Below are positions 1 to 64,000 of a stretch of 64,000 bases of DNA, in pieces. Origin of the DNA: Brevibacillus brevis (lineage in GTDB: Bacteria > Bacillota > Bacilli > Brevibacillales > Brevibacillaceae); the NCBI RefSeq assembly GCF_001039275.2, contig NZ_CP030117.1:1819501-1883500 (forward strand). The letters are read 5' to 3'. The notes under the pieces were generated by a model. It was not told where the DNA came from. It ran no database searches and saw only the letters and a list, made by a program, of their open reading frames with translations. A program made the position numbers and the translations under genes. Position 1 is the stretch's first letter. The number at the start of each line of letters is the position of its first letter.

Positions 1-828
1 CATCTCTTGGGCTTTCACACGTGCAACGTTCACCAACTGCATGTCCACTTGATAGGGTGCGAGGCCGCGGCTGGTGCGCTCTTGATTCACGAGCTGAACC
101 ATTTCTTTTTCCTCAGCCGTCAAACCAGCGGGAAGAGGAACTTGCGTGCCAGCACCAGGGTTTTGCGGTTGCTCAGGCTTGCTTGGTGTTACGGGAGTAG
201 TTGGATTTGTTGGCTTCGTATCTGGCCCGGGCTGCACTGGGTTGTTCTTGTATTGCGTTTGAATGGCCGTATAGGTTTTGGCATCAGCTTCACCAGTCAA
301 CGGTTGTTTATTGCGCGACTGGAATAGCATGACGGCAAAGCGCGTAGATTCATCGTAATAACCCGAGGCAGTTACTTTGTATCCGAGGCCAGCGAGCATC
401 TTTTGCAATTGCTTCACGTTCTCACCGCTAGCACCCAATTTCAGTGTAGCGTAATCATTGGACTCAGCAGGCTTGCTAGGCTTGGAAGGTGTGCTTGGCT
501 GTGTCGGCTGCTCTTGCTTGCGAGCTTGGTACACGCTCTTCAGTTTATCGTAAGTGGTTTTGTTTACAATTCCGGTTTGCGGTAGCTTGTATTTTTTCTG
601 AAAAGCTTTGACGTTATAAACTGTGTAGCTGTTGTATGTCTTGTCCACTACCAGCTTGTAGTCGTAATGGAGTGCATCGAGCATCTTTTCCACTTCAAGC
701 ACGCGCGAGCTCTTCATCCCTTTTTTCAAAGAGGTAAAACTTGTTTTCGCAAATGCAGGTTGTCCGATCATGGTTACGAGGACGGACAGGGAAAGGATGG
801 TTGCCATTTTTTTCATGTTGCGATTCAT
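1..828 (-). CDS. Secreted peptidoglycan-binding / CAP (SCP-like, YkwD) domain protein, 3' end outside window
   Basis: The reading frame enters from the window edge, so only the first 276 residues are present. A signal peptide (MNRNMKKMATILSLSVLV then a hydrophobic run ending in QPAFA) is followed by two PG_binding_1-like repeats, each with the L(K/G)xGxxG(E/S)xVxxxQxxL type pattern, at about 35-85 and 105-155. A Pro/Thr-rich linker follows, and then the start of a CAP domain (LVNQERTSRGLAPYQVD). Such proteins are exported and cell-wall associated; many occur in spore coat or cortex, but the role here is unknown. The start at 828 is chosen because AAAGG lies upstream; the internal ATG at 816 has no ribosome site. 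It is transcribed divergently from the next gene. Confidence 0.85.
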   Translation of the reverse strand, partial: MNRNMKKMATILSLSVLVTMIGQPAFAKTSFTSLKKGMKSSRVLEVEKMLDALHYDYKLVVDKTYNSYTVYNVKAFQKKYKLPQTGIVNKTTYDKLKSVYQARKQEQPTQPSTPSKPSKPAESNDYATLKLGASGENVKQLQKMLAGLGYKVTASGYYDESTRFAVMLFQSRNKQPLTGEADAKTYTAIQTQYKNNPVQPGPDTKPTNPTTPVTPSKPEQPQNPGAGTQVPLPAGLTAEEKEMVQLVNQERTSRGLAPYQVDMQLVNVARVKAQEM

Positions 829-923
829 CTCATCACGCCTTTCTCTGGTTTGTCGCATCACAATGGTACTAAATGTGGAACAAATGAGAAAAGCACAAAA
901 TATTGGAAAGAGGTGGAGGTGGA

Positions 924-1271
924 ATGTTTGACCTCTCTTGGATCGACCTAATCATTCTCGTGCTGGCAAGCTTTCGTCTCACGCATTTGATTGTTTTTGA
1001 TGAGATCACGTCTTTTCTGCGAAACCCATTTTACCAGGTGTTATATGTACCCGATGAGTCGGGGCAAATGGTCCGGGACTTTCAATTTAAAGGAGGGAGG
1101 TTGCGCCAATGGATAGGCAAATTGTTGAGCTGCCATTGGTGCGTGGGAATTTGGGTGGGAGCTTTGGTTGTTGGGTTGTATATGTATGTGCCAGCCGCCT
1201 ATCCTTTGTTGCTCCTGCTTGCCATAGCCGGAGCGGCGGCTGTCATTGAAACGAAGCTATATACGAGTTGA
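924..1271 (+). CDS. DUF1360 family small membrane protein (YngL/YjcA-like)
   Basis: This 115-residue protein begins MFDLSWIDLIILVLASFR. It shows the DUF1360 pattern: an N-terminal membrane helix running into FRLTHLIVFDEIT, then GKLLSCHWCVGIWVGA, then one or two C-terminal membrane helices. The CxxC in SCHWC is typical of the family. Members in Bacillus (YngL, YjcA) include sporulation proteins, but no biochemical role is known. The start at 924 follows GGAGGTGG closely; an earlier in-frame start at 903 lies upstream of that ribosome site and was rejected. It converges with the glycosyltransferase gene, only 4 bases away. Confidence 0.8.
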   Translation: MFDLSWIDLIILVLASFRLTHLIVFDEITSFLRNPFYQVLYVPDESGQMVRDFQFKGGRLRQWIGKLLSCHWCVGIWVGALVVGLYMYVPAAYPLLLLLAIAGAAAVIETKLYTS

Positions 1272-1275
1272 ATGG

Positions 1276-2499
1276 TTAACTCCTTGAAAAAGTTCTGTAC
1301 ACGATCACTTCGTCATACGAAAGTGGAATAATCTCTTCGGCCATGTATCCCCCCACGATTCTCTGCTGGACTTGAGGGGTGCTCGGTACACCGACACTGG
1401 AAGAAGCGATGTCCACACGAATCGTCGTGGCATTCGGATCGAGCGGAATTTCGAGGACAAAGGTGGGTTTATCAACGGTAAAACTTTTTACTTTTACGCC
1501 ATTCACGAGCGCAGTCAAAACAATGGGCTTTGGCAATTTTACGGGGGAGCCAGGGATTTTGCCCTTCACTAACAACATTTGAGCTGGCGCAGACGGATCT
1601 GATTCCACAATTGCGCGCAGGACAGGAGGCGCCCACAAGTCCATTCCCCGATTCATGCTTGTGATTCTGGTTGTATTAGATGGAAAGGACTTATAGAGCC
1701 GCAACAGGTCGAGTACACCCATGCTTTTGTATTGTGGAACATACGATATCCAATGGCTGGGGATGGACGAATAATTTTTCGCAAGTGATCGCAATACTTC
1801 AGGTACTCCGACAGAATGCCATTGCGTAGCTGATTTGCAGGTCGTGTGGATTCGGGCGTTTCCTAAGTAGTGAGGCACATAACCGATGGGATAAAATTTG
1901 GCGATGCGCATCCACAGGTCGTAATCCATGCAAAATTGCAATTTTTCATCCACGCCCCCCATATGCCTGAAAACGTGGGTCCTGATGAAAGCGGATGGCT
2001 GGCAAATCACGCAGCTCTGATACAACTTCTTGGAATCAGCTTGTTCTGACGGGTAGGTGGTGGATACTTGACCGTACTCGTTCATCACCTGGCAATTGCC
2101 GTGAAGCATTCCCCAGCTCGGGTTACTCGCAAAAGCGTGAACAGCCATGTTGATGGCGCCGGGTACATAGGTGTCGTCTGAATTCAGCCAGCCAATGATT
2201 TCCCCTCTTGCCATTGCCAGACCTTTGTTCAGCGCATGAGACTGTCCGCGATCCGGTTCGGAAATATAACGGAAGCGCGGATCTTTTTGTGCATATTCTT
2301 GCAAGATGGAGAGCGTATCGTCAGTCGAGCCTCCATCTACCACGATATGCTCAAGGTTTGCATAGTCCTGGGTCAATATGCTATTTATCGTCTCACGAAT
2401 AAACCGGCCTTGGTTGTAAGAGGGGGTAATGATACTCACTAATGGTTGCTGTGAGTGGGACACGAGATTCACTCCCATCTTTCCATCATAAAAATGCAT
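1276..2499 (-). CDS. Glycosyltransferase family 2 with C-terminal extension
   Basis: A GT-A fold fills roughly residues 18-240: LVSIITPSYNQGRFIRETI, then HIVVDGGSTDDT, then the nucleotide-binding EPDRGQSHALNKGL and metal-site NSDDTY. It should transfer a sugar from a nucleotide donor during surface-glycan assembly at the cytoplasmic membrane; donor and acceptor cannot be told. Residues 270-407 form an extra domain that I do not recognise, shared with the paralogue at 13022-14257 (both end near EEIIPLSY or EEILPLSY). The first ATG has GAAGGT upstream; an internal ATG seven codons in is an alternative start. It lies downstream of the methyltransferase gene on the same strand and is probably co-transcribed with it. 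Confidence 0.9.
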   Translation of the reverse strand: MHFYDGKMGVNLVSHSQQPLVSIITPSYNQGRFIRETINSILTQDYANLEHIVVDGGSTDDTLSILQEYAQKDPRFRYISEPDRGQSHALNKGLAMARGEIIGWLNSDDTYVPGAINMAVHAFASNPSWGMLHGNCQVMNEYGQVSTTYPSEQADSKKLYQSCVICQPSAFIRTHVFRHMGGVDEKLQFCMDYDLWMRIAKFYPIGYVPHYLGNARIHTTCKSATQWHSVGVPEVLRSLAKNYSSIPSHWISYVPQYKSMGVLDLLRLYKSFPSNTTRITSMNRGMDLWAPPVLRAIVESDPSAPAQMLLVKGKIPGSPVKLPKPIVLTALVNGVKVKSFTVDKPTFVLEIPLDPNATTIRVDIASSSVGVPSTPQVQQRIVGGYMAEEIIPLSYDEVIVYRTFSRS

Positions 2500-2572
2500 G
2501 CACTACCTTCAGACTATGAAAGAATGGAAAAACGGGTACACAAGCATCGTTGATCTTGTGCACCCGATTTCA

Positions 2573-3421
2573 TTACAAATAGTCTGGAATGATCCCTGGA
2601 TTGCGGAAAATACGGAGCAATTCCGCGTGACAGTTCGGGTCGATCGAGCTGCCAGGAATGGCTCTTGCCACGAGGCTGATACGACCTGCATCGTAATTGT
2701 TTATTTTGCCAGAGGGGATGGTCCGAACCGATTCAGGAATAACTTCAAACAATGTGCCCTTCAGCATCTCCTCAATGCAGAGGACGGATGGCAACCACCA
2801 AGTCGTATCGTCCCTATAAATCCGGTTCATTTGTCCAGGAGCTCCGTTGTAGACCATGATCGATTGGTTTGTATCCAAAATACAGGCAGTTTCCAACAAG
2901 AGGTGCCCACCTGGTTTAATCACGCTTCGGCATTGCGACAATGTCCACATTGGATCACGCAGATGATAGAGCAGTCCAAGATGCTGGACGACATCAAATT
3001 GATTGTGCCGTATTTGTTGAGGAAATGGCAGTGGTTCTATAAAATCGTCCATCAGTAAAACTTGCAGCCCTTCCCATAGTTTATAAGGGCTGGTATTGTA
3101 CAGCGGCAAAACTTTGCTTTGCAGGATGTTCTTGCAAAACTCGAAATTCAAATAGAGTGGCTGCATACAGTCCGTAGCTACGACAAGACTCGCCCCTCTT
3201 TGCTCCGCTTCAAACGCCCACATTCCGTCAAAGCTAGCGAGATCAAGGACGCGTTTCCCCGAATATTGGATGTATTCTCTGGATTGTCTCGTCATATTCC
3301 ATATACCTTCCAGAAGCGTAATCCCGGGTGTGACAATACCGGGTCGCAGCGCGATCTTATGGTACCACCGCCGTTTGCTGATCTCATCGAGAATTTCCTG
3401 ATCTGTCCAAAATCTTCCCAT
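2573..3421 (-). CDS. Class I SAM-dependent methyltransferase (DUF1698/CmoB-like)
   Basis: This is a protein of about 282 residues. Motif I is VLDLASFDGMWAFEAEQRGA, followed by the acidic VVATD of motif II. The stretches FDVVQHLGLLYHLRDP and VIKPGGHLLLET are the usual motif IV/VI region. The layout resembles the Methyltransf_9/DUF1698 group, which includes tRNA mo5U34 methyltransferases and many glycan-locus enzymes. Its position among glycosyltransferases favours methylation of a sugar or glycan end rather than tRNA; this is inference. The start is set at 3421 because AAGGGGG lies 8 bases upstream. ATGs at 3439 and 3427 overlap or lie too close to that site. Confidence 0.8.
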   Translation of the reverse strand: MGRFWTDQEILDEISKRRWYHKIALRPGIVTPGITLLEGIWNMTRQSREYIQYSGKRVLDLASFDGMWAFEAEQRGASLVVATDCMQPLYLNFEFCKNILQSKVLPLYNTSPYKLWEGLQVLLMDDFIEPLPFPQQIRHNQFDVVQHLGLLYHLRDPMWTLSQCRSVIKPGGHLLLETACILDTNQSIMVYNGAPGQMNRIYRDDTTWWLPSVLCIEEMLKGTLFEVIPESVRTIPSGKINNYDAGRISLVARAIPGSSIDPNCHAELLRIFRNPGIIPDYL

Positions 3422-3628
3422 CGACATGTCCCCCTTCATTGCAGAGTGCTTGCCCTATACGATATGTTCGGACTTTGCTGGGGGAAATGATATAAATGCA
3501 TTAATTTCGTCCCCATCAAGTGTAAAGTTGCTTGCCAGCATGCAGGTTTCCGGAAAAGAGGCATATGCCCGTTTCTCGTTGTCTTTCACTTACATAAAGT
3601 ATGGGGAGAAAAAGGAGGCGGAAAGAGT

Positions 3629-4474
3629 ATGCCCTTGCCTATCGTGATCATCCATCGAGGGGACGATGATTATCTCACATACAGCTTGCAGCAAGCGAAA
3701 ATAAGTAATCCCCATTCGCCCGTCTATCTGATAGGGAATGGAGGAAACAGAAGGTATGCGATGAACGGCGTTATTCACGAAATGATAGACGATTACATGC
3801 ATGGCGCTAGTGAAATGACGAGAGTCTATAAACATATTCATTTCATGCCCTATGAGTACAATCTGTTTTGTTTTCAACGATGGTTTATTTTGTTGACGTT
3901 TATGAAAAAGCATCAGATTTCGAAATGCTGTTATATCGATACGGATGTCATGCTGTTTACCGACGTGAACCATCCGCGTTTTAACAACTTTATGATGGAA
4001 TTCGTATGGACCAATTTCTTAGATAGGCAGAAGCTAGAACAGTTTTGCGAATTTATGACGTCTCAGTTTGCCAATCCGATATCCTTTGCGAAAGTCGTCC
4101 ATTTCACGATGCAGAGAAAGGAACATGTCCGATTCAATCAGCCTTTAATTACAGATATGGTGCTGGCCTTGCTGTTTCTTGGACAATTCAAGGGTTACCA
4201 AATGACGAACGGCTTGTTTCATGACGGCTTTATTGACGGCAATATTCAGCAGTCTGCTTCGGTGGAGAATTTGTATGGCTTTAAGAAAATTTACTCGATA
4301 AATGGAGTCCTGTGCTGCAAGGATAAGGCATCGAATCTATATCTGCCGTTGTTTTCTCTTCATTTTCAAGGATACACGAAGCACCATATGAAGTTTTTCA
4401 CGGCTCCCTATCTCCCGCAAGCAGGTTCTTATATTTTCGATTATATTTCGAATCGTTGGATTCAGTTTCTATAG
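3629..4474 (+). CDS. Putative GT-A-like glycosyltransferase with DxD motif (paralogue A)
   Basis: This is a 281-residue soluble protein that I cannot place in a named family. It opens with MPLPIVIIHRGDDDYL. It carries YEYNLFCFQRWFILL and then KCCYIDTDVMLFTD; the DTD after a short hydrophobic strand looks like a metal-binding DxD motif of nucleotide-sugar transferases. A paralogue lies at 15399-16256 with the same two motifs, the same length and a similar ending (LHFQG followed by YFDY or IFDY). A clear AAAGGAGGCGG site precedes the ATG. It is the first gene of a plus-strand run leading into manC. Glycosyl transfer is an inference from the DxD motif and the context. Confidence 0.7.
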   Translation: MPLPIVIIHRGDDDYLTYSLQQAKISNPHSPVYLIGNGGNRRYAMNGVIHEMIDDYMHGASEMTRVYKHIHFMPYEYNLFCFQRWFILLTFMKKHQISKCCYIDTDVMLFTDVNHPRFNNFMMEFVWTNFLDRQKLEQFCEFMTSQFANPISFAKVVHFTMQRKEHVRFNQPLITDMVLALLFLGQFKGYQMTNGLFHDGFIDGNIQQSASVENLYGFKKIYSINGVLCCKDKASNLYLPLFSLHFQGYTKHHMKFFTAPYLPQAGSYIFDYISNRWIQFL

Positions 4475-4589
4475 GCTTCTATCATTCCTCGTGTTATTTG
4501 ACCATTTTCATTGGACGATAGAGCATCGACTGCGACAGACGCATAAGATGGTGCATACAACACGATATAAACGGATAGAGGTGGCCTGG

Positions 4590-5993
4590 GTGAAACTGAT
4601 ATTGCTATCGGGTGGTTCAGGGAAAAGGCTGTGGCCGCTCTCCAATGATGTCAGGTCCAAACAGTTCTTGAAGTTGGTAGGCAATGCACATTCCCAACCA
4701 GAGGCGATGGTTCAACGAGTGTGGAGGCAACTGGCCTCCCGCAATTGGTCGGAGCCTGTTTATATTTCAACAGGCGGCTCGCATGTTGACTTGCTTCAAA
4801 GCCAACTTGGAGAAGGCGTTCCTTTGATCGTGGAGCCGGAAAAAAGAGATACCTTCCCTGCCATTGCTTTAGCGGTGACCTATTTGTACTCTGCATTGAC
4901 ACTGGACCCGGATGAGGTCATAGCCGTCATGCCTGTTGATCCATTCGTTGAGGATCGCTTCATGGACAGGATCAAGGAGCTGGAGAACACCATACTCAAA
5001 TCAGGCGCGAATCTCGCATTAATCGGAGTGAAGCCTACGTATCCATCTACGAAATACGGCTACATTGTTCCACAACTAGAATCAGAGTCGGATCAGGGTG
5101 AAAGGCCTCATGCCTATCAAAAAGTAAAAAGCTTCAAAGAAAAGCCGTCACTTGAGCAAGCGCAGGATTTAGTAGAAAAGAAGGCCCTATGGAATTGTGG
5201 AATTTTTGCTTTTCGATTGGGTTATCTCATTCGCGAATTAGAGCAAAAAGGATTGCCTACTGAATACAACCGCATGCTTGAGCAATATAGCCAAATGCCT
5301 GCCATCAGCTTTGACTATGAGATTGTAGAAAAGGCAGAGAGAGTAGTCGTTCTCCCGTATGACGGAGACTGGAAGGACTTAGGGACGTGGAATACGCTCA
5401 CGGAAGAAATGAGCGAGAATGCAATCGGTAAGGTTTTGCTTGATGAGAGTTGCACGAATACGCACGTTATCAACGAATTGGACATACCTATCGTGTCCAT
5501 CGGCTTATCGGATATGATCGTGGCGGCCAGTCCTGATGGCATCCTCGTTTCTTCCAAGGAACAAAGTCATATGGTCAAAAATTTGGCCTTGGATTGGACA
5601 AAGCGCCCAATGTATGAAGAGCGGCGCTGGGGATGGTATCAAGTTATGCATTTTCAGAAGAATGAAGACGATGTGGAAGTATTAACGAAAAGAATCCATG
5701 TATACGCCGGGAAAAATTTGAGCTATCAATTCCATCACCATCGTAGCGAAGTATGGATCATCGTAGAAGGCTGCGGCGAGTTCATCTTGGATGATCAGTT
5801 GAGCCAGGTTGAACCAGGTGACGTATTGCAAATCCCGGTAGGAGCCAAACATGCAATCAAAGCCACGACCGAGCTGGAATTCATCGAGGTACAGATGGGA
5901 AGTCAGCTAGTGGAAGAAGATATCGTTCGACTCGGAATGACGTGGTCAGCGATTCGGGAGCAGATTGGGAAGCACGGTGATCACGATGATTGA
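4590..5993 (+). CDS. manC: Mannose-1-phosphate guanylyltransferase (cupin-type isomerase domain fused)
   Basis: The N-terminal nucleotidyltransferase domain has the signature LILLSGGSGKRLWPLS followed by SKQFLKL; the C-terminal third is a cupin (YQFHHHRSEVWIIVEG, then PGDVLQIPVGAKHAI). It makes GDP-mannose from GTP and mannose-1-phosphate. The family may also isomerise fructose-6-phosphate, through the cupin half. The 467-residue length fits the family. The GTG at 4590 is chosen because it sits just before the signature and follows AGAGGTGG. A longer frame from 4491 would add 33 unrelated residues. It overlaps the dehydratase gene by 8 bases, suggesting coupled translation. The product feeds gmd, rmd and fcl in this locus. 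Confidence 0.92.
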   Translation: MKLILLSGGSGKRLWPLSNDVRSKQFLKLVGNAHSQPEAMVQRVWRQLASRNWSEPVYISTGGSHVDLLQSQLGEGVPLIVEPEKRDTFPAIALAVTYLYSALTLDPDEVIAVMPVDPFVEDRFMDRIKELENTILKSGANLALIGVKPTYPSTKYGYIVPQLESESDQGERPHAYQKVKSFKEKPSLEQAQDLVEKKALWNCGIFAFRLGYLIRELEQKGLPTEYNRMLEQYSQMPAISFDYEIVEKAERVVVLPYDGDWKDLGTWNTLTEEMSENAIGKVLLDESCTNTHVINELDIPIVSIGLSDMIVAASPDGILVSSKEQSHMVKNLALDWTKRPMYEERRWGWYQVMHFQKNEDDVEVLTKRIHVYAGKNLSYQFHHHRSEVWIIVEGCGEFILDDQLSQVEPGDVLQIPVGAKHAIKATTELEFIEVQMGSQLVEEDIVRLGMTWSAIREQIGKHGDHDD

Positions 5994-7104
5994 TCCAGCG
6001 TTTTGGCAAAACAAAAAAGTGTTGATCACAGGTCATACGGGGTTCAAAGGGGCATGGCTATGCTTATGGCTGCATCATTTAGGGGCGAAGGTAACAGGGT
6101 ATGCGCTGTCGCCGCCGACGAATCCGAGTATTTTTGAGTGTGCCCAAATCAGCTCATTGGTTGATTCAATCATTGATGATGTCAGATCGAAGGAAAGTGT
6201 TCAAAAAGCGATCAACCAAGCAAACCCGGATATCATCATTCACATGGCCGCCCAGCCGCTGGTGCGTTTGTCGTATCAATATCCGGCGGAAACCTACGAA
6301 ATCAATGTCATGGGTACGGTGAATGTACTCGAAGCGGCGAGAGTCGCTGTTCAGGATGGAATGAAAATCAAAGCGATCATCAATGTTACGACGGATAAGG
6401 TTTACGAAAATCGGGAATGGGTGTGGGGATACCGTGAGCAGGATGTGTTGGGTGGCTATGACCCATATTCCAACAGCAAAGCATGCTCGGAGCAAGTGAC
6501 TGCCTCCTATCGCAATGCTTTCTTTCACCCCGACCAGTATCACCAGCATGGCGTAGCCGTTTCTTCAGCGCGAGCAGGCAATGTAATCGGTGGCGGTGAT
6601 TGGGCTCTTGATCGATTGATACCGGATTGCCTGAGTGCCTTGATAAAGGGAGAGACAATCACCATCCGTAATCCAAAAGCAATTCGGCCATGGCAGCACG
6701 TCCTGGAGCCCTTGAAAGGGTACATGATGCTCGCTGAAAAAATGTGGGCGAATGGCAAGGATTACGCTCAGAGCTGGAATTTTGGTCCGAATGAGGACGA
6801 TGCCAGATCGGTAGAGTGGATCGCTCGGCAATTGTGTGAACGATGGGGAGCTGGTGCCCGCTTTGAAGCAGAGCGAACCGATCCACAATGGCACGAAGCC
6901 CAATATTTAAAGCTGGACTGTTCCAAAGCCAAAAGCGTACTAGGCTGGAAGCCCAAGTGGTCACTCGAACAGACCTTGGACAGTATCATTTCGTGGCATA
7001 AGGCTTATCAGCAAAAGCAATGCGTAAGGGAGATCTGTTTGGCCCAAATCGCAGCGTATACAGATAGGGCCAGTGAACACCAGAGGAAGGAGGGCAGCCA
7101 ATGA
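5986..7104 (+). CDS. rfbG: CDP-glucose 4,6-dehydratase
   Basis: This is an extended short-chain dehydrogenase of 372 residues. The NAD-binding motif is VLITGHTGFKGAWLCLWL, the form characteristic of CDP-glucose dehydratases. HMAAQPLVRLSY and the catalytic region VTTDKVYEN with YDPYSNSKACSE (Tyr-xxx-Lys) follow. It converts CDP-glucose to CDP-4-keto-6-deoxyglucose. The ATG at 5986 lies within the last codons of manC, and the gene ends in an ATGA overlap with rfbF, so the three are one transcript. Translation from further upstream at GTG 5977 is possible but less likely. Confidence 0.93.
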   Translation: MIDPAFWQNKKVLITGHTGFKGAWLCLWLHHLGAKVTGYALSPPTNPSIFECAQISSLVDSIIDDVRSKESVQKAINQANPDIIIHMAAQPLVRLSYQYPAETYEINVMGTVNVLEAARVAVQDGMKIKAIINVTTDKVYENREWVWGYREQDVLGGYDPYSNSKACSEQVTASYRNAFFHPDQYHQHGVAVSSARAGNVIGGGDWALDRLIPDCLSALIKGETITIRNPKAIRPWQHVLEPLKGYMMLAEKMWANGKDYAQSWNFGPNEDDARSVEWIARQLCERWGAGARFEAERTDPQWHEAQYLKLDCSKAKSVLGWKPKWSLEQTLDSIISWHKAYQQKQCVREICLAQIAAYTDRASEHQRKEGSQ

Positions 7105-7880
7105 AAGTCGTCATCCTAGCAGGAGGGTATGGCACACGCATTGGAGAAGAAACGCATCTTCGTCCGAAACCGCTCATTGAGATCGGTGAATGGCCCATCA
7201 TTTGTCATATCATGTCCACTTATTCCAAGTATGGTTTTCATGATTTCATCATCTGTCTCGGGTACAAAGGCTATATGATCAAGGAGTACTTCGCGCACTA
7301 CTTCCTTCACCATTCTGATGTGACCTTTGATTTTCGTAACGATAATCAGGTCACTTTTCACAATCATAATGCTGCTCCGTGGCGAGTCACATTGATTGAT
7401 ACAGGGAAAGACACAGGGACAGGTGGAAGGGTGAAGCGCATTCAGAAGTATGTGGGAGAAGAAACCTTCATGCTGACGTATGGAGATGGCTTATCCGACA
7501 TTGATATTGAAAAGCTGGTAAAATTTCATCGCGCGCATAAAAAACTCGCAACGATCACCACGACTCAACCGCCAGGCAGATTCGGAGCATTGGATATTGC
7601 CGATGGGAGCACTGTAACAGGATTCCAGGAGAAGCCAAAGGGGGACGGCGGTTGGATCAATGCTGGTTTTTTTGTTATGGAACCGGGCGTATTCGATTAT
7701 ATTGCGGGTGATGAGACGGTATTGGAAAAAGAGCCGCTGGAGAGCTTGGCCAAGGCGAATCAACTGATGGCCTTCAAGCATACTGGTTTTTGGCATCCGA
7801 TGGATACGCTGAGAGATAAAAACTACTTGGAAGAACTGTGGAAATCCGGAAAAGCAGCATGGGCAACCAGCCGAACATGA
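7101..7880 (+). CDS. rfbF: Glucose-1-phosphate cytidylyltransferase
   Basis: This 259-residue nucleotidyltransferase begins MKVVILAGGYGTRIGEET followed by RPKPLIEIG, the signature of RfbF. LTYGDGLSDID is the metal-binding Asp region, and GRFGALDI with FQEKPKGDGGWINAGFFV completes the sugar-binding face. It joins CTP and glucose-1-phosphate to give CDP-glucose, the substrate of the upstream dehydratase. The ATG overlaps the rfbG stop (ATGA). Glucose-1-phosphate could come from the phosphoglucomutase at 17210-18946. Confidence 0.94.
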   Translation: MKVVILAGGYGTRIGEETHLRPKPLIEIGEWPIICHIMSTYSKYGFHDFIICLGYKGYMIKEYFAHYFLHHSDVTFDFRNDNQVTFHNHNAAPWRVTLIDTGKDTGTGGRVKRIQKYVGEETFMLTYGDGLSDIDIEKLVKFHRAHKKLATITTTQPPGRFGALDIADGSTVTGFQEKPKGDGGWINAGFFVMEPGVFDYIAGDETVLEKEPLESLAKANQLMAFKHTGFWHPMDTLRDKNYLEELWKSGKAAWATSRT

Positions 7881-7894
7881 AGGAGGAAGCAGGA

Positions 7895-8488
7895 GTGGGT
7901 GGATTAAACGAGAACAGTGAAGAGGTTTTTTCTCCGATCGGATACGGGGACATTACTATCGATTGTGGGGCAAATTACGGGGTCATTTCTCAAAAAATGG
8001 CGGATAAAGGCGCCCTCGTCTTTGCGTTTGAACCGAATCCATACGTATTTGAGGAATTGAAAAAAAGGGTTGGTTCCTATCCCAATGTCGTATGTATAAA
8101 CAAAGCGGTTTGGCATAAAAACGACAAGCTGCGCTTGCATTTGCATGAACATTACCATACGGATCCGGCAGGGTCTGCGTATGCCTCTTCTCTTTTGACC
8201 AATCATCCGGTTACGAATCCTGAAAAATATGTAGACGTAGAGGTAATCGATTTGTCACAGTTCATCCAAATGCTCAACCGCCCGATCAAATTGATCAAAA
8301 TCGATATTGAGGGGGCAGAATTTGAACTGTTGGAAAAAATCGTGGAGCAAAATTTACACCTTCACATAGAAAAAATCGTCGTAGAAAATCATGAATGGCT
8401 GATTGAAGGCTTGAAAACGAAAGCCGATCACTTTCGGAGGGTCATGCAAGAAAAACAAATTCACAACATTGACTTGAACTGGATATAA
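7895..8488 (+). CDS. FkbM family SAM-dependent methyltransferase
   Basis: Motif I is ITIDCGANYGVISQKMADKG, followed by VFAFEPNPYVFEELKKRV and, later, LIKIDIEGAEFELLE, the FkbM hallmark. Such enzymes O-methylate sugars or other small substrates. I take the GTG at 7895 as start because a perfect AAGGAGG ends 8 bases before it. An ATG at 7877 would give an ATGA overlap with rfbF but has no ribosome site. The length is then 197 residues, on the short side for the family. It sits in the CDP-sugar operon between rfbF and the reductase gene, so a methylated deoxysugar or a methyl cap is plausible. Confidence 0.78.
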   Translation: MGGLNENSEEVFSPIGYGDITIDCGANYGVISQKMADKGALVFAFEPNPYVFEELKKRVGSYPNVVCINKAVWHKNDKLRLHLHEHYHTDPAGSAYASSLLTNHPVTNPEKYVDVEVIDLSQFIQMLNRPIKLIKIDIEGAEFELLEKIVEQNLHLHIEKIVVENHEWLIEGLKTKADHFRRVMQEKQIHNIDLNWI

Positions 8489-8524
8489 GGAGAGTGCCAA
8501 GCAGGTGAAGGGGAGCGATCCCAA

Positions 8525-9412
8525 ATGAAGATACTTGTGACCGGTGCGACAGGATTTCTCGGAAGCCAGCTCGTAAAAGCGCTGCGATTGGACGGACATA
8601 CTGTCATCATTTTAAAAAGGAGCACTTCCGATTGCTCGCGTATCCAGGACATATTACCTGATTTGATTACCTATGATACGGATCGAGGTCAATGGGAAGC
8701 TCCTTTTTTCGAGCAGGGGAGAATCGATGCGATTATCCATACAGCAACCTGTTATGGACGCAACAACGAAAGCAATGCCACGATCGTAGATACCAATGTG
8801 ACCTTTCCGCTGAAACTGCTGGATGTGGCCATACGCTCTGGAACCCCTGTTTTTCTGAATACAGATACGTTTTCCAGTGCGCCCGTCCGATTACCCAAAC
8901 ATCTACAACCATACAATTTGACGAAGCGTCAATTTCGAGAATGGGGAAAATGTCTAGCAGATATATCTTCCTTGCAATTCATCAACGTCAGGCTGGAGCA
9001 TGTGTATGGTCCGTATGATAATCCGAATAAGTTTGTCACTTCTGTCATCAAAAGCTGTCTCGAAAATCAACCCGAACTAAGGCTAACAGAAGGAAAGCAA
9101 GCAAGGGACTTTATTTATGTGGACGATGTAGTCTCTGCCTTTCGTGTGTTGTTGGCGCATGCTGCTCGTCTACCCGCAGGATTTACGGAATTCCAGGTAG
9201 GGACAGGTACAGCAACCTCGATCCGAGAGTTTGTAGAACTGGTTCAGCATATAACCCAATCAAGTACGCTCCTGAAGTTCGGATCGATTGCGTATACCGA
9301 CATGGAAATCATGCATTCACAAGCAGATATTCGACCGCTGCAAGCACTAGGGTGGAATCAGCGTGTAAAGCTGGAGGATGGATTGAGAAAGGTAGTGGCC
9401 ACTTTCAAATAG
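8525..9412 (+). CDS. NAD(P)-dependent sugar epimerase/reductase, probable CDP-4-keto-6-deoxyhexose reductase
   Basis: This 295-residue extended SDR has the Rossmann motif MKILVTGATGFLGSQLVKAL and a catalytic-type YNLTK at about 128-132. RDFIYVDDV is the usual sugar-binding helix motif. The third step after rfbF and rfbG is normally a CDP-4-keto-6-deoxyglucose reductase or epimerase (abequose or paratose synthase type), and the sequence looks like that group. The precise sugar product cannot be read from sequence. It is the last gene of the 3629-9412 run and is followed by a hairpin terminator. Confidence 0.8.
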   Translation: MKILVTGATGFLGSQLVKALRLDGHTVIILKRSTSDCSRIQDILPDLITYDTDRGQWEAPFFEQGRIDAIIHTATCYGRNNESNATIVDTNVTFPLKLLDVAIRSGTPVFLNTDTFSSAPVRLPKHLQPYNLTKRQFREWGKCLADISSLQFINVRLEHVYGPYDNPNKFVTSVIKSCLENQPELRLTEGKQARDFIYVDDVVSAFRVLLAHAARLPAGFTEFQVGTGTATSIREFVELVQHITQSSTLLKFGSIAYTDMEIMHSQADIRPLQALGWNQRVKLEDGLRKVVATFK

Positions 9413-9422
9413 CAACGAAACA

Positions 9423-9453
9423 AAAAACATGGCGAGCCTTCAGCCATGTTTTT
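9423..9453. terminator. Bidirectional rho-independent terminator
   Basis: An 11-base-pair perfect stem (AAAAACATGGC pairing with GCCATGTTTTT) closes a 9-base loop. A- and T-tracts on both sides allow it to serve the convergent genes ending at 9412 and 9465. Confidence 0.85.
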
Positions 9454-9464
9454 ATTATGTGTGC

Positions 9465-10904
9465 TTAATCGAGGAAAGTCTTGTTCGTACAGAACAGATC
9501 AGCGTGGAAAGGTTTCATTTCGTCTAGCAAGTGGTTGTAGTTCTTCACTTTTACCACCGTATTGTCCCGCTTAAACATATACAGATGGGTAAACAATTTC
9601 TCCAGCAGTGTGTATAGCACGAGTGGATGTCTGCCGAAGTTTTCCTTGATGCTATCTGGGTTGAATTCAATGATTACATCCGGGTCCCACTGCTTAAGCG
9701 TTCGCATGGCACTTTCCAAGACGATGACCTCTGAGCCTTCCACGTCAATTTTAATGAGGTCGATGCGCGAGATCATATTCTGCTCTACCCAGTCATCCAG
9801 CCTGACACATGATATGAATTGGGTGGATTTCTCCACGGCTTCTGGCTCATGCGGGATATAAGACCATCCGCCACCGCGCGGGTCGTCAGTAAAATGAATG
9901 TTCCCGTTCCGGTCCGCTATTCCGAGCTGGAGTGGCTCGACATTGGTGATGTGATTCTCGGCCAGGTTGCGCAGGAGATAAGGATAATTGACATCGGAGG
10001 GTTCGAATGCGTACACCTTGCCTTGAGGCGCGAGATAGCTCAGTGCGAGCGAGATCGGACCGATGTTCGCTCCGATGTCTAGGCAAACATGGTCAGGTTG
10101 TACGATTTTTTTCAGAGGAAGGATAACGTAGTCTTCATAGTATCCTTGGTAATACTCCATAAAGTACAGGACGCTTTGATCGGAGCCGTCCCCGTAGACG
10201 GTAAAGGTTTGATTGTCAAACGGCAGGTGAAAGTCAACTTTCTTCATCGAATTCGTTGCTCCTTCAAGTGGATTGTAGATCATGATGATGTCATTTCCTA
10301 CGACGAATAAGAGGTCGGGACGAAGAGAATGAACGAATTCTCGTAGTTCCTGGATAGTGGGATAATCGTTCAACAATGGATTGGGACCAATAAAGCAACG
10401 AGCATCATCAATCAAAATGACGTGATTTTGGACAGAATGCTGCAAAATGGCAGTCAGCTCATGCAAGATAGGGGTGTCCAGGTCTCCTTTGGCTGCCTCA
10501 GATGAGCGGGGAATGTAATGGCCGTCCAGCCAAAACAGGCAAGGTGTTGTGACAGAGTACATCAGGTTGGTCAACACTTCTCCACTGTCACCGTGGAGGA
10601 TATGGATGTGGCTGTCGCCTGAAAATCTCTCTTTTGCCGCGATAAACAAGGCTTCATCCAGCTCGATGGAAACGAGCAAGTCGAAATGGTTTTTCATCGC
10701 TTGCAGCATGTCTCCCTTAAACGTACCGGTCTCGATCAAGGTGCGGATGCCCATCGTTTTTGCAATATGCTTGATCTTCGACTTTTTCAAATCGTTTGTC
10801 GGTGCTTCCAACAGCCAAAAATCCCAAGTCTCTTGTTCAGTTAAGGGAAACGGGATTCGGCGCTCCTTCCTCCACGTCTCCCGAATTTGTTGCATGCGTG
10901 ACAT
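9465..10904 (-). CDS. Fused two-domain protein: class I methyltransferase-like domain plus FkbM methyltransferase
   Basis: This is a 479-residue protein with two Rossmann-type domains. Residues about 45-215 carry LIETGTFKGDMLQAM, LLVSIELDEALF, LFWLDGHY and HVILIDDARCF, resembling methyltransferase-like sugar-locus proteins. Residues about 250-465 are a full FkbM domain: HVCLDIGANIGPISLALSYL, VYAFEPSDVNYPYL and DLIKIDVEGSEVIVLE. Two active sites may act on one glycan, perhaps at two positions; this is inference. The ATG at 10904 follows AAAGGAGGT by 9 bases; a TTG at 10925 lies before that site and was rejected. It is the last gene of the minus-strand unit starting at 12991. Confidence 0.82.
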   Translation of the reverse strand: MSRMQQIRETWRKERRIPFPLTEQETWDFWLLEAPTNDLKKSKIKHIAKTMGIRTLIETGTFKGDMLQAMKNHFDLLVSIELDEALFIAAKERFSGDSHIHILHGDSGEVLTNLMYSVTTPCLFWLDGHYIPRSSEAAKGDLDTPILHELTAILQHSVQNHVILIDDARCFIGPNPLLNDYPTIQELREFVHSLRPDLLFVVGNDIIMIYNPLEGATNSMKKVDFHLPFDNQTFTVYGDGSDQSVLYFMEYYQGYYEDYVILPLKKIVQPDHVCLDIGANIGPISLALSYLAPQGKVYAFEPSDVNYPYLLRNLAENHITNVEPLQLGIADRNGNIHFTDDPRGGGWSYIPHEPEAVEKSTQFISCVRLDDWVEQNMISRIDLIKIDVEGSEVIVLESAMRTLKQWDPDVIIEFNPDSIKENFGRHPLVLYTLLEKLFTHLYMFKRDNTVVKVKNYNHLLDEMKPFHADLFCTNKTFLD

Positions 10905-10931
10905 ACGAAGAAGACCTCCTTTCAAAAGACA

Positions 10932-12997
<2,066 letters not shown>

Positions 12998-13021
12998 TCA
13001 ACCTGCCTTTCTCGTCCGCAT

Positions 13022-14257
13022 TCAAATTCGAGGCGAAGGGACTCTGCGATTTACCCAATTTTCGATGTTGGCCTTGCCTTTGGTAAATTCCTGATAAAAT
13101 TGGTACTCCTCATAGGAAAGCGGGAGGATTTCTTCCAGGTGGTAGCTGACAGATCGTTTGACTTTAGGATTGTTGGGGTGGTTCTGAAGGATCTGCTGGC
13201 TGCAAAAAATACTCACTTCACATTGCTGTCCCTCTGAGGTAATGGGAATTACGACTTGAAAACGCGATTGGGTAACTTGGAAATTGTGTACGAGTTTCCC
13301 ATTCCTGATGACATGGAAATGCAGAAGAGGGGCGATATTTTGGTTGCTTCCTTTTATAAGCAAGGCGTGCATCGGTCCATGACTGGCTTCGATAGTCATT
13401 CGCAGGTTTTGGGGAGCCCACGAGTCTGAGTAGCGGTTGGATGCAATGATTTGAGGAGAGGGTCCGAATGCATGATACGCTTTCAGCTTGTTGAGAAACC
13501 AAAAGGCTCCTTGCTTGTAATGCTTCTGCGTGTAGTGATAAAGCCATTCGTTCGAGATGGTCCCATGATGCTTCACGCTTGTTTTCAAGATTTCGGAAAA
13601 CCCTGGCTCCAATTCATAGACAAACGTTTTGCACGCGTCATATAAGCGTGAGTTAGCCAAGAATTCCGGAATCGTTCCAATCGGATAATGCAAGGAAATC
13701 CGGTTCCACAAATCGTAATCCATGCACCAGTCGTGTTCTTCATTTACACCACCAACTGCTTCAAAAGCATGCTTTCGCAGGAAAGCAGCGGGTTGGCAGA
13801 TGATGTTGAAATTAAACAATTTTTTTCTGTCAAACTCCACCCAAATGTACGGATATTTTACTTTGTCATCCTCATCAATGTGGAGCCCTTTTCCGTATAC
13901 TACGCCCCAATCGGGATGCTGCTGCAAGGCTGCCACAGCCTTTCGAATGGCACCGGGAAAATACGTATCATCTGAATTGAGCCATCCGATAATCTCACCA
14001 CGTGCCATTTGCAATCCTTTATTGATGGCATGGGATTGGCCGCGATCTGGTTCGGAAACGTAGCGGAAGCGGTCTGCTAGGTGGCTGTATTGCTGCAAAA
14101 TATTCTGTGTACCGTCAGTTGAGGCGCCATCTACCACAATATGCTCAATATGGGGATAGTCCTGTGTCAATACACTCTCGATCGTTCGTTTGATAAAAGC
14201 TGCCTGATTGTACGAAGGGGTGATGACACTGACGAGAGGAAGGGATTGCATGGACAT
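13022..14257 (-). CDS. Glycosyltransferase family 2 with C-terminal extension (paralogue)
   Basis: This 411-residue protein has the same layout as the one at 1276-2499: PLVSVITPSYNQAAFIKRTI, HIVVDGASTDGTQ, EPDRGQSHAINKGLQMARGE and NSDDTYFPG. A C-terminal domain of about 140 residues (from WAPQNLRMTIEAS to EEILPLSYEEY) is again present. The two are clear paralogues, presumably making similar linkages. GGAGG precedes the ATG by 9 bases. It lies between rmd and fcl on the minus strand and likely belongs to one transcript with them. Confidence 0.9.
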   Translation of the reverse strand: MSMQSLPLVSVITPSYNQAAFIKRTIESVLTQDYPHIEHIVVDGASTDGTQNILQQYSHLADRFRYVSEPDRGQSHAINKGLQMARGEIIGWLNSDDTYFPGAIRKAVAALQQHPDWGVVYGKGLHIDEDDKVKYPYIWVEFDRKKLFNFNIICQPAAFLRKHAFEAVGGVNEEHDWCMDYDLWNRISLHYPIGTIPEFLANSRLYDACKTFVYELEPGFSEILKTSVKHHGTISNEWLYHYTQKHYKQGAFWFLNKLKAYHAFGPSPQIIASNRYSDSWAPQNLRMTIEASHGPMHALLIKGSNQNIAPLLHFHVIRNGKLVHNFQVTQSRFQVVIPITSEGQQCEVSIFCSQQILQNHPNNPKVKRSVSYHLEEILPLSYEEYQFYQEFTKGKANIENWVNRRVPSPRI

Positions 14258-14300
14258 AAAAAGTTCCCTCCTGATTTTTTCTACTCATCCACTCGACGTT

Positions 14301-15272
14301 TTAAGAACTGTTCTGTTGGCGTAGTACAGAGCGCCAGTAATTCAATAAATCTTCCATCGTTTGCTGGAAAGAGACCTCGGGCTCCCATCCCGTCTTTTCT
14401 CGAAATAGAGAAGAGTCTCCCAATACGATGTCTACATCAGAGGGGCGCAACCGATTGGTGTCAACGTGTATTTGTACTTGCACATCAGTCAAGGCCAGTA
14501 GCGTCTTTAACATGTCTTCGATGGTATAACGAGTACCTGCGGATATATTGTATACATCACCCGGTTCGCCTCGGGTAATTGCCAACCAATACGCTTTGAC
14601 AATATCTCGTACATCCGTGAAGTCTCGAATCGCCTCAAGATTGCCGACATGTACTTTTGGCTCTTGCAGACCAAGCTCAATCTGGGCAATTTGTTTGGCA
14701 AAATTAGAGGTCACATAGCTTTCGCCTCTTCTCGGACCTGTATGATGAAATGTGCGTGTACGGATGATCGCCAAACCGTAGCTGTGATGATATTGATACC
14801 CGAGATAATCCTGGGCAATTTTACTGACCGCGTATGGATTGAGAGGACGGAGGGGGTTGGTCTCCTTAATGGGGATTTCCTCCGGATAAACCAGACCGTA
14901 TTCCTCACTGGAGCAAGCGATTTGAATTTTACACGGAACAGCATGGTTGCGTACCGCCTCGAATAAGTTTAACTGTGGAACAATATTGTTCACCATCGTA
15001 TCTGCAGGAGACGACACCGAGGTGGGGACGAAGCTTTGAGCGGCCAGGTGAAAAATGAGATCGGGCTTTATTCTCTGGATGAGTTCATTTACAGATTGGG
15101 GATCTTTTAATTCACAGTTTTCCATTTGCACACGGTCCATCAGGTGCCCTAGCTGCTCTTTTTTGGTAAGGGACCGGAATGTGCCGTAAACATCTACATC
15201 TCCCCGCGACAGTAGATACTCAGCCAAGTGACTGCCGGCAAATCCCGTTACTCCGGTAATCAATGCCTTCAT
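14301..15272 (-). CDS. rmd: GDP-4-keto-6-deoxy-D-mannose reductase (GDP-D-rhamnose synthesis)
   Basis: This 323-residue SDR begins MKALITGVTGFAGSHLAEYL. It has FHLAAQSFVPTSV, the active-site CSSEEYGLV and PYAVSKIAQDYLGYQY (Tyr-xxx-Lys), and VGNLEAIRDFTDVRDIVKAY. SSEEYG and the NLEAxRDFTDVRDIV stretch match the Rmd enzymes known from Aneurinibacillus and Pseudomonas, which reduce the gmd product to GDP-D-rhamnose. It could act on the product of the gmd gene at 21198-22166, about 6 kb away. It is on the minus strand, 43 bases upstream of the paralogous glycosyltransferase. Confidence 0.86.
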   Translation of the reverse strand: MKALITGVTGFAGSHLAEYLLSRGDVDVYGTFRSLTKKEQLGHLMDRVQMENCELKDPQSVNELIQRIKPDLIFHLAAQSFVPTSVSSPADTMVNNIVPQLNLFEAVRNHAVPCKIQIACSSEEYGLVYPEEIPIKETNPLRPLNPYAVSKIAQDYLGYQYHHSYGLAIIRTRTFHHTGPRRGESYVTSNFAKQIAQIELGLQEPKVHVGNLEAIRDFTDVRDIVKAYWLAITRGEPGDVYNISAGTRYTIEDMLKTLLALTDVQVQIHVDTNRLRPSDVDIVLGDSSLFREKTGWEPEVSFQQTMEDLLNYWRSVLRQQNSS

Positions 15273-15349
15273 GAGTCGAATCCCCCCTGTCCATGATGCT
15301 CATAGCGAAGGATGAACAGCTTAACATATTATGAATATGGAAAAACGTG

Positions 15350-15379
15350 AAAAAAGGGAACGGCGCACAGCTCGTTTCC
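15350..15379 (-). terminator. Rho-independent terminator downstream of the DxD protein (paralogue B)
   Basis: Read on the minus strand, GGAAACG pairs imperfectly with CGTTCCC around a loop of about 10 bases, followed by TTTTTT. It lies between the genes starting at 16256 and 15272 and would separate their transcripts. Confidence 0.5.
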
Positions 15380-15398
15380 AATGGGAATTTTATGGGGA

Positions 15399-16256
15399 TC
15401 AGGGTTGGGCCGGCACCCATTTGCAGGTCGGATAATCGAAATACATGAAATCATCTGTGTTCGGGATGTCCTGTGAGCGAAAGTAGGGGATATATGCTTT
15501 TGCATGTCCTTGAAAATGCAAGGAATGAGCGCTAAGGTAGTCAGGCGTCCCGGTTATTTTGCAATAGAGTGCGCCATTCTTTTGATAAATCTGCTTCTTC
15601 CCATCTAGGTTGTCAGCCTGCGGGCAGGCTGGAGCAAAAGGACAGTTGAGATTATGATCGAAAAAGCCGTTGGCAACGATACCATACGTAGCTTTGCGGC
15701 GAAGCGCGTAATTGTGAAACAGGATAAACAACACCATGTCAGAAACGGGGGCATCTCCGATTTCTTTTGCGAATTGAAGCAGAGTCTGGTAGTGAAGAGG
15801 GTCGCGAAAAAATTTGGTCGCGTAATCGCAAAATTGATTGAGTATTTCCAGGTCGCATACGGTCGTCCAGGTATACTCAAATGTAAAGTCATCGAACTCC
15901 TCGTTGTCTCGCTTACTGATATCGGTGTATAGCATTACGTCCGAGTCTAGGTAACAGCAACGTTCTATCCCTTGACTCCTCATAAAATCGCGCAAAATAA
16001 ACCAGCGCTGGAAGCAAAACAGATTGTATTCGTAGGTGTTGGAAGTGGAGTGCTTGTAAACATAAGAAAAAGCTTGGGCGCTTTGGTAGAAATGGCTCAA
16101 CAGGAAGTGCTCTGTATTTTCCGCAGAAAGATACTTGTTTTCTGGGCTTCCGATGAGAATGACACGAGAAGAAGGGTTGCTGTATTTCGCCTGTTGCATG
16201 CATAATCCTACATGCGCTTCAGCCGTTCTGTGAATAAACACGATGGGCAAACTCAC
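15399..16256 (-). CDS. Putative GT-A-like glycosyltransferase with DxD motif (paralogue B)
   Basis: This 285-residue protein is a paralogue of 3629-4474. It begins with a similar SLPIVFIHR and carries YEYNLFCFQRWFILRDF and RCCYLDSDVMLYTD, where DSD is the probable metal-binding motif. The C-terminal part shares YCKITG...LSAHSLHFQGHAK with its twin. No known family is recognised; transfer of a sugar is inferred from the DxD motif and position. The start is a GTG at 16256 with GAGGAGAT 8 bases upstream. It stands apart from rmd by a terminator. Confidence 0.7.
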   Translation of the reverse strand: MSLPIVFIHRTAEAHVGLCMQQAKYSNPSSRVILIGSPENKYLSAENTEHFLLSHFYQSAQAFSYVYKHSTSNTYEYNLFCFQRWFILRDFMRSQGIERCCYLDSDVMLYTDISKRDNEEFDDFTFEYTWTTVCDLEILNQFCDYATKFFRDPLHYQTLLQFAKEIGDAPVSDMVLFILFHNYALRRKATYGIVANGFFDHNLNCPFAPACPQADNLDGKKQIYQKNGALYCKITGTPDYLSAHSLHFQGHAKAYIPYFRSQDIPNTDDFMYFDYPTCKWVPAQP

Positions 16257-16495
16257 AATTATACATCTCCTCTGTCTTACAAAATGCCTACTAGGCTCCT
16301 ATTGATAAACTTTATCCTTACTATATTGTCCCGAGGAGGGCCTTGAAACGGCTGGCGCCTCTTATTTGGAACATTTTGTATGAGATGCATGCAAATAGCC
16401 TGTTTTGCAGCCTGTTCATTAAATGACCAATCGTATCCGCCAAAAGAAAAATAAGATACGTAAAGACGGATGTTGTAAATGGAGGTATGGGGAGA

Positions 16496-17203
16496 ATGGA
16501 TGTGTTAAACCGATATGAAAAACGAGTGTATTCCCAAAATGGAGAAGACGGCATCATTGAAGAAATATTTTCGCGAATCGGAACTACGAATCGCTATTGT
16601 GTAGAATTCGGAGTTGGGGATGGCTCGGAATGTATGCTCAAAAATCTCGTCACGCAGCACGGATGGAGTGGATTGGCGATGGAAGGCGACCTGAACAGTT
16701 GCAATAAAATGTCTGCGGATTATGCTTCCTATCCCCAGGTCATCATCAAGAATGAGTTGATCACAAGAGAAAATATTGCTGGTTTATTCGAAAAAAATGG
16801 TGTCCAAAAAGAATTTGATCTGCTTTCTATCGACATTGACGGCAATGACTACTGGGTATGGCAAGCTCTTTCTGCTTACACCCCGCGACTTGTCGTGATT
16901 GAGTACAATGCGGCTTTTCCGCCTCCACAAAAAATGGTGATCGTGTATCAGCCGGATTTTAAATGGGGTGGCAATACCTACTATGGTGCCAGCCTGAGTT
17001 CCTTGGTGATTTTGGGAACCAGCTTGGGATATGCCTTGGTGGGAACAGATTCAAAGGGCGTCAACGCTTTTTTTGTAAGACGCGACTTGCTTCTTCAATC
17101 GGGCTTTCCTGAACGAACACCAGAACAAGCTTATCATCCTCCTCGTTACGGAACAGTCGCGGGCGGACATCCTCCTCAATCCGGTCCGTACTTGGAGATC
17201 TAG
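16496..17203 (+). CDS. Methyltransferase-like (Rossmann, SAM-type) protein of unknown function
   Basis: This 235-residue protein opens with RYEKRVYSQNGEDGIIEEIF, then YCVEFGVGDGSECM (a glycine-rich motif I) and AMEGDLNS. FDLLSIDIDGNDYWVWQALS resembles the FkbM IDIEG motif with IDGND. The C-terminal third includes RLVVIEYNAAFPPP and GGNTYYGASLSSLV. It probably binds SAM, but the activity and substrate are unknown; methylation of the glycan or a carrier is a guess. The start at 16496 lies 9 bases after GGAGGT; the ATG at 16487 directly abuts that site. It is a single gene, convergent with the phosphoglucomutase gene 6 bases away. Confidence 0.65.
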   Translation: MDVLNRYEKRVYSQNGEDGIIEEIFSRIGTTNRYCVEFGVGDGSECMLKNLVTQHGWSGLAMEGDLNSCNKMSADYASYPQVIIKNELITRENIAGLFEKNGVQKEFDLLSIDIDGNDYWVWQALSAYTPRLVVIEYNAAFPPPQKMVIVYQPDFKWGGNTYYGASLSSLVILGTSLGYALVGTDSKGVNAFFVRRDLLLQSGFPERTPEQAYHPPRYGTVAGGHPPQSGPYLEI

Positions 17204-17209
17204 TCCATA

Positions 17210-18946
17210 CTAGAATCCGATCAACTGCAAGACAGCGTGTTTCAAGGTGAAAAGCTTTTCTTGGCTTTCCTGCTCACTCGTTCCTTTTACGCCTAAATAG
17301 ATTTTGATTTTTGGCTCCGTGCCTGAGGGTCTGACACAAAACCACGAATGATCGTGGAAAAAGTATTTGATGGTATCTGATGCAGGCAAGGTGAGTGGCG
17401 TGGTTGTACCCGTTTGACAATCTGTGCGGATTCCACTGGCATAATCTTCGATGGCTATGATGGGGTGAGCGGCGAGTTGGGAAGGCGGCTGATTGCGCAG
17501 GGAAGACATCGTTGCCGATATTTTTTGCATGCCTTCCCCTCCTTTGCACGTGAAAGAAATCAGCTCCTCCGCATAGTGACCGTAACGGTTGAATAAGTCT
17601 TTCAATGTGTCATCGAGGCTTTTGTGCTGTGATTTGTAATACGCGCACATGTCAGCAAGCAGCAAAGCAGTTTGAACGGCATCCTTATCCCGGACAAAAT
17701 CGCCGATCAAGTATCCGTAGCTTTCTTCGTAACCAAATTGGAAGACGTAGGCTCCACTCTTCTCGTAGGCTTCGATTTTTTCACCAATATATTTGAAGCC
17801 TGTCAAAGTGTCTTCTGTCGATACACCGAAGCCTGTCGCGATGGCTCTGCCCATTTCGGACGTGACGATTGTTTTCAATACAATGCCGTTAGAGGGGAGC
17901 TCCCCCTTTTTTTGTTTGGTTTCCAGCAGGTAATGAAGAAGCAAGGCTCCCAATTGATTCCCTGACAGGACGCTGTAGTCTCCTGCCTGATTTTTGACGA
18001 GCACACCGAGGCGATCTCCATCAGGGTCCGTCCCCATGATTACGTCGGCATCCACCTGCTTGGCGTATGAAATCGCTATTCGAAAGGCCTCAGGCTCTTC
18101 GGGATTAGGCGAGGATACGGTCGAAAAGTTAGGATCGGGGACAGCCTGCTCTTCCACGACACTCACTTGTGTATACCCGAACAATGCCAATCCGCGTGTG
18201 ATCGAGTCATGCGTTGTACCGTGCAGGGGAGTAAAGACGATCTTCACTTGCTCTCGGATGGCAGGTGATAAGTCTGGATGGACGCGCAACTGTTTTACTT
18301 TTTCCAAATACGCATGCAAGAGAGAATCGTCAATGTAGTGGAGAAGTCCGTTTTTGTACAGCTCTTGCTCATCGGCTGGGGTAATTTCGAGTTCATTTCC
18401 GGCTGCAACGATCTGTTCCATCAGTCGTTCGGCTGTCGCGAGCGTAATTTGCCCCCCGTCTGCGCCATAAATTTTGTAGCCGTTATATTCGGGAGGATTG
18501 TGGCTTGCTGTAATGACAATGCCCGCACACGCGCAAAAGTGGCGCACGGCAAAGGAAAGCAGAGGGGTAGGAGTCAGTTGTTTGAATATACATGTAGTAA
18601 TCCCGTACTGACCGAGAACTTTGGCGGTTTCTTTGGCAAACAACTGTGAGTGTTTCCGTGAATCATAGGCAATGACGACTTTTTTGACCGCCTGATCCGG
18701 GTATGTTTCGAGCAAATAAAGAGCCAGCCCTGCGCTTGCTTTGCGAATCGTGTATAAATTGATGCGGTTTATTCCCGGCTCCATGATCCCTCTCATGCCT
18801 CCGGTTCCAAATACAATCGGGGCAGAGAAGCAATCCGCAAGCTGCTTTTCATCAGCCTGCATGGTGGTTAACTGCTGACGAAGCTCTGGATCGAGGGATT
18901 CACACTCGTTCCAGCGTGTGTAGTGTGCGTGCCAGTTTGCATTCAT
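17210..18946 (-). CDS. pgcA: Phosphoglucomutase/phosphomannomutase (PgcA-type)
   Basis: This 578-residue alpha-D-phosphohexomutase has all four active-site loops: the phosphoserine loop ITASHNPPEYNGYKIYG, metal-binding TDPDGDRLGV, sugar-binding GYEESYGYL and phosphate-binding RPSGTEPKIKIYLG. FGTGGMRGIMEPG marks the N-terminal domain. It interconverts glucose-6-phosphate and glucose-1-phosphate, and possibly the mannose forms. It can therefore supply rfbF, and perhaps manC, because no separate phosphomannomutase gene is seen here. The start is set at the ATG at 18946, preceded by GGGAGTGA; an upstream ATG at 18982 has no ribosome site. It is divergent from glf. Confidence 0.93.
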   Translation of the reverse strand: MNANWHAHYTRWNECESLDPELRQQLTTMQADEKQLADCFSAPIVFGTGGMRGIMEPGINRINLYTIRKASAGLALYLLETYPDQAVKKVVIAYDSRKHSQLFAKETAKVLGQYGITTCIFKQLTPTPLLSFAVRHFCACAGIVITASHNPPEYNGYKIYGADGGQITLATAERLMEQIVAAGNELEITPADEQELYKNGLLHYIDDSLLHAYLEKVKQLRVHPDLSPAIREQVKIVFTPLHGTTHDSITRGLALFGYTQVSVVEEQAVPDPNFSTVSSPNPEEPEAFRIAISYAKQVDADVIMGTDPDGDRLGVLVKNQAGDYSVLSGNQLGALLLHYLLETKQKKGELPSNGIVLKTIVTSEMGRAIATGFGVSTEDTLTGFKYIGEKIEAYEKSGAYVFQFGYEESYGYLIGDFVRDKDAVQTALLLADMCAYYKSQHKSLDDTLKDLFNRYGHYAEELISFTCKGGEGMQKISATMSSLRNQPPSQLAAHPIIAIEDYASGIRTDCQTGTTTPLTLPASDTIKYFFHDHSWFCVRPSGTEPKIKIYLGVKGTSEQESQEKLFTLKHAVLQLIGF

Positions 18947-19052
18947 GTAGAGTTCACTCCCGCGTGTAGAGTACGACATCATTTACTAGGGTATTAACGA
19001 AATGGTAAGTGAGTGAGTGGATGTGATTAAGACGGGAGGGTGTGAGTCTAAC

Positions 19053-20174
19053 ATGAAGGTGGATTGGCTGATTGTCGGAGCTGGATTCACGGGTGCTACA
19101 CTCGCAGAGCGGATTGCCAATGAGCTTGATCAGAAAGTATTGGTGGTAGAGAGGCGTAATCATATCGGAGGAAATGCCTATGATTGCTATGACGAGCAGG
19201 GGGTACTGATTCACAAATACGGTTCGCACACCTTTCATACGAATTCCAAGCTGGTCTGGGACTACTTGTCGCGTTTTACCCAGTGGCGGCCGTACTTTCA
19301 TGAGGTGCGTGCCTATGTCGATGGCATAAAAATACCGTTGCCTTTCAATCTAAATGCATTGTCCGCTTTGTTTTCCCCGCAATATGCGCAGAAACTGGAG
19401 AGCTTACTGATCCGTCACTATGGATTCGGGGCGAAGATTCCGATTCTGAAGCTTCGGGATAGTGCACATGAAGAGCTTAGTTTTTTAGCTGAATTCATTT
19501 ATCAAAAAGTCTTTTATTGGTATACGATCAAACAATGGGATTTGAAGCCGGAGGAGCTGGATCAGTCTGTTTCCGCAAGGGTTCCTGTGTATGTCAGCAG
19601 GGACAATCGGTATTTTCAGGACACGTATCAAGGAATTCCGCTGCATGGCTTTACGGCAATGTTCCATCGCATGCTCCACCATCCGAATATAAAGGTGCTC
19701 CTCAATACGGACTATCAAGAAATCGCGGATGAAATCGGGTATAAACGAATGATCTACACAGGCCCGATCGATACCTTCTTTGGCTATAAGCATGGACGGT
19801 TGCCTTATCGAAGCCTGCGCTTTCATTTTGAAACGCATCAAAAGGCATGGTACCAAGAAGTGGGGACTGTCAATTATCCCAATGAGTATGATTTCACCAG
19901 AATCCTCGAACAAAAGCACCTCACAGGTCAAGTCGTTTCTCATACAACCATATCCTTCGTATATCCACAGCCGTATTCACCTGGCGAAAACGAGCCTTAT
20001 TACCCCATTCCGCGCAAGGAAAATAGCCAACAATACAGCCTCTATAAACGAGAAGCGGAGCAAATACGCGATCAAGTACTTTTTGCGGGCAGGCTCGCGG
20101 ATTATCAATACTACAACATGGATCAAGCTGTAGCGCGGGCATTGACCTTGTTTAAACAGATTGTCGCAGAATAG
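19053..20174 (+). CDS. glf: UDP-galactopyranose mutase
   Basis: This 373-residue flavoprotein begins MKVDWLIVGAGFTGATLAER, the FAD-binding Rossmann motif. VVERRNHIGGNAYD and KYGSHTFHTNSKLVWDYL follow, the latter typical of Glf. KQWDLKPEEL and the C-terminal FAGRLADYQYYNMDQAVARAL complete the signature. It interconverts UDP-galactopyranose and UDP-galactofuranose, so the surface glycan probably contains galactofuranose. The ATG at 19053 is preceded by GGGAGGG at a longer than usual distance; a GTG at 19017 is in frame but lies before that site. Its stop codon directly abuts the convergent glycosyltransferase gene. Confidence 0.93.
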   Translation: MKVDWLIVGAGFTGATLAERIANELDQKVLVVERRNHIGGNAYDCYDEQGVLIHKYGSHTFHTNSKLVWDYLSRFTQWRPYFHEVRAYVDGIKIPLPFNLNALSALFSPQYAQKLESLLIRHYGFGAKIPILKLRDSAHEELSFLAEFIYQKVFYWYTIKQWDLKPEELDQSVSARVPVYVSRDNRYFQDTYQGIPLHGFTAMFHRMLHHPNIKVLLNTDYQEIADEIGYKRMIYTGPIDTFFGYKHGRLPYRSLRFHFETHQKAWYQEVGTVNYPNEYDFTRILEQKHLTGQVVSHTTISFVYPQPYSPGENEPYYPIPRKENSQQYSLYKREAEQIRDQVLFAGRLADYQYYNMDQAVARALTLFKQIVAE

Positions 20175-20969
20175 TTAGGAAGGCTTTTTTTTCGGAATGA
20201 GCTCGTTTACATAAATCCATCCCTCGGGTGTGTACACAAAAACAGGCTCGTACTCGTCGCCCCACAGTTTCAAGATTTTCGTAAGGATGTACTTTCTTGC
20301 TTTTGTCCATTGCGGCCAGTTTTTTGTGTGGGAATTGTTGCTCTCGTGAATCAAATAATGATAGAGGTTCGCATCGACCCAGTGAATATCACCTGTTCCG
20401 ATCAATTTTAATAACATGTACTTGTCATGAGAAAACCTTCCCTGCATAGGATCATCACATTCAAATCCGCCGACATCACGAACCGCTTGTGTCCGATAAA
20501 AACGAGGCCAAACCATCGGAGCTTCCAGGTAATCATACTTATCTTTATAGATCGGAGGCCGCATGATTTCGGACAGTTCTCGCGTGTCACCCACTTCCTT
20601 CCAAAAAACAGTGTTGGAGAACACAACGTTCGTGGTTTCGGGCTGGCGTTCCATTTCATCCAACAAAATTTCTAAGGTCTTTTCGTCGAACCAGTCATCC
20701 GAATCAAGTGAGACAAAGTAGGGCGTGTCAATTCGTTCCAGAGCAGCAGCCATTGTTTTGCCGATCCCTGAATTTTCAGGGAGTAGCACGTAGTAAATGC
20801 GGGGATCATCGAGGTACTTTTCTACGATGGCATGCGTGTGGTCAGTAGAGGCGTCATCTACAATGAGGAGCTTCCATTCCTTGTGCGTCTGGTTCAACAC
20901 ACTTTCGATGGCTGTGGAAAGATACTTTTCCCGATTATAGGTTGGAATCACGACAGTAATGCGCGACAT
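20175..20969 (-). CDS. Glycosyltransferase family 2
   Basis: This 264-residue GT-A enzyme has ITVVIPTYNREKYLSTAIES, LLIVDDASTDHTH, PENSGIGKTMAAALE and the metal-binding SLDSDDWFDE. It is a shorter, single-domain type, unlike the two long family 2 enzymes of this locus. AGAGGTG lies about 11 bases before the ATG. The gene is alone on the minus strand between glf and gmd; a galactofuranosyl or rhamnosyl transfer role is possible but not shown by sequence. Confidence 0.88.
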   Translation of the reverse strand: MSRITVVIPTYNREKYLSTAIESVLNQTHKEWKLLIVDDASTDHTHAIVEKYLDDPRIYYVLLPENSGIGKTMAAALERIDTPYFVSLDSDDWFDEKTLEILLDEMERQPETTNVVFSNTVFWKEVGDTRELSEIMRPPIYKDKYDYLEAPMVWPRFYRTQAVRDVGGFECDDPMQGRFSHDKYMLLKLIGTGDIHWVDANLYHYLIHESNNSHTKNWPQWTKARKYILTKILKLWGDEYEPVFVYTPEGWIYVNELIPKKKPS

Positions 20970-21131
20970 GGCAGTCGAAACACCTCTTTTGGTTATTTTA
21001 AAATATCTATCACTTGCTTATCTCCTCCTTGATCAATGACAATGGTTTGCCTTCATTAGTTTATTTCGGACTTCTATTCTTGACCCTATCCTGACAACTG
21101 AACGTATGAACATGGTCCGGCATAAGCTTAA

Positions 21132-22166
<1,035 letters not shown>

Positions 22167-22183
22167 GAGAAAGGCTATTCAGG

Positions 22184-22229
22184 ACACCCTATTTCCGATT
22201 GCGGGATGAAAAGGGGTGTTTTTCTTTTG
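22184..22229 (+). terminator. Rho-independent terminator after gmd
   Basis: ACACCC-TA-TTTC pairs with GAAA-A-GGGTGT around a loop of about 12 bases, followed by a T-rich tail (TTTTTCTTTT). It separates the glycan locus from the sigma-54 operon. Confidence 0.65.
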
Positions 22230-22377
22230 GTTGATGATAGAGGTAGCCTAATCATTTAAAAGGACAACTCATTAATATATATAGGGTGGCTTGTTTATCG
22301 TGCGGTCTGTTATTTTTGTCCCGTTACTCATAGATAAAATAGCAGAAAATTCATTATTAACTGTCATATCCTTGCGT

Positions 22378-22393
22378 TGGCACGTTAATTGCT
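22378..22393 (+). promoter_or_regulatory. Sigma-54 (SigL) -24/-12 promoter
   Basis: TGGCAC, five bases, TTGCT: the invariant GG and GC are separated by exactly 10 bases, matching the sigma-54 consensus. It lies about 50 bases upstream of the asparaginase start and heads an operon that encodes its own enhancer-binding activator. The 150 bases upstream are AT-rich and may hold the activator sites, but I could not define a convincing inverted repeat. Confidence 0.88.
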
Positions 22394-22445
22394 TACTGTA
22401 GAAAAGTGCAAACATTCTACTATTCGCACTCAAAGGAGACTTGCT

Positions 22446-23471
22446 ATGAACGTCGTTGCCAACGTATACCGGGGAGAACAGGTAGAGAGCTCACATCTCG
22501 GACATATCGCAGTCGTTGATTCGCAGGGGACATTGCTCTATTCGTATGGTGATCCCCATCGCCTTACATATGCACGCTCCAGTATGAAGCCGTTGCAGAC
22601 GATTCCGGTAATCGAGACGGGTGCGGCAGATCGGTATGGTTTTGAGCCGGCTGATCTTTCGCTCTGTTGCGCTTCTCATAGTGGAGAGCCGCGCCATCGC
22701 ACGCGGGCGCTCTCAATGCTTGCGCGAGCAGGTCAGCCAGAAGCGGCATTGCAATGCGGGACACATGTGCCACGTCATGAGGAGAGCTACAAACAACTGA
22801 TTCGGGAAGACAAGCCACTTACACCCATCTTCTCGAATTGCTCCGGCAAGCACTCCGGCATGGTTGCCACTGCAACACATATGGGGGAGGACGTGACTAC
22901 CTATCATTTGCCTACGCATCCAGTGCAGCAGCGGATTCTCGAAGTCGTCGAGGACATAACAGGCTACCCCAAAGACAAAATCAACCTCGGGACAGATGGA
23001 TGTGGGGTTCCTGTCCATCAATTGCCGCTCGCCCATTACGCGTGGGCATTCGCCAAGCTGGCGAGACCAGAGGTGATCGAGAATCCAGAGCGACGAAAAG
23101 CGGTTCAGCGAATTACGGATGCCATGACCGCTCATCCCGAAATGGTCGGAGGCGAGAATCGATATTGCACAGACCTCATGTCAGCCTTTGCCGGTCGTAT
23201 CGTAGGGAAGGCAGGCGCAGAGTCCGTGTATTGCCTGGGCGATAGAGAAACAGGATTGGGCATTGCCATCAAAATCGAGGATGGAGGACCACGGGCGATC
23301 AATCCGGTCGTCAATGAAGTGCTTCGTCAACTGGGAATCGGCATGGACGGTCCTTTGGACAAACTCGCGGAATACACCAACCCGCCCATTACAAACATGA
23401 GTGGTAACGTTGTTGGACGGATTGAGACGTCCTTCCGCCTCGTCAAGACAGATTTTTCTTTACGTGTATAA
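22446..23471 (+). CDS. L-asparaginase II family (Rhizobium etli type)
   Basis: This 341-residue protein has the Asparaginase_II signatures: YARSSMKPLQTIPV (Ser-xx-Lys), CCASHSGEPRHR, NCSGKHSGMVA and LGTDGCGVPVHQLPL. It should hydrolyse asparagine to aspartate and ammonia in the cytoplasm. This family is unrelated to the common AnsA/AnsB enzymes. The start is ATG 22446 with AAAGGAGA upstream. It is the first gene behind the sigma-54 promoter, in line with release of ammonia under nitrogen limitation. Because the rest of the operon takes up and cleaves peptides, asparagine-containing peptides or a derepressed general nitrogen role are both possible. Confidence 0.85.
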   Translation: MNVVANVYRGEQVESSHLGHIAVVDSQGTLLYSYGDPHRLTYARSSMKPLQTIPVIETGAADRYGFEPADLSLCCASHSGEPRHRTRALSMLARAGQPEAALQCGTHVPRHEESYKQLIREDKPLTPIFSNCSGKHSGMVATATHMGEDVTTYHLPTHPVQQRILEVVEDITGYPKDKINLGTDGCGVPVHQLPLAHYAWAFAKLARPEVIENPERRKAVQRITDAMTAHPEMVGGENRYCTDLMSAFAGRIVGKAGAESVYCLGDRETGLGIAIKIEDGGPRAINPVVNEVLRQLGIGMDGPLDKLAEYTNPPITNMSGNVVGRIETSFRLVKTDFSLRV

Positions 23472-23552
23472 ATGGCATTCCCAGCGGTGCCGTTTATCCA
23501 TAAAGCAACAAAGTCTAATTGTTGTTTAAAAAAGAAAAGGGGGTCACATGCA

Positions 23553-25223
23553 ATGAACATGCGAAAAGGATGGAAGCTTCTTAGTACCGCTGCACTTGTC
23601 ACTGTCCTTGCCATTACCGGTTGTAGTCAGTCGGCAACGCCGACACAGCCAGCAGGGGGAGGGACAGCAGGTCAAGCGTCCACAGATACAGGTGGACAAG
23701 CCAACGCCGCTGCAAAACTCAAGCTCAACCTGAAGACCGAACCACCTTCGCTCGATCCGCCAAAAGGCTTTGACAGTACTTCCAATGAAGTGTTGAATGC
23801 CACAATGGAAGGCTTGGTTCGACTGGACAAGGATCACAAGCCGCAAGCAGCCATGGCCGAGAAATGGGCAGTGAGTGAGGATGGAAAAACGTATACCTTT
23901 ACATTGCGCGATAGCAAATGGTCGAATGGTGAACCCGTGACAGCGCAGGATTTCGAGTTTGCGTTTAAGCGCATTGTCGATCCGAACAATGCATTCCCGT
24001 CTGCTTTCCTCGCCTATTACATCGATGGAGCAGAAGCGTTCAACAAAGGAACAGGAAATGCAGACGGCGTACAGGTAAAAGCCGTAGACGAGAAGACGTT
24101 TGAGGTAAAGCTGAAGGCGCCAACAGGTTACTTCCTCCACATCCTGACGCAGCCGACCTTCTTCCCGGTGAATAAAAAAGTCGTAGAGAGCAATCCGAAA
24201 TGGGCGGAAGGCGCTGCAAGTATCGTAACGAATGGACCGTTCAAAATGGAAGATTGGGTACATGACCAATCAGTAAAGCTGGTGAAAAACGACGGCTACT
24301 GGGACCGTGATTCGATCAAATATGCGGGGATCGAGTTTGTCATGGTCAACGATGAAAATACGCAATTCCAAATGTACAAAACGGGTCAGCTCGACATGAT
24401 CCAGACTGTCCCTAATGATATGAAGAAACAGTTGATCGATTCTGGAGAAGCAAAGGTAGAGACGGAAGCGTCCATCTACTACTACCGGATGAACACCACA
24501 ATGCCTCCATTCACGAACGCCAACATTCGGAAAGCATTTGCGCTGGCCATCGATCGTAAGACACTGATTGACAATGTCGTGCAAGGGAAACAAACACCTG
24601 CCATGGCTCACGTGCCATTGGGCTTCCCGGAGCCAGACGGAACGGATTTCCGCACAAAGGGTGGGGATTTCTTCCAGGATAACGATGTAGAGCAAGCAAA
24701 AGCACTGCTGAAAAAAGGGATGGAAGAAGAAGGCTGGACAACCCTCCCACCTGTCACCATGACGTATAACACCAGTGATGCGCACAAGGCCATCGCGCAA
24801 GTTTTGCAGGAAATGTACAAGAAAAATCTCGGGGTAGATGTGAAGCTGGAAAACAAAGAATGGAAAGTATTCCTGGCAGAACAGCGTGCTCGTACTCTCC
24901 AATTCTCCCGCTCGACGATCCCTGCCGACTATGGAGACCCGGTCAACTACCTTGAGCTGTTCGTGACTGACCATCCTGGAAACCGTATCAATTACAGCAA
25001 CAAAGAGTATGACGCACTGGTCGAGAAGATTCGCAACACTGCCGACGAACCCGAGCGCTTCAAGCTCATGCATGACGCGGAGAAAATTTTCATGGATGAT
25101 ATGCCACTCGTACCTATCTATTTCGGCACAAAAGTATTTATGGAGCAACCAAACATTAAAGGCATCATTCGCCATCCAGTCGGCACGATTGACTACAAAT
25201 GGGTAGAAATCGGCAATAAGTAA
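23553..25223 (+). CDS. dppE: Peptide ABC transporter substrate-binding lipoprotein
   Basis: This 556-residue SBP_bac_5 family protein has a lipoprotein signal peptide ending in LAITGC (Cys becomes the lipidated residue). A Gly/Ala/Thr-rich linker follows, then EPPSLDPPKG and a typical ligand-binding core (YTFTLRDSKWSNGEPVTAQD; WAEGAASIVTNGPFKM). It is membrane-tethered outside the cell and delivers oligopeptides to the permease encoded downstream. The ATG at 23553 is 8 bases after AAGGGGGT; the frame continues upstream to 23472 but adds no signal character. The exact peptide specificity is unknown; the symbol is by analogy. Confidence 0.88.
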   Translation: MNMRKGWKLLSTAALVTVLAITGCSQSATPTQPAGGGTAGQASTDTGGQANAAAKLKLNLKTEPPSLDPPKGFDSTSNEVLNATMEGLVRLDKDHKPQAAMAEKWAVSEDGKTYTFTLRDSKWSNGEPVTAQDFEFAFKRIVDPNNAFPSAFLAYYIDGAEAFNKGTGNADGVQVKAVDEKTFEVKLKAPTGYFLHILTQPTFFPVNKKVVESNPKWAEGAASIVTNGPFKMEDWVHDQSVKLVKNDGYWDRDSIKYAGIEFVMVNDENTQFQMYKTGQLDMIQTVPNDMKKQLIDSGEAKVETEASIYYYRMNTTMPPFTNANIRKAFALAIDRKTLIDNVVQGKQTPAMAHVPLGFPEPDGTDFRTKGGDFFQDNDVEQAKALLKKGMEEEGWTTLPPVTMTYNTSDAHKAIAQVLQEMYKKNLGVDVKLENKEWKVFLAEQRARTLQFSRSTIPADYGDPVNYLELFVTDHPGNRINYSNKEYDALVEKIRNTADEPERFKLMHDAEKIFMDDMPLVPIYFGTKVFMEQPNIKGIIRHPVGTIDYKWVEIGNK

Positions 25224-25237
25224 TAAGTAAAATAAGC

Positions 25238-25274
25238 GAAGACAAGAACGAATATTTGAAACGTTCTTGTCTTC
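25238..25274 (+). terminator. 13-bp intra-operon hairpin without T-tract
   Basis: GAAGACAAGAACG pairs perfectly with CGTTCTTGTCTTC across an 11-base loop, 15 bases after the binding-protein stop. No run of T follows, so it is more likely an mRNA-stabilising or processing element, or a partial terminator, that lets the binding-protein message exceed that of the downstream genes. Confidence 0.6.
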
Positions 25275-25298
25275 ACTTTACATCTTGGAGCGGCTGAT

Positions 25299-27374
25299 AT
25301 GGACAAAAAATCGATCATATTTATTGCAAGAATGGATGAGTTTCTACAGTCCGTCGTTAGTCAATATCATGAATTGGGAATCGGCGATGATATCCATGTC
25401 GAGGCGATGCGAGTCGACCAGCTTCCGTTGCGCCCGATCACGCCTGGTGCCCTCGTTATTGTATCCACCAAAAGCATAGTCCCACTTGTACAACCGTATG
25501 TGCCGAAAGAATCCAGCATCATCGTAGCCAAGCGAATGCTGCCGTATCATAATTTGCGCGGCATGCTGGAGATTCCGAAAGGCGTGAAAGTGCTTCTCGT
25601 CAGTGACACCAAGGAGACTGCTGAAGAAAATGTGGAATTGCTACGTGCCTCTGGGATGGATTTTGAACTGTATCCTTATTATCCAGGTGCTGACTATCCA
25701 TCAGACATCGAGATTGCGGTAACGCCAGGAGAGGCAGAGCATGTCCCCCCGCATATTCGCAAAGTTGTCGATATCGGGTATCGGATCATCGATTTATCTA
25801 CGTGGCTTGCCATCTACTCTCATTTTAAATACGGCAATTTTCAAAAGGTGACCGCACGCGCCATGCAATCGTTGGTCGATATCACCAAAGAGCTGAACAA
25901 CGAGATTCAGCATGCGCATCTGTTGAGCAAATATTTGGAGGCCATCGTCAATCGGATCGAGGACGCAGTGATTGCCATGGATGAAAAAGAAAACATCCGT
26001 TTTGTCAATCAGAAAGCAATCGATACGTTGCAGATGGAAGGGAATGAAGTCGTAGGTGAACGGGCTTCCAATTGCTTGCCTGCGAATTTTTATCAGTTGA
26101 TCCGGCAGTGTGAAGAGAATAAGGATGTTTTGGTAGATTGGGCGAACAAAACCTACTTTTTCCGCAAAATGCACATCGTCATGGAAGGCAGCTTTCTCGG
26201 GAGTCTGCTCTTGTTTCGCCAGGCCGCAGAAATTGAAAAGCTGGAGCATGATTATCGCATGCGCCTTTACAGCAAAGGATTGGTAGCCAAATACCAATTT
26301 GATGATTTTTATGGGGAGAGCGCGCCTGTACAAAAAGTCATTCAGATTGCCCGCAAAATCGCAAGAAGCAACTCCACTGTGCTGTTGTTGGGAGAAACAG
26401 GGACAGGGAAGGAATTGCTCGCCCAGGCTATCCACAATGCTTCGCCACGTCGAAGAGAGCCGTTTGTTGGGGTCAACTTCGCTGCCATATCGGAATCTCT
26501 TTTGGAAAGCGAGCTGTTCGGCTATGAAGAAGGAGCTTTTACCGGAGCGCGTAAAGGTGGACATATCGGCTGGTTTGAATTAGCCCACAAAGGAACCATT
26601 TTTCTTGATGAGATCGGAGATGCCAGCGCGGCTATTCAAAACCGACTGTTGCGTGTATTGCAAGAACGCCAGATTATGCGCGTAGGCGGCAGTAAGATCA
26701 TCCCGACAGATATTCGTGTCATCGCAGCAACGAATCAAGATTTGCAACGGATGATTACGGAAGGAGCCTTCCGAGCTGATTTGTATTATCGCCTGAATAT
26801 CTTGCCGATTCATTTGCCGCCTCTGCGGAACAGACGGGAGGATATTCCGTGGTTGGCTCATCAATTTATAAAGAAATACTCCTATGATTTGCGCCGCCCG
26901 CCGTTTACGTTGACCAATGAAGCGATGCGGGCACTCCATGAGTATGATTGGCCTGGAAATATTCGCGAGCTCGAAAATGTGATCGAGTATTTAGCACACG
27001 TCGTGGAGGATGAAGCGTATCCGTATCATTTGCCGTTTCTGCGGGAAATACCGGAAGCGCCGTTGCCTGTAGATGGTCTATACAATGAATGTGAAAGTAT
27101 CGTCACTGCATATACAAAACGAGGATTTCTGGATGAAATCACGGCTATTTTGAAGGAGCTGGGACAAGGGAGCGGTGGACGCTATACGCTACTTGCGCAG
27201 TTGCAAGAAAGAGGCCACTCAGTTACCTTGCAACAGCTACGCTATCGCTTGAAGCTTTTGCAGCAGGATGAGCTGATTCAAGTGGGAAAAGGAAGACAAG
27301 GGAGTCAAATTTCCTCGAAAGGTGAATCGTTTCTTGCCTATCTAGATCGGATGAAAGCAGGGGAACGCATATGA
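25299..27374 (+). CDS. Sigma-54-dependent enhancer-binding activator, PrpR_N-like sensor plus PAS plus AAA+ plus winged helix
   Basis: This is a 691-residue activator. The N-terminal 190 residues resemble the PrpR_N periplasmic-fold sensor; residues about 220-320 look like a PAS domain (IVNRIEDAVIAMDEKENIRF). The AAA+ core has LLLGETGTGKELLAQAI (Walker A), ELFGYEEGAFTGA (the sigma-54 contact loop) and GTIFLDEIG (Walker B). The C-terminus lacks an obvious Fis-type helix-turn-helix. Instead TLLAQLQERGHSVTLQQL and the residues after it look like a winged helix. It probably activates the promoter at 22378 in response to a small ligand. The start ATG follows GGAG. It overlaps pepV by ATGA. Confidence 0.85.
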   Translation: MDKKSIIFIARMDEFLQSVVSQYHELGIGDDIHVEAMRVDQLPLRPITPGALVIVSTKSIVPLVQPYVPKESSIIVAKRMLPYHNLRGMLEIPKGVKVLLVSDTKETAEENVELLRASGMDFELYPYYPGADYPSDIEIAVTPGEAEHVPPHIRKVVDIGYRIIDLSTWLAIYSHFKYGNFQKVTARAMQSLVDITKELNNEIQHAHLLSKYLEAIVNRIEDAVIAMDEKENIRFVNQKAIDTLQMEGNEVVGERASNCLPANFYQLIRQCEENKDVLVDWANKTYFFRKMHIVMEGSFLGSLLLFRQAAEIEKLEHDYRMRLYSKGLVAKYQFDDFYGESAPVQKVIQIARKIARSNSTVLLLGETGTGKELLAQAIHNASPRRREPFVGVNFAAISESLLESELFGYEEGAFTGARKGGHIGWFELAHKGTIFLDEIGDASAAIQNRLLRVLQERQIMRVGGSKIIPTDIRVIAATNQDLQRMITEGAFRADLYYRLNILPIHLPPLRNRREDIPWLAHQFIKKYSYDLRRPPFTLTNEAMRALHEYDWPGNIRELENVIEYLAHVVEDEAYPYHLPFLREIPEAPLPVDGLYNECESIVTAYTKRGFLDEITAILKELGQGSGGRYTLLAQLQERGHSVTLQQLRYRLKLLQQDELIQVGKGRQGSQISSKGESFLAYLDRMKAGERI

Positions 27375-28804
27375 GTGATTACTGGAAGCAGCAAGCGCTT
27401 CTGCAAAGAGAGCAGTACCTGGATGATTTGAAATCCTTTCTTTCCATAAACAGCATCGAAGATATGACGACGGCAAAAGAAGGAAAGCCATTTGGCGAAG
27501 GTGTTGCCGCGGCGCTTGAAACAATGCTCGCACGCGGTGAGCTGGATGGCTTCCAGACCAAAAACCTGGATGGTTACGCAGGGACAATCGAGTTCGGCGA
27601 CGGGGAAGAAGAGATCGGCGTGCTCGTTCATATCGATGTCGTCACTGTGGGCGAAGGTTGGACGACCCCGCCTTTTGAACCGAACATTCGCGACGGTCGT
27701 ATCTATGCGCGTGGAGCGATTGACGACAAAGGCCCAGCGATGGCAGCGTACTATGCGTTGAAGCTGGTTAAGGATTCAGGCTTGCCACTGACAAAACGCG
27801 TGCGAATGATCATCGGAACAGATGAAGAGAGCGGTTGGCTGTGCATGAAGCATTTTGCCCAGCATGATCGCATTCCGCCGATTGGCTTTTCACCTGATTC
27901 CTCCTTTCCGATGACACATGCAGAGAAGGGACAGATCAACCCGACATTGACCATTCCAGCGATGGAACCAATCGAACGAAATGGAGCCTGGCAGTTAGCG
28001 TCATTTGTCTCCGGTGATCAAGGAAACAGTGTTCCCGAAAAAGCAGTCGCACTTGTACGACTGGACTTTCAGGCGCGACAGGAGATCGTCCTTTCCCAAT
28101 TGGCGGAAGAGTGGGAAATGTTTCTGAATGAAAACCACACAACAGGTCGTATGGAACTGATAGGGCTGGGACAGTTGCAGTTCACGCTGGCAGGAAAGCC
28201 GGCTCATGGGATGGCACCATTCCAAGGCGTGAATGCGGGAACCTTGTTGGCGACTTTTTTGCGCTTGTATCCGTTTGGTGGCTCCTGTTCGTCCTTTCTT
28301 ACGATGTTGGCTGATGTCCTGCATGAAGATTATTTTGCTCACCATCTACATATGGCTTGCGAGGATGAAGTGTCAGGCAAGCTGACGGTCAACGCGGGGA
28401 TTTTGCGATATGATTCCTGCGAAGGGGGGACAGTTCGGCTCAATATACGCTATCCGGCGACAGTTTCCTGTGAGGAGTACGTTGAGAAGCTGAAGCAAAG
28501 GACAGCAGAGCTGGGCTGGACGATTTCCGCTTTACGGACATCCAAGTCGCATTATGTACCTAAAGATCATCCTGTGATCCAAACCTTGTCGCAGGTGTAC
28601 GAGGAGCACACGGGAGAACCAGCAACCCTCCTTTCCTCAGGAGGAGCTACCTACGCCAAAATCATGCCGTATGGTGTTGCTTTCGGCCCGCTCTTTCCGG
28701 GCAAGGAATCCATGGCTCATTTGACTGATGAATATGCCGAGATTGACGACCTGCTGCGTGCTATGACCATTTACGCGCATGCCATTTACGAGCTGGCTAA
28801 GTAA
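27371..28804 (+). CDS. pepV: Dipeptidase PepV family (M20 metallopeptidase)
   Basis: This 477-residue M20 peptidase has the two-metal site VLVHIDVVTVGEGW, ARGAIDDKGPAMAAYYA, MIIGTDEESGW and FSPDSSFPMTHAEKG. The dimerisation and lid region is present (AHGMAPFQGVNAG). PepV enzymes hydrolyse dipeptides, including those with N-terminal beta-alanine or histidine. It is encoded between the regulator and the permease and shares a 4-base overlap with the regulator gene. It should cleave imported dipeptides in the cytoplasm. Confidence 0.9.
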   Translation: MSDYWKQQALLQREQYLDDLKSFLSINSIEDMTTAKEGKPFGEGVAAALETMLARGELDGFQTKNLDGYAGTIEFGDGEEEIGVLVHIDVVTVGEGWTTPPFEPNIRDGRIYARGAIDDKGPAMAAYYALKLVKDSGLPLTKRVRMIIGTDEESGWLCMKHFAQHDRIPPIGFSPDSSFPMTHAEKGQINPTLTIPAMEPIERNGAWQLASFVSGDQGNSVPEKAVALVRLDFQARQEIVLSQLAEEWEMFLNENHTTGRMELIGLGQLQFTLAGKPAHGMAPFQGVNAGTLLATFLRLYPFGGSCSSFLTMLADVLHEDYFAHHLHMACEDEVSGKLTVNAGILRYDSCEGGTVRLNIRYPATVSCEEYVEKLKQRTAELGWTISALRTSKSHYVPKDHPVIQTLSQVYEEHTGEPATLLSSGGATYAKIMPYGVAFGPLFPGKESMAHLTDEYAEIDDLLRAMTIYAHAIYELAK

Positions 28805-28819
28805 ACGAGGAGGACTTCC

Positions 28820-29752
28820 ATGTCAAACTATCTGGTAAAACGTATTTTGATGATGTTCGTCACCCTGTGGATTATCGTGACGCTGACGTTTGCCTTGATG
28901 CATGCCATTCCGGGGAACCCGTTTGCCTCCGAGTCGGATCAGCTACCAGAGCAAATTCTCAATAATTTACGTGCCAAATACAATCTGGACGAGCCGTTAC
29001 CTGTTCAATACGTTTTGTATCTGAAAAATCTGTTAATGCTCGACTTGGGCCCATCCATCAAATCAGACTCTCGTGGAGTCAATGACATGATTTCCGATGG
29101 CTTTGCTGCATCTGCGTGGTTGGGTGCGCAAGCGATCGGGATCGCACTCCTTTTCGGGATTTCGTTGGGTATTATCGCAGCGCTCAATCGAAATAAATGG
29201 CTGGACTACGTGGCTATGGCGCTTGCTGTATTGGGGGTAGCGATTCCGAGCTTCATTATGGCACCGCTTTTGATCAATTTTTTCGCGATCAAGCTGCCGC
29301 TCTTTCCCGTTGCGACATGGGGTACCTGGATGCATACGATACTGCCGTCACTGGCGCTTGCCTTTGGTCCAGTTGCGGTCATTACCCGCTATATGCGTGC
29401 CAGCATGATTGAAGTTATGAACCAGAACTACATTCGAACAGCAGAGGCAAAGGGGATTCCCATGTTTATCATCGTCGTCAGACATGGAATTCGCAATGCG
29501 ATTCTGCCTGTTGTCACCTTTCTCGGACCTTTGATTGCCAGTTTGATAACGGGAACCTTTGTCGTGGAGAAAATCTTTGCGATTCCCGGCATTGGCAAGT
29601 ATTTCGTAGACGGCATTTTCAACCGTGATTATCCGGTCATTTTGGGTACGACGATTTTTTACAGTGCGATTCTGATTTTTACCATTTTCCTGATTGATAT
29701 CGCATACACCCTGATTGACCCGCGAATCAAGCTGACCAACAAGGAGAGATAA
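28820..29752 (+). CDS. dppB: Dipeptide/oligopeptide ABC transporter permease (DppB/OppB)
   Basis: This 310-residue permease has six predicted membrane helices. The N-terminal KRILMMFVTLWIIVTLTFAL and HAIPGNPF are typical of the family. The cytoplasmic EAA loop reads YIRTAEAKGIPMFIIVVRHG, and the C-terminus ends with YTLIDPRIK. With DppC it forms the inner-membrane pore of the peptide importer. GGAGG precedes the ATG; the gene is 15 bases after pepV and 3 bases before dppC. Confidence 0.93.
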   Translation: MSNYLVKRILMMFVTLWIIVTLTFALMHAIPGNPFASESDQLPEQILNNLRAKYNLDEPLPVQYVLYLKNLLMLDLGPSIKSDSRGVNDMISDGFAASAWLGAQAIGIALLFGISLGIIAALNRNKWLDYVAMALAVLGVAIPSFIMAPLLINFFAIKLPLFPVATWGTWMHTILPSLALAFGPVAVITRYMRASMIEVMNQNYIRTAEAKGIPMFIIVVRHGIRNAILPVVTFLGPLIASLITGTFVVEKIFAIPGIGKYFVDGIFNRDYPVILGTTIFYSAILIFTIFLIDIAYTLIDPRIKLTNKER

Positions 29753-29755
29753 ACT

Positions 29756-30697
29756 GTGGCGATGGAGCACAAAGTGGACCCGTTATTTCGCCCGTTGATG
29801 AAAAATACGCAGGCGAATGTCATTGCACGACCGAGTCTCAGCAATGGGCAGCAGGTCGTTCGGAAGCTGCTAAAAAACAAGCTGGCTATGCTCGGGCTGT
29901 TCATTATTCTCGCTTTGGTTGGCATGGCGATCATTGGACCGAATCTCGTGCCGTATAGTTATTCCGACCAGAGCTTGCTGACCAAAAATCAGGAAATCTC
30001 CGCGGAGCATTGGTTCGGTACGGATGAGCTGGGACGTGACATGTTTGCCCGTACGTGGTATGGGGCGAGGATTTCTTTGACGATTGGCATTGTCGCGGCG
30101 TTAATTGACCTGGTCATTGGAGTGACTGTCGGGGGAATTGCAGGCTATATGGCAGGACGAGGCAAACGAGGGGATCGCATCGATACGATTATCATGCGTA
30201 TTATCGAGATTTTGTATGGGCTGCCGTATTTGCTGGTCGTCATTTTGCTCATGGTTGTGATGGAGCCGGGTATGCTGACGATTATTATTGCCCTATCTGC
30301 TACTGGGTGGGTCGGCATGGCGCGGTTAGTGCGCGGGCAAATCCTGCAATTGAAAAACCAAGAGTTCATTTTGGCTGCCCAAGTACTGGGAGCGAAGTTT
30401 TCACGAATTTTGCTGAAGCATCTGATTCCCAACACATTTGGCGTCATTATCGTCAATTTGACCTTTACGATTCCATCGGCGATTTTTGCGGAATCTTTTC
30501 TCAGCTTTCTAGGACTCGGTGTACAAGCTCCTGTCGCCAGTTGGGGTACGATGACAAACGATGGCTTGGGCGTTATTTTGACGGGTGATTGGTGGCGACT
30601 GTTTTTTCCGGCATTGATGATCTCGTTGACGATGTTCGCCTTCAACGTATTCGGCGACGGCTTGCAGGATGCACTTGATCCGCGTCTACGCGATTAG
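29756..30697 (+). CDS. dppC: Dipeptide/oligopeptide ABC transporter permease (DppC/OppC)
   Basis: This 313-residue permease has an OppC-type cytoplasmic N-terminus followed by KLAMLGLFIILALVGMAI. It has HWFGTDELGRDMFARTWYG, the EAA loop FILAAQVLGAKFSRILLKHL, and FGDGLQDALDPRLRD at the end. I keep the GTG at 29756 because AAGGAG lies 9 bases upstream; an ATG two codons later is 15 bases from that site. It partners DppB in the peptide importer. Confidence 0.92.
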   Translation: MAMEHKVDPLFRPLMKNTQANVIARPSLSNGQQVVRKLLKNKLAMLGLFIILALVGMAIIGPNLVPYSYSDQSLLTKNQEISAEHWFGTDELGRDMFARTWYGARISLTIGIVAALIDLVIGVTVGGIAGYMAGRGKRGDRIDTIIMRIIEILYGLPYLLVVILLMVVMEPGMLTIIIALSATGWVGMARLVRGQILQLKNQEFILAAQVLGAKFSRILLKHLIPNTFGVIIVNLTFTIPSAIFAESFLSFLGLGVQAPVASWGTMTNDGLGVILTGDWWRLFFPALMISLTMFAFNVFGDGLQDALDPRLRD

Positions 30698-30717
30698 AGA
30701 CGACAGGAGGAATGAGG

Positions 30718-31740
30718 ATGAATCAGCATTTGCTGACAATCGATAACTTGCGGGTGAATTTCAAGACGTATGGCGGCGAGGTTCAAGCCGTGCGGGGCGT
30801 GTCCTTTTACGTGGATAAAGGGGAGACAGTTGCCATCGTGGGGGAGAGTGGGTGTGGCAAGAGCGTTACGGCTCAAGCGATTATGGGCTTAATCCCTAAT
30901 CCACCCGGAAAAATCGTCGGGGGAAAGGTTGTATTTGAAGGAGCTCAAATCAGTCATCTGCCCAAAAAAGAGCTGCTGGGTATTCGCGGAAGGCAGATCG
31001 GCATGGTGTTTCAAGACCCGATGACAGCACTCAATCCCACGATGAAGGTAGGGACACAAATCGTAGAGGGATTCGTTCGCAGTCACCAGGTATCAAAAGA
31101 GGAAGCGCGAAAGCGAGCGATCGAGATGCTCTCGCTCGTAGGAATTCCCGATCCGGAAAAGCGAATCGATCAGTACCCGCACCAATTCAGCGGAGGTATG
31201 CGTCAGCGTGTGGTCATTGCGATTGCTCTTGCTTGCCAACCCAAGCTGGTGATTGCTGATGAGCCGACGACAGCACTGGATGTGACGATTCAGGCGCAGA
31301 TTTTGGATTTGCTTAAGCGACTGCAAGAGGAACAGGAGTTATCCGTTGTGATTATTACGCATGATTTGGGAGTCGTAGCCGAGATCGCTCATCGCATGGT
31401 TGTCATGTATGCGGGGATGGTTGTCGAGACTGGGACGGTTGAGGACGTTTTTGCGAATCCTCGTCACCCGTATACATGGGGACTGATGCGCTCCCTCCCT
31501 CGTCTGGATGAGGGCGAAAAGCAACGGCTGATTCCCATCGAAGGCAGCCCTCCAGATTTGTTCCATCCGCCAGTCGGCTGTCCGTTTGCTGCCCGCTGTG
31601 ATTTTGCGATGGAGATATGCGAACAGCAGATGCCCGTGACGGGGGAATTCGGGCGTGGACATCAGGCAGCTTGCTGGCTCCACGATCCACGAGCACCGCG
31701 AATAGAGGAGCTAGTGGCAGCAGGGAGGCAGGGCGTATGA
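30718..31740 (+). CDS. dppD: Peptide ABC transporter ATP-binding protein (DppD/OppD)
   Basis: This 340-residue ATPase has Walker [15 protein letters not shown], the signature [17 protein letters not shown], Walker [14 protein letters not shown] and the H-loop IITHDLGVV. The C-terminal oligopeptide-type extension contains [18 protein letters not shown], which in some family members carries an iron-sulfur cluster. The start is ATG 30718, 7 bases after CAGGAGG; the ATG at 30712 is too close. It ends in an ATGA overlap with dppF. Confidence 0.93.
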
Positions 31741-32687
31741 CAGAGGCTTTGCTTGATGTTCGCGATTTGAAGAAGTATTTTTCGCTTGGAACGGGATTTG
31801 ATTTGAAAGCAGTCGATGGTGTTTCGTTTACGATTAACAAAGGAGAGACGTTCGGTCTGGTCGGCGAAAGTGGCTGCGGGAAGTCTACGCTAGGCAGGAC
31901 GATTATTCGCCTGTATGACCATACAGATGGCGAAGTGCTGTTCAAAGGGAAGAATGTTCATCAGCTTCGGGGAAAAGAAGCGGGGCAGTTCAATCGGGAT
32001 GCCCAGATGATTTTCCAGGACCCGCAAGCAAGTCTGAACCCGCGTATGACCGTGGAGGACATCATTGCAGAGGGCTTGGACATCCATCATTTGAATCGCG
32101 GGATGAGACGAGAGCGTGTGGCGGAACTGCTCCAGCTAGTGGGCTTGCATAAGGATCATGCGCAGCGTTTTCCGCATGAATTCAGTGGGGGACAGCGTCA
32201 ACGGATCGGAATCGCGCGGGCTTTGGCAGTAGAGCCGGAATTTATCATTGCCGATGAGCCGATCTCCGCACTCGACGTCTCGATTCAAGCGCAAGTCGTC
32301 AATTTATTGGAGGATTTGCAGCATGATCGCGGATTGACCTATTTGTTCATCGCGCATGATCTGTCCATGGTCAAACATATTTCCAACCGGATTGGCGTCA
32401 TGTATTTGGGGAAAATGGTTGAGCTGGCATCGAGCTATGAGCTGTACGCTCGTCCGTTGCATCCCTATACGCAGGCTTTGCTCTCTTCTGTGCCGGTGCC
32501 TGACCCGACGGTGAAACGAGAGCGTATCGTTTTGCAAGGAGATTTGCCCAGTCCAGCCAACAAGCCGAGTGGCTGCGGTTTTCGTACACGCTGCCCACTC
32601 GTACAACCTCGTTGTGCGGAAGAAGTGCCGAAGTGGCAGGAGGCGCAACCCGGGCATTGGGTGGCTTGTCATTTGATAGAGTCGTAA
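31737..32687 (+). CDS. dppF: Peptide ABC transporter ATP-binding protein (DppF/OppF)
   Basis: This 316-residue ATPase starts [18 protein letters not shown]. Walker A is [17 protein letters not shown], the signature is [17 protein letters not shown], and Walker B is [13 protein letters not shown]. The C-terminal Cys pattern ([18 protein letters not shown]) is again of the Dpp/Opp type. It pairs with DppD to power uptake. It is the last gene of the operon, and a strong hairpin terminator follows. Confidence 0.93.
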
Positions 32688-32691
32688 GAGA

Positions 32692-32731
32692 GAAAGAAGG
32701 GCTGTTCCCGATCGATGGGACAGCCCTTTCT
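32692..32731. terminator. Rho-independent terminator of the peptide-uptake operon
   Basis: AAGGGCTGTTCCC pairs with GGGACAGCCCTT across a short GATCGAT loop, with A- and T-rich flanks. It lies between the convergent genes ending at 32687 and 32739, so it can act in both directions. Confidence 0.8.
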
Positions 32732-32738
32732 AGTGAGA

Positions 32739-33116
32739 TTATAAATAGTAGAAACAGGTCAGAACAATTGAGAAGACAATCAGTCCAGTACCTGATGTGA
32801 GAAAAAGCGAGGTTCCGATTCGTACGAATGACTCTTTCTTTTCCTCGAAAGCAGGGTCGATAGCTTGAACGATGTCACTGTCCATCATGCGCGGTTTGCG
32901 GAAAAACATCCCTTTCAGTTGCTTGAATCCACGCAGGAAAATAGTGAAAAATCCAGAGCGTGTAACGACGGCAATACTCCCAACGATTAACAGGAAAAGA
33001 CCGATTAAAAAGCTCTGATTAATCAACGGCACCAACGTACCGGCTTGAATGGTAATTCCTAAAATCACACTGCTGATCACGGAGAGAGCAAGTAGGAGAA
33101 TGAGCCATTTTTTCAA
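32739..33116 (-). CDS. Small membrane protein, DUF3899-like
   Basis: This 125-residue protein has four predicted membrane segments: an N-terminal LILLLALSVISSVILGI, then FLIGLFLLIVGSIAVVT, a short GFFTIFLRGFKQ stretch, and a C-terminal FLTSGTGLIVFSIVLTCFYYL. The GFF-xx-F-xxGF pattern and layout resemble DUF3899 of Bacilli, whose function is unknown. The start is a TTG at 33116 preceded by AAAGGA at 9 bases. It is the second gene after the LysR regulator on the same strand, 18 bases away. Confidence 0.6.
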   Translation of the reverse strand: MKKWLILLLALSVISSVILGITIQAGTLVPLINQSFLIGLFLLIVGSIAVVTRSGFFTIFLRGFKQLKGMFFRKPRMMDSDIVQAIDPAFEEKKESFVRIGTSLFLTSGTGLIVFSIVLTCFYYL

Positions 33117-33134
33117 CGAAGAAGCACGTCCTTT

Positions 33135-34004
33135 TTATAGTGTGGGTGCAATGCGCTCTGCTTCCCGCAAAAAAGCTTGAACGGCAGGTGGGGCTTCACG
33201 AAGCGAACGTACAGCCAAGCCGATTTGCCGGGAGAGAGGCGGCGTGATTTGTATGACAGCGACATCGGGTAGTTGCGTGGGTAGAGTCAGTGACGGCACG
33301 ACTGTCACCCCGACACCGCTTTCTACCATGGCCAGTATCGTTGTATTGTCGGCGATTTCATAGGAAACATTCGGCGTAAGCCCAGCCTTGGCAAACTCCG
33401 CGCCAATCAACAAGTGACAGCCCGCCATGGGCATGAGAAACGATTCACAGGCTAATTGCTCCAAGGTAAGCGAGCGCTCCGTTGCCAGAGGATGATTGGC
33501 TGGCACGACAGCATGCAGGGCGTCTGTCGTCAGCAGGATTCCCTCCAGCTCGTCATCGGGCCACACATGAAAACCGACATCGACAACCCCTGAGCGAACC
33601 CATTCGTTGATTTCTTGATAGCTTCCTTCATATAGCTTTGTTTGGATATGCGGATAGCGACTCTGCATCGCCTTTAGCAATTTAGGCAGGAGTTGAGCGG
33701 TTACGCTGGGAAAAGAAGCAATCCGGAGCATTGCCTCCAAATGCTCGCTTGATTCGGCAGCCACCTGTTTTATCAGCGAGACGTTTTCCAATATGGTCCG
33801 GGCAGCGGCGACAATTTTTTCACCGGCTGTGGTCAGCTTAACACCGCTGCGATTGCGGGTGAACAAGGAAATGCCAAGCTCCTTCTCCAGTGCGCCGATG
33901 GTATGACTCACTCCCGACTGGCTCAATCCGATTTGTTCTCCTGCTCGCGTGAAGTTACCAGCGTTCGTGACCGCCACAAGGACTTCCATCTGAAACAAAG
34001 TCAT
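33135..34004 (-). CDS. LysR family transcriptional regulator
   Basis: This 289-residue regulator has an N-terminal winged helix-turn-helix (FTRAGEQIGLSQSGVSHTI; LGISLFTRNRSGVKLT) and a LysR substrate-binding domain from about residue 90. Effector-domain features include RIASFPSV and VVDVGFHVWPDDEL. AAAGGAG is 7 bases before the ATG. It is divergent from the PhzF-like gene across 126 bases, so that gene is the most likely target. The 34005-34130 gap should hold the operator, but no clear T-N11-A site was assigned. Confidence 0.88.
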   Translation of the reverse strand: MTLFQMEVLVAVTNAGNFTRAGEQIGLSQSGVSHTIGALEKELGISLFTRNRSGVKLTTAGEKIVAAARTILENVSLIKQVAAESSEHLEAMLRIASFPSVTAQLLPKLLKAMQSRYPHIQTKLYEGSYQEINEWVRSGVVDVGFHVWPDDELEGILLTTDALHAVVPANHPLATERSLTLEQLACESFLMPMAGCHLLIGAEFAKAGLTPNVSYEIADNTTILAMVESGVGVTVVPSLTLPTQLPDVAVIQITPPLSRQIGLAVRSLREAPPAVQAFLREAERIAPTL

Positions 34005-34130
34005 GGAGCTTCTCCTTTCATGAAGTTTTTATCATGGTTCGTATGCGAAAGCTTCATTTTACAGCGCGGTTGCATCCCTTTAAGATGAAAAGCAAGAGAA
34101 GCATTCGTTTAAAAAAGGAGAGAGACAACC

Positions 34131-35027
34131 ATGAATCATGTGAGTGTATACCATGTGGACGCCTTTACGAGAGAGCCGTTTGCAGGCAATCCAGCAGGTG
34201 TCATCCCGGAAGCAGGTACTTTGACTTTACAACAAATGCAGAAAATTGCCAATGAGTTGAATCTTCCTGAGTCTGCCTTTTTGATGCCGTCCGACCATCC
34301 GGAAGCAGATTTTCGTATTCGTTACTTTTCTCCTTCCGTTGAGATCGATTTCTGCGGCCATGCGACAGTGGGTTCTGCTTGGCTATTGGCGACAGAACGC
34401 GGATGGTTGGAAAAGGGAAGCCGTATCGTGTTTGAGACAAACGTTGGGTTGATTCCTGTTCAATTGGTGAGGGAGGATGGTCAGTTACAGCGAGTGGAAA
34501 TGACTCAAATCAAGCCTTCTGTGAAGGAAATTGATTTAGACAGAGAAGAGGTAGCGAGGCTGGTTGGTATTACACTGGCTGATCTGGACGATCGCTATCC
34601 GATGAAGCTCGCTTCCACAGGTAATAGGCATCTACTCGTTCCAGTCCGCACTCGTCAGGCAATCGATGCAGCGCAGCCATTGTTCTCTTCACTAGCAGAA
34701 ATGAACAGGGAACACAGTATCACAACCACCCATTTGTTTACGTGTGATGCTCCTGAAGGCTATGACTTGTATACAAGGGATTTTGCGCCTGCAATCGGGA
34801 TTGCGGAGGACCCTGTAACAGGTGCTGCAAACGGGGCACTGGCTGGCTATTTGGCATTGGAAGAAAGGCTACCTGCTGGAAAAGTGACACAGCTCGTTGT
34901 AGGGCAAGGACATGCGATTGGTCGGCCAGGAAAGCTGTATGTAACGGTTGATCGATCTGGAGAGGAGCCGGTTATTCGGGTAGCAGGTGAGGCGCATTTG
35001 ACGATCGCGGGGCAGATGAGGGTTTAA
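34131..35027 (+). CDS. PhzF family isomerase/epimerase-like protein
   Basis: This 298-residue protein has both halves of the PhzF/DapF fold: VYHVDAFTREPFAGNPAGV, ELNLPESAFLMP (containing the catalytic Glu), RYFSPSVEIDFCGHATVG, and DPVTGAANGALAGYL. Family members isomerise small carboxylic acids or amino-acid-like substrates; the specific one cannot be read here. AAAAGGAGAGAG precedes the ATG. Regulation by the divergent LysR protein is likely. Confidence 0.85.
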   Translation: MNHVSVYHVDAFTREPFAGNPAGVIPEAGTLTLQQMQKIANELNLPESAFLMPSDHPEADFRIRYFSPSVEIDFCGHATVGSAWLLATERGWLEKGSRIVFETNVGLIPVQLVREDGQLQRVEMTQIKPSVKEIDLDREEVARLVGITLADLDDRYPMKLASTGNRHLLVPVRTRQAIDAAQPLFSSLAEMNREHSITTTHLFTCDAPEGYDLYTRDFAPAIGIAEDPVTGAANGALAGYLALEERLPAGKVTQLVVGQGHAIGRPGKLYVTVDRSGEEPVIRVAGEAHLTIAGQMRV

Positions 35028-35417
35028 ATGACAATAGATAGAAGGAAGACGTTCTTTACTAATGAAGAAATGGGTGAATAAAATCAGAAAGGAACTTGAT
35101 GTTACAGGGTTGATTGTGTTTTATCTAGCGAGTATGCAAAGAACCTAGAAAAATATTCGTATAAAGAGAAATAGATAGAAGTACGTCATGAATAAAAAGT
35201 TGAACTCCAAACGAGTAATTAACTACTGGTTTGGAGTTTTCTTATGTGTTTTGGCAAGTCCTCTGTCTGAGGGGGCTTAGGCGTAAAATCTTTTCTACCA
35301 ACAAACATATTTGAACCATAAAACAATGACAAAACTAGAATAATATGGTATTTTCTCTGTAAAAATATGTTACGTCTCGCGTATAATCTCGAGTCGCATG
35401 GAAGGGGATCGATAGAT
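35028..35417. other. 390-base AT-rich intergenic region upstream of the redox/export cluster
   Basis: No convincing gene is present. One 28-codon frame (35062-35148) has only a distant AAGGAAG site and no recognisable domain. A terminator hairpin occurs at 35203-35241. A possible -35 (TTGAAC at 35311) and -10 (TAGAAT at 35336) lie 19 bases apart upstream of the thioredoxin-like gene, but the spacing is long and the call is weak. Confidence 0.4.
35203..35241 (+). terminator. Rho-independent terminator upstream of the redox/export cluster
   Basis: AACTCCAAAC pairs with GTTTGGAGTT over a 16-base loop, followed by TTCTTA. It would stop transcripts coming from the PhzF side. Confidence 0.65.
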
Positions 35418-35951
35418 TTGCTCATAGCCGTAAACATGATCTTTCTACTTATCTTTGCCTTTATATTGGCAAAAGTTCTCACCCTATTAAAACAAACACG
35501 AGATCAGGTCCATCACTTCCACCCTTTCATCCCGGAAACAGGACCTGCAATCGGCACCAAATTGCAATCGCTACCTTTCCTCACGCTAAACGGTCAAGAA
35601 CAACAACTAAATCATCTGCCTCGTCCACTCATCGTGAACTTCACCCATACAGGCTGCGGGCACTGTGCCAATCACGTACACGAACTATTGTCCGAGGGAA
35701 GGATACTCACAGATGCATCCGTGATCATCTCGACAGAATCCGAACAACTATCCACTTCCCAATGGCTGCAAGAAAACAACATATCCGGCATCCCTGTCTT
35801 AATTGGCAACGAACCTATGCTGGAGGCATACAAGATCAATCATTTCCCCAGCGTTTTGGTAATCGATGAGCAGGACGTCATTCGTGCCAAGCCGATAACC
35901 GCCGTGGAAACCAAAAAGAAGCTCCTGGCGCTAGCAGGTGAACCAGCATGA
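35418..35951 (+). CDS. Membrane-anchored thioredoxin-fold protein with CGHC active site
   Basis: This 177-residue protein has an N-terminal membrane anchor (AVNMIFLLIFAFILAKVLT) and an outward thioredoxin domain. The active site is FTHTGCGHCANH at residues 80-83 (Cys-Gly-His-Cys, the redox pair of eukaryotic disulfide isomerases); FPSVLVID supplies the cis-proline. It is TlpA/MauD-like. It probably forms or shuffles disulfides on the outer face of the membrane, with the MauE-like protein as electron partner. The start is a TTG at 35418 exactly 8 bases after AAGGGGAT; the frame is open upstream to 35367 but that part has no ribosome site. It overlaps the ABC exporter gene by ATGA. Confidence 0.82.
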   Translation: MLIAVNMIFLLIFAFILAKVLTLLKQTRDQVHHFHPFIPETGPAIGTKLQSLPFLTLNGQEQQLNHLPRPLIVNFTHTGCGHCANHVHELLSEGRILTDASVIISTESEQLSTSQWLQENNISGIPVLIGNEPMLEAYKINHFPSVLVIDEQDVIRAKPITAVETKKKLLALAGEPA

Positions 35952-37732
35952 AACGTTCTTATTTTGCAAAAACCGTTCGCTTGATTTGGGCACATGGCAA
36001 GCTGTGGCTCATTTGTTCTATCGCTCTCAGAATCATCCTGGCATTTTCCCCGTTGGCTACGATCTGGATCATGAAAGAAATGGTGAATGAGGTTACTGCC
36101 ATTGCGCTGGATCAGACGGATGATTACCAGCCATTGCTATGGCTGCTTGCGGGATTGTTTTCCGTGACGCTGGTGACGAATGCGTTGGAAACGGTCTTAC
36201 GTGTTCTCGATGCCCATACAGAGCAACGATTGGAATATCATTTGGAGCATTTGGTAGCAAAGAAAGCAGCATCTGTTCCGCTCTCTTATTTCGATGATCC
36301 GGAATTTTACAACCATCACCACCGCATCCGGGCAGAGGCAATGGGGGAACGCTTTCTGGACCCTGTGGAAAGGGTATTAGATCTCGGGAAAAATCTGATT
36401 ACTCTGATTTCCTATGCGGTGTTTTTGCTTAGCATTCACTGGGGATTAGCTGTGATGAGCTTGTTAGCCGTGATCCCACTCTTAATCGTCCAAATCAAAT
36501 TTGGTATGTCGGAATACTTTCTCGCAAGGCTACAGACGCCAGAGATTCGCGAAGCCTCTTACATCAGCTCAATCCTGAATGAGCGCGACAGCTCCAAAGA
36601 GGTCCGACTGTTTCAGCTAAAGGACTTTTTGCTAGGTAGATGGTCTCGCCTGTATTTGAAAAATATGAAAGAGGTACTTCGTCTCCTCCATCGCAGGGAA
36701 AAAGCGCTGATTCTCTCAGGGATATTTACCTCCTCGATGTATATTGGCTGCTTGGGATTGGTCGTATCGCTGCTTCGTGCGAGCGCCCTGAAGGTTGGGG
36801 ATTTTGTAGCGATTGCACAAGCGGTACAGAATACGCAGCAGTTGCTTTCGTTAATGACCTTTAACCTCGCACATATTGTCAACAGATGCCTGTACATCGC
36901 TGATCTGTTTGACTTTCTGGAATATGAGGATAAAACGATTCCGCGGCTCACTGGCAAAGCGGAGTTTCCCAGCAAGCTGCAATCTGGTATTACGTTTGAT
37001 CGGGTTTCGTTTTGCTATCCCAAAATGGAACGCAATGTGATCAATGAAGTTTCCTTTACGATTAATCCAGGGGAGCGTATTGCGATTGTTGGCGATAATG
37101 GCTCTGGAAAAACGACGCTAGTCAAATGCTTGATGGGACTTTATCCGATCCATTCGGGAGATATTCTGTTCGACAATCAGTCGATTCGTGAGCTCGATAT
37201 TTCCGACCTGCAACGAAATATCACGGTCATTTTCCAAGACTTTATTCGGTACAATTTCACGGCTGGAGAGAACATTACCATTGGGAGAGTGACGCAGGAG
37301 ATTAATCCCGCGCAGATGAGGCAAGTAGCGGTTGAGACCGGTGCAGATACCTTTATTCGCAAGCTCCCCAGTGGATACGATACGATTTTGGGTCGGACGC
37401 TACAGGATGGCGAAGACCTGTCAGGCGGACAGTGGCAGAAGATCGCGTTGGCTCGGGCTTTGTACAGAAGAGGAGAGATTTTTATTCTGGATGAGCCTAC
37501 GGCGGCACTTGATCCGCAGGCAGAGCTGGAGGTATTTCAACAATTTGATGCTCTCACACAGAACAAGACGGCGATTTTTATTTCCCATCGGATGGCTGCG
37601 GCACGAATGGCGGATCGGATTTTTGTCATGAAGCAAGGTCAACTGATCGAAGTAGGGCATCATGATGAGCTAATGGATGCAAACGGAGAATATTCGCGCA
37701 TGTACCGGATGCAGGCGAAATGGTTTGCGTAA
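35948..37732 (+). CDS. ABC exporter, LanT/NisT-like, without peptidase domain
   Basis: This is a 594-residue half-transporter. Residues 1-330 hold about six membrane helices. The nucleotide-binding domain has IAIVGDNGSGKTTLVKCLMG (Walker A), VIFQDFIRYNFTAGENI, DLSGGQWQKIALARALYR (signature) and FILDEPTAALDP (Walker B). The FQDF(I/V)-Y-T-EN stretch is typical of exporters of lantibiotic-type peptides. No C39 peptidase domain precedes it, so leader cleavage, if any, must be by another enzyme. Overlaps with the thioredoxin-like gene and 15-base spacing to the MauE-like gene make one operon. Export of the peptide at 38559-38657 is the leading hypothesis. Confidence 0.85.
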   Translation: MKRSYFAKTVRLIWAHGKLWLICSIALRIILAFSPLATIWIMKEMVNEVTAIALDQTDDYQPLLWLLAGLFSVTLVTNALETVLRVLDAHTEQRLEYHLEHLVAKKAASVPLSYFDDPEFYNHHHRIRAEAMGERFLDPVERVLDLGKNLITLISYAVFLLSIHWGLAVMSLLAVIPLLIVQIKFGMSEYFLARLQTPEIREASYISSILNERDSSKEVRLFQLKDFLLGRWSRLYLKNMKEVLRLLHRREKALILSGIFTSSMYIGCLGLVVSLLRASALKVGDFVAIAQAVQNTQQLLSLMTFNLAHIVNRCLYIADLFDFLEYEDKTIPRLTGKAEFPSKLQSGITFDRVSFCYPKMERNVINEVSFTINPGERIAIVGDNGSGKTTLVKCLMGLYPIHSGDILFDNQSIRELDISDLQRNITVIFQDFIRYNFTAGENITIGRVTQEINPAQMRQVAVETGADTFIRKLPSGYDTILGRTLQDGEDLSGGQWQKIALARALYRRGEIFILDEPTAALDPQAELEVFQQFDALTQNKTAIFISHRMAAARMADRIFVMKQGQLIEVGHHDELMDANGEYSRMYRMQAKWFA

Positions 37733-37747
37733 TGGAGGAGGGGTGTT

Positions 37748-38308
37748 ATGGAAGAGCTTGGTTTGCTGTTTCGGCTGATTCTCGCATTTTTATTTCTCAG
37801 CACGGTTGTCTCAAAAATAAGCGATATGGGCACGCATTTGTCCATTGTGCGAGCCTATCAGATCATACCCTACTCGTGGTCCAAACTCTTTACGTATCTT
37901 GATCTGGTGTTGCAAGCCACCGTAGCGATTTCCTTGCTGCTTGGTCTTTTTACAACCCTGGGACTGTCCCTGGCGATTTTGTTACTGGGGGCGTACACAC
38001 TTGCGATCAGTATCAATCTAGCAAGAGGCAGAAAGAAGATTTCTTGCGGATGCGGCGGAATGGCGGGAAACCATTTTTTATCGTGGAAGCTTGTTTTGCG
38101 TAACCTTTTATTCATCGGTCTGGCCGTTTATGTGGGGCAATGGGGCGGGGGCTGGGCGAGTGTTGACCAGTATTTCATGTCCGGCAGTTTCGAAATCACC
38201 AACGGGGTAATCGCTATCTTCTTTTCGAGTGTGTGCATCTCACTGCTCATGGCTATTAGCGGAGAAATCAGTACGTTCAAACATATTTTGCGAAAAAGGC
38301 AGGGATGA
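37748..38308 (+). CDS. MauE-like membrane redox protein
   Basis: This 186-residue protein has about five membrane helices and starts MEELGLLFRLILAFLFLSTV. In a loop after the third helix it carries RKKISCGCGGMAGNHFLSWK (Cys 100 and Cys 102). The MauE family pairs such Cys-Gly-Cys loops with a thioredoxin-like MauD. Here the partner is the CGHC protein two genes upstream, so an electron relay through the membrane is likely. GGAGGAGGGG precedes the ATG. It overlaps the next small gene by ATGA. Confidence 0.78.
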   Translation: MEELGLLFRLILAFLFLSTVVSKISDMGTHLSIVRAYQIIPYSWSKLFTYLDLVLQATVAISLLLGLFTTLGLSLAILLLGAYTLAISINLARGRKKISCGCGGMAGNHFLSWKLVLRNLLFIGLAVYVGQWGGGWASVDQYFMSGSFEITNGVIAIFFSSVCISLLMAISGEISTFKHILRKRQG

Positions 38309-38472
38309 GCATGTCTACAGGCTGGATGATTGGGTTCGGGGTATTATGGGTGACGGTCATTGCGATTTTGGTCGTCTTGTTTCAAGTATTAAAGGTACTC
38401 GGGACGTTCATTAACAAAATGGAAGCAGCAGAAGAGAATAATAGAAGAAGCGACAAAAATATTACTTCTTGA
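38305..38472 (+). CDS. 55-residue single-membrane-span protein, possible immunity or accessory factor
   Basis: This short gene begins MSMSTGWMIG and contains one long hydrophobic helix (residues about 9-36). It has a charged C-terminal tail (NKMEAAEENNRRSDKN). It starts inside the MauE stop (ATGA) and follows AAGGCAGG, and an internal ATG at 38311 is also possible. Its size, single span and position immediately before the peptide gene are those often seen for bacteriocin immunity or accessory proteins. No family is recognised, so this role is a guess. Confidence 0.7.
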   Translation: MSMSTGWMIGFGVLWVTVIAILVVLFQVLKVLGTFINKMEAAEENNRRSDKNITS

Positions 38473-38478
38473 AATTTC

Positions 38479-38492
38479 AGAAAACGCTTTCA
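38479..38492 (+). promoter_or_regulatory. CcpA cre site upstream of the peptide gene
   Basis: AGAAAACGCTTTCA differs from TGAAARCGYTTTCA at only the first base. It overlaps the likely -35 region of the promoter for the small cysteine-rich peptide, so CcpA binding should repress it when sugars are abundant. Confidence 0.7.
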
Positions 38493-38516
38493 ATTTCCGT
38501 ATAAGTATTGTATTAT
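38488..38516 (+). promoter_or_regulatory. Promoter of the cysteine-rich peptide gene
   Basis: A -10 box TATTAT (38511-38516) stands 17 bases after a weak -35 (TTTCAA). The start of transcription would be near 38523, leaving a short leader before the ribosome site. This gives the peptide gene its own control apart from the exporter operon. Confidence 0.55.
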
Positions 38517-38558
38517 ATTCCTGTAAATACATTTTATGTAAAATGAGAGGTGATAAGC

Positions 38559-38657
38559 GTGTTCAAAAAATTACTCCAAAAGCTAGGAGCAAGCGCATTT
38601 GCAGGATGCCAAAAAGGATGCGTAAGAAATGGCCCTTTGTGTGAATGCCCTTGGTAG
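38559..38657 (+). CDS. 32-residue cysteine-rich peptide, candidate substrate of the redox/export cluster
   Basis: A GTG start follows a strong AGAGGTGAT site. The first 16 residues are basic and hydrophobic, with four lysines, and could act as a short leader or an amphipathic helix. Residues 17-32 read CQKGCVRNGPLCECPW: four cysteines at 17, 21, 28 and 30, then Pro-Trp at the end. Four cysteines allow two disulfides. No Gly-Gly cleavage site is obvious, though Ala-Gly precedes Cys17. The gene has its own promoter, a cre site and a strong terminator. I do not recognise the peptide; antimicrobial, signalling and toxin roles are all open. Confidence 0.72.
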   Translation: MFKKLLQKLGASAFAGCQKGCVRNGPLCECPW

Positions 38658-38677
38658 TTTTCCAGGCAAATAAGTAG

Positions 38678-38732
38678 AACAAGACTGTCTCGCAAGTGGA
38701 GAATTCTACTACAGGAGACAGTCTTGTTTTTT
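38678..38732. terminator. Strong rho-independent terminator after the peptide gene
   Basis: AACAAGACTGTCTC pairs perfectly with GAGACAGTCTTGTT (14 base pairs), followed by TTTT. It ends the peptide transcript and could also serve the convergent acetyltransferase gene. Confidence 0.88.
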
Positions 38733-38745
38733 GAACAAATGAAAA

Positions 38746-39192
38746 TTAACGTTGCAAATCTAAATGAAGCAAAGGAAACGGCCTTCCCGAACCATCCAGT
38801 TCAGATCGTCCTGTTTGCACAAACCCATACCGTTTGTAGAAAGCGTGAGCTCCTTCGTTTTGTTCGTTGACATCTACTTTCAGATTAGGGCCATACTTGC
38901 GTTCCGCATGTTCGAGTAATCTGCTGCCAATCCCTTTCCCGTGGTATTCTGGATCAACGAACAGCATTTCGATTTTCGGTCCATCAAGGCCAATAAAGCC
39001 TACAGGCTCTTTCTTTTCGTTTAGTTCCATCCATACTTCAACGGCAGATAGTGCTTCATTTTTTACCATGTTTTTATAAAACGCAATATCTTCTTTCGTC
39101 AAAAAATGGTGAGTACGGCAAACAGCACGATACCAAATCTCTACCAATTGATCACGATAGCTGGCTTCATAAACAACAGTTTTGGTATTCAT
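38746..39192 (-). CDS. GNAT family N-acetyltransferase
   Basis: This 148-residue protein has the GNAT core: VGFIGLDGPKIEMLFVDPEY (beta strands 3-4), the acetyl-CoA loop HGKGIGSRLLEHAERKYG, and DVNEQNEGAHAFYKRYGFVQ (strand 5 and the adduct helix). It resembles small acetyltransferases of the YiaC type; the substrate is unknown. Two ATGs in tandem (39195 and 39192) follow GGGAGG; the second has the better spacing of 7 bases. It is a single gene convergent with the peptide gene. Confidence 0.87.
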   Translation of the reverse strand: MNTKTVVYEASYRDQLVEIWYRAVCRTHHFLTKEDIAFYKNMVKNEALSAVEVWMELNEKKEPVGFIGLDGPKIEMLFVDPEYHGKGIGSRLLEHAERKYGPNLKVDVNEQNEGAHAFYKRYGFVQTGRSELDGSGRPFPLLHLDLQR

Positions 39193-39343
39193 CATGAAAC
39201 CTCCCGATTCAAATTAAAAACAGAAAAGAGCGCTCTTGAGAGCTTATTATATAGAGTCACTAGGAACTTTCCTATCATGTTCACAGCTTTTCTATCCTCC
39301 CAGAATAATCTGACGATTGATAGGGGGGAAGGGAAGGGGAAGC

Positions 39344-40276
39344 TTACCTCGCCACAATCCCTCCAGGCACCTCCAAATACTCCCTCTTCTCCACGAACAA
39401 CGGCTCTACAATCCCAAACTCATCCTTCAACTGCTTCATTTTCTCCCGAGCCTCAGATTCCGTACGATAATACCCTGCCTCAACAAAGTATCCACCTTGG
39501 TTGTCCTTCAAAACTCGCATATTGTCCGCGACCAACAGAGATTCCTCCATAGCCCCGAGCGTCTCTCCATACGGCACGGAAGCGGTCCGCACCGAGTACA
39601 CAGGCTGCTGCTTTTCTGGCGTCACTTCTTTTGGCGAAATCGTAATCACAATCTGTGCCGGTTCCTTATACTCTTTCACCTCATAAGCAATCGCTTCCTT
39701 AAAGGTCACATTAAACCGCACGAGAGAATCGTCCAATGAAATAATCTCGTAGGCATCTTCGATATACGGACTTTGCTTCAATGTCTCGAAATCTTTGACA
39801 GCCGAAAATCTTCTCGCACCACCAACAGCAAACGTCATCGTATTCGGGTATTCAGTAAAACTCACGTGGAAGGAGCTGGCGTTCTGCTGTACCTCATTAT
39901 CCTGGGTAAAGTTCAAGATGATGTTTTCCTGGTCTCCTTGCTTCTGGACTGTAATGAAGCTAACATCTACGGCATCCTGAGGAGTACCGCCGCCTGCATT
40001 GCCTTTATTGAATTGCAATATTTTCACCAGCTTGCCGAGACCAGGAACGTTTTCCAAAGCACTTGCAAAAGCGGGCATCGTGTTCACGCTGACCGTGAAA
40101 AGAACAAAGACAGTAGCTGCGCTTACGCCAGCGTGCTTCAACCAACGGGTTCTTGCTTTCGCGCGTTTTCGATGAAGCTTCCCGCGATCGATGGCTTGCT
40201 GGGTGACTGCCGCCAACTCTTCGGGAATTTCAATATCGTGATAGGCTTGTTTGTAATCGTCCAACTTTTTATCCAA
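39344..40276 (-). CDS. Probable anti-sigma factor with one membrane span (DUF4179-like)
   Basis: This 310-residue protein has a cytoplasmic N-terminus (DKKLDDYKQAYHDIEIPEE) rich in charged residues and one membrane span at about residues 45-70 (AGVSAATVFVLFTVSV). A large outer domain follows. The C-terminus reads YFVEAGYYRTESEAREKMKQ, a SPOR-like stretch. Its start is within the sigma gene's end: a TTG at 40276 lies 10 bases after GGGGAG and overlaps the sigma stop by 8 bases. GTG at 40285 and TTG at 40294 are alternatives. Gene order sigma then anti-sigma is typical of membrane-stress ECF systems. Confidence 0.75.
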   Translation of the reverse strand: MDKKLDDYKQAYHDIEIPEELAAVTQQAIDRGKLHRKRAKARTRWLKHAGVSAATVFVLFTVSVNTMPAFASALENVPGLGKLVKILQFNKGNAGGGTPQDAVDVSFITVQKQGDQENIILNFTQDNEVQQNASSFHVSFTEYPNTMTFAVGGARRFSAVKDFETLKQSPYIEDAYEIISLDDSLVRFNVTFKEAIAYEVKEYKEPAQIVITISPKEVTPEKQQPVYSVRTASVPYGETLGAMEESLLVADNMRVLKDNQGGYFVEAGYYRTESEAREKMKQLKDEFGIVEPLFVEKREYLEVPGGIVAR

Positions 40277-40787
40277 GAGATTCACGCTCCCCAATGTTCA
40301 CTTTCAATTTCTCCAGCCCGCGGTAAATGATCGACTTTACGGAACTGAGGGGTATGTCTAGCACATCGGCAATGTCCTTGATGGGCATGTCTTCGAAATA
40401 TCTCAGCATAATGACCGTTCGGGATTTTTCATCGAGTTGGCCCAAGGCATCATGCAAGTCGATGACATCTTCCCGCGGTTTCTGCTCGTAGCTTCCTTCA
40501 TGCTCTTTATCCATATAAACGACTTTTTTTGCTTTGCGAATGTGATCCAATGCGCAGTTGACGGCGATTTTGGTCAGCCACGTTTGAAAATATTGCGGCT
40601 GCTTTAATTTGTGTACAGAGATGAAGGCGCGGTAGACAGTTTCCTGTACGATTTCCAGTGCGTCTTCCTTGTTTCGTACATAAGTAAAAGCCATGCGATA
40701 TATTTTTTCTCTATTCTCTTGGATCAGAAGCGTAAAGCTGTCTTCATCACCGGAAATGGCTCTCTGTGCCAGTTCAGTTTGATTCAC
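40269..40787 (-). CDS. ECF-type RNA polymerase sigma factor
   Basis: This 172-residue protein has region 2 (MAFTYVRNKEDALEIVQETV) and region 4 (VIMLRYFEDMPIKDIADVLD and LSSVKSIIYRGLEKLK), with FQTWLTKIAVNCALDHIRK between. It belongs with extracytoplasmic-function factors of the SigV/SigW kind. The GTG at 40787 is chosen because the GGAGGGTG site precedes it by 9 bases; upstream codons to 40862 are unlike the family. It is followed by its overlapping anti-sigma partner. Confidence 0.88.
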   Translation of the reverse strand: MNQTELAQRAISGDEDSFTLLIQENREKIYRMAFTYVRNKEDALEIVQETVYRAFISVHKLKQPQYFQTWLTKIAVNCALDHIRKAKKVVYMDKEHEGSYEQKPREDVIDLHDALGQLDEKSRTVIMLRYFEDMPIKDIADVLDIPLSSVKSIIYRGLEKLKVNIGERESLG

Positions 40788-40845
40788 GATACTGCACACC
40801 CTCCTTACTGAATACGTTAGGTTCTTCCTTCTACCCGAAAATAAT

Positions 40846-40870
40846 CCCGCAGTGATAGACACACTGCGGG
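40846..40870 (-). terminator. Rho-independent terminator of the Gmad2 gene
   Basis: Nine-base-pair stem CCCGCAGTG/CACTGCGGG with a 7-base loop, followed on the minus strand by ATTATTTTC. It separates the Gmad2 gene from the sigma gene. Confidence 0.8.
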
Positions 40871-40890
40871 AGCGTAGTTCCTTTTTCTCC

Positions 40891-41640
40891 TTACTTCAAT
40901 GGAAGCACCATTTTATTTTTCATTGCGCCGCTTTCTTGATCGATTTCAAACAGTTCGAGGGTGCTTGGCTTATTTTTGGACAGATTGCTCAGCGGAATGA
41001 CAATCTCCTTGGAGAATTCACCCCATTCCGGGCCGCCTTTCGATGCTGTTCCAAAGCCTTTGGCAACGACCTGTTCGCCTTGCTTCACGGCATACTGATA
41101 GGTGCCTTCGAAAACGCTAGCTTCGCCAGATACGGTATACACGACAGACGGTGCCGCAAGCTTCAGGTTACGAAAAACTTTGGTGTTTTTTACTGTATCG
41201 GAGCTATCTAATGGAATCGAAAGCTTGTTGATGATCGCGCCGTTCTCTTGATTGATTTCAAACATCTCGAGCATCAAGGGCTCGTTTCCGATCAGCTCAC
41301 TTCTTGCAATCTTAATCGTTTGCGCAAAAGTTCCCCATTCCGGGCCACCTTTTGAAGCAGTGCCGTACCCTTTTGCCAAGACGTGCTTCCCTTGCTTGAC
41401 TGCGTATTGGTACGTTCCTTCAAAAACACTTGCTTCCCCTTTTACGGTGTACAAGAGAGCAGGCTCCGCTAGTTTGATATTCCGGAACATATTCTGCTTG
41501 GCTGCTTCGTTTGCTTTTGTTTCTTGCTGCGTGGTTGCTGGGGGAGTAGCCTGGTTAGCCCAAGTCGTGCCGAGAACTCCAGCAAAAACAGAGCAAGTCA
41601 AAATAGAAGCCGCAAATACAGTGATCGTTTTTTTATTCAT
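40891..41640 (-). CDS. Secreted protein with two Gmad2 (Ig-like) domains
   Basis: This 249-residue protein has a signal peptide (MNKKTITVFAASILTCSVFA ending near TTWA). Two tandem repeats of about 90 residues follow. Each has GEASVFEGTYQYAVKQG, then ASKGGPEWG and a final LEMFEI or LELFEI segment, matching the Gmad2 domain found beside spore germination and wall proteins. The two copies are very alike, suggesting recent duplication. AGGGAGAG precedes the ATG. It is upstream of the sigma/anti-sigma pair on the same strand and may be part of its stress response; this is inference. Confidence 0.8.
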   Translation of the reverse strand: MNKKTITVFAASILTCSVFAGVLGTTWANQATPPATTQQETKANEAAKQNMFRNIKLAEPALLYTVKGEASVFEGTYQYAVKQGKHVLAKGYGTASKGGPEWGTFAQTIKIARSELIGNEPLMLEMFEINQENGAIINKLSIPLDSSDTVKNTKVFRNLKLAAPSVVYTVSGEASVFEGTYQYAVKQGEQVVAKGFGTASKGGPEWGEFSKEIVIPLSNLSKNKPSTLELFEIDQESGAMKNKMVLPLK

Positions 41641-41811
41641 GGTGAGTCTCTCCCTTATATGGCATATGGCCGTTATGATTAATTGTTTTTTTGTTGTAGC
41701 TTCATGAAGTTTACATGGGTTAGACGGGGGAGGGAAGCAAAAAGACGCAAGAGATTTTATGGGAAAAAACGGGATCTTCTTGCTCTATTTAGCAGAATTT
41801 TTAAAATATTT

Positions 41812-41841
41812 CAGACATCGATTCGCAGATTGAGCTATACT
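41812..41841 (+). promoter_or_regulatory. Probable sigma-A promoter of the secreted cyclophilin gene
   Basis: CAGACA and TATACT are separated by 18 bases, about 40 bases before the start at 41882. Confidence 0.5.
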
Positions 41842-41881
41842 GTTTTTATGGAACAATCTTCTATTAGTGGGGGCGGAAAGA

Positions 41882-42988
41882 ATGAAGAAACTCGTTTCTC
41901 TAGCGGTCGTTGCAAGTATTGCAATTCCGTTACTGAGTCCGACTTTTGTCCAACAAGCTGCTGCAAACGCTATTCATGATTATCGTAACGAAGTCCAGGT
42001 CAACCAGTTCCGTCCACATGGGGGAGATAAGCAGGAAGTGGGTGATTTCATAGCGTCCTTGGTAAAGCAACGATCCAATCCTGCTGAGATAGCAAAGCTG
42101 GTGGCAGATGACTCCTTGACGAATTTTGCGATGAAAACCTATGTAGAAGGATTGGCGCAATACAAAAACATTCAGGTGATCGAAGCAAAAGTAGACAAGC
42201 TGTACACCGTCACGAAGGAGGACGCTTACAATAACTACCGCGCGATTGTGAAATTCAAATACGTCGGGTATACCGCAGATAACAAGGCCATTGAAAAAAC
42301 GGATTATCTCGGCTTGGCCAGACTCGGGACAGACCCGGTGAACTGGAAGGCGTGGGGCGTCATTTGGCAGGACTCTGGCATCGATGTGTCAGATGTGAAG
42401 CTGTTTCAGTTGGAGAAGCCACGCAAAGGTGAAGAAATATGCGTGATCACGACTGATGCCGGTGTGATCAAGCTGAGACTGTTCCCGAACAAAGCTCCAA
42501 AAGCAGTGGAAAACTTTAAGACTCTCTCGAAAAAAGGGCAATACAACAATATGATTTTTCACCGTGTGATCAACGATTTCATGATTCAGGCGGGAGATTT
42601 GAAAGGGCCGGACGGCAAGGAGCTGCCGAGTATTTACGGCGATTCGTTTGAAGACGAGTTTAGCCGGGATCTGTTCAACTTCAGGGGAGCGCTCAGTATG
42701 GGGAACGCTGGACCGAATACGAACAGCACGCATTTCTACATTGTACAAAGCCCGAAGGTAGATCAGGAGTACCTCGATTTGTCGGCGCTACCACTGAACG
42801 CAGAAGCGAAGTATAAAGAAATTGGCGGACGAGCTTACCTCGACAATCGCCACACTGTTTTTGGTCATGTATTTGCAGGGATGGAAGTGGTAGACAAGAT
42901 CGCTGCCCAGAAAACAGATGAGAATGCCAAACCCCTCCAAAATCCGATAAAGGTACAAAAGATCGAATTCGTCCCCTATAACGAATAA
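41882..42988 (+). CDS. Secreted peptidyl-prolyl cis-trans isomerase (cyclophilin) with an N-terminal domain
   Basis: This 368-residue protein has a signal peptide (MKKLVSLAVVASIAIPLLSP ending at QQAAA). Residues about 30-180 form an unrecognised globular region. A cyclophilin domain follows: GVIKLRLFPNKAPKAVENF, MIFHRVINDFMIQAGD, GALSMGNAGPNTNSTHFYI and HTVFGHVFAGMEVVDKI. It should catalyse proline isomerisation in exported proteins outside the membrane. The ATG at 41882 is preceded by GGGGGCGGAAAG. A terminator follows. Confidence 0.85.
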   Translation: MKKLVSLAVVASIAIPLLSPTFVQQAAANAIHDYRNEVQVNQFRPHGGDKQEVGDFIASLVKQRSNPAEIAKLVADDSLTNFAMKTYVEGLAQYKNIQVIEAKVDKLYTVTKEDAYNNYRAIVKFKYVGYTADNKAIEKTDYLGLARLGTDPVNWKAWGVIWQDSGIDVSDVKLFQLEKPRKGEEICVITTDAGVIKLRLFPNKAPKAVENFKTLSKKGQYNNMIFHRVINDFMIQAGDLKGPDGKELPSIYGDSFEDEFSRDLFNFRGALSMGNAGPNTNSTHFYIVQSPKVDQEYLDLSALPLNAEAKYKEIGGRAYLDNRHTVFGHVFAGMEVVDKIAAQKTDENAKPLQNPIKVQKIEFVPYNE

Positions 42989-43004
42989 GTTCCGCCAGCA
43001 AAGC

Positions 43005-43048
43005 AAAAACCCCCTCTCATTCCTGTCATTTGGGATGACGGGGGTTTG
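43005..43048. terminator. Hairpin terminator between the cyclophilin and superoxide dismutase genes
   Basis: CCCCC(T)CTCATTCC pairs imperfectly with GGGATGACGGGGG over a short loop, flanked by AAAA and TTTG. Confidence 0.6.
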
Positions 43049-43069
43049 TCAATGAAGGGGAGATACAAG

Positions 43070-44104
43070 TCAATAAGGCTCCCAGCGCAGTTTTCGTGCT
43101 TTCTCGAATCGCTCTTCCACATATGGCCAATTGACGATATTCCACCAGTTTTCTACATACTTGTCTCGCTGGTTTTGATACGCCAGGAAATAGGCATGCT
43201 CCCATACGTCCAGCGCCAGTAGCGGAATCACATCCCATTGTGACAGGTTCTGGTGCTTTTCGGCTGTAAGAATCTCCAGATGATGTGTTCGAGGGGACCA
43301 AACGAGGATCGCCCACCCAGGACCTTCTACCTTTTCTGCCGCCTGACTAAATTGTCTCTTAAAGGCGTCATACGATCCGAAATACCGATTGATTGCCGCT
43401 GCAAGATCACCAGAAGGTGTGCCACCGCCATTTGGACTCATGGATGGCCAAAAGATCGTATGCAAGTAATGACCGGCCCCATTAAAGGCTAGCTCGCGTT
43501 CCCAATGGCGTATGAGATCAAAGTTGCCACTTTCTCGAGCCTCTGCCAGCTTCCGTTCTGCTGTATTGAGATCGTCCACATACTTCTGGTGCAGTTTGGT
43601 GTGATGGATTTGCATGGTAGCTTCATCGATGTACGGCTCCAATGCGTTGTAGGCATAAGGAAGCGGAGGGAGGGTATGTCGGCCGACAGCTACGGGGCGT
43701 GCTGCACGGACTGGCTCGCGTGCACCGGGATAGGAAACGGGTTCTGGCACTACAGGCACTTGTACTTCTTCCACCACTGCTGGCTGTGCATTCATTGATT
43801 CCTGAACAGGTTCCTTCCCTTCTCCTGCCAAATTTTCCTCATCTTCACTCAACTGAGCCAGTCGTAAAAAGTGATGGAATTGCTCCTGCACTTGTTCTGC
43901 GCGAGTGATGAGAGCAGGTAGCTCGTCGCTTTCTAGTGTTGAACCCAGCTTGGATGCTTCCCTTCCGATCCGTGTAAATGTTTCTTCGAATTTGTGCAGA
44001 TGCCGTTCGAGTTCTCGGTTGAGGGGCTTGTGTCTTCGCAAATGCTCGATCCATTGTCGGCCCCATTGGCTCCAGTCCAGCAAATTCTTGGCTTCTTCTA
44101 CCAA
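43070..44104 (-). CDS. sodF: Fe/Mn superoxide dismutase with long N-terminal extension (SodF-like)
   Basis: This protein of 344 residues is about 140 longer than typical dismutases. The N-terminal 100 residues are charged and helical (LERHLHKFEETFTRIG), followed by a Pro/Val-rich linker. The dismutase domain begins about HTLPPLPYAYNALEPYIDEA and carries the metal ligands in IHHTKLHQKY, FNGAGHYLHT and LLALDVWEHAY. B. subtilis SodF has a similar extension. It would detoxify superoxide; the extension may place it on the wall or spore, which is inference. The start is a TTG at 44104 with AGGAGG 8 bases upstream. Confidence 0.85.
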   Translation of the reverse strand: MVEEAKNLLDWSQWGRQWIEHLRRHKPLNRELERHLHKFEETFTRIGREASKLGSTLESDELPALITRAEQVQEQFHHFLRLAQLSEDEENLAGEGKEPVQESMNAQPAVVEEVQVPVVPEPVSYPGAREPVRAARPVAVGRHTLPPLPYAYNALEPYIDEATMQIHHTKLHQKYVDDLNTAERKLAEARESGNFDLIRHWERELAFNGAGHYLHTIFWPSMSPNGGGTPSGDLAAAINRYFGSYDAFKRQFSQAAEKVEGPGWAILVWSPRTHHLEILTAEKHQNLSQWDVIPLLALDVWEHAYFLAYQNQRDKYVENWWNIVNWPYVEERFEKARKLRWEPY

Positions 44105-44274
44105 AAGATTCTCCTCCTCGTGGGCACATCATCTCTCCCCACATTATGAAAGGCGCCTAGAGAAGGTGCGACATTTGCGGAGTACAAGAAATTTCATCTC
44201 CGCATATGGTAGTAGCACAAATGTTTGAGTGGTATGCTGTACTATATTCATTTCAACAGGGGAGACACATTAGC

Positions 44275-45087
44275 ATGAGTAGAGAACGAGCGATTGCCGT
44301 TATTGATTCAGGAGTGGGAGGATTAACTGTTGCGAAGGAAGTCATGCGTCAGCTACCCGAAGAACGGATTGTTTATGTAGGCGATAATGCCCGTTGTCCG
44401 TATGGCTCCAAATCGCCGGAAGAGATTCGTGCCTACAGCTTTCAAATGATCGATTATGTGATGCGTACACCGTTAAAAGCATTGGTGATCGCCTGTAATA
44501 CTGCGACTGCTGTCGTGCTGGAGGAAGCGATGGAGGATTTGCCGCTGCCCGTCATTGGGGTGATTGAGCCAGGCGCACGTGCGGCTGTTCAAGTCACGAA
44601 AAATGGAAGGGTTGGTGTCATCGGGACGGAAACGACCATTCGTACCAAAGCGTATGAGCGTGCGCTTTTACGGATTCAACCGGATTTATACGTCGCTGGC
44701 ATGGCTTGCCCCGCATTTGTGCCACTGGTGGAGAGCCACATGGCGAACTCGGAGGAAGCAAGAAGAGTTGTAAAAGAAACGCTTGCCCCGTTCTTGCACG
44801 AAGATTTGGACACGTTAATTTTGGGCTGTACACACTATCCGTTGTTAGCACCAGTCATTTCGGAAGTGATGGGAGATCGAGTGCGCTTGATTAACTCCGC
44901 TGAAGAGACAGCGCGAGAATTGTCCCTGCAAATTGCGACGGACGCCGAAAGCAAGCAAATAGAACGCCCGGAACATCTGTTTGTGACGAGTGGGGACGCC
45001 CACACATTCCGGACCATTGCAGAAGAATGGCTGGATTGCAAAGTGAACGTCCAGCACAACTCATTGGAAAAATCCGTCCATCCCTGA
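44275..45087 (+). CDS. murI: Glutamate racemase
   Basis: This 270-residue enzyme has AIAVIDSGVGGLTVAKEVMR and the substrate loop YVGDNARCPYGSKSPEEI. The two catalytic cysteines are C74 (IACNTATAVVLEEA) and C185 (LILGCTHYPLLAPV). It makes D-glutamate for peptidoglycan. The start at 44275 follows AGGGGAG by about 10 bases; a frame opening at 44206 adds 23 non-family residues. It is first of the racE-gerM-rph order conserved in Bacillales. Confidence 0.95.
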   Translation: MSRERAIAVIDSGVGGLTVAKEVMRQLPEERIVYVGDNARCPYGSKSPEEIRAYSFQMIDYVMRTPLKALVIACNTATAVVLEEAMEDLPLPVIGVIEPGARAAVQVTKNGRVGVIGTETTIRTKAYERALLRIQPDLYVAGMACPAFVPLVESHMANSEEARRVVKETLAPFLHEDLDTLILGCTHYPLLAPVISEVMGDRVRLINSAEETARELSLQIATDAESKQIERPEHLFVTSGDAHTFRTIAEEWLDCKVNVQHNSLEKSVHP

Positions 45088-45184
45088 TGGAAGATCCTTG
45101 TCTGGCGAGACAAACTTTCAACGCATAAACCCAAGCCTAGCTCGTATACATGGTAGTACAAAGTGTCTGGAGGAGGCTGGGGAA

Positions 45185-46237
45185 ATGAAGATAAAGCACA
45201 TCGGGAAAATGACGGCCGTGCTGGGGGTTAGCGCAGTGCTTTTGTCGGGCTGCGGTCTCTTTGGCCCGGAAAAGGAAACGATTAGTATTGATGCACCGCC
45301 ACAGTCAGAGGTATCAGTTGATTTGCCAAACGGCACGCCGTCCCCGGATGCTGCAAAAGAAGGCGCACAACCGGTCGTTCAGGAGACTGGAGAGAGAATG
45401 GTATATTTGCAGGATGCTAACGGATATATCGTTCCTGTCTCGATGACTCTTCCGAAATCAGAAGGTCCTGCCAAACAAGTATTGAGCTACATGGTAAAAG
45501 GTGGTCCGGTAGAGAGCATGCTCCAGGGTGGCTTCTCCGCTGTATTGCCGAAAGGGACAGAAGTAAAAGGACTTGTCATCAAAAACGGCGTAGCCACTGT
45601 CGATTTTTCCAAAGACTTCAAAACGTACGAGGAGAAGGACGAGAAGAAAATTGTCGATGCAGTCACCAGGGCGTTGACGGAATTTAGCAACGTCAAAACT
45701 GTGCAAATTTGGGTGAACGGAACGCCGTTGACAGAAATGCCAGCAGCCAAAACACCCATAACGCTATTAGACCGGAATCAAGGAGTCAATCTCGAACTGG
45801 GCGATGGGGCGGTACCAGGAGATACCTCCAGCGTAACGGTTTATTTCCAAGGACAGTTGGATGATACACGTACGTATTATGTCCCAGTCACTCGCCTGGT
45901 TCCTGAAACGGCTGATATCGCCAAAGCAACCGTAGAAGAGTTGATCAAAGGACCGAAACAAGGATCTCAGCTCTTTAGTTCCTTGCTCCGTACGACACGT
46001 GTTCTGGATGTGAAGCAGGAAAAAGATTTGGTGACGGTCAATTTGAGCAGTGACATCCTCAAGTATGACGATGGCAAGGAAGCGAGCCCAGAAGCCCTGC
46101 AATCGCTTGTCTTGTCATTGACAGAAACGACAGGAGCCAAGCAAGTGCAGCTGCTGGTGGAAGGGAAACCGCTAGCCAGTGGCGAGTTCACCAAGCCAGT
46201 GAGCCGCCCGATTCAACTCAATCCCATACAGATGTAA
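45185..46237 (+). CDS. gerM: Spore germination lipoprotein GerM
   Basis: This 350-residue protein has a lipoprotein signal peptide with the lipobox VLLSGC. Two GerMN domains follow, each with a YFxDxxGxLxPV-type start: YLQDANGYIVPVSMTL and VYFQGQLDDTRTYYVPVTRL. Both share ATVDFSKDFKTY or LVTVNLSSDILKYDD strands. It acts in spore germination and cortex assembly on the outer face of the membrane. GGAGGAGG precedes the ATG at 45185. A terminator hairpin follows the stop. Confidence 0.92.
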   Translation: MKIKHIGKMTAVLGVSAVLLSGCGLFGPEKETISIDAPPQSEVSVDLPNGTPSPDAAKEGAQPVVQETGERMVYLQDANGYIVPVSMTLPKSEGPAKQVLSYMVKGGPVESMLQGGFSAVLPKGTEVKGLVIKNGVATVDFSKDFKTYEEKDEKKIVDAVTRALTEFSNVKTVQIWVNGTPLTEMPAAKTPITLLDRNQGVNLELGDGAVPGDTSSVTVYFQGQLDDTRTYYVPVTRLVPETADIAKATVEELIKGPKQGSQLFSSLLRTTRVLDVKQEKDLVTVNLSSDILKYDDGKEASPEALQSLVLSLTETTGAKQVQLLVEGKPLASGEFTKPVSRPIQLNPIQM

Positions 46238-46244
46238 GAAACGA

Positions 46245-46274
46245 GCCACGCCCGTATTAACGAGCGTGGCTTTT
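46245..46274. terminator. Rho-independent terminator of murI-gerM
   Basis: GCCACGC pairs with GCGTGGC across a 12-base loop, followed by TTTT. It overlaps the end of the convergent MFS gene. Confidence 0.75.
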
Positions 46275-47504
46275 GTTCGCCAATTGTACGTCGTCACTAG
46301 CGCGTACGGCCCTCCGAATAACAAGTCCAAGCACAAGCGATGGGATCGTGACAAAAAGACCTGCCACAAAGCCGACTATGCGTGGGTCTGCCATCGTCAG
46401 AATCCAACCGCCAAGGAGCATGGACAGACCGATCAGGATGTTTGAGATCGTCGCATCCAAGGCAAATACTCTGCCATGGTAGCTGGGGGTGACATGGCGC
46501 ATGATCAATGTATTCAGGCTGGCGTTCCCCATTCCTCCCGCGACGGTGGAGAGCGCAAAGAACAGTGCCGTTACATAAATCGTGGGTGAAAAGCTGGTCA
46601 ATAGCAGTGCAAATCCTTCCAAAGCGAAGCTGCTCGCAGCCACTTCGTTAAAGTATCGTTGAAAGCGCTGAGCGAGCATCCCCCCGATGATGAAGCCAAG
46701 TCCGATTGCACCATACAACAGACCAATTCCCCATTCACCGGCAGTAAACACTTGATAGGCATAGACACTGATCAGGACATTGATAATCCCCCCGCCGATT
46801 GGCCATACGGCTTTTAGCAACAAGATGGCGTACACAATCGGTGTGGATGTGATGGCGCGGATCACCTCTCCGTAGGTAGAGACTTTAGCAGCCTGACGCA
46901 GTTGCACGTTATGAACGGAATCGCCTGGGAAGGAGTGTACCTTCAGTCTAGCCAGAAACAGAGCCGATGCGAAAAAGGAGAGGGCATTGAAAAGAAAAGC
47001 GAGATCACTTCCCCAGAGTGCAACAAAAATACCGCCGATCAACGAACCGATGGCCATGACAATTCCAAAGATACTTTGATCAAGTGCGTTCGCCGTCGCC
47101 AATTCCTCAGGGTCAACGATTTTGGGGAGCAGGGACATTCGAGCCGGATTGTAGAGCGACGAAAAGGCAACCAACAAGAACGTCCCCGCATAGACGATCC
47201 ACAAATCTGACTTTTCTGACACGAACAGAAATGAAAGAGCAATGAATCCGCGAACGAGATCACAGGCGACCATCACTTTTTTTCGATCAAAACGGTCTGC
47301 CATTAGACCACCAAGCGGACCAAAAATCAAGTGAGGCAGCGTACGTAGTGCGAGGGTAATGCCCACAGCGATAGCTGTTCCCGTTATTTCGAGCAGCAAG
47401 GCGAGCACAGCAACGCTGTTAAACCAATCTCCGATTCCGCTTAAGAAATTGGCCGTTAAAAGACACCGTAAATTCGGCTTTTTCAAGAGAAACAGGAAGC
47501 TCAT
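46257..47504 (-). CDS. MFS transporter
   Basis: This protein of 415 residues has about 12 membrane helices. The N-terminal half has LTANFLSGIGDWFNSVAVL and the family loop GPLGGLMADRFDRKKVM. The central loop RLKVHSFPGDSV lies between the two six-helix bundles. The sequence looks like MFS_3-type drug or macrolide exporters. The start is ATG 47504 with AGGTGA 8 bases upstream; a GTG at 47516 has no good site. It interrupts the usual gerM-rph adjacency, so it is a lineage-specific insertion; its substrate is unknown. Confidence 0.85.
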   Translation of the reverse strand: MSFLFLLKKPNLRCLLTANFLSGIGDWFNSVAVLALLLEITGTAIAVGITLALRTLPHLIFGPLGGLMADRFDRKKVMVACDLVRGFIALSFLFVSEKSDLWIVYAGTFLLVAFSSLYNPARMSLLPKIVDPEELATANALDQSIFGIVMAIGSLIGGIFVALWGSDLAFLFNALSFFASALFLARLKVHSFPGDSVHNVQLRQAAKVSTYGEVIRAITSTPIVYAILLLKAVWPIGGGIINVLISVYAYQVFTAGEWGIGLLYGAIGLGFIIGGMLAQRFQRYFNEVAASSFALEGFALLLTSFSPTIYVTALFFALSTVAGGMGNASLNTLIMRHVTPSYHGRVFALDATISNILIGLSMLLGGWILTMADPRIVGFVAGLFVTIPSLVLGLVIRRAVRASDDVQLANKSHAR

Positions 47505-47671
47505 AAGAAGATTCACCTACCATCAAATTAATCAAATATCTAATTAGATGATATTTAAATTTATTGATGGACGCAAGTAATTTTTGTATGAGGGAGGAAG
47601 TGACAAGAATATTTGCAATTGACGTAAATAAGGAAGAGGCGTTTGTGCAGTGGCAGATCGTTTCCTGCCTC

Positions 47672-47680
47672 TGGTATAAT
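47672..47680 (+). promoter_or_regulatory. Extended -10 promoter of rph
   Basis: TGGTATAAT has the TGnTATAAT form, 39 bases before the rph start; a good -35 at the usual distance is not seen. Confidence 0.5.
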
Positions 47681-47718
47681 GAGCGGAGTGTAACAAAGCG
47701 ATTTAGGAGGAACTTGGA

Positions 47719-48480
47719 ATGAGAGTGGATGGCCGTGCCCATGATCAATTGCGCCCTGTAACGATTACGCGCAATTACATTAAACACGCAGAAGGATCGT
47801 GCCTGATTGAAGTCGGAGACACAAAGGTGATTTGTACGGCGACTTTGGAGGACCGGGTACCGCCTTTTATGCGTGGTGGCGGGAAGGGCTGGATCACAGC
47901 CGAGTATTCCATGCTTCCCCGAGCAACAGCGACCCGCAACGCGCGTGAGTCGTCCAAAGGAAAAGTCGGCGGACGAACAATGGAAATTCAGCGTCTGATC
48001 GGACGTGCTCTGCGCTCCGTTGTGAACCTGGAAGCAATGGGTGAACGCACCATTTGGTTGGATTGCGATGTCATTCAGGCAGACGGAGGTACACGGACAG
48101 CTTCGATTACTGGAGCCTTCGTAGCAATGGTAGACGCGATGCAAAAGCTGGTGGATAGTGGCACCTGGAAACAGTTGCCGCTCAACGACTTCCTGGCAGC
48201 CACCTCCGTAGGAGTAGTCGGCGAGGAAGCAGTGCTCGATCTCAACTACAAAGAAGATTCTACAGCGATTGTCGACATGAATGTCGTTATGACGGGAAAA
48301 GGAAAGTTCGTCGAGCTGCAAGGAACAGGGGAGGATGCTCCGTTTTCACCTGAACAGCTACAAGAAATGATTGCCCTTGCAAAAGTCGGCATTGACAACT
48401 TGATTAACAGTCAAAAAGAGGCGCTCGCAGATGTTACGCTCTCTTTTGCACAATCAGTAGCGGAGGAAAGTCATGCCTAA
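47719..48480 (+). CDS. rph: Ribonuclease PH
   Basis: This 253-residue phosphorolytic exoribonuclease begins [18 protein letters not shown]. It has [38 protein letters not shown], the active-site [19 protein letters not shown] and [20 protein letters not shown]. It trims tRNA 3' ends using phosphate. GGAGGAA precedes the ATG. It overlaps rdgB by 8 bases in the conserved rph-rdgB-ysnB arrangement. Confidence 0.96.
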
Positions 48481-49066
48481 TCGAAAAAAAGTCGTTCTCG
48501 CAACACGTAACCAGGGAAAAGTGAAAGAATTCAACAGGCTGTTTGCAGATGCAGGCTGGGAAGGAATTAGCCTCGCTGAATTTGACGGTGTGCCAGAGGT
48601 AGTAGAAGACAAGGACACCTTCGAAGGAAATGCCCTGAAAAAAGCAATCGAAATCTCTACATACTTGAATATGCCCGCCCTCGGTGACGATTCTGGTCTG
48701 GAAGTAGATGCGCTGGAAGGACGCCCTGGCGTTTACTCCGCGCGCTTTGCCGGGGAAGATGCAACAGACGAGCAGAATTGGCGTAAATTGTTGAAAGAGC
48801 TGGAAGAGGTGTCGACGCAGGAACGCACAGCTCGCTTCCGTTGTACGTTGGCGTTGGTGATTCCGGGCGAAGAGCCAATCATTGCCACTGGCGCTTGTGA
48901 GGGCGTGATCGCGCGTGAGCCAAAAGGTACAAACGGCTTCGGATATGATCCGGTATTCTACATCCCATCGATGGACAAAATGATGGCCGAACTCATGCCA
49001 GAAGAAAAGAACCAGATCAGCCACCGCGCTCGTGCCATGCAACAACTGCTTGAAATTATCAAGTAG
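48473..49066 (+). CDS. rdgB: XTP/dITP diphosphatase (non-canonical purine NTP pyrophosphatase)
   Basis: This 197-residue Ham1-type protein has [50 protein letters not shown] and [18 protein letters not shown]. It removes inosine and xanthosine triphosphates from the nucleotide pool. The ATG lies inside the end of rph. The next gene follows after 30 bases. Confidence 0.95.
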
Positions 49067-49096
49067 ACAAGAGAGAAAACAGGAGAGTGAGGCGTG

Positions 49097-49636
49097 ATGG
49101 GAATTCTCATCATGAGCGATAGCCACGGCTTGGTTCGGGAAGTAAGCCAGGTCGTCAACCGACATCATGTCGAAAAAATTTTGCATTGTGGCGATTTTTG
49201 TGTCGACCATCAGCGCGAGCCGTTTTCCAACATGACGCTTGTCCGAGGCAATTGCGATTCGACAGAAGAGGTGCCGACTGAGCAAGAGACCGAATGGCGA
49301 GACCTTCACATCCTGCAAACGCACGGACATCTTTTCGGAGTAAAAGGCTCTCTTCTGCGCCTTCATTACCGTGCAGAAGAGGTCGGAGCAAATGTAGTCG
49401 TATTCGGTCACTCTCATGTACCTGTCTGTGGCGTAGAGAGAGACATCTTGTTTCTGAATCCGGGCAGCCTGCAAATGCCGCGCGGTTTCCACGTACCGAC
49501 ATATGCTCATTTAGAAGAGACAGGAACGAGTCCGACAGAAGTTTACATATCCGTGGCGTTTTATGATCATGTAGGCAACCTGGTTTCACAATTGGGAGGG
49601 AACTATTCTGTTCGTCGACCAATCAGGTCTTCTTGA
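49097..49636 (+). CDS. ysnB: YfcE/MJ0936-type metallophosphoesterase
   Basis: This protein of about 179 residues has the calcineurin-like metal motifs MGILIMSDSHGLVREVSQVV (DSH), LHCGDFCVD, VRGNCDSTE (GNCD), QTHGHLFG and VFGHSHVPV, then FLNPGSLQMPR. It is a probable phosphodiesterase of unknown substrate, corresponding to B. subtilis YsnB. The ATG at 49097 or the GTG one codon earlier may start it; AGGAGAGTGAGG lies just upstream. A promoter for tig overlaps its end. Confidence 0.88.
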   Translation: MGILIMSDSHGLVREVSQVVNRHHVEKILHCGDFCVDHQREPFSNMTLVRGNCDSTEEVPTEQETEWRDLHILQTHGHLFGVKGSLLRLHYRAEEVGANVVVFGHSHVPVCGVERDILFLNPGSLQMPRGFHVPTYAHLEETGTSPTEVYISVAFYDHVGNLVSQLGGNYSVRRPIRSS

Positions 49637-49660
49637 AAACTAAAAGATTTGTGCTATACT
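49633..49660 (+). promoter_or_regulatory. Sigma-A promoter of tig
   Basis: TTGAAA and TATACT are separated by 16 bases, giving a transcript with a leader of about 95 bases before tig. The -35 overlaps the last codons of the ysnB gene. Confidence 0.72.
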
Positions 49661-49761
49661 AGAATGGTTATAATGGCTAGAATATTATCATCCGAGCCTG
49701 CGAAGATACCATGGCGCGGCTGGCGATGTTCTGTTGATTCGATTTAGGAGGGGAAGTTTAC

Positions 49762-51054
49762 GTGGCAGCAAATTGGGAAAAGGTAGAGAATAACCAGGGA
49801 GTCCTGACGGTTGAAGTAGATGCTACGCAAGTAGACGCAGCATTAGATCAAGCGTTTAAAAAAGTGGTTCAAAAAGTTCAAGTTCCAGGATTCCGTAAAG
49901 GAAAAGTACCACGCAAAATGTTCGAATCCCGTTTTGGTGTAGAATCTCTGTACCAAGACGCTCTTGACATTCTGCTTCCAACTGCATACGGACAAGCTGT
50001 TCGTGAAGCTGGTATCGAGCCAGTAGATCGTCCAGAAGTAGACGTAACGCAAATGGAACAAGGGAAAAACCTGATCTTCAAAGCGACTGTAACTGTGAAG
50101 CCTGAAGTAAAGCTGGGCGACTACAAAGGTCTGTCCATCGAAGAAAAAGACTTCTCTGTAACAGAAGAGAGCGTTGACGCTGAACTGAAGCGTATGCAAG
50201 AGCGTCATGCTGAGCTCGTTGCAGTAGAAGAGGGTGCCGCACAAACAGGCGATATCGCTGTAATCGATTTCGAAGGCTTCCAAGACGGAGTAGCTTTTGA
50301 AGGCGGTAAAGCGGAAGATTACTCTCTGGAACTGGGTTCCGGTACTTTCATCGCAGGGTTCGAAGAGCAACTGGCTGGCTTGAACATCGGCGAAGAAAAA
50401 GAAATTACCGTAACTTTCCCTGAAGAGTACCACTCTCCTAACCTCGCTGGTAAAGAAGCGGTATTCAAAGTGAAGCTGAACAGCCTGAAGCGCAAAAACC
50501 TGCCTGCTTTGGATGATGAGTTTGCCAAAGATGTGAGCGAGTTCGACACGCTGGAAGAGCTGAAAGCAGACACCAAGAAAAAACTCGAAGAAAAAACAGC
50601 GCAAGAAAAAGATCAATATGTTCGTGAGCAGCTCGTTCTGAAAGCAGCTGAAAACGCTGAGATCGATTTGCCAGCAGTAATGGTTGAGCATGAATTGGAT
50701 CAAATGGTAAATGAATTTGGTCAACGTCTGCAATACCAAGGCATGACGCTGGAACTGTACTACCAGTTCTCCGGCATGGATGAGAGCCAACTGCGTGATC
50801 AATTGCGTGCAGACGCAACATCCCGCGTTCGCACTTCCTTGACTTTGGAAGCAATCGGCAAAGCAGAAAACATCGAAGCAACAGAAGAAGACGTAAACGC
50901 AGAACTGGATAAACTGGCTGGCGTATACGGCCGCCCAGCTGATGAGCTGCGCAAAATCTTCTCTGCACAAGATGGCATGGCTGCTCTGTACCGCGATGTG
51001 CAAACTCGCAAAACAGTAGATTTGCTGGTTGCAGAAAGCAAAGTAACAGCATAA
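49762..51054 (+). CDS. tig: Trigger factor (ribosome-associated chaperone and prolyl isomerase)
   Basis: This 430-residue protein has the three domains of trigger factor. The N-terminal ribosome-binding part contains the signature [19 protein letters not shown]. The FKBP-like domain is near residues 160-240 ([34 protein letters not shown]). The C-terminal helical arms are rich in Glu and Lys. The start is a GTG at 49762 with AGGAGGGG upstream. The codon use is strongly biased, fitting high expression. It precedes clpP and clpX, the classic tig-clpP-clpX neighbourhood. Confidence 0.96.
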
Positions 51055-51117
51055 GCTTAGAAGAACGCATGATTGGTCAGTGGGCAGGCTAACCCTGACG
51101 CTGGCTGTCAAGACCAC

Positions 51118-51146
51118 AAGGCACGAGTGTATCGTGCCTTGTTTTT
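51118..51146 (+). terminator. Rho-independent terminator after tig
   Basis: AAGGCACGA pairs with TCGTGCCTT around a GTGTA loop, followed by GTTTTT. It sits directly ahead of clpP, so clpP needs its own promoter or readthrough. Confidence 0.85.
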
Positions 51147-51185
51147 CCACCATTGACTTTTTTCGGCAAAGGAGGAAAATACATA

Positions 51186-51767
51186 ATGCTAATCCCTATG
51201 GTCATCGAGCAAACAAGCAGGGGAGAGCGCTCCTACGATATTTACTCGCGCCTCCTGAAAGACCGGATTATTCTGTTGGGCACCGAGATTGATGATGAAA
51301 TCGCCAATCTGGTCGTCGCTCAACTGCTTTTCTTGCAGGCGGAAGATCCGGACAAAGACATATCGCTATACATAAACTCTCCAGGTGGTTCTGTTACAGC
51401 AGGAATGGCCATCTATGACACCATGCAGTACATCAAACCGGATGTGTCCACGATTTGTGTGGGCATGGCTGCCAGCATGGGTGCGTTCCTGTTGGCTGCG
51501 GGTGCAAAAGGCAAGCGTTTCGCTCTGCCAAATGCCGAAGTGATGATTCACCAACCGCTCGGTGGTGTGCGTGGGCAAGCAGAAGACATTCGCATTCATG
51601 CGGAGTGGATTATGAAAACGAAGCGCCAGCTAAATGAGATTTTGTCTGAGCGGACAGGTCAGCCTTATGAACGCGTAGAGCAAGATACAGACCGCGACAA
51701 TTTCATGAGTGCAGAAGAAGCAAAGGCCTACGGATTGATTGACTCTATTATTGAACGCAAAAACTGA
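51186..51767 (+). CDS. clpP: ATP-dependent Clp protease proteolytic subunit
   Basis: This 193-residue serine protease has the catalytic Ser97 in [15 protein letters not shown], His122 in [10 protein letters not shown] and an Asp in [14 protein letters not shown] near residue 171. [18 protein letters not shown] is the substrate-binding strand. It forms the ring-shaped peptidase core for ClpX. The start is ATG 51186 with AAAGGAGG at 10 bases; an earlier frame start at 51153 is before that site. It is 20 bases upstream of clpX. Confidence 0.96.
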
Positions 51768-51787
51768 CCCGTTGTGAGGTGAAGCGC

Positions 51788-53053
51788 ATGTTTAAGTTTA
51801 ACGACGACAAAGGCCAACTGAAGTGTTCCTTCTGCGGCAAGTCCCAGGAACAGGTGCGCAAGCTGGTAGCTGGTCCTGGTGTTTACATTTGTGACGAATG
51901 TATCGAACTGTGCAATGAAATTGTACAGGAAGAACTGGGCACTGAAGAAGAAATCGATATGAAAGAAATTCCAAAGCCAGTGGAAATTCGCAAAATCTTG
52001 GATGACTATGTCATTGGTCAGGATATGGCGAAGAAGTCCTTGTCTGTAGCGGTGTACAACCACTACAAACGGATTAATTCCGGGGCGAAGATCGAGGATG
52101 TGGAGCTGCAAAAATCCAACATCATGTTGATCGGTCCGACTGGTAGCGGAAAAACATTGCTCGCGCAAACATTGGCGCGCATTCTGAATGTACCTTTCGC
52201 GATTGCGGACGCAACTTCTCTGACAGAGGCAGGCTATGTGGGTGAAGACGTTGAAAACATCTTGCTCAAGCTCATCCAGGCTGCTGATTATGATGTTGAG
52301 AAGGCTGAAAAAGGAATCATTTACATCGACGAGATTGATAAGGTAGCCCGCAAATCGGAAAACCCATCTATCACGCGTGATGTATCTGGTGAAGGCGTTC
52401 AGCAAGCGCTTTTGAAAATTTTGGAGGGTACGGTTGCAAGTGTTCCACCACAAGGCGGACGCAAGCATCCTCATCAAGAGTTCATCCAAATCGACACGTC
52501 GAACATTTTGTTCATCTGCGGTGGTGCATTTGATGGCGTCGAGCAGATTATCAAGCGTCGTTTGGGTAAAAAAGTCATCGGTTTTGGTGCAGACTTCGGC
52601 GATGGCGTAAAAGGCGATCTGAAAGCAGGAGAATACCTGAAATACATTTTGCCGGAAGACCTGCTGAAATTTGGTCTGATTCCGGAGTTTGTCGGTCGTT
52701 TGCCAGTACTTGCTACTCTGGAGCCGCTGGATGAGGAGACGCTTGTGCGTATCCTGACAGAGCCGAAAAACTCTTTGGTGAAACAGTACCAAAAACTGCT
52801 GAGTCTCGACGGTGTTGAGCTGGAGTTCGATAACGGTGCGCTCATGCAAATCGCCAAAGAAGCGATTAAGCGCAATACTGGTGCGCGCGGACTGCGTGCG
52901 ATTATCGAACAAATCATGCTCGACATGATGTATGAACTGCCTTCCAGAGAAGACGTCAACAAGTGCGTCATTACTGAAGAAACGGTTCGCGACAAAGTGA
53001 AGCCGCAACTGTTGACCAAAGAAGGCCAGGAATTGCACGAAGAAACAGCATAA
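51788..53053 (+). CDS. clpX: ATP-dependent Clp protease ATP-binding subunit ClpX
   Basis: This 421-residue AAA+ unfoldase begins [20 protein letters not shown]. Its zinc-binding cysteines are at 13, 16, 35 and 38. Walker A is [19 protein letters not shown], Walker B is [10 protein letters not shown], and the ClpP-contact loop is [11 protein letters not shown]. It feeds substrates to ClpP. GAGGTGA precedes the ATG at 51788; the GTG at 51779 lies within the ribosome site. A terminator follows. Confidence 0.96.
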
Positions 53054-53068
53054 GTATTGTCTACACAG

Positions 53069-53099
53069 ACCATCTCGTGATAAGCGAGGTGGTTTTTTT
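53069..53099 (+). terminator. Rho-independent terminator after clpX
   Basis: ACCATCTCG pairs with CGAGGTGGT across a 7-base loop, followed by a run of seven T. Confidence 0.85.
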
Positions 53100-53106
53100 G
53101 TTGTTG

Positions 53107-53136
53107 GTTTACGTCTACGCTTGCGGGGCAATACTA
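53107..53136 (+). promoter_or_regulatory. Candidate sigma-F/sigma-G forespore promoter of lonB
   Basis: GTTTA at 53107-53111 is followed by 15 bases and GGCAATACTA at 53127-53136, which resembles the forespore consensus (GYATA, 15, GGNNANNNTR). It lies 114 bases ahead of lonB, and B. subtilis lonB is known to be forespore-controlled. The match is short and was judged by eye. Confidence 0.45.
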
Positions 53137-53249
53137 CTTGATATCGTTCAAGAGAAGCTTTACATATGCACAAAACGGTCATGAACGTGTTCCCTCACTT
53201 CGGGGGACAAAAGCTGACCGCAAGCGAAGACGCATGGGAGGGACTGCAT

Positions 53250-54947
53250 ATGGACTATACGACATTGGTCATTGCTGTCATTGAAGTGGTTGTTGGTATC
53301 GTGATCGGCACCTACTTTTGGAACTTGCTGCGAGCGCAGAGAAACACGAAAACCTCAACCGAAAAGGAATCGCGCAAGGATCTTGATTCCATTCGTAAAA
53401 TGAGAATGGTTGCGTTGACAGAGCCTCTGTCAGAGAGAACAAGACCAGCGACTTTGGAAGAAATTGTCGGACAGGAAGATGGGCTTCGTGCGTTGCGTGC
53501 CGCTTTGTGTGGTCCCAACCCACAGCATGTCATTATTTATGGGCCACCTGGTGTAGGCAAGACCGCAGCGGCTAGGGTCGTGTTGGAAGAAGCGAAGAAA
53601 AATCAGCTATCGCCGTTTTCTTCTGATGCCAAGTTTATTGAAATCGATGCGACGATTGCTCGTTTTGATGAGCGCGGGATTGCTGACCCGTTAATCGGTT
53701 CTGTACATGATCCGATTTATCAAGGGGCAGGCTCGCTTGGGCAGGCGGGTATCCCGCAACCAAAGCCAGGCGCTGTGACGAAAGCGCACGGTGGCATGCT
53801 TTTTCTTGATGAAATAGGGGAACTTCATCCTGTGCAGATGAATAAGTTACTGAAGGTTCTCGAAGACCGCAAAGTCATGCTAGAGAGTGCTTACTACAGC
53901 GAGGAAAATAACCAAATTCCTTCGCATATTCATGACGTTTTCAAATACGGTTTGCCCGCTGATTTCCGTCTGGTGGGAGCGACGACGAGGCTTCCAGAAG
54001 AACTGCCTGCTGCGCTTCGTTCCCGTTGCCTGGAAATCTTTTTCCGCCCATTAAAGGCTGGAGAAATCGGGAGTATCGTGCGTACGGCCGTGCCTAAAAT
54101 GAATATGACTATAGAAGACGGCGCAGTTTCCGTGATCGAGCGCTATGCGACCAATGGACGTGAAGCGATCAATACACTGCAAATCGCTGCGGGAATTGCC
54201 TTGACGGAAGATCGCCAAGACATCCATGCTGCCGATGTGGAATGGGTGATGCACAGCAGTCAAAAATCGCCTCGCCCCGAAAAACAGGTGCATGATACGC
54301 CGCAGGTCGGATTGGTTAATGGTCTTGCTGTCTACGGTCCGAACATGGGGAGTGTGATGGAGCTGGAAGTGACTGCTTCCCCCGCAGTTATTCTTGGTCA
54401 AGGTCGAATGGCGATGACAGGAATGGCTGAGGAAGAGGAGATGGGCACCCGCAGCCGGACGATCCGCCGGAAGTCGATGGCAAAAGGATCGATCGAAAAC
54501 GTTTTGACTGTCCTGAACAGAATGGGCGTCCGCCCGTATGATTATGATCTGCATATCAATTTTCCGGGAGGTATCCCTGTCGATGGGCCTTCTGCGGGCA
54601 TTACCATTGCTACAGCAATCTACTCGGCGATTTTGAATTTGCCTGTCGATAATTTACTGGCTATGACCGGCGAAGTGAGTATTCATGGGAAGGTAAAGCC
54701 GGTTGGGGGTGTAGTCGCGAAGGTAGAGGCCGCCAAACAAGCGGGGGCGACCAGAGTTCTCATTCCACAGGAAAACTGGCAAAGCATTTTTGCTGATATG
54801 AAAGGGATCGAAATCATACCGGTGTCAACTGTCTCGGAGGTAATCGAGCTAGCCGTACCGCAAGCTGCCATGCAAGAAGAAGAGGCGACGGGATTTACTT
54901 TGCAAATCCCAGCAGAGGATCTCGCTTCCTCTCCGCTATCCCTGTAA
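53250..54947 (+). CDS. lonB: Membrane-anchored ATP-dependent protease LonB
   Basis: This protein of 565 residues has an N-terminal membrane helix (LVIAVIEVVVGIVIGTYFW). An AAA+ domain follows ([39 protein letters not shown]), then a Lon protease domain with the catalytic Ser in [17 protein letters not shown]. The Lys of the dyad is in KPVGGVVAKVEAAKQAGATR. There is no long Lon N-terminal substrate domain. LonB acts in the forespore in Bacillus. The start is ATG 53250 with GGGAGG 8 bases before; the frame opens earlier at 53166 without family character. Confidence 0.92.
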   Translation: MDYTTLVIAVIEVVVGIVIGTYFWNLLRAQRNTKTSTEKESRKDLDSIRKMRMVALTEPLSERTRPATLEEIVGQEDGLRALRAALCGPNPQHVIIYGPPGVGKTAAARVVLEEAKKNQLSPFSSDAKFIEIDATIARFDERGIADPLIGSVHDPIYQGAGSLGQAGIPQPKPGAVTKAHGGMLFLDEIGELHPVQMNKLLKVLEDRKVMLESAYYSEENNQIPSHIHDVFKYGLPADFRLVGATTRLPEELPAALRSRCLEIFFRPLKAGEIGSIVRTAVPKMNMTIEDGAVSVIERYATNGREAINTLQIAAGIALTEDRQDIHAADVEWVMHSSQKSPRPEKQVHDTPQVGLVNGLAVYGPNMGSVMELEVTASPAVILGQGRMAMTGMAEEEEMGTRSRTIRRKSMAKGSIENVLTVLNRMGVRPYDYDLHINFPGGIPVDGPSAGITIATAIYSAILNLPVDNLLAMTGEVSIHGKVKPVGGVVAKVEAAKQAGATRVLIPQENWQSIFADMKGIEIIPVSTVSEVIELAVPQAAMQEEEATGFTLQIPAEDLASSPLSL

Positions 54948-54968
54948 CAGTCGGGTATGCTCGCGGAT

Positions 54969-54997
54969 TAGACATCGGATTGTGTTTGCGCTACAAT
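54969..54997 (+). promoter_or_regulatory. Sigma-A promoter of lonA
   Basis: TAGACA and TACAAT are separated by 17 bases. The start of transcription would be near 55004, about 190 bases upstream of lonA, giving a long structured leader. Confidence 0.75.
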
Positions 54998-55034
54998 GGA
55001 AAAAAGCTTCTGCTTGCAAAGAGCCTGAGGCCTT

Positions 55035-55104
55035 GCCCGGCCTGAAACGAGCTCCACAAAAAATGATTGCGAGATCTTTTTTGTCTCGTTTTTTGGGGCC
55101 GGGC
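55035..55104 (+). promoter_or_regulatory. Long hairpin arm in the lonA leader
   Basis: GCCCGGCC at 55035-55042 pairs with GGCCGGGC at 55097-55104, and inside it AAACGAG at 55045-55051 pairs with CTCGTTT at 55085-55091. A shorter CGAGA/TCTCG hairpin within the same stretch, followed by TTTTTT, would compete with it. The arrangement looks like alternative folding rather than a chance palindrome. Confidence 0.5.
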
Positions 55105-55113
55105 GGGCGTTTA

Positions 55114-55138
55114 AAAAACGGCTTTGAGGGCCGTTTTT
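55114..55138 (+). terminator. Terminator hairpin within the lonA leader (possible attenuator)
   Basis: AAAAACGGC pairs with GCCGTTTTT around a TTTGAGG loop, the T-rich 3' arm continuing into GTCTGTT. It lies between the promoter at 54969-54997 and the lonA start at 55194, so it could stop transcription early. Confidence 0.65.
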
Positions 55139-55193
55139 GTCTGTTATAAGGCTCTTTGTAAGAGGGTAGATCAACAAGGAGAGGTGCATCCGC

Positions 55194-57533
55194 TTGGGCG
55201 AACGTTCCGGTAAACGAGAATTACCGCTTCTCCCGTTGCGAGGATTGCTTGTTTATCCGACAATGGTACTCCATTTGGACGTTGGACGGGAAAAGTCCAT
55301 CCGCGCATTGGAGCAAGCCATGGTAGACGATAACAAGATTTTGCTTGCGACACAGGAAGAGGTCCATATAGAAGAGCCAGATGCTGAGCAAATCTACAGT
55401 ATTGGTACTGTTGCGCGTGTGAAACAAATGCTAAAGCTGCCGAATGGGACAATCCGTGTATTGGTAGAAGGCTTGCAGCGCGCGAAGATCGAGGAGTATC
55501 TTCAACAGGAAGATTATTTCGTCGTGTCGATTACATATTTGCAAGATGAAAAAACAGAGCAAAATGAAGTGGAAGCTTTAATGCGTTCCTTGCTGGGCCA
55601 CTTTGAGCAGTACATCAAGCTGTCCAAAAAGGTTTCTCCGGAGACATTAACCTCTGTGCAGGACATTGAGGAACCGGGACGTTTGGCAGATGTGATTGCT
55701 TCGCATTTGCCGCTCAAGATGAAGGACAAACAAGAAATTTTGGAGACGACCAACATCAAGGAACGTCTCGAAATTCTTTTGACCATTTTGAACAACGAGC
55801 GCGAGGTACTTGAGCTGGAGCGCAAGATCGGCAACCGCGTGAAGAAACAGATGGAGCGCACGCAAAAGGAATACTACCTGCGTGAGCAAATGAAAGCTAT
55901 CCAAAAAGAGCTGGGCGATAAGGACGGACGCCAAGGCGAAGTAGATGAGCTGCGTGCTCAGCTTGAAAAATCGGACGCTCCTGAGCGGATCAAAGCGAAG
56001 ATCGAGAAGGAGCTCGAGCGTCTGGAAAAGATGCCGGCGACTTCTGCGGAAGGCTCGGTCATCCGTACGTATATCGATACCTTGTTTGCACTGCCTTGGA
56101 CGAAGACGACAGAAGACAATCTGGATATTCTTCATGCACAGCAAGTTCTCGATGAAGATCATTACGGCTTGGATAAACCGAAGGAACGTGTCTTGGAGTA
56201 TTTGGCCGTACAAAAGCTGGTAAACTCCATGCGTGGACCGATCCTTTGTCTGGTAGGCCCTCCGGGTGTCGGGAAAACATCTCTGGCTCGTTCCGTAGCG
56301 CGTGCAATCGGGCGTAATTTCGTTCGCATCTCCTTGGGGGGAGTACGCGACGAAGCAGAGATTCGCGGACATCGCCGCACGTATGTAGGTGCTCTCCCGG
56401 GTCGAATTATCCAAGGTATGAAGCAAGCTGGCACGATTAACCCTGTCTTTTTGCTGGATGAGATCGACAAGCTCGCGTCTGATTTCCGTGGAGACCCTGC
56501 GTCTGCCCTGCTCGAAGTACTCGATCCAAACCAAAATGATAAATTCAGTGATCACTATATCGAAGAGACCTATGATTTGACGAACGTCATGTTTATTACG
56601 ACCGCAAACAGTCTCGATACGATTCCGCGTCCGCTTTTGGACCGGATGGAGGTCATCTCGATTTCCAGCTATACCGAACTGGAAAAGCTGAACATTTTGC
56701 GTGATTACCTCTTGCCGAAGCAAATGCAGGATCACGGTCTGGGCAAAGATAAGCTGAAAATGAACGACGACGCGATGCTGAAGCTCGTTCGTCTGTATAC
56801 GCGAGAAGCGGGTGTTCGCAACCTCAATCGCGAAGCAGCTAACGTTTGCCGCAAAGCTGCCAAGCTGATCGTGAGCGGTGAGAAGAAGCGAGTCGTGGTT
56901 ACGGTCAAGACGTTGGAGGCACTGCTCGGCAAACCGCGCTACCGCTATGGACTGGCGGAGAAAAAAGATCAAGTCGGCTCTGTTACGGGTCTGGCTTGGA
57001 CACAAGCAGGCGGAGATACGCTGAATGTAGAAGTCAGCATTTTGCCTGGAAAAGGAAAGCTCACCCTGACAGGGAAACTGGGTGACGTCATGAAGGAATC
57101 TGCGCAGGCAGCATTCAGCTATATTCGCTCCCGTGCAGAGCAGTGGGGAATTGATCCGTCCTTCCACGAGAAGAACGATATCCACATCCACTTTCCAGAA
57201 GGGGCGATTCCAAAAGACGGTCCTTCTGCTGGGATTACAATGGCAACCGCGCTCGTATCCGCCCTCACGAAAATCCCTGTGAAAAAAGAAGTGGGGATGA
57301 CCGGGGAGATTACGTTGCGAGGTCGGGTTCTACCCATTGGCGGGCTGAAAGAAAAATGCATGTCTGCTCACCGTGCAGGTTTAACCACGATCATTTTGCC
57401 AAAAGACAACGAGAAGGATATCGAGGATATCCCGGAGAGCGTACGCGGTGAACTGACATTCTATCCAGTTGATCATTTAGATGAAGTGCTGCGTCACGCG
57501 CTAACTAAACAGCCAGTAGGTGACAAAGCATGA
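55194..57533 (+). CDS. lonA: ATP-dependent protease La (LonA)
   Basis: This 779-residue protease has the Lon N-terminal domain ([19 protein letters not shown]), a helical linker, and an AAA+ core ([40 protein letters not shown]). The protease domain has the catalytic Ser in [17 protein letters not shown] and the Lys in [15 protein letters not shown]. The full length and all motifs are present. The start is a TTG at 55194 with AAGGAGAGGTG upstream. It overlaps engB by ATGA. Expression may be controlled through the leader hairpins. Confidence 0.95.
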
Positions 57534-58177
57534 AGGTAACATCATCAGAGTTTATTATCAGTGCGGTTGGACCAAAGCAGTATCCGACTGATGGTCTCCA
57601 TGAGATCGCGCTGGTAGGACGCTCTAACGTAGGAAAATCATCCTTGCTCAATAAAATGATGAACCGCAAAGGTCTTGCCCGGATTAGTTCTCGTCCGGGT
57701 AAAACCCAGACATTGAACTATTTCCGTGTCAATCAAATGCTCTACTTCGTTGACTTCCCGGGTTATGGGTATGCAAAGGTAGCGAAGACAATCAAGGAAC
57801 AATGGGGAAAAATGATCGAGGGCTATTTGAAAAACCGGAAAGAGCTTCGATTCATTATTCAACTGGTCGATATTCGCCATGCTCCGAGCAAAGACGATAT
57901 TGCAATGTACGATTGGTGTAAGCAAATCGGGATTCCTACCGTAGTTGTAGCGACGAAAGGTGATAAAATCGCTCGTGGGCGTTGGCTGCAGCATACGAAG
58001 ATCATCCGTCAAAGCCTGAATTTGCGCGGGGATGATACGATTATTGTATTTTCCTCAGAGACAGGTCAAGGCAAGGATGAACTGTGGGCAGAAATCATGC
58101 GTCGTATCCGTGCTGGCGAGGAAATAGCCAAGGAGACGGCTAGCAAGGCTGAGGAGACTGCTCCAGCCAATGAGTAA
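57530..58177 (+). CDS. engB: Ribosome-biogenesis GTPase EngB/YsxC
   Basis: This 215-residue GTPase has [20 protein letters not shown] (G1), [12 protein letters not shown] (G2), [12 protein letters not shown] (G3) and [13 protein letters not shown] (G4). It assists assembly of the large ribosomal subunit. A basic/acidic tail ([15 protein letters not shown]) extends past the fold. It overlaps the lonA stop by 4 bases, the conserved lonA-engB pairing. Confidence 0.96.
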
Positions 58178-58216
58178 TTCTTAGACCCAATTCGTCGTGG
58201 GGAAGGGAGCATCTGA

Positions 58217-59569
58217 GTGAGCGGGAGTGCTTGCTTTGCTGTACGTGGTGTGATCGAAGGCTTTTATGGAACACCTTGGACACATGAAGAGCGGCTGGAT
58301 ATGATCGACTTTTTGCACCGACATGATTACAATGCGTATTTCTATGCCCCAAAAGATGACGAGTATCTGCGGGAACGCTGGATGGAGCCGCTTCCTGCGA
58401 AAGCCAATCAACAGTTAGACGAGCTGATCCAGCGGGCACAGACTTGCAACATGCAGTTTATTTATTGCTTGGGTCCTGGACTCAGCATGGAATATACGAA
58501 TCGTCAGCATTTGGAGCTGTTGGGCAGGAAGTATCGGGATTTGTACGATCGTGGTGTGCGTTACTTTGCACTATTGTTCGATGATATTCCCATGCACCTG
58601 TTACATGAGAAGGATCTAGCCGAGTTTTCCCATTTGGCGGAAGCGCATGCCCATACGACGCTTTATGTGTGGGATTTGATAAGTAGCTGGGGCGATCCAG
58701 TCAAGCTGGTGGTCTGTCCTACACAATACAACGGGATTGGAAAAGAAGCGTACATCATGTACCTCGGCCAGCATTTGCCGATAGAAATCGATTTGTTTTG
58801 GACGGGACGATTCGTCTGCTCGCCCTATCTGACAGACGGCGATGCGATTCGTTTTCAAGAGTACTCGGGTCATCAGCCATTTTATTGGGACAACTACCCG
58901 GTGAATGATTTGGCGATGGCGAACGAACTACATATCGGTCCATTGCGTCATCGTGACCCTGACTTATGGCAATATGCAGCAGGCTATGTGGCGAATGCGA
59001 TGTCTAGACCAGAATGCTCGAAGATTCCTTTGATTACGACGGCAGCTTATTTACGAGATCCGATCGGCTACGATCCTGAAACGGTATGGAAACAAGCCGT
59101 AGAGGAAGTAGCGGGACAAAAGGATGCGGATGCTTTCTTCACCTTTGCGAATAACGTGCAAAGCTCGTTTTTATGCGAGGTGGAATCGCCACGATTGCTA
59201 GAAGCGATCCTGACCTTCCGCTTTCATTTTTTGCAGGGAGATCGGCAAAAAGCCATTGCGGACTTGACGGCTCTTTTCCAAAAGATGGAAGCGGCGGCTG
59301 ACAAGCTGTTGGCAGGGATGACGAATCAGAAGCTTGCAGAAGAAACGAGGCCGTGGGTGGAGAAGTTCCATCTATGGACCAAGGTCGGTCTGTCGGCAGT
59401 CGCTCTCATTGATCATGGGACAAGAGGGCGACTGCCACAAGCGGCGTATCATCTGCTCCGGCTCAAGCGGTGGCTCAAACGAACGGAGCGTTACCCGCAA
59501 GAAGTGTGCGGACCAGTCATGCAGCTTTTTGTGGATGCCGTAATGCTAGAGGTCAAGAAGAGCTCATAA
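58217..59569 (+). CDS. GH84 family beta-N-acetylglucosaminidase (O-GlcNAcase-like), no signal peptide
   Basis: This 450-residue protein opens with VRGVIEGFYGTPWTHEERLD and YNAYFYAPKDDEYLRERW, the core of GH84 enzymes. The paired catalytic aspartates are Asp122-Asp123 in FALLFDDIPMH. ICxTQYNGIGKEAY-like residues (VVCPTQYNGIGKEAYIMYL) line the substrate site. It should remove N-acetylglucosamine from glycans or peptides. No export signal is seen, so it may act in the cytoplasm, perhaps on wall-recycling products. The start is a GTG at 58217 with GGAAGGGAG upstream. It is an insertion between engB and hemA, which adjoin in Bacillus subtilis. Confidence 0.87.
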   Translation: MSGSACFAVRGVIEGFYGTPWTHEERLDMIDFLHRHDYNAYFYAPKDDEYLRERWMEPLPAKANQQLDELIQRAQTCNMQFIYCLGPGLSMEYTNRQHLELLGRKYRDLYDRGVRYFALLFDDIPMHLLHEKDLAEFSHLAEAHAHTTLYVWDLISSWGDPVKLVVCPTQYNGIGKEAYIMYLGQHLPIEIDLFWTGRFVCSPYLTDGDAIRFQEYSGHQPFYWDNYPVNDLAMANELHIGPLRHRDPDLWQYAAGYVANAMSRPECSKIPLITTAAYLRDPIGYDPETVWKQAVEEVAGQKDADAFFTFANNVQSSFLCEVESPRLLEAILTFRFHFLQGDRQKAIADLTALFQKMEAAADKLLAGMTNQKLAEETRPWVEKFHLWTKVGLSAVALIDHGTRGRLPQAAYHLLRLKRWLKRTERYPQEVCGPVMQLFVDAVMLEVKKSS

Positions 59570-59607
59570 AAAAAGTTCCTTTCCCGCAGGGGAGAAGGAA
59601 CTTTTTT
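59568..59607. terminator. Rho-independent terminator after the GH84 gene
   Basis: AAAAAAGTTCCTT pairs with AAGGAACTTTTTT around an inner CCC/GGG-closed loop. It lies between convergent genes and can serve both. Confidence 0.85.
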
Positions 59608-59617
59608 GCTTTTCGCA

Positions 59618-60559
59618 TCAGGCAGATTCACGACCGTCATTTGGTTTTCTCTGACGGAAATTCCGCAACCATTCTTGAATCGGCAGCTCAGCCAGAATCA
59701 TGCCGGCAAAAATCAGGAGACATCCGGTCAACTGTCTTCCACTCAGGACTTCATGAATAAAGACGTATGAGGTGAGTGCGGCAAATACGGGTTCCAAAGC
59801 AAAAATGAGAGCGACCCTCGTCGAGCTGGTTTGTTTTTGCAAGGCCGTCTGCGCGAGAAAGGCCAGTGCCGTGGCGAAAATAGAAGTGATGATCAAACCA
59901 AAGGCCACCTCGGGTATGAACAAGATCGCCGGATCAAAAGCACGACTCCAATCCTCGAAGAAAAAGGCGTACAGCCAGCTCATTACACCTACCGTACCTA
60001 ATTGCGTAATAGCAAGGGGCAATGCTGCAAAATGAGGTGCGAATTTGCCGGTAGAGACGATTTGCATGGCGAAGCAGATGGCACCGACGAATACCAGGGC
60101 ATCACCGAGATTAAAGGCAAACGACTGATTCTGCGTCAGCAAATACAAGCCGAACGCTGCTAGAATCACACCGACGATAGCGAAAGGTTTGACGCGCTCA
60201 CGCAAAAGCAAAAACGAGAAGAGCGGCACTAATACGACGGATAAACCAGTGATAAAGCCAGCTTTGGAAGGTGTTGTATACAAAAGTCCTACGGTCTGCA
60301 AGGCGTATCCCAGACAGAGCCAAAAGCCGAGGATGACGCCGGCACGAAGCAGTGGCCCTTTCCATTCAGAGGTCTGCCTACGATGACGATTGCGGATGAA
60401 ATAGATGATCAATAAAAATAACGCAGCAATGGTAAAGCGTACGGCGTTAAACGTATTGGGAGGCAGCGATGCGATTGCCTGCTGTACGATCAAAAACGTG
60501 GTTCCCCAGATAAAAGCGACGAGGAGCAGCGTTATGTCTGCCATCCATGGTTTTCTCAA
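59618..60559 (-). CDS. EamA/DMT family transporter
   Basis: This 313-residue protein has ten predicted membrane helices in two EamA repeats. The first starts LLLVAFIWGTTFLIVQQAI and GLLYTTPSKAGFITGLSVVLVP is the classical second-half motif of the repeat. It likely exports small metabolites; the substrate is unknown. The start is a TTG at 60559 following AGGAGAGG by about 9 bases; the next in-frame ATG is 24 bases from that site. With the GH84 gene it is an insertion in the engB-hemA interval. Confidence 0.85.
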   Translation of the reverse strand: MRKPWMADITLLLVAFIWGTTFLIVQQAIASLPPNTFNAVRFTIAALFLLIIYFIRNRHRRQTSEWKGPLLRAGVILGFWLCLGYALQTVGLLYTTPSKAGFITGLSVVLVPLFSFLLLRERVKPFAIVGVILAAFGLYLLTQNQSFAFNLGDALVFVGAICFAMQIVSTGKFAPHFAALPLAITQLGTVGVMSWLYAFFFEDWSRAFDPAILFIPEVAFGLIITSIFATALAFLAQTALQKQTSSTRVALIFALEPVFAALTSYVFIHEVLSGRQLTGCLLIFAGMILAELPIQEWLRNFRQRKPNDGRESA

Positions 60560-60730
60560 AGCTTCTTTCCTCTCCTTTCTGGCATTTTCACAATTTTTCT
60601 TCTGCTTTCATGTATAGCCGACATCATAAGGTATTCCTAGAAGGAACGCAAGCGGATTATCTGGGATATACCCAAAGTACACTCCGTTAATAAATTTTTC
60701 ACAATTACTCCTATCCGATTCGGGACATAA

Positions 60731-60739
60731 TGATATAAT
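60731..60739 (+). promoter_or_regulatory. Extended -10 promoter of the hem operon
   Basis: TGATATAAT (TGnTATAAT form) lies 53 bases before hemA; the -35 at the normal distance is poor. Confidence 0.55.
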
Positions 60740-60792
60740 AATAGTGCATTTTACATATGCCGCTAACAGGTTTGTTATTCTGGGAGGACATT

Positions 60793-62157
60793 ATGGATAT
60801 TCTTTTGCTGGGTTTAAACTACAAAACAGCCCCTGTCGAAATTCGCGAAAAGTTTACATTCAGCGACGATGGGACAGCACGCGCTCTTCATCTTCTCTCC
60901 CAGACGAAGAGTATCGCAGAATGTATCATCCTGGGAACGTGCAATCGGACAGAAATTTACGTCGTTTGTGACCAGGCGAATATTGGCCGAGACTATACTC
61001 GCCGCTTTTTGGCAGAATGGTTCGGCGTGGAGAAAGAACAATTTAAGGATCATCTCTATATAAAAGAGAACGAACAGGCAATCGAGCACTTGTTCCGAGT
61101 CTCTTCCGGTCTTGATTCGATGGTAATGGGAGAAACACAAATCCTCGGACAAGTCCGGGATGCGTTCCTGTTGGCGCAGGAGCGTCAAACGACAGGGACT
61201 GTCTTTAATACCTTGTTCAAGCAAGCGATTACGTTCGCCAAGCGTGCCCACACAGAGACAGCGATTGGACAAAACGCGGTTTCTGTCAGTTACGCTGCTG
61301 TCGAACTGGGGAAAAAGATATTCGGTTCCTTCGCAGGGAAGTCTGTCCTGATCGTCGGAGCGGGCAAAATGAGCGAGCTGACAGCCAAGCACCTGCACGC
61401 AAATGGTTCGGAACGCGTCATGGTAGCGAATCGTACATTGGAGCGAGCACAGCTTTTGGCAGAAAAGTTCAAGGGTGACTCCTGTACGATGGAGCAGTTG
61501 CCAGAGGCACTGCTCACAGCAGACATCGTCATCAGTTCGACCGGAGCGACAGGTTATGTCCTCGGCAAAAAAGAACTGGCCCCAATCATGAAACAAAGGA
61601 AGCATCGTCCGTTGTTCATGGTGGATATCGCAGTTCCTCGCGACCTGAATCCTGACTTGCATGATCTTGATAACGTCTTTTTATATGATATTGACGATCT
61701 CGAGGGCATCGTTGCGAGTAACGTTGCGGAACGTTCTCGTGAAGCGGAACGTCTGGATGTCATGATTCAAGAAGAGATCGTGGCATTCACGACCTGGTAT
61801 CAGACGCTTGGCGTGGCGCCACTCATCGCTGCACTGCGTGACAAGGCAAATACGATCCAAAGCGAAGCGATGCGAAAAATCGAAAACAAGCTGCCGAATC
61901 TGTCTGAGCGGGAGATGCACATCATCCGCAAGACAACCAAGGGTATTGTCAATCAACTGTTGCACGATCCGGTCGTGCGTTTAAAAGAAATGGCAGCTAC
62001 CAAAGATGGGGAAGAAGTACTGGATATTTTCGAGAAAATGTTTGCGTTGGAGGAGATCCTGGAGCGAAAAGAACAGGAAGCAATCTGGGCTAACGATAAA
62101 AATAAACAGACATCTTCTTCTCGGGAGCAGGTATTGGCCTCCCGGTTCCCTGACTAA
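60793..62157 (+). CDS. hemA: Glutamyl-tRNA reductase
   Basis: This 454-residue enzyme starts MDILLLGLNYKTAPVEIREK. The catalytic cysteine is Cys50 in LGTCNRTEIYVV. SGLDSMVMGETQILGQVRDA, the NADP-binding VLIVGAGKMSELTAKHL and ISSTGATGYVLGKKEL follow. The C-terminal dimerisation helices are present. It reduces glutamyl-tRNA to glutamate-1-semialdehyde, the first committed step of heme synthesis. GGGAGG is 5 bases before the ATG at 60793. The next gene is hemX. Confidence 0.95.
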   Translation: MDILLLGLNYKTAPVEIREKFTFSDDGTARALHLLSQTKSIAECIILGTCNRTEIYVVCDQANIGRDYTRRFLAEWFGVEKEQFKDHLYIKENEQAIEHLFRVSSGLDSMVMGETQILGQVRDAFLLAQERQTTGTVFNTLFKQAITFAKRAHTETAIGQNAVSVSYAAVELGKKIFGSFAGKSVLIVGAGKMSELTAKHLHANGSERVMVANRTLERAQLLAEKFKGDSCTMEQLPEALLTADIVISSTGATGYVLGKKELAPIMKQRKHRPLFMVDIAVPRDLNPDLHDLDNVFLYDIDDLEGIVASNVAERSREAERLDVMIQEEIVAFTTWYQTLGVAPLIAALRDKANTIQSEAMRKIENKLPNLSEREMHIIRKTTKGIVNQLLHDPVVRLKEMAATKDGEEVLDIFEKMFALEEILERKEQEAIWANDKNKQTSSSREQVLASRFPD

Positions 62158-62219
62158 GCTGACCTGACAATCTATCTGCTACTGTTAGAAACCGATTGGG
62201 AAAGTGGGGGAGAGAGTGC

Positions 62220-63038
62220 ATGGCCGAGGTGAGATGGATCTACGACTTGACGATCTTTCTCTACGCTGCAAGTGTTCTCTTCTATTTTAACGACTTCTTG
62301 CAAAGCAACCGGAAAGTCAATCGTCTGGCTTTCGGGTTGCTTGTTGTCGTTTGGGCCTTGCAAACCGCATTTTTTGTCTCGCAAGCAGTCATGAAGGGGT
62401 ATTTTCCAGTCATTACGCTGTTTGAGACGCTCTTTTTTTATTCATGGGTGCTGGTAGGCTTGTCGCTTATCATTCACTATTTTTTTCGGATTGATTTGCT
62501 GGTTTTTTTTACTAATATTATCGGATTCGTCGTGCTCGTCATGTCGATGTTTTTGCCGGAAACGCCGATTGAGGCTGTATCGAGTATCTTGACCTCTGAG
62601 CTATTGTTGACACATGTGACACTGGCCATGTTCAGCTACGGGGCGTTCTCGCTCTCCATGATCTTCTCGGCCATGTACCTGCTTCAGCACAAAATGCTCA
62701 AGGAAAGACGCTGGTCGCCGTTGCTCAGGCGTTTGCCCAGCCTTGATCAACTGGAAGGCTACGCGTACCGAATGAACATGCTGGGTGTACCGATGCTCTT
62801 GCTCTCGATTGTATTAGGGATCATATGGGGTAAAATGGTTTTGCCGGAGAAATTTCTGCTAGATTCAAAAGTAGTGCTCTCCATGTTGGTTCTTGCGATT
62901 TATTCGCTATGGCTGTACCAACGCTATCGGGATACGGTGCAGATGCGCAGACTCGCGCAGTGGAACGTTCTGGCGTTTTTGTTACTACTTATCAATTTTT
63001 TAGGCTTCACTACTTCTACATTTCACGACTGGTGGTAG
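62220..63038 (+). CDS. hemX: HemX, cytochrome-assembly CcsA-like membrane protein
   Basis: This 272-residue protein has about eight membrane helices, including AFGLLVVVWALQTAFFVSQA, FPVITLFETLFFYSWVLVG and LTHVTLAMFSYGAFSLSMI. It belongs to the CcsA/HemX group. In Bacillus, HemX lowers the level of HemA, so it is a negative effector of heme synthesis rather than an enzyme. GGGGGAG precedes the ATG at 62220. It stands between hemA and hemC, as in Bacillus. Confidence 0.92.
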   Translation: MAEVRWIYDLTIFLYAASVLFYFNDFLQSNRKVNRLAFGLLVVVWALQTAFFVSQAVMKGYFPVITLFETLFFYSWVLVGLSLIIHYFFRIDLLVFFTNIIGFVVLVMSMFLPETPIEAVSSILTSELLLTHVTLAMFSYGAFSLSMIFSAMYLLQHKMLKERRWSPLLRRLPSLDQLEGYAYRMNMLGVPMLLLSIVLGIIWGKMVLPEKFLLDSKVVLSMLVLAIYSLWLYQRYRDTVQMRRLAQWNVLAFLLLLINFLGFTTSTFHDWW

Positions 63039-63062
63039 GGGCTGCTCATCAAGGAGGCTGTC

Positions 63063-63992
63063 ATGGGAAAATGGAAAGTGGGAACGCGTCGCAGCAAATT
63101 GGCGCTCACTCAAACGAATTGGGTCGTAGATCAACTGAAGGGGTTCGCACCTGAAGCTGATTTTGAATTGCATGAAATCGTGACAAAAGGCGATCGAATC
63201 CTCGATGTGACCTTGTCCAAAGTAGGCGGAAAAGGGCTGTTTGTCAAAGAAATCGAGCAATCCTTGTTCGATAAGGAAACCGATTTTGCGGTACACAGCT
63301 TGAAGGATATGCCGGCTGAATTGCCAGAGGGCTTGGTAATCGGCGCGATCCCGAAGCGTGTTGATCCTCGGGATGTTCTGCTTTCCAAGGATGGCAAGAC
63401 GTTGGATGAACTGCCACAAGGAGCTTTGGTAGGGACTAGTAGCTTGCGCCGTTCTGCACAAATTCTCGCACATCGCCCTGACATTCAGATTGAATCTCTG
63501 CGTGGAAATATTGATACGCGCATGCGCAAGCTTGCGGAAGGTAATTTTGATGCGATCATCCTCGCTGCGGCTGGACTTGAGCGCGTGAATTTTGAAGGGG
63601 AAATCTCGCAGTTCCTGCCTGTTGAAATCAGCTTGCCAGCAGTCGGTCAAGGTGCGCTTGCCATCGAATGCCGTGCAGACGATGAGGAGACACTCGCTCT
63701 CTTGAAGCAGTTTGATGACGCACCGACGCGTTTGGCGGTAACAGCAGAGCGCAGCTTCCTGCACAAACTCCAAGGCGGCTGTCAGGTGCCGATTGGCGCA
63801 TATGCGACAGTTGGTGAGAACAATGAAATTACTTTGACAGGAATGGTTGGCTCCCCAGATGGGAAGCAAATATTCAAAAACACGGCGACTGGCCAAGATC
63901 CGTTAGCGCTGGGCATTCAAGTGGCAGAAGCCCTCTTGGCACAGGGAGCAGGAGAGGTACTTGCGCAAGTCTTGCGGGAGAATGAGCAATGA
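63063..63992 (+). CDS. hemC: Hydroxymethylbilane synthase (porphobilinogen deaminase)
   Basis: This 309-residue enzyme has [63 protein letters not shown] and [20 protein letters not shown]. The Cys in GGCQVP binds the dipyrromethane cofactor. It joins four porphobilinogen units into hydroxymethylbilane. AAGGAGG precedes the ATG. Its stop overlaps the next start. Confidence 0.96.
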
Positions 63993-64000
63993 TTGTCCAC
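63989..64000 (+). CDS. hemD: Start of the next hem gene (probably hemD), only four codons in the window
   Basis: An ATG overlaps the hemC stop (ATGA) and the window ends after three further codons (Ile-Val-His). In Bacillales the next gene is uroporphyrinogen-III synthase; identity here rests only on position. Confidence 0.35.

Follow-up and report, generated by a model that had tools for sequence, protein, structure and literature searches.

Organization of the locus

The window analysed here is a 64,000-nucleotide stretch of the Brevibacillus brevis genome. On its + strand lie, in this order, genes for a TlpA-like protein, an ABC exporter, a MauE-family protein and a 55-residue membrane protein, then a gap and the gene of a 32-residue peptide (Table 1).

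Table 1. Coordinates of the cassette genes, the peptide gene and associated signals in the window.
Feature	Position	Strand	Basis
TATAAT, possible -10 element 5′ of the first gene	35382..35387	+	By eye; absent from the consensus-scan list, hence weak
TlpA/MauD-like membrane-anchored thioredoxin-fold protein, 177 aa, TTG start	35418..35951	+	Translation, profiles, AlphaFold model
CGHC redox site	35655..35666	+	Translation
ABC exporter, membrane domain and NBD, 594 aa; 4-base overlap with the preceding stop	35948..37732	+	Pfam, NCBIfam, tree
MauE-family membrane protein, 186 aa	37748..38308	+	PF07291, 85.7 bits (cut-off 27), E 4.1e-24
CGC motif invariant in MauE, within a loop of positive charge	38045..38053	+	Alignments
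55-aa single-span protein	38305..38472	+	Match to the anchor segment of a second TlpA-like protein encoded in some other cassettes
Likely ribosome-binding site for the peptide, GAGAGGTG	38545..38552	+	By eye; 5/7 in scan
32-aa four-Cys peptide VFKKLLQKLGASAFAGCQKGCVRNGPLCECPW, GTG start, no apparent signal sequence	38559..38657	+	Translation, conservation
Probable terminator: strong hairpin with a T run behind it	38676..38730	+	-30.3 kcal/mol, z -6.55

The first frame is open throughout and encodes NFTHTGCGHCANHV, a protein with one hydrophobic segment at the N-terminus. In the list of open reading frames (ORFs) the longest version of the gene begins at ATG 35367. The TTG at 35418 is preceded by an AAGGGG ribosome site, and in three of the seven loci of the window type (described below) the first possible start is at the point of this TTG, giving 177-residue ORFs.

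By sequence the protein is only a weak member of the thioredoxin family. It scores 22.9 bits with the AhpC-TSA model of Pfam (cut-off 26), 29.2 bits with the MauD model TIGR02661 (equivalog cut-off 188.6) and 18.3 bits with the ResA family model NF002854 (cut-off 170); the best Pfam and NCBIfam models all stay below their cut-offs. The AlphaFold model, with a mean pLDDT of 82.4, displays a thioredoxin fold of the TlpA/ResA type, and structure comparison places ResA, TlpA, StoA and Etrx2 among the nearest solved folds. As modelled, the protein has the fold and the CxxC of ResA/TlpA/CcmG proteins. The CGHC motif occurs in one of the 58 non-overlapping window ORFs of at least 80 residues and is kept in all seven window-type loci.

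The initial annotation had described a thioredoxin-like gene with CGHC next to a peptide exporter and a MauE-like partner, with no cytochrome c genes nearby, and this description holds. The gene is real, with no internal stop, the exporter gene is directly 3′ of it, the next product exceeds the gathering cut-off of the MauE family, and the haem motif CxxCH is absent from all 58 ORFs.

Pfam matches to the exporter up to E 0.1 include no C39 peptidase domain. In MauE, Cys100, Gly101 and Cys102 are invariant in alignments of 18 and of 27 sequences. The MauE model gives no Foldseek match with E ≤ 0.001. With VIA-align the best row is NACHO/TMEM35A (Z 12.5, rmsd 2.5, 116 residues), the next row has Z 7.5 and VKOR entries have Z 4.7-5.8. 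A likeness to NACHO of what is modelled as a helical bundle says little on function and was not used for the mechanism.

The 55-residue protein is probably the remnant of a second TlpA-like protein after loss of its thioredoxin domain, because it matches the anchor part of such proteins in other cassettes (best match 6.1e-8, L147). It is present in all seven window-type loci, with 17 silent and nine replacement changes, and the terminator sequence is likewise kept in all seven. A consensus scan for promoters and terminators returned sites no more frequently than in shuffled sequence; the hairpin at 38676-38730 exceeds its loop limit and is not in its list. No immunity gene was recognized at the window locus.

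The peptide and its orphan paralogues

The initial annotation named an exported peptide without giving coordinates, and the ORF listed in Table 1 now supplies them. The peptide VFKKLLQKLGASAFAGCQKGCVRNGPLCECPW has a cationic, amphipathic start followed by a C-x3-C-x6-C-x-C pattern, ends with CECPW and, judged from its 32 residues, appears leaderless. Begun with methionine, it has a calculated average mass of 3485.2 Da when reduced and 3481.2 Da with two disulfides, before any loss of the formyl group or the methionine.

Of 26 genomes of the genus, counting that of the window, seven encode a TlpA-like protein with at least 90% identity to that of the window. In six of the seven the peptide is encoded beside the cassette at the same place, with 91-100% identity to the query. 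Among those six, the gene has accumulated 12 silent and four replacement changes, a ratio of about 0.09 by simple count, not a likelihood estimate. In the seventh genome, G022, the unit of promoter and peptide is missing (L064 6200-6600), the exporter genes, the 55-residue gene and the terminator are kept, and three paralogous peptides remain elsewhere in the genome.

Six of the seven genomes, among them that of the window, also encode orphan peptides of 32-34 residues, with the same start and cysteine pattern, far from the exporter; in G011 the sole peptide is the one beside its cassette. This suggests that one exporter serves several peptides. A profile built from these same peptides, with at most 20 candidates scored per genome, has strong matches (E ≤ 1.3e-15) in only seven of 398 Bacilli genomes, the same seven, the next match in another genome having E 3.7e-4. 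Cassette and peptide co-occur in seven of seven genomes of the genus against none of the other 19, a link inside the genus that is confounded by phylogeny and suggestive only, as close kinship of the seven could explain it.

In the genome of the window two orphan four-Cys peptides (L056 8454-8552 and 9525-9632, at about 3663453 and 3664530 of G000:C1) are neighbours. A small hydrophobic protein with no Pfam match is encoded between the two in the five genomes that have both, and is a possible immunity protein. In G000 and G005 the C-terminal end of this protein seems to have changed.

Homologous cassettes across the Bacilli

A search of the 398 genomes placed MauE relatives at 25 sites besides the seven window-type ones. 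We read 20 of these, leaving out five in G002, G024, G039, G215 and G229. One to three TlpA-like proteins are encoded at all 20 and an ABC exporter of the window type at 19. Carriers of the cassette include Brevibacillus formosus, B. porteri, B. borstelensis, B. reuszeri, Tumebacillus avium, Fictibacillus aquaticus and two Priestia megaterium plasmids typed as mobilizable. One locus (L141, G181 C5) has three TlpA-like genes, MauE and a peptide and no ABC gene in its 13 kb; its genome has other cassettes with an ABC gene. Downstream of the cassette at L135, L137 and L139 is a gene for a very large protein of about 1380-1400 residues, permease-like by eye and preceded by an ATPase gene in two of the three, which may be an immunity or resistance exporter. 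On the P. megaterium plasmid pPmC-129-1 (L233) MauE is followed by a Tn3-family transposase gene, and a sister plasmid has a second TlpA-like (redoxin) gene at that place.

Stretches of up to 8 kb were scanned for intergenic ORFs of 25-90 residues with at least four cysteines, at least 6% cysteine and a ribosome site. Such ORFs occur at 26 of 30 cassette loci, three of which are the laterosporulin loci described below, and in five of 20 control regions drawn from most of the same genomes (Fisher p 1.6e-5). The cassette loci yielded 34 ORFs, and the controls five, of which two are apparently zinc-binding proteins. With near copies merged the counts are 19 of 21 against five of 20 (p 2.5e-5), and with a stricter ribosome site 19 of 30 against two of 20. 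The four loci with no hit were L064, L136, L152, which is at a contig end, and L159, where a peptide is nonetheless present. At L066 the hit is spurious, and the genuine peptide is encoded there behind a weaker ribosome site. A P. megaterium plasmid cassette carries a 60-residue ORF with six cysteines at the expected place.

The scan rule was formed on those 30 loci and was tried on further loci found via the ABC protein. Of 20 such places read, 13 have a TlpA-like gene and seven have neither TlpA nor MauE. A Cys-rich peptide is encoded at 12 of the 13, L274 (TlpA and MauE) being the one with no such peptide; MauE is likewise present at 12 of the 13, the other being cut by a contig end. We caution that this later set is partly dependent on the first: L279 nearly duplicates L145, L269 and L270 are alike and five of the 13 genomes were already among the MauE matches. 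At three of the seven places lacking TlpA and MauE there are Cys-containing ORFs with an FDLD start of the kind known from lanthipeptides.

The curated peptides have common features. Cysteine counts are even (four, six or eight) in all 32, CC or CxC is found within a few residues of the end in 29, and a short first stretch ending in [LIFM]G, like that of the window peptide, occurs in 22. Left out of this list were L146, L159, the one identical copy found in L153 and the ORFs at L149 7120-7218 and L066 4462-4653, both of which we judged spurious. In the later set, with the identical copy in L267 counted once, the count is even in 11 of 13 peptides, those of L276 and L282 having seven cysteines. 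Full pairing of the cysteines would be the natural reading of even counts, with rows that are not independent. Ten cassette peptides compared with Pfam and NCBIfam gave nothing above any cut-off, and two compared with the sequences in the PDB gave no match.

Relationship to laterosporulin loci

Laterosporulin is a class IId bacteriocin of the Brevibacillus laterosporus group. A laterosporulin homologue printed in PMC6510442 was used as query and has matches in three of 39 genomes of the family. In all three a laterosporulin-type gene is followed by TlpA-like, ABC, TlpA-like and MauE genes. The TlpA-like proteins are hardly seen by Pfam and match the cassette-protein profile with E about 1e-11 to 1e-13. 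The loci encode a further anchored protein with no CxxC (L158 9578-9994), thioredoxin-like by eye and with no Pfam match, that is comparable to the 55-residue anchor remnant of the window. In a quick tree of 39 ABC exporters a branch with SH-aLRT 100 separates the cassette and laterosporulin proteins from 15 others, 14 of them from the window's genome, so that the tree speaks for the exporter families sampled. Fragments (L137, L152 and L218) and near copies (L064, L065, L066 and L068) were left out of the tree, as was L141, which has no ABC gene in its 13 kb. The later set added second laterosporulin-like cassettes with eight-Cys peptides (L269 and L270). In the window's own genome (G000) the query has no match at E ≤ 0.001.

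According to the accessible text of two reports, laterosporulin is antibacterial, leaderless apart from its methionine, and has three disulfides (PMC3293901, PMC6510442). The neighbours named there are a hypothetical protein, an ABC transporter, a dehydrogenase and a regulator, or two transporters, and in the same text we found no mention of redox genes (PMC3293901, PMC6510442). Expression of cloned clusters in other hosts is described as having failed, as had an earlier attempt with a 4-kb fragment (PMC6510442). The cassette may bear on how laterosporulin is made.

The two systems share a Cys-rich peptide that is, or in the window appears to be, leaderless, an ABC exporter with no protease domain and adjacent TlpA-like and MauE genes, the exporters being homologous members of one clade and the redox genes homologous as well. 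They differ in that laterosporulin has about 50 residues and six cysteines whereas the window peptide has 32 and four, with no detectable similarity between them. The laterosporulin cassette has two anchorless CxxC proteins and an anchored protein with no CxxC, whilst that of the window has one anchored CxxC protein and the 55-residue anchor.

The redox motif and its orientation in the membrane

All 50 TlpA-like ORFs in 24 other cassette loci contain CxxC, in 39 different motifs, none of which is CGHC; the seven window-type loci alone have CGHC as an invariant motif. The alignments indicate that the cysteines matter and that the pair between them is not conserved. The initial annotation had taken CGHC as a pointer to disulfide isomerase function, a use of the motif that we reject given how strongly the dipeptide varies among homologous cassettes.

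The same annotation placed the redox site outside the membrane. The charges flanking the anchor oppose this. Of 45 cassette TlpA-like proteins, 40 have a higher net charge after the span than before it, two show the reverse, one of which (L149 6249) has no recognizable anchor, and three are ties. The ResA-like controls from the same genus all have the opposite orientation (0/13 inward). The window protein has a net charge of 0 before the span and +2 after it, so that an outward anchor of the ResA type, with positive residues before the span, is not predicted for it. The cassette rows omit L146, which is nearly identical to L145, and the laterosporulin loci, which were handled apart; the controls omit L018, where the start is unclear, and L024 and L025, which have CGTC and are of cassette type.

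An earlier, cruder count had found more lysine and arginine after the span in 35 of 44 cassette proteins but also in nine of 14 controls. It failed to separate the controls because it took lysines at the extreme N-terminus as belonging to the span. The count was redone using a trimmed core, net charge and starts guided by ribosome sites and, since this procedure was devised after the first result, was repeated on fresh loci. There, 11 of 13 anchored proteins are inward, two are ties and none is reversed; five more rows have no anchor.

Two further observations point to the same side. Over their first 45 residues the five CxxC proteins of laterosporulin loci that were tested show neither a span nor a signal, and those of the second laterosporulin-like cassettes are likewise devoid of both. 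In T. avium a natural fusion of TlpA and ABC proteins, 795 residues long (L149 7315-9702 / L168 5599-7986), has a span at residues 4-22, a thioredoxin domain at about 25-159, a lysine-rich linker and the exporter from residue 202. The N-terminus of such ABC exporters is cytosolic and therefore the fused thioredoxin domain should be cytosolic too. The topology of the fusion is taken by analogy from the exporter family, and a simple hydropathy scan finds four spans, not six, in the exporter part. Among the matches listed in the ABC-protein search there is no second uninterrupted fusion.

The CGC loop of MauE has a net positive charge in 23 of 27 sequences and a negative charge in none, the segments predicted on the opposite side being neutral or negative on average; by charge, the loop is predicted to be on the cytosolic side too. 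Taken with the anchorless homologues and the fusion, the anchor charges strongly indicate that the CGHC domain of the window protein is cytosolic, with the caveat that single spans do not always obey the positive-inside rule.

Proposed function and alternatives

We propose that the locus is a dedicated cassette that matures and exports short peptides of the laterosporulin type, leaderless and rich in disulfides. The ABC protein would export the 32-residue peptide and probably also the orphan paralogues encoded elsewhere. The TlpA-like protein would be held at the membrane, close to the exporter, with its CGHC facing the cytosol, and would exchange electrons with MauE, whose CGC loop would face the same side and which would pass the electrons on. 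The two disulfides of the peptide would be set before or during export. The product would most likely act as a bacteriocin, an activity borrowed from laterosporulin by analogy.

A role for the TlpA-like protein on the exported peptide rather than in cytochrome maturation is well supported, since it adjoins a conserved gene for a Cys-rich peptide and homologous cassettes usually carry such peptides. This part of the initial annotation stands, although the arguments that it drew from CGHC and from an extracytoplasmic site do not. The model as a whole, in which a cytosol-facing thioredoxin-like protein forms part of a maturation and export cassette for leaderless, disulfide-rich, bacteriocin-like peptides, we hold with moderate confidence. 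The gene set, its conservation, the association with Cys-rich peptides and the homology of exporter and redox proteins to those of laterosporulin loci were computed directly; that the peptide is the substrate, that the chemistry is oxidative, that electrons pass to MauE and that the product is antibacterial is what we infer. The loss of the thioredoxin domain from the second TlpA-like protein of the window counts against the model. Extended to the Bacilli, the idea becomes that of an inward-facing membrane machine, built of TlpA-like and MauE proteins, in which disulfides are formed inside and the folded peptide is handed to the ABC exporter, the whole serving a large bacteriocin-like class and the orphan peptides also. 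We offer this broader version tentatively, as possible and somewhat short of probable.

Cytosolic disulfide formation would be unusual, and a thiol site in the cytosol could equally keep the peptide reduced. The thiol proteins might then be reductases that hold the peptide unfolded until it reaches the exporter, with disulfides made outside by a system like BdbC/BdbD. The predicted cytosolic topology fits such a scheme and the host genome does have a DsbB-family gene elsewhere. However, the cytosol is already reducing and a special membrane partner should be needless for reduction, so the need for one argues for oxidation; MauE is nonetheless at 12 of the 13 TlpA-bearing loci found via the exporter, the last being cut by a contig end. 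We regard reductases as unlikely. ResA, TlpA, StoA and Etrx2, which are among the nearest solved folds, work outside the cytosol and methylamine dehydrogenase is a periplasmic enzyme. These facts suit a thioredoxin domain outside the membrane that oxidises or isomerises the peptide after export, as does the speculation, in the accessible text of PMC7794033, that MauE helps to form the disulfides of the methylamine dehydrogenase beta subunit. Such a domain is improbable given an anchor charge bias opposite to that of the ResA-like controls, the anchorless homologues in laterosporulin loci and the fusion of TlpA to the exporter.

With respect to the product, the tiny size of the peptide (32 residues) and the presence of several paralogues per genome with apparently one exporter are what might be expected of secreted signals. 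The only characterized relative by gene context, laterosporulin, is however antibacterial in the accessible text of PMC3293901 and PMC6510442, and no receptor gene was recognized among the eight window proteins run against Pfam; there is a small chance that the peptides are signals rather than bacteriocins. Finally, the resemblance of the fold to ResA, StoA and TlpA might place the protein in a cytochrome or cell-wall thiol pathway, beside the peptide by chance. Cytochrome maturation is disfavoured by the lack of CxxCH in the window and by another ResA-like gene of the host, with CGPC, that lies elsewhere beside a DsbD/CcdA-family gene, and the association of cassette and peptide across the Bacilli is hard to square with chance. 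A pathway of this kind is very improbable indeed.

Comparison with known systems and implications

Sublancin-type and pediocin/bactofencin-type bacteriocins have thiol-disulfide helpers, leaders cut by C39 exporters and helpers that are extracytoplasmic. They resemble the present system in encoding a disulfide helper with the bacteriocin, and are unlike the window in that the latter appears to have no leader, has no C39 domain and probably has a cytosolic helper. The MauD and MauE proteins of methylamine dehydrogenase share the MauE family (PF07291) and a weak MauD similarity; they differ in that their substrate is an enzyme subunit and the window protein misses the MauD cut-off. Closest in concept are candidate RiPP families identified in Streptomyces with decRiPPter. 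The accessible text reports mauE in three of them, with mauD also in one, beside precursors predicted to have at least eight cysteines, and its authors propose that the precursors are modified (PMC7794033). The similarity is in the placement of mauE (and mauD) beside predicted Cys-rich precursors. Unlike the cassettes described here these are candidates from Streptomyces and not Bacilli, and in that text there is no mention of a laterosporulin link, of topology or of an exporter fusion (PMC7794033). A part for MauE in peptide maturation has thus already been proposed in print (PMC7794033). In an open-access literature of incomplete coverage, including the accessible text of PMC6989792, PMC9867215 and PMC11869030, we did not find the Bacilli cassette, the laterosporulin link, the orphan peptides or the inward topology, and this widespread cassette is apparently undescribed.

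The disulfides of secreted bacterial proteins are normally made outside the cytosol. If the model is true, an inner-face cassette working together with an exporter would be a new arrangement and could help to make disulfide-rich peptides in ordinary hosts. In the broader version it would be the counterpart, turned inward, of the DsbA/DsbB or VKOR systems and would imply a large unnamed class of bacteriocin-like peptides, with laterosporulin the only product recognized here. The combination of an ABC exporter, a TlpA-like protein, MauE and a small ORF with an even number of cysteines provides a search rule for new candidate peptides. More distant MauE genes, found in Proteobacteria and other phyla (L171-L190), carry a motif of the RGRxxISCGC type.
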